Assembly (NCBI GenBank): GCA_021786265.1
Contig: JAJYNP010000363.1
Location: 1-6,272 of the forward strand
Source of the DNA: Chloroflexota bacterium
GTDB lineage: Bacteria; Chloroflexota; Limnocylindria; Limnocylindrales; CSP1-4
Reading direction: 5' to 3'
Length of the DNA stretch: 6,272 bases
Shown: positions 1-6,272 of the stretch, in pieces
Layout of the letters: each line of letters opens with the position of its first letter
Numbering within the stretch: the stretch's first letter is position 1
Notes under the pieces: model-generated
Told to the model about the DNA's origin: nothing
The model's input: only the letters and a program-made list of their open reading frames with translations
The model's database searches: none
Position numbers and translations under genes: made by a program

Positions 1-166
1 CCAGCCCGCGGCTCCGCGCTACTCAGGGGCTCGTCGTGACGGCGCACGGCGATCCTGGCGGCGGACCCCGCGCGCGCTCCCGGGGGTGGCAACTGGCAGG
101 AAGCTCAGCCCGCTGAACGGCCCGACCAGGTTTGCTCGACCATGCGGGCCTGCCACAATGCGGGCC
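1..166. other. Leader region upstream of the first gene, no supported gene
   Basis: No convincing gene is visible here. One forward frame is open from base 3 to a TGA at 114-116 and could be the tail of an upstream gene, but its roughly 37 residues are basic, Gly/Arg-rich and unrecognisable. The frame of the first gene is also open back to the window edge, with a GTG at 86 and ATGs at 158 and 167. The stretch from 130 to 166 holds the probable promoter of the first gene. Confidence 0.4.
132..159 (+). promoter_or_regulatory. Candidate sigma70-type promoter giving a leaderless first gene
   Basis: TTGCTC at 132-137 is followed after 16 bases by CACAAT at 154-159, a weak match to the -35/-10 consensus (3 and 4 of 6 positions). 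A transcript starting 6-7 bases after the -10 would begin at about 166-167, which is the ATG at 167. No Shine-Dalgarno sequence precedes either ATG 158 or ATG 167, so a leaderless mRNA would explain the arrangement. This is inference from weak motifs. Confidence 0.3.
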
Positions 167-1798
167 ATGACCGACCCGGAGCCGACGGTGCCGGACGTGC
201 GCGACCCGGACCCGGCCGTGCCGGACGAGCGCGACCCGGACCTGGCCGTGCCCGACGTGACCGACCCGGAGCCGACTGTGCCGGACGTGCGCGACCCGGA
301 CCCGGCCGTGCCCGACGTGCCTACCCCGGACCTGGCCGTGACCGACCCGGACCTGGCCGTGCCGGACGTGCCCGACCCGGACCCGGCCGTGCCGGACGTG
401 CGCGATCCGTCGCCGCCTCTGACCGGCACCCGCACTCCGTCGCGCCGTGGACGCGCCCGGTTCGCGCGCCTCGCCGTCGCGGTCGCGGTAGTCCTCGCGG
501 CGAGCGTGTCGGCTGTATGGATCCGCGGCGACGTTGCGCACCCGTCGGCCGCTGGGCCGAGCGCCACCGTCGCCTCGGTCCCGACGACCACGGCCGGTCC
601 GACGGCCGCGGCCGGTCCGACGACCGCGGCGGTTGCGACTCCGCTCCTGTCGCCCACGCCCGTCCCGTCGCAGGACCTCGCCGCCGAGGTTGCCGCGGTC
701 GAGGCCCAGGTGCCGCCGCTCCGCCAGCTCGAGCCCCTGCGCACCGTCCCCACGCGGATCATCGACCCCGCGCAGCTCCGCCAGTCGCTCGAGCAGCAGC
801 TCGACGCCCCGGACACCGCCGCCGCGATGGCCGCCGAGCAGGACCTCCTGGTCCGCCTCGGCCTCGCCAGTCCCGGCCTCGACCTCCGCGCCCTGTCGCT
901 GGCCACCCTCTCCTCGCAGGTCCTGGGCCTGTACGACCCCGCGACCCACTCGATGACGATCGTCAACCGCATCGGCGACTTCGGCCTGACCGCGCGCTTC
1001 ACGGTCGCGCACGAGTACACGCACGCCCTCCAGGACCAGCACTTCGACTTTGCGAAGCTCGGCGCGAACGACTCGTTCCCGACCGACCGGGTGCTGGCGC
1101 TGCACGCGCTGATCGAGGGCGACGCGACCCTGCTCAGCGGCCTGTGGATGCAGGCCCACATCTCGCTCTCCGACCTGCTGGATCTCGGACAGCTGCTCCT
1201 GCAGTCGCTTCAGCCGCCGGTGCCCCCCGGCACGCCGGCCCTGGTCAGCCGCACCCTGCTCTTCCCGTACCTCGACGGGCTGTCGTTCGTGACGGCGCTC
1301 TACCAGGAGGGCGGCTGGACGGCGGTGGACCGGGCCTACGCGCGGCCGCCGGGCTCCACGTCCGAGATCCTGCACCCCGATCGCTACCTGGCCGGCTGGC
1401 ACCCGACGCCGGTGGTCGCGCCGGCGCTCGGCAAGACTCTGGGGAGCGGCTGGACGCGCACGTATCTCGACACGATGGGGGAGCTCACGTTCCAGGTCTG
1501 GCTCGCCCAGGCGCTCCCGACTGCCGACGCGACCGGGCTGGCGGCCGACTGGCTGGGCGACCAGGTCGTGGAGTGGAACGGCCCGGCCGGCGCGTGGGTC
1601 ATCGCGTGGCGCTCGACGTGGGCGACGGCCGGCGACGCCGACGCGTTCGCGACGGCGGCCGGACGCCTGCTCGGGGCGTCGCAGGGCGCGGGTGGGGCCG
1701 GCCCCCATCTCGAGAGCGTCTCCGGCAGGACCGTCACGCTGCTGGTCGCCTCCGACCAGCCCACGCTCGACCGCGTCTCTCGGGCGGCGGGCCGCTGA
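167..1798 (+). CDS. Membrane-anchored HEXXH zinc metallopeptidase-like protein with acidic repeat N-terminus
   Basis: Predicted 543-residue type II membrane protein. Residues 3-79 are about eight decapeptides of the form DPxxxVPDVR, very acidic and Pro-rich. A basic stretch (about 91-101, RRGRARFAR) precedes one hydrophobic segment at about 99-118, so the repeats should be cytoplasmic and the rest outside. A Pro/Thr/Ala-rich stalk runs to about residue 170. The globular domain contains LGLYDP (about 253-258) and then HEYTHALQDQHFD, with H282, E283 and H286 as expected zinc ligands and catalytic Glu. An ALIEGDA motif 31 residues later offers E317 as a possible third ligand, a gluzincin-like layout. 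I do not recognise an exact peptidase family or a substrate, and no propeptide is evident. Start choice is uncertain: ATG 167 fits a leaderless transcript; ATG 158 or GTG 86 would add 9 or 27 residues lacking any family look. The next gene follows 75 bases later on the same strand. Confidence 0.8.
   Translation: MTDPEPTVPDVRDPDPAVPDERDPDLAVPDVTDPEPTVPDVRDPDPAVPDVPTPDLAVTDPDLAVPDVPDPDPAVPDVRDPSPPLTGTRTPSRRGRARFARLAVAVAVVLAASVSAVWIRGDVAHPSAAGPSATVASVPTTTAGPTAAAGPTTAAVATPLLSPTPVPSQDLAAEVAAVEAQVPPLRQLEPLRTVPTRIIDPAQLRQSLEQQLDAPDTAAAMAAEQDLLVRLGLASPGLDLRALSLATLSSQVLGLYDPATHSMTIVNRIGDFGLTARFTVAHEYTHALQDQHFDFAKLGANDSFPTDRVLALHALIEGDATLLSGLWMQAHISLSDLLDLGQLLLQSLQPPVPPGTPALVSRTLLFPYLDGLSFVTALYQEGGWTAVDRAYARPPGSTSEILHPDRYLAGWHPTPVVAPALGKTLGSGWTRTYLDTMGELTFQVWLAQALPTADATGLAADWLGDQVVEWNGPAGAWVIAWRSTWATAGDADAFATAAGRLLGASQGAGGAGPHLESVSGRTVTLLVASDQPTLDRVSRAAGR
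173..403 (+). repeat. In-frame 30-bp tandem repeat encoding acidic DPxxxVPDVR decapeptides
   Basis: Units start at 173, 203, 233, 263, 293, then a shortened 21-bp unit at 323, then 344 and 374. The encoded decapeptides alternate between DPEPTVPDVR, DPDPAVPDVR and DPDLAVPDVT variants. Units 173-202 and 263-292 differ by one base, so there is also a higher-order 90-bp duplication. All copy lengths are multiples of three, as expected if expansion and contraction were kept in frame by selection on the protein. Confidence 0.9.
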
Positions 1799-1813
1799 GG
1801 CAACGCGCCGAGG

Positions 1814-1819
1814 CATAAT
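1814..1819 (+). promoter_or_regulatory. Candidate -10 element for the secreted propeller gene
   Basis: CATAAT matches the TATAAT consensus at 5 of 6 positions and stands out in a region with almost no AT runs. It lies 16 bases after the stop of the preceding gene and would give a 5' leader of about 47 bases. No recognisable -35 hexamer sits 16-18 bases upstream, so either it is weak or another sigma factor is used. Confidence 0.4.
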
Positions 1820-1859
1820 CCGGACGTCCCGCACCGGCCATCCCATCGGGCGGGCTCAC

Positions 1860-1865
1860 GGAGGG
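1860..1865 (+). promoter_or_regulatory. Ribosome binding site that decides the GTG start at 1874
   Basis: GGAGGG lies 8 bases before the GTG at 1874. An in-frame GTG at 1865 overlaps this site and so could not use it, which favours 1874 as the true start and removes three residues from the longest frame. Confidence 0.65.
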
Positions 1866-1873
1866 TGACACAG

Positions 1874-3406
1874 GTGAGCGCCCCGCGCCGACTCGCCGCG
1901 ATCCCGGCGATCCTCCTCCTGCTGGCCACGAGCACCTCGCTCGTCACGGCGGCACAACCCCCGGCAAGCGGGGACCCCGCGCCCATCGCGCGGGGACCGC
2001 ACGTCTCGGGCGTGGTCCAGGTGATGGCGCACAAGCCGCCGCACGGCGGGGGTGGGGGAGGCGGTGGGACCGCCACGTGCGGAACGCCCGCCCCTGGCAC
2101 GAGCCCCACGAACTACATCACGAACTGCCATGGCACGGGCCGCCCGGTCAACGAGACGTGGATCGCCACCGGCAGCAGCCCCCTGTACACGGACGCCGCC
2201 GGGAACCCGGCCGCCCTGTTCGCCGGCGCGAACGACTACAACTCGTACAACGGCATCGTGCAGGACGGCTTCTACTGGTCGAGCGACGGCACGACGTGGA
2301 ACGATGCCGGTCCGATCGACGTGTTCCCGCACGCGACGTACAACGCGGCCGGCGACCCGCAGCTGGCGACCGGCGGCGGCTTCGTCTACTACAGCTCGCT
2401 GTTCTTCAACTACTACCGCTGCAACGTCGGTGGCGTGGAGCTGCTCTGGCGCGCTCCCACGAGCACGAGCTGGAGCTACTATCAGATCGCGGCCAACTCG
2501 CAGGCCCAGTTCCAGGACAAACCGGCGCTCGCGGCGGATCCGGCGCACAGCCAGGTCTTCGTCTCGTGGACGCAGTACGCGTCGTGCTCGGGGAACGGGG
2601 TTGCGTCGCCGATCCGAATCGCCGTGTTCTCGACGGGGAGCGGCAAGCCGGTCCTGCAGCAGATCCTCACCGCTCCGGGCTCTATCTACTCCCAGGGCTC
2701 CTCGATCCAGCCCGACGGCAGCGGCGGGTTCTGGATTACGTGGGAGGAGTACCCGAGCGCTACAGCGACGGCGGGCAGCGTGATGCTCGCGCACTGGCTC
2801 GGCGTGGCCGGATGGAGCTCGACGGTCCCCCAGGCCATTGCGACCGACATCGACCTGCCCAGCCCCCTGCCCGGCTTCAACTTCCGGGACAACTCCTTCC
2901 CGGTACTTGCGATGGTGGGCACCACGCCGTGGATCGCGTGGACCGACGCGGCCAGTGGCGTCGGCCAGACGCACGTGGGGACCGGCGCAGGCGCGAGCTC
3001 CCTCATCACCCTGACCGGCAACTCGGCCAGCGACAACCAGTTCTTCCCGGCCATCGTGCCTGACGGCACCGGCGGCGCCTACGTCTCGTTCAGCCAGGCC
3101 GATGGACCGTACACCACGGTCGCCGCGGGGAACAGCTACGACCAGTACGTCGTGGACGTGTCGATCTCCAGCGGGACACCGAACGCCGTGTCGACGGCGA
3201 TGGTGTCGACCGCCCCGTCGTATCCTAACCAGGACACCTTCTTCTCGGGTGGCAAGTTCATCGGCGACTACAACGGCATGACCGTGTTCGGCGCGAGCAG
3301 CTCGACCCCGCACTCGCAGCCGATCTGGACCGACATCCGCGGCCCGGAACCCGCCAGCACCGGCTACTCCGGCTACGAGATGAACTCGATGACGGCGACG
3401 CCGTAG
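1874..3406 (+). CDS. Secreted sialidase/BNR-like beta-propeller protein
   Basis: Predicted 510-residue exported protein. Residues 1-27 form a signal peptide: basic SAPRR, then a hydrophobic core with AIPAILLLLA, then a likely cleavage near VTAA. A linker with eight consecutive glycines (58-65) leads to a beta-sheet-rich, Tyr/Trp/Ser/Gly-rich domain. A canonical Asp-box (SSDGTTW, 136-142) is present. Blade-like strands recur: VFVSWTQY (228-235), GFWITWEEY (285-293), PWIAWTDA (352-359), AYVSFSQAD (402-410), PIWTDIRG (483-490). The FIGDYNG (462-468) plus WTD-R ending is typical of sialidase-superfamily propellers. A sialidase catalytic set (Arg triad, Tyr/Glu pair) cannot be assigned, so the substrate is unknown and it may be a binding or structural propeller. 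Four cysteines in the mature part (about 69, 86, 183, 238) could form disulfides. It follows the metallopeptidase gene by 75 bases but has its own -10-like site. It converges with argS. Confidence 0.8.
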   Translation: MSAPRRLAAIPAILLLLATSTSLVTAAQPPASGDPAPIARGPHVSGVVQVMAHKPPHGGGGGGGGTATCGTPAPGTSPTNYITNCHGTGRPVNETWIATGSSPLYTDAAGNPAALFAGANDYNSYNGIVQDGFYWSSDGTTWNDAGPIDVFPHATYNAAGDPQLATGGGFVYYSSLFFNYYRCNVGGVELLWRAPTSTSWSYYQIAANSQAQFQDKPALAADPAHSQVFVSWTQYASCSGNGVASPIRIAVFSTGSGKPVLQQILTAPGSIYSQGSSIQPDGSGGFWITWEEYPSATATAGSVMLAHWLGVAGWSSTVPQAIATDIDLPSPLPGFNFRDNSFPVLAMVGTTPWIAWTDAASGVGQTHVGTGAGASSLITLTGNSASDNQFFPAIVPDGTGGAYVSFSQADGPYTTVAAGNSYDQYVVDVSISSGTPNAVSTAMVSTAPSYPNQDTFFSGGKFIGDYNGMTVFGASSSTPHSQPIWTDIRGPEPASTGYSGYEMNSMTATP

Positions 3407-3420
3407 CGTCCGCACCCTGA

Positions 3421-3504
3421 GCAGCTCGGCCACCGACAGCTCGGCCGCGCCGCACGCCGCCGGCAGCTCGGCCACCGGCAGCTCGGCCGCGCCGCACGCC
3501 GCCG
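3421..3504. repeat. 42-bp tandem duplication
   Basis: Two direct copies, 3421-3462 and 3463-3504, differ at a single base (A versus G in CACCGRCAGC). Each unit itself contains CAGCTCGGCC twice, so it arose from a shorter motif. The near identity indicates a recent duplication. Confidence 0.95.
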
Positions 3505-3520
3505 GCCGCGCACGTGCCCG

Positions 3521-3724
3521 GATCGGGTTTGCACCGGGTGCACGAACGCGACGAGGCGGGCGGCCAGCGTGCCGGGTCTGTGCGTGGGACGCACAGGAAC
3601 CCCCCGGTTTGGCCCCGGCGGGCCGCTTTCGTGCGCGCCGTGCACGGGAACGACCCGAGACCCGGGCGCGGCGTCGGTTTCGTGCGCCGGGCGCAAAGCG
3701 CGGCTGGTGGCGCGGCGGACGAGT
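3521..3724. repeat. Four 51-bp units, each centred on a short hairpin
   Basis: The dyad centres are at 3536, 3587, 3638 and 3689, exactly 51 bases apart. The dyads are TGCACC-G-GGTGCA (3530-3542), CTGTGCGT-GGG-ACGCACAG (3578-3596), CGTGC-N7-GCACG (3630-3646) and TGCGCC-G-GGCGCA (3683-3695). A core of about 28 bases resembling TTTCGTGCGCCGGGTGCACG, followed by GGAACG, is recognisable in all four, while the rest of each unit has diverged. Several base changes between units preserve pairing (A/T versus G/C on both arms), which hints at selection for the dyad. Related elements may be dispersed in the genome. Confidence 0.8.
3578..3596. other. Perfect 8-bp stem, 3-base loop inverted repeat
   Basis: CTGTGCGT and ACGCACAG flank GGG. 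It is the strongest hairpin in the convergent gap. It lacks a following T run on either strand, so it is not a classical intrinsic terminator, but it could slow polymerase or protect 3' ends. Confidence 0.7.
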
Positions 3725-3726
3725 CG

Positions 3727-3903
3727 GCGGATGCGCGGCGGGCGAGGCGGCGGGCGAGTCGGCGGATGCGCGGCGGGTGCGCCCGGCGGATGCGCGGCGG
3801 GCGAGGCGGCGGGCGAGTCGGCGGATGCGCGCCGTGCACGCCCGGCGGATGCGCGGCGGGCGAGGCGGCGGGCGGGGCGGCGGATGGGTGGCGCGCCCCG
3901 GCG
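3727..3903. repeat. Three 59-bp compound tandem repeats (35-bp A plus 24-bp B modules)
   Basis: Copies begin at 3727, 3786 and 3845. Each has an A module (35 bp) and a B module (24 bp, starting at 3762, 3821, 3880), and both begin GCGGATG. A1 and A2 are identical, A3 differs at two bases, and the B modules are more variable. Because 59 is not a multiple of three, the reading frame changes at every copy, which argues against a coding role. B2 shares the 15-mer TGCGCGCCGTGCACG with the third 51-bp unit. Confidence 0.95.
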
Positions 3904-3913
3904 ACCCGCCCCG

Positions 3914-5956
3914 CTACATCGAATCCGGCGCCGAGATCCCCAGCAGCGCGAGCGTGTTGGCGAGCGCGATGCGCGTCGCCGTCACCAGCGCCAGCCGCGC
4001 GCGGGAGGTGGCCGGGTCGGCCGTGTCGATCACGCGCCGGTCCCGGTAGAAGGCGTGGAAGGCGGTCGCGAGCTCGGTCGCGTACGCGGTCACGCCCTGC
4101 GTCTCGTGCAGCGCCGCCGCGTCCTCGACCACCTCGGGAAGGCGCAGGAGGAGCTTGGCCAGGCCGAGGGCGATCTCATCGTCTCCCAGGGCGCTCGCCA
4201 GCCCCCCCGCAGCTTCGCCGTCCGCCGACTGACCCGGTGCGGCTTCGAAGCCGCCGGGACCGGACCCGGACGGCACCTGGGTAAGGCCGAGCGCCTCCTC
4301 CGCCGAAGCGGGTCGGCCGGGCGAGGCGGGTGGTCCAGCAGGCGCCGGCCCGATACCGAGCCCCGCCTCTGCGGCCTTGCGCAGGATCGAGCTGATCCGG
4401 GCGTGCGCGTACTGCACGTAGTAGACGGGGTTCTCCGACGACTGCTTCTTCGCGAGCTCGATGTCGAAGTCGATGCCGCTGGTGTGGCCACGCGCCGCGA
4501 TGAACCACCGTGCCGCGTCCACCCCGATCTCCTCGAGCAGCTCGTCGAGCGTGATGAACTCGCCCGAGCGCTTGGACATCGAGATCTCCTGGCCGTCGCG
4601 CACGAAGCGCACCCAGGCGATCAGCAGCATCTCGACCGCTGCCTTGTCGAAGCCCATCGCCTCTGCCGCGTTCCGCACGCGCGCCACGGTCCCGTGATGG
4701 TCCGCGCCCCAGACGTAGACCAGGTGGTCGAAGCCGCGGTCGAACTTCTGCAGCAGGTAGCCGATGTCCGACCCGAAGTAGGTGAACTGGCCGTTGGAGC
4801 GGCGCACCACGCGATCCTTGTCGTCGCCGAAGGCGGTCGATCGGAACCAGAGCGCGCCGTCCTGCTCGTAGAGCCAGCCTCCGGCCTGGAGGCGCTCGAT
4901 GGCACGGTCGACCCAGCCGTCGCGGTACAGCGAGCCCTCGCTGGTCCAGACGTCGAAGCGGACGCCGAGACGAGCCAGGCTGGCCTCGATGCCCTGGCGC
5001 ACGCGCTCCGATGCCCACTGGCCGATCATCGCGTCGGCCTCCGTGCCGGTCTCCAGGGCGCGGGCGAGGATCTCGTCGGGGAGCTGCGCCGCGAGGTCGT
5101 GGACGTACGCGCCGCGATAGCCGTCCTCGGGGATGGGGCGCTCTTCGCGGATGGCGAGCACCGACGAGCCGAGCTGGCGGACCTGTGAGCCGAAGTCGTT
5201 GAAGTAGTACTCGCGGGTGACCTGCTGGCCGGCGGCCTCCAGCACGCGGCACAGGAGGTCACCGACGAATGCGCCGCGGGCGTTGCCGATGTGGAGGGGC
5301 CCGGTGGGGTTGGCCGACACGAACTCGACGTTGACGTGCCGGGGGCGGGCGGCGGCGCGGCCGGCGGCGGGGGCGACGGGGGCGACGGGGGCGCGGCCGA
5401 AGGCGGGGGCGACGGGGGCGGCGGGGCCGGGAGCGCCGGGGGCGACTCCAGCGGCCGCCGGGCCGCCCATGGCCGACACCCGGCCGAACGTGGGGCCGGC
5501 GGCGAGGGCGGCCTCCACGGCGCGGAGGACCGCCGCCGGGGCGAGGCGCAGGTTGAGGAAGCCGGGCGGGGCAACCTCCACCGATCCGATTGGGCTGTCG
5601 GGGCTCGGGTCGCGCCGCAACTCGTCCGCGATGGCGCCGGCGATGGCCATGGGGCTGCGGCGGAGGGGCCGGGCGAGCTTCAGGGCCAGGTTCGAGGCGA
5701 AGTCGCCATGTTCCGGGTTGTCGGGGCGGGTGACCTCGACCTCGATGGCGGGCTGGTCGGCGGGGGCGGCGGGGAGGGTGCCGTTCTCGACTGCATGCGC
5801 CCACGCCCGCTCGACCGCCTCGCGTGCTCGGGTGCGCAACGAGGGAGCTGCGTCGGGCGCCAGCCGGGCAGCCGCGCCCGCGTCGGTCGCCAGCCGGGCA
5901 GTCGCGCCTGCGTCGGTCGCGCCTGCGTCGGTCGCCGGGTCGTCGCGGTCGATCAC
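3914..5956 (-). CDS. argS: Arginyl-tRNA synthetase
   Basis: Cytoplasmic class I synthetase that charges tRNA-Arg with arginine using ATP. In the 680-residue product, an Ala/Asp-rich extension (1-36) precedes the ArgS N-terminal (tRNA D-loop recognition) domain, with NPEHGDFASNLALKLA at about 80-95. The catalytic Rossmann domain has VSANPTGPLHIGNARGA with HIGN at 222-225, WGADHHG at about 416-422 and the KMSKS-equivalent MSKRS at 460-464. The alpha-helical DALR anticodon-binding domain starts near YYVQYAHARISSILRKA (512-528), and the protein ends LLGISAPDSM, as the family typically does. Usual length is about 550-600 residues; the excess comes from the N-terminal extension, a Pro/Ala linker (about 160-206) and a Gly/Pro/Ala insertion (about 533-590). 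GTG 5956 is chosen because GGAGG sits 6 bases upstream; an in-frame ATG at 6088 would add 44 residues without family resemblance. Confidence 0.97.
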   Translation of the reverse strand: MIDRDDPATDAGATDAGATARLATDAGAAARLAPDAAPSLRTRAREAVERAWAHAVENGTLPAAPADQPAIEVEVTRPDNPEHGDFASNLALKLARPLRRSPMAIAGAIADELRRDPSPDSPIGSVEVAPPGFLNLRLAPAAVLRAVEAALAAGPTFGRVSAMGGPAAAGVAPGAPGPAAPVAPAFGRAPVAPVAPAAGRAAARPRHVNVEFVSANPTGPLHIGNARGAFVGDLLCRVLEAAGQQVTREYYFNDFGSQVRQLGSSVLAIREERPIPEDGYRGAYVHDLAAQLPDEILARALETGTEADAMIGQWASERVRQGIEASLARLGVRFDVWTSEGSLYRDGWVDRAIERLQAGGWLYEQDGALWFRSTAFGDDKDRVVRRSNGQFTYFGSDIGYLLQKFDRGFDHLVYVWGADHHGTVARVRNAAEAMGFDKAAVEMLLIAWVRFVRDGQEISMSKRSGEFITLDELLEEIGVDAARWFIAARGHTSGIDFDIELAKKQSSENPVYYVQYAHARISSILRKAAEAGLGIGPAPAGPPASPGRPASAEEALGLTQVPSGSGPGGFEAAPGQSADGEAAGGLASALGDDEIALGLAKLLLRLPEVVEDAAALHETQGVTAYATELATAFHAFYRDRRVIDTADPATSRARLALVTATRIALANTLALLGISAPDSM
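4187..4360 (-). other. Low-complexity insertion within the ArgS anticodon-binding domain
   Basis: This codes for about 58 residues rich in Gly, Pro, Ala and Ser, between the first helix pair of the DALR domain (SSILRKAAEAG) and the conserved helix DDEIALGLAKLLLRLPEVVE. Most ArgS proteins have only a short loop here. It is open in the gene's frame with no stop, and conserved sequence resumes in frame on both sides, so it is an insertion and not a frameshift. Confidence 0.75.
5339..5479 (-). other. Pro/Ala repeat linker between ArgS N-terminal and catalytic domains
   Basis: This codes for about 47 residues dominated by Ala, Pro, Gly and Val, with an internal GRAPVAPVAPA-type repeat. At DNA level it is built of GGGGGCGAC-like units. 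It falls exactly between the end of the N-terminal domain (AAGPTFGRV) and the start of the catalytic domain (VNVEFVSANPTG), a place where an interdomain tether can be tolerated. Confidence 0.75.
5859..5933 (-). repeat. 30-bp in-frame tandem repeat in the ArgS N-terminal extension
   Basis: There are two full copies (5859-5888 and 5889-5918, two mismatches) plus a half copy (5919-5933). They encode ATDAGAAARL-type decapeptides just after the start codon, before the first helix of the conserved N-terminal domain. The period equals that of the unrelated repeat in the metallopeptidase gene. Confidence 0.85.
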
Positions 5957-5960
5957 AATC

Positions 5961-5967
5961 TTCCTCC
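5961..5967 (-). promoter_or_regulatory. Strong Shine-Dalgarno site of argS
   Basis: On the minus strand this reads GGAGGAA, with the GGAGG core 6 bases before the GTG at 5956-5954. It fixes the argS start and rules out the longer in-frame ATG frame from 6088. Confidence 0.8.
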
Positions 5968-6129
5968 AGGGGCCGCGCGTGGTGCCAGCCGACAGGTGAG
6001 CGGCCACCTGCGCGGCGGGTATGCGTCCGCCGGCCGGCGTAAAGCTCACGGCCTGCCGGACGGGCCAATGGTAGGCCGGCAACGGCATGGTCCGCGGCTC
6101 AGGGCACGCGGCCGGTTGCCTTCGCCCGG

Positions 6130-6183
6130 CCCCCGCCGATTGGCTGCCCCCCGCCGAGCGGTCGCCCCCCGCCGATTGGCCGC
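6130..6183. repeat. 18-bp tandem repeat, three copies, upstream of argS
   Basis: Units at 6130-6147, 6148-6165 and 6166-6183 follow the pattern CCCCCGCCGATTGGCYGC. The first and third differ at one base; the middle one is more diverged (GAGCGGTC in place of GATTGGCY). The outer copies carry CCGATTGG, a rare AT-containing island in this GC-rich stretch. It lies about 175-230 bases upstream of the argS start, so it could be a set of operator sites, simple repeat expansion, or part of an unseen coding frame. Confidence 0.85.
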
Positions 6184-6272
6184 CCGGCCCCGCCTCACCT
6201 GGCAGGATTCCCGCCAGGCGTCGCGTATGCCGTCCGCGGCACCGCGCCCGCGACCTGCGGCCCGTCAGCGAC

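Follow-up and report, generated by a model that had tools for sequence, protein, structure and literature searches.

A tract between two convergent genes of a Chloroflexota bacterium is probably a copy of a dispersed intergenic element with helically phased palindromes

Why is the space between two bacterial genes filled with repeats, and does any of this sequence have a function? These questions are raised by a stretch of 6,272 nucleotides from a Chloroflexota bacterium (contig JAJYNP010000363.1 of assembly GCA_021786265.1), which we analysed as a whole and will refer to as the window. The window contains three genes, encoding a peptidase-like protein, a 513-amino-acid protein and arginyl-tRNA synthetase (ArgS; Table 1). 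A preliminary description of the window reported that the last two genes converge and that three different tandem arrays, with periods of 42, 51 and 59 bp, lie back to back between them. It considered such tiling to be unusual for a bacterial intergenic region, and suggested that the gap might be a buffer for convergent transcription, a slippage hotspot, or an unrecognised structured RNA. The convergent gene pair was borne out: the stops at 3406 and 3914 leave a gap of 507 bp (3407-3913) with a GC content of 82%.

Table 1. Features of the window. Positions are counted from its first nucleotide.
Feature	Position	Strand	Remarks
Zinc-peptidase-like protein	86-1798	+	HExxH motif (by eye); no Pfam match
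513-aa protein ("propeller" of the preliminary description)	1865..3406	+	Left convergent neighbour; no Pfam match
Period-42 tandem array	3421..3506	+	Minisatellite, slippage type; TRF: 2.0 copies, 97% match, score 165
Phased-dyad element, probable copy	3524..3701	.	Dyad centres 51-51-51 bp apart (each step about 5 helical turns); outer ends estimated with the help of copies from other genomes
Dyad P1 TGCACCGGGTGCA	3528..3544, centre 3536	.	12/14 motif positions
CGTC tag	3550..3553	-	Inner side of P1, 5 nt away
Dyad P2 TGCGTGGGACGCA	3579..3595, centre 3587	.	12/14 motif positions
Dyad P3 TGCGCGCCGTGCA	3630..3646, centre 3638	.	14/14 motif positions
CGTC tag	3672..3675	+	Inner side of P4, 5 nt away
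Dyad P4 TGCGCCGGGCGCA	3681..3697, centre 3689	.	12/14 motif positions
Period-59 G-rich tandem array	3725..3893	+	Minisatellite; TRF: 2.9 copies, 91% match, score 282
Exact 15-nt duplicate of the P3 dyad (3632-3646)	3826..3840	+	Inside the 59-bp array; repeat D3; dyad centre 3832
argS, arginyl-tRNA synthetase	3914..6088	-	Right convergent neighbour; Pfam DALR_1, tRNA-synt_1d, Arg_tRNA_synt_N

We ran TRF on the window, as the preliminary description had proposed, and it recovered the 42- and 59-bp periods, both as recognisable head-to-tail copies. These two arrays look like lineage-specific slippage minisatellites. At a minimum score of 30, TRF reported no array with a period of 51 bp, and the units of that tract are 35-51% identical to each other, so recognisable head-to-tail copies are missing there. 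Thus, two of the three arrays stand and the third does not, and the observation as a whole was partly confirmed. The claim that the tiling is unusual for an intergenic region holds in part, as the window's genes contain minisatellites as well: they account for 8.0% of its coding bases, versus 1.0% in 28 control argS loci, with coding bases defined by a home-made scorer of codon positions rather than a trained gene finder. In the gene for the peptidase-like protein, a 30-bp array at 172-409 encodes a PDP/DPDP-type repeat near the N terminus. The argS gene contains two large low-complexity insertions, rich in alanine, proline and glycine (about 5357-5478 and 4199-4360), that are missing from the argS of the related genome G001. 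The first of these overlaps TRF arrays at 5340-5446, and the insertions represent minisatellite growth within an essential gene.

What, then, is the tract in the middle of the gap? It consists of four units in register, starting at 3522, 3573, 3624 and 3675. Among the lags of the middle region, self-match is highest at 51 bp (0.47); none of 500 shuffles reached this value at lag 51, and 3.2% of shuffles reached it at some lag. Each unit contains a palindrome, or dyad, with the core TGC-RYNNNRY-GCA in identical register (P1 to P4 in Table 1). The in-register palindrome score is 21 of 24, which none of 1000 shuffles equalled (the best had 19), and when the gap was shuffled 2000 times, a cluster of at least four dyads arose once. 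We rejected a protein-coding repeat with a unit of 17 codons, as the mismatches between units show no bias by codon position in any frame.

If all three tracts were functionless slippage products, then the gap would be an ordinary tiling of minisatellites in a GC-rich intergenic region. This is true of the 42- and 59-bp arrays, and the window is rich in minisatellites, both coding and non-coding. For the middle tract, however, this explanation is already disfavoured, because its units have diverged so far and yet keep their palindromes in register, and because related elements are present at many unrelated loci (see below). Slippage accounts for the flanking arrays but not for the middle tract, and as an explanation of the whole gap we consider it very improbable. 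The duplicate of P3 within the 59-bp array has its centre 143 bp from that of P4 (about 14 turns), and it might represent either a fifth dyad or a gene-conversion patch.

The preliminary description also proposed that a function would be supported if the arrays were conserved at the same junction in related genomes. We searched for argS across 177 genomes of the class, and the closest relative that we found was G093, whose argS is 94% identical over its full length. In G093, the peptidase gene faces argS across 49 bp, with neither the propeller gene nor any arrays between them. When we searched with the 513-amino-acid protein, we reached one Chloroflexi MAG (L001, genome G001); among the 177 class genomes, 3 had a propeller match, and just one of these was close. 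In G001, the gene after argS has the same orientation, the short gap between the two is free of arrays, and the propeller homologue is on a 4.2-kb contig that has neither argS nor arrays like the window's. In G005, the contig stops just beyond argS and is uninformative for the junction. Because the arrays are missing from both G093 and G001, they are not conserved at the junction. They thereby fail the refutation test set in the preliminary description, and we rejected the three tandem arrays as a single functional zone.

A few other features of these junctions are worth recording. Comparing 1799-3913 of the window to 906-954 of L009, the propeller gene and the arrays together form a segment of about 2.1 kb, flanked by the peptidase gene and argS, that may be present or absent. 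The G093 bin has two argS genes (C136 and C32), which are 94% and 77% identical to the window's, and the 3.1-kb contig with the close argS may have entered the bin as a contaminant. A 13-bp hairpin of G001, close to the 3' end of argS (L006, 3681-3718; seen by eye) and either ahead of the next gene or at its start, is a candidate terminator.

Sequences like the middle tract are present elsewhere in the class. A covariance model (R1) built from the four window units was searched in six relatives and had 11 matches in G068 and 0-3 in the five other genomes, with a best E value of 0.04. Matches in G093, G005 and G057 fall within long open frames and were discarded. Of the nine G068 loci found via R1 that we examined, six contain several similar palindromes. 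A first strict hairpin pattern had no matches in three genomes. In a scan of the class, the pattern TCGTGCRYCNGRYGCA matched 24 times in G019 (0 for the reversed control) and 8 times in G068 (2 for the control); G019 is an independent test and G068 is not, because the window and G068 had already been inspected when the pattern was drawn up. We also used a pattern for two dyads with a free gap of 12-42 bases, which permits centre spacings of 25 to 55 bp. This double-dyad pattern had 125 matches, versus 5 for the reversed control, in 18 of the 177 class genomes (both strands were counted, so a single place can contribute two matches). No strict double-dyad match was present in the nearest relatives, G093, G005 and G001.

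We scanned 41 loci with a more tolerant dyad motif: the window, 20 loci from G019 and G068, and 20 loci from G044, G021, G089, G002, G164 and G078. This identified 39 clusters of at least three dyads, while the reversed motif gave none. Because these loci had been picked for holding dyad pairs or matches to the dyad pattern, the contrast shows the specificity of the motif, not the frequency of the clusters. In 73 background loci (239.5 kb), there was no cluster of at least three dyads. The commonest size is exactly four dyads, as in 24 of the 39 clusters.

In several genomes the members of this family are discrete units. When 40 element loci were compared by BLAST (E 1e-8), 25 proved to have a bounded stretch in common with another copy in their own genome. 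These stretches around the dyads are mostly 150-260 bp long and 67-86% identical; three are shorter (57-83 bp), and one is 382 bp at 91% identity. The other 15 loci, and the window copy, matched no other copy at this threshold. In G019, 20 half-units align without gaps across 65 columns, and both G019 and G044 elements have inverted halves. Among six copies in G044, identity is 85% within the dyads and falls to 46% in the spacers and to 36% outside, where chance would give 31%. In other words, these copies lie in unrelated surroundings, and their spacers have drifted whereas their dyads are conserved. The 382-bp stretch (L135, 981-1361, and L139, 1327-1708) surrounds two G068 elements at different places and is a recent duplication that exceeds the size of the element. 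Two G044 elements adjoin paralogous stretches of 1.3 kb that are 77% identical (L176, 13-1327, and L178, 2048-3368).

Similar searches also turned up other kinds of sequence. BLAST of the middle tract against the 177 genomes gave matches in 5 genomes at E 1e-4 (the gap itself was compared by BLAST to five genomes). We examined three of the matches outside argS, and two of these (L040 and L071) look coding and were rejected; the third (L072 in G085, about 1501-1540) looks non-coding and has a CGTGC-N7-GCACG palindrome. Across the phylum, 32 of 400 genomes match the double-dyad pattern; G055, G025 and G068 are members of the class, and the other 29, from outside it, show no spacing ladder of the kind described below. 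At four out-of-class loci (L197, L198, L199 and L202), GTGC...GCA-type palindromes form true tandem arrays, the periods being 42, 42, 21 and 48 bp, and the out-of-class genome G262 has paired GTGCGTTTTGCGCA-type palindromes on three contigs, which are a different family. Among viral contigs, 13 stretches match the double-dyad pattern; only L213 has a cluster of at least three dyads, and this is a 30-bp repeat inside an open frame, so we set the viral candidates aside.

Does the window copy belong to this family? We built profiles from the other genomes only (G044, G019 and G068), and their best matches in the whole window lie within 3519-3698. The G044 profile gave 18.5, 15.3 and 14.4 bits (E 5e-4 to 0.01), and the highest-scoring of 50 shuffled gaps reached 7.4 bits. 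The G068 profile gave up to 12.0 bits (6.3 for shuffled gaps), the G019 profile 9.9 bits (5.3), and a profile of the G068 outer dyad with its flank 9.6 bits (3.3); the E values of these three weaker profiles range from 0.04 to 0.41. The window copy is clearly recognised by G044, and weakly by G068 and G019.

The tetranucleotide CGTC played no part in any of our searches. At 5 nt from the dyad edge there are 2 tags for the 4 dyads of the window, 18 for 36 in G068, 8 for 29 in G044, and 3 for 6 in G089. In G068 and G044, this is the commonest offset of the tag. At the same offset the tag is sparser in G002 (3 for 20), G164 (1 for 7), G019 (1 for 43), G021 (0 for 10) and G078 (0 for 4).

In design, the element is a small array of 17-bp dyads, with four as the commonest number. 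The dyads have the consensus CGTGCRYNNNRYGCACG, and their centres are whole helical turns apart. In the strict double-dyad scan of the class, and among the places listed, the centres are 30, 40-41 or 49-52 bp apart at 58 of 68 places, and the best period is 10.9 bp, with a broad optimum at 10.5-11. The tolerant scan gave 235 distances over the 41 loci, for which the best period is 10.3 bp (R = 0.76). These distances fall at about 30, 40/41, 50/51, 61-63, 71/72, 81/82 and 91-93 bp, and the comb continues at about 102-105, 111-115, 121-123, 132-134, 142-145 and 152-155 bp; a few distances fall in between.

Spacings are not independent of each other, because the copies inside one genome are related by descent. 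We counted each distinct spacing between neighbours once per genome, omitting G006 and G118 (simple repeats). Among the places listed, and after three spacings shorter than 25 bp had been left out, there were 46 distinct spacings, of which 39 are within 1.5 bp of the 10.3-bp comb, versus 28% expected. The seven off-comb spacings are 75, 55 and 105 bp, and also 50 bp in four genomes, which misses by 1.5 bp. A similar test per genome on the strict pattern, with its range of 25-55 bp, was weaker (16 of 28 distinct values on the comb, p = 0.002, among the places listed). For comparison, over the same range and again among the places listed, 12 of 34 spacings were on the comb in the 29 out-of-class genomes, which is at chance level and not significant.

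Genomes differ in which rungs of this ladder they use. Spacings of 40-62/63-40 bp in 6 of 12 G019 elements, and of 41-63-41 bp in 6 of 7 G044 elements, both correspond to 4-6-4 turns. In G068, 5 of 9 loci have spacings of 62-93-30 bp, in either direction (6-9-3 turns), and one G002 copy has 51-51-62 bp. The 5-5-5 arrangement of the window copy is the sole instance that we saw.

Placement of the elements was judged with the same home-made scorer of codon positions, not with a trained gene finder. By these rough calls the family is intergenic: all 42 elements, including the window's, overlap no called gene, and three of them have no gene called on either side. Genes were called on both sides of 31 elements, with 13 in convergent, 14 in tandem and 4 in divergent arrangement, and the other 11 are at contig edges or lack a call. 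(An earlier and partly overlapping tally of 34 clusters, which did not include the window, had 7 convergent, 11 tandem, 3 divergent and 13 at edges.) On a chromosome, one expects as many convergent as divergent pairs, so promoters look to be avoided, if modestly. We checked 10 of the roughly 70 called neighbouring genes, and these are mutually unrelated: they encode two ABC transporter proteins, an amidohydrolase, a transglutaminase, an FG-GAP protein, a histidine kinase, an enolase-like protein, DNA polymerase A, dihydroorotate dehydrogenase, and a protein with helix-hairpin-helix and OB-fold domains.

Phased dyads are a typical feature of operators, so the tract could be an operator array for a transcription factor that controls the neighbouring genes. 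However, the divergent arrangement is the rarest (4 of the 31 elements with both neighbours called), the ten checked neighbours share no relationship, and the window copy sits between two 3' ends. We view this as the least probable of the explanations that we considered, with very little chance of being correct.

The excess of convergent over divergent placements (13 versus 4) would fit another explanation, in which the four hairpins act in the transcript, as a structured RNA or as a bidirectional terminator at convergent 3' ends. Also, the middle tract folds better than its shuffles (z = -2.6). On the other hand, we found no intrinsic terminator (a GC-rich stem and a run of T) within 3200-4100, and no match to Rfam covariance models in the gap, even at E 5. 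Co-variation was not above that of shuffles, either in the 20 half-units from G019 or in the four window units; in the dyad consensus, R on one side and Y on the other are tolerated independently. Nor are G-T pairs favoured over A-C pairs: there are 21 versus 28 in 15 elements, as counted on plus strands, which may not be the transcribed strands. If the two halves of an element paired in RNA, they should complement each other better than halves of different elements do, but the values are 0.52 (same element) versus 0.59 (different elements) in G019 and 0.48 versus 0.52 in G044. Furthermore, the period of the ladder is that of B-DNA. We therefore reject a structured RNA or terminator, as proposed in the preliminary description, as quite improbable despite the folding score. 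The lack of RNA-type signals, together with a comb at the B-DNA repeat, favours dyads that are read in double-stranded DNA.

Overall, the sequence data suggest that the middle tract (about 3524-3701) is probably a copy of a dispersed, non-coding intergenic element of this Chloroflexi-like class, which would be a non-autonomous repeat carrying putative protein-binding dyads on one face of the helix. We propose that a putative dimeric DNA-binding protein would occupy each dyad, so that the dimers would be side by side on one face of the double-stranded DNA. Neighbouring dimers would contact each other, and binding would probably be cooperative. Under this proposal, insertions and deletions survive mainly in whole-turn steps because the dimers share one face of the helix and touch each other. 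For a protein-bound array of dyads, the helical ladder is the sole support for binding on one face. Several observations weigh against this explanation: the window copy has a set of spacings that we saw nowhere else, three of its dyads match 12 of 14 motif positions, three of four profiles score it weakly, the nearest relatives lack strict double-dyad matches, 15 of 40 loci match no other copy by BLAST, and the spacings come in part from related copies and from loci picked for their dyads. The element may serve as a chromosome-organising or gene-boundary site, which would fit its placement. It would spread as a non-autonomous repeat, and the bounded units and inverted halves are compatible with spread by a transposase. 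As for the suggestion that something in the gap is functional, this seems to hold for the middle tract but not for a buffer made of three heterogeneous tandem arrays, given the unconserved junction; as a whole, the preliminary interpretation is partly supported.

More tentatively, the elements might represent a kind of chromosome site that is new, namely dispersed elements at gene boundaries, on which a putative dimeric architectural protein would bind about four phased dyads to form a short nucleoprotein block, straight or looped. We regard this as possible but somewhat doubtful. On this same reading, neighbouring dyads would be tolerated at any of 3 to 12 whole turns but seldom at half turns, so that selection would see their phase rather than the sequence that separates them.

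Alternatively, the dyads might be the binding sites of the element's own putative transposase. The element would then be MITE-like and non-autonomous, the ladder would reflect assembly of the transposition complex, and there would be no function for the host. (This and the phased protein-binding element overlap as to how copies spread, so their probabilities need not sum to 1.) Several observations are as expected for a MITE-like element, including the bounded units with copies at unrelated places, the inverted half-units, the patchy presence (18 of 177 genomes) and the absence from the orthologous junction. However, diverged copies, such as those in G044 with 46% identity between dyads, still have their dyads and spacing, and a dead element would lose both. 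Also, the classes of spacing vary among genomes, and RAYT-type transposases are missing from all 177. We consider it unlikely that the elements are MITE-like with no host function.

If our preferred explanation of phased protein-binding dyads is true, then an uncultured class of bacteria has a dispersed DNA element with a design rule that is readable from sequence alone, namely dyads at whole helical turns. It would point to a putative cooperative DNA-binding protein, and the element would be a concrete bait for finding the binder. It would also be a REP-like extragenic repeat that has no RAYT transposase and is constrained by the geometry of double-strand binding rather than by a hairpin, and this would bear on the long-open question of why extragenic palindromes are kept.

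How does the element compare to known repeats? In the open-licence literature (best-ranked titles and the starts of abstracts), we found no account of elements like these in Chloroflexi, nor of interspersed palindromes with helical phasing; two surveys of stem-loop families are available (PMC2267715, PMC1590033). The family is best read as little-known or undescribed. The closest kind is REP/BIME/REPIN, the RAYT-linked GTAG superfamily, which, as described in PMC2817692 and PMC3733652, are also short extragenic palindromes that are dispersed, grouped and partly inverted. Indeed, all 42 of our elements are dispersed and lie outside the home-made gene calls. BIMEs bind proteins such as IHF and gyrase (PMC2817692), and GTAG repeats have been reported from Chloroflexi too (PMC3733652). 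Unlike REPs and BIMEs, the phased-dyad element has no GTAG at a shared offset, no Y1 transposase, and dyads on a 10.3-bp ladder. GTAG is near just a few dyads (1 in G019, 1 in G044 and 2 in G164), at varying offsets. The RAYT (Y1) transposase family, PF01797, had no match in the 177 class genomes, a set that does not include the window's own genome, and this led us to reject RAYT-driven REPs; a control search for PF01797 was positive in E. coli and four other named genomes.

CGTC-tagged REPs are palindromes with the CGTC tetranucleotide and no dedicated transposase (PMC3733652). In our elements, which are palindromes as well, CGTC is 5 nt from many dyads in some genomes but not in all. In CGTC-tagged REPs, however, a stem of 8-9 bp that starts with AT pairs, a loop of 4-5 and a CCA-like tail are the rule (PMC3733652), while in the phased-dyad element the tag is 5 nt off a 17-bp dyad and is missing from many dyads, and the rules for stem, loop and tail differ. 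By eye, the consensus dyad has no such start to its stem. PMC3733652 lists five phyla with CGTC repeats, with Chloroflexi not among them, and the word "helical" does not occur in its main text.

As with MITEs and other small interspersed repeats, the phased-dyad element is a bounded non-coding unit, mostly of 150-260 bp, whose halves are inverted and whose copies occupy unrelated places. The bounded unit was seen at 25 of 40 loci, with the window not among these, and the inverted halves in G019 and G044. Unlike MITEs, it has no known transposase, and its internal dyads and their helical spacing are under a function-like constraint. Finally, matS, parS and nucleoid-occlusion sites are palindromes that are scattered over the chromosome and are bound by a dimeric protein. 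By description, the phased-dyad element is similar to these in that it too consists of scattered palindromes; it differs in having no known binder, and in that its loci most often have four sites at whole-turn spacing.
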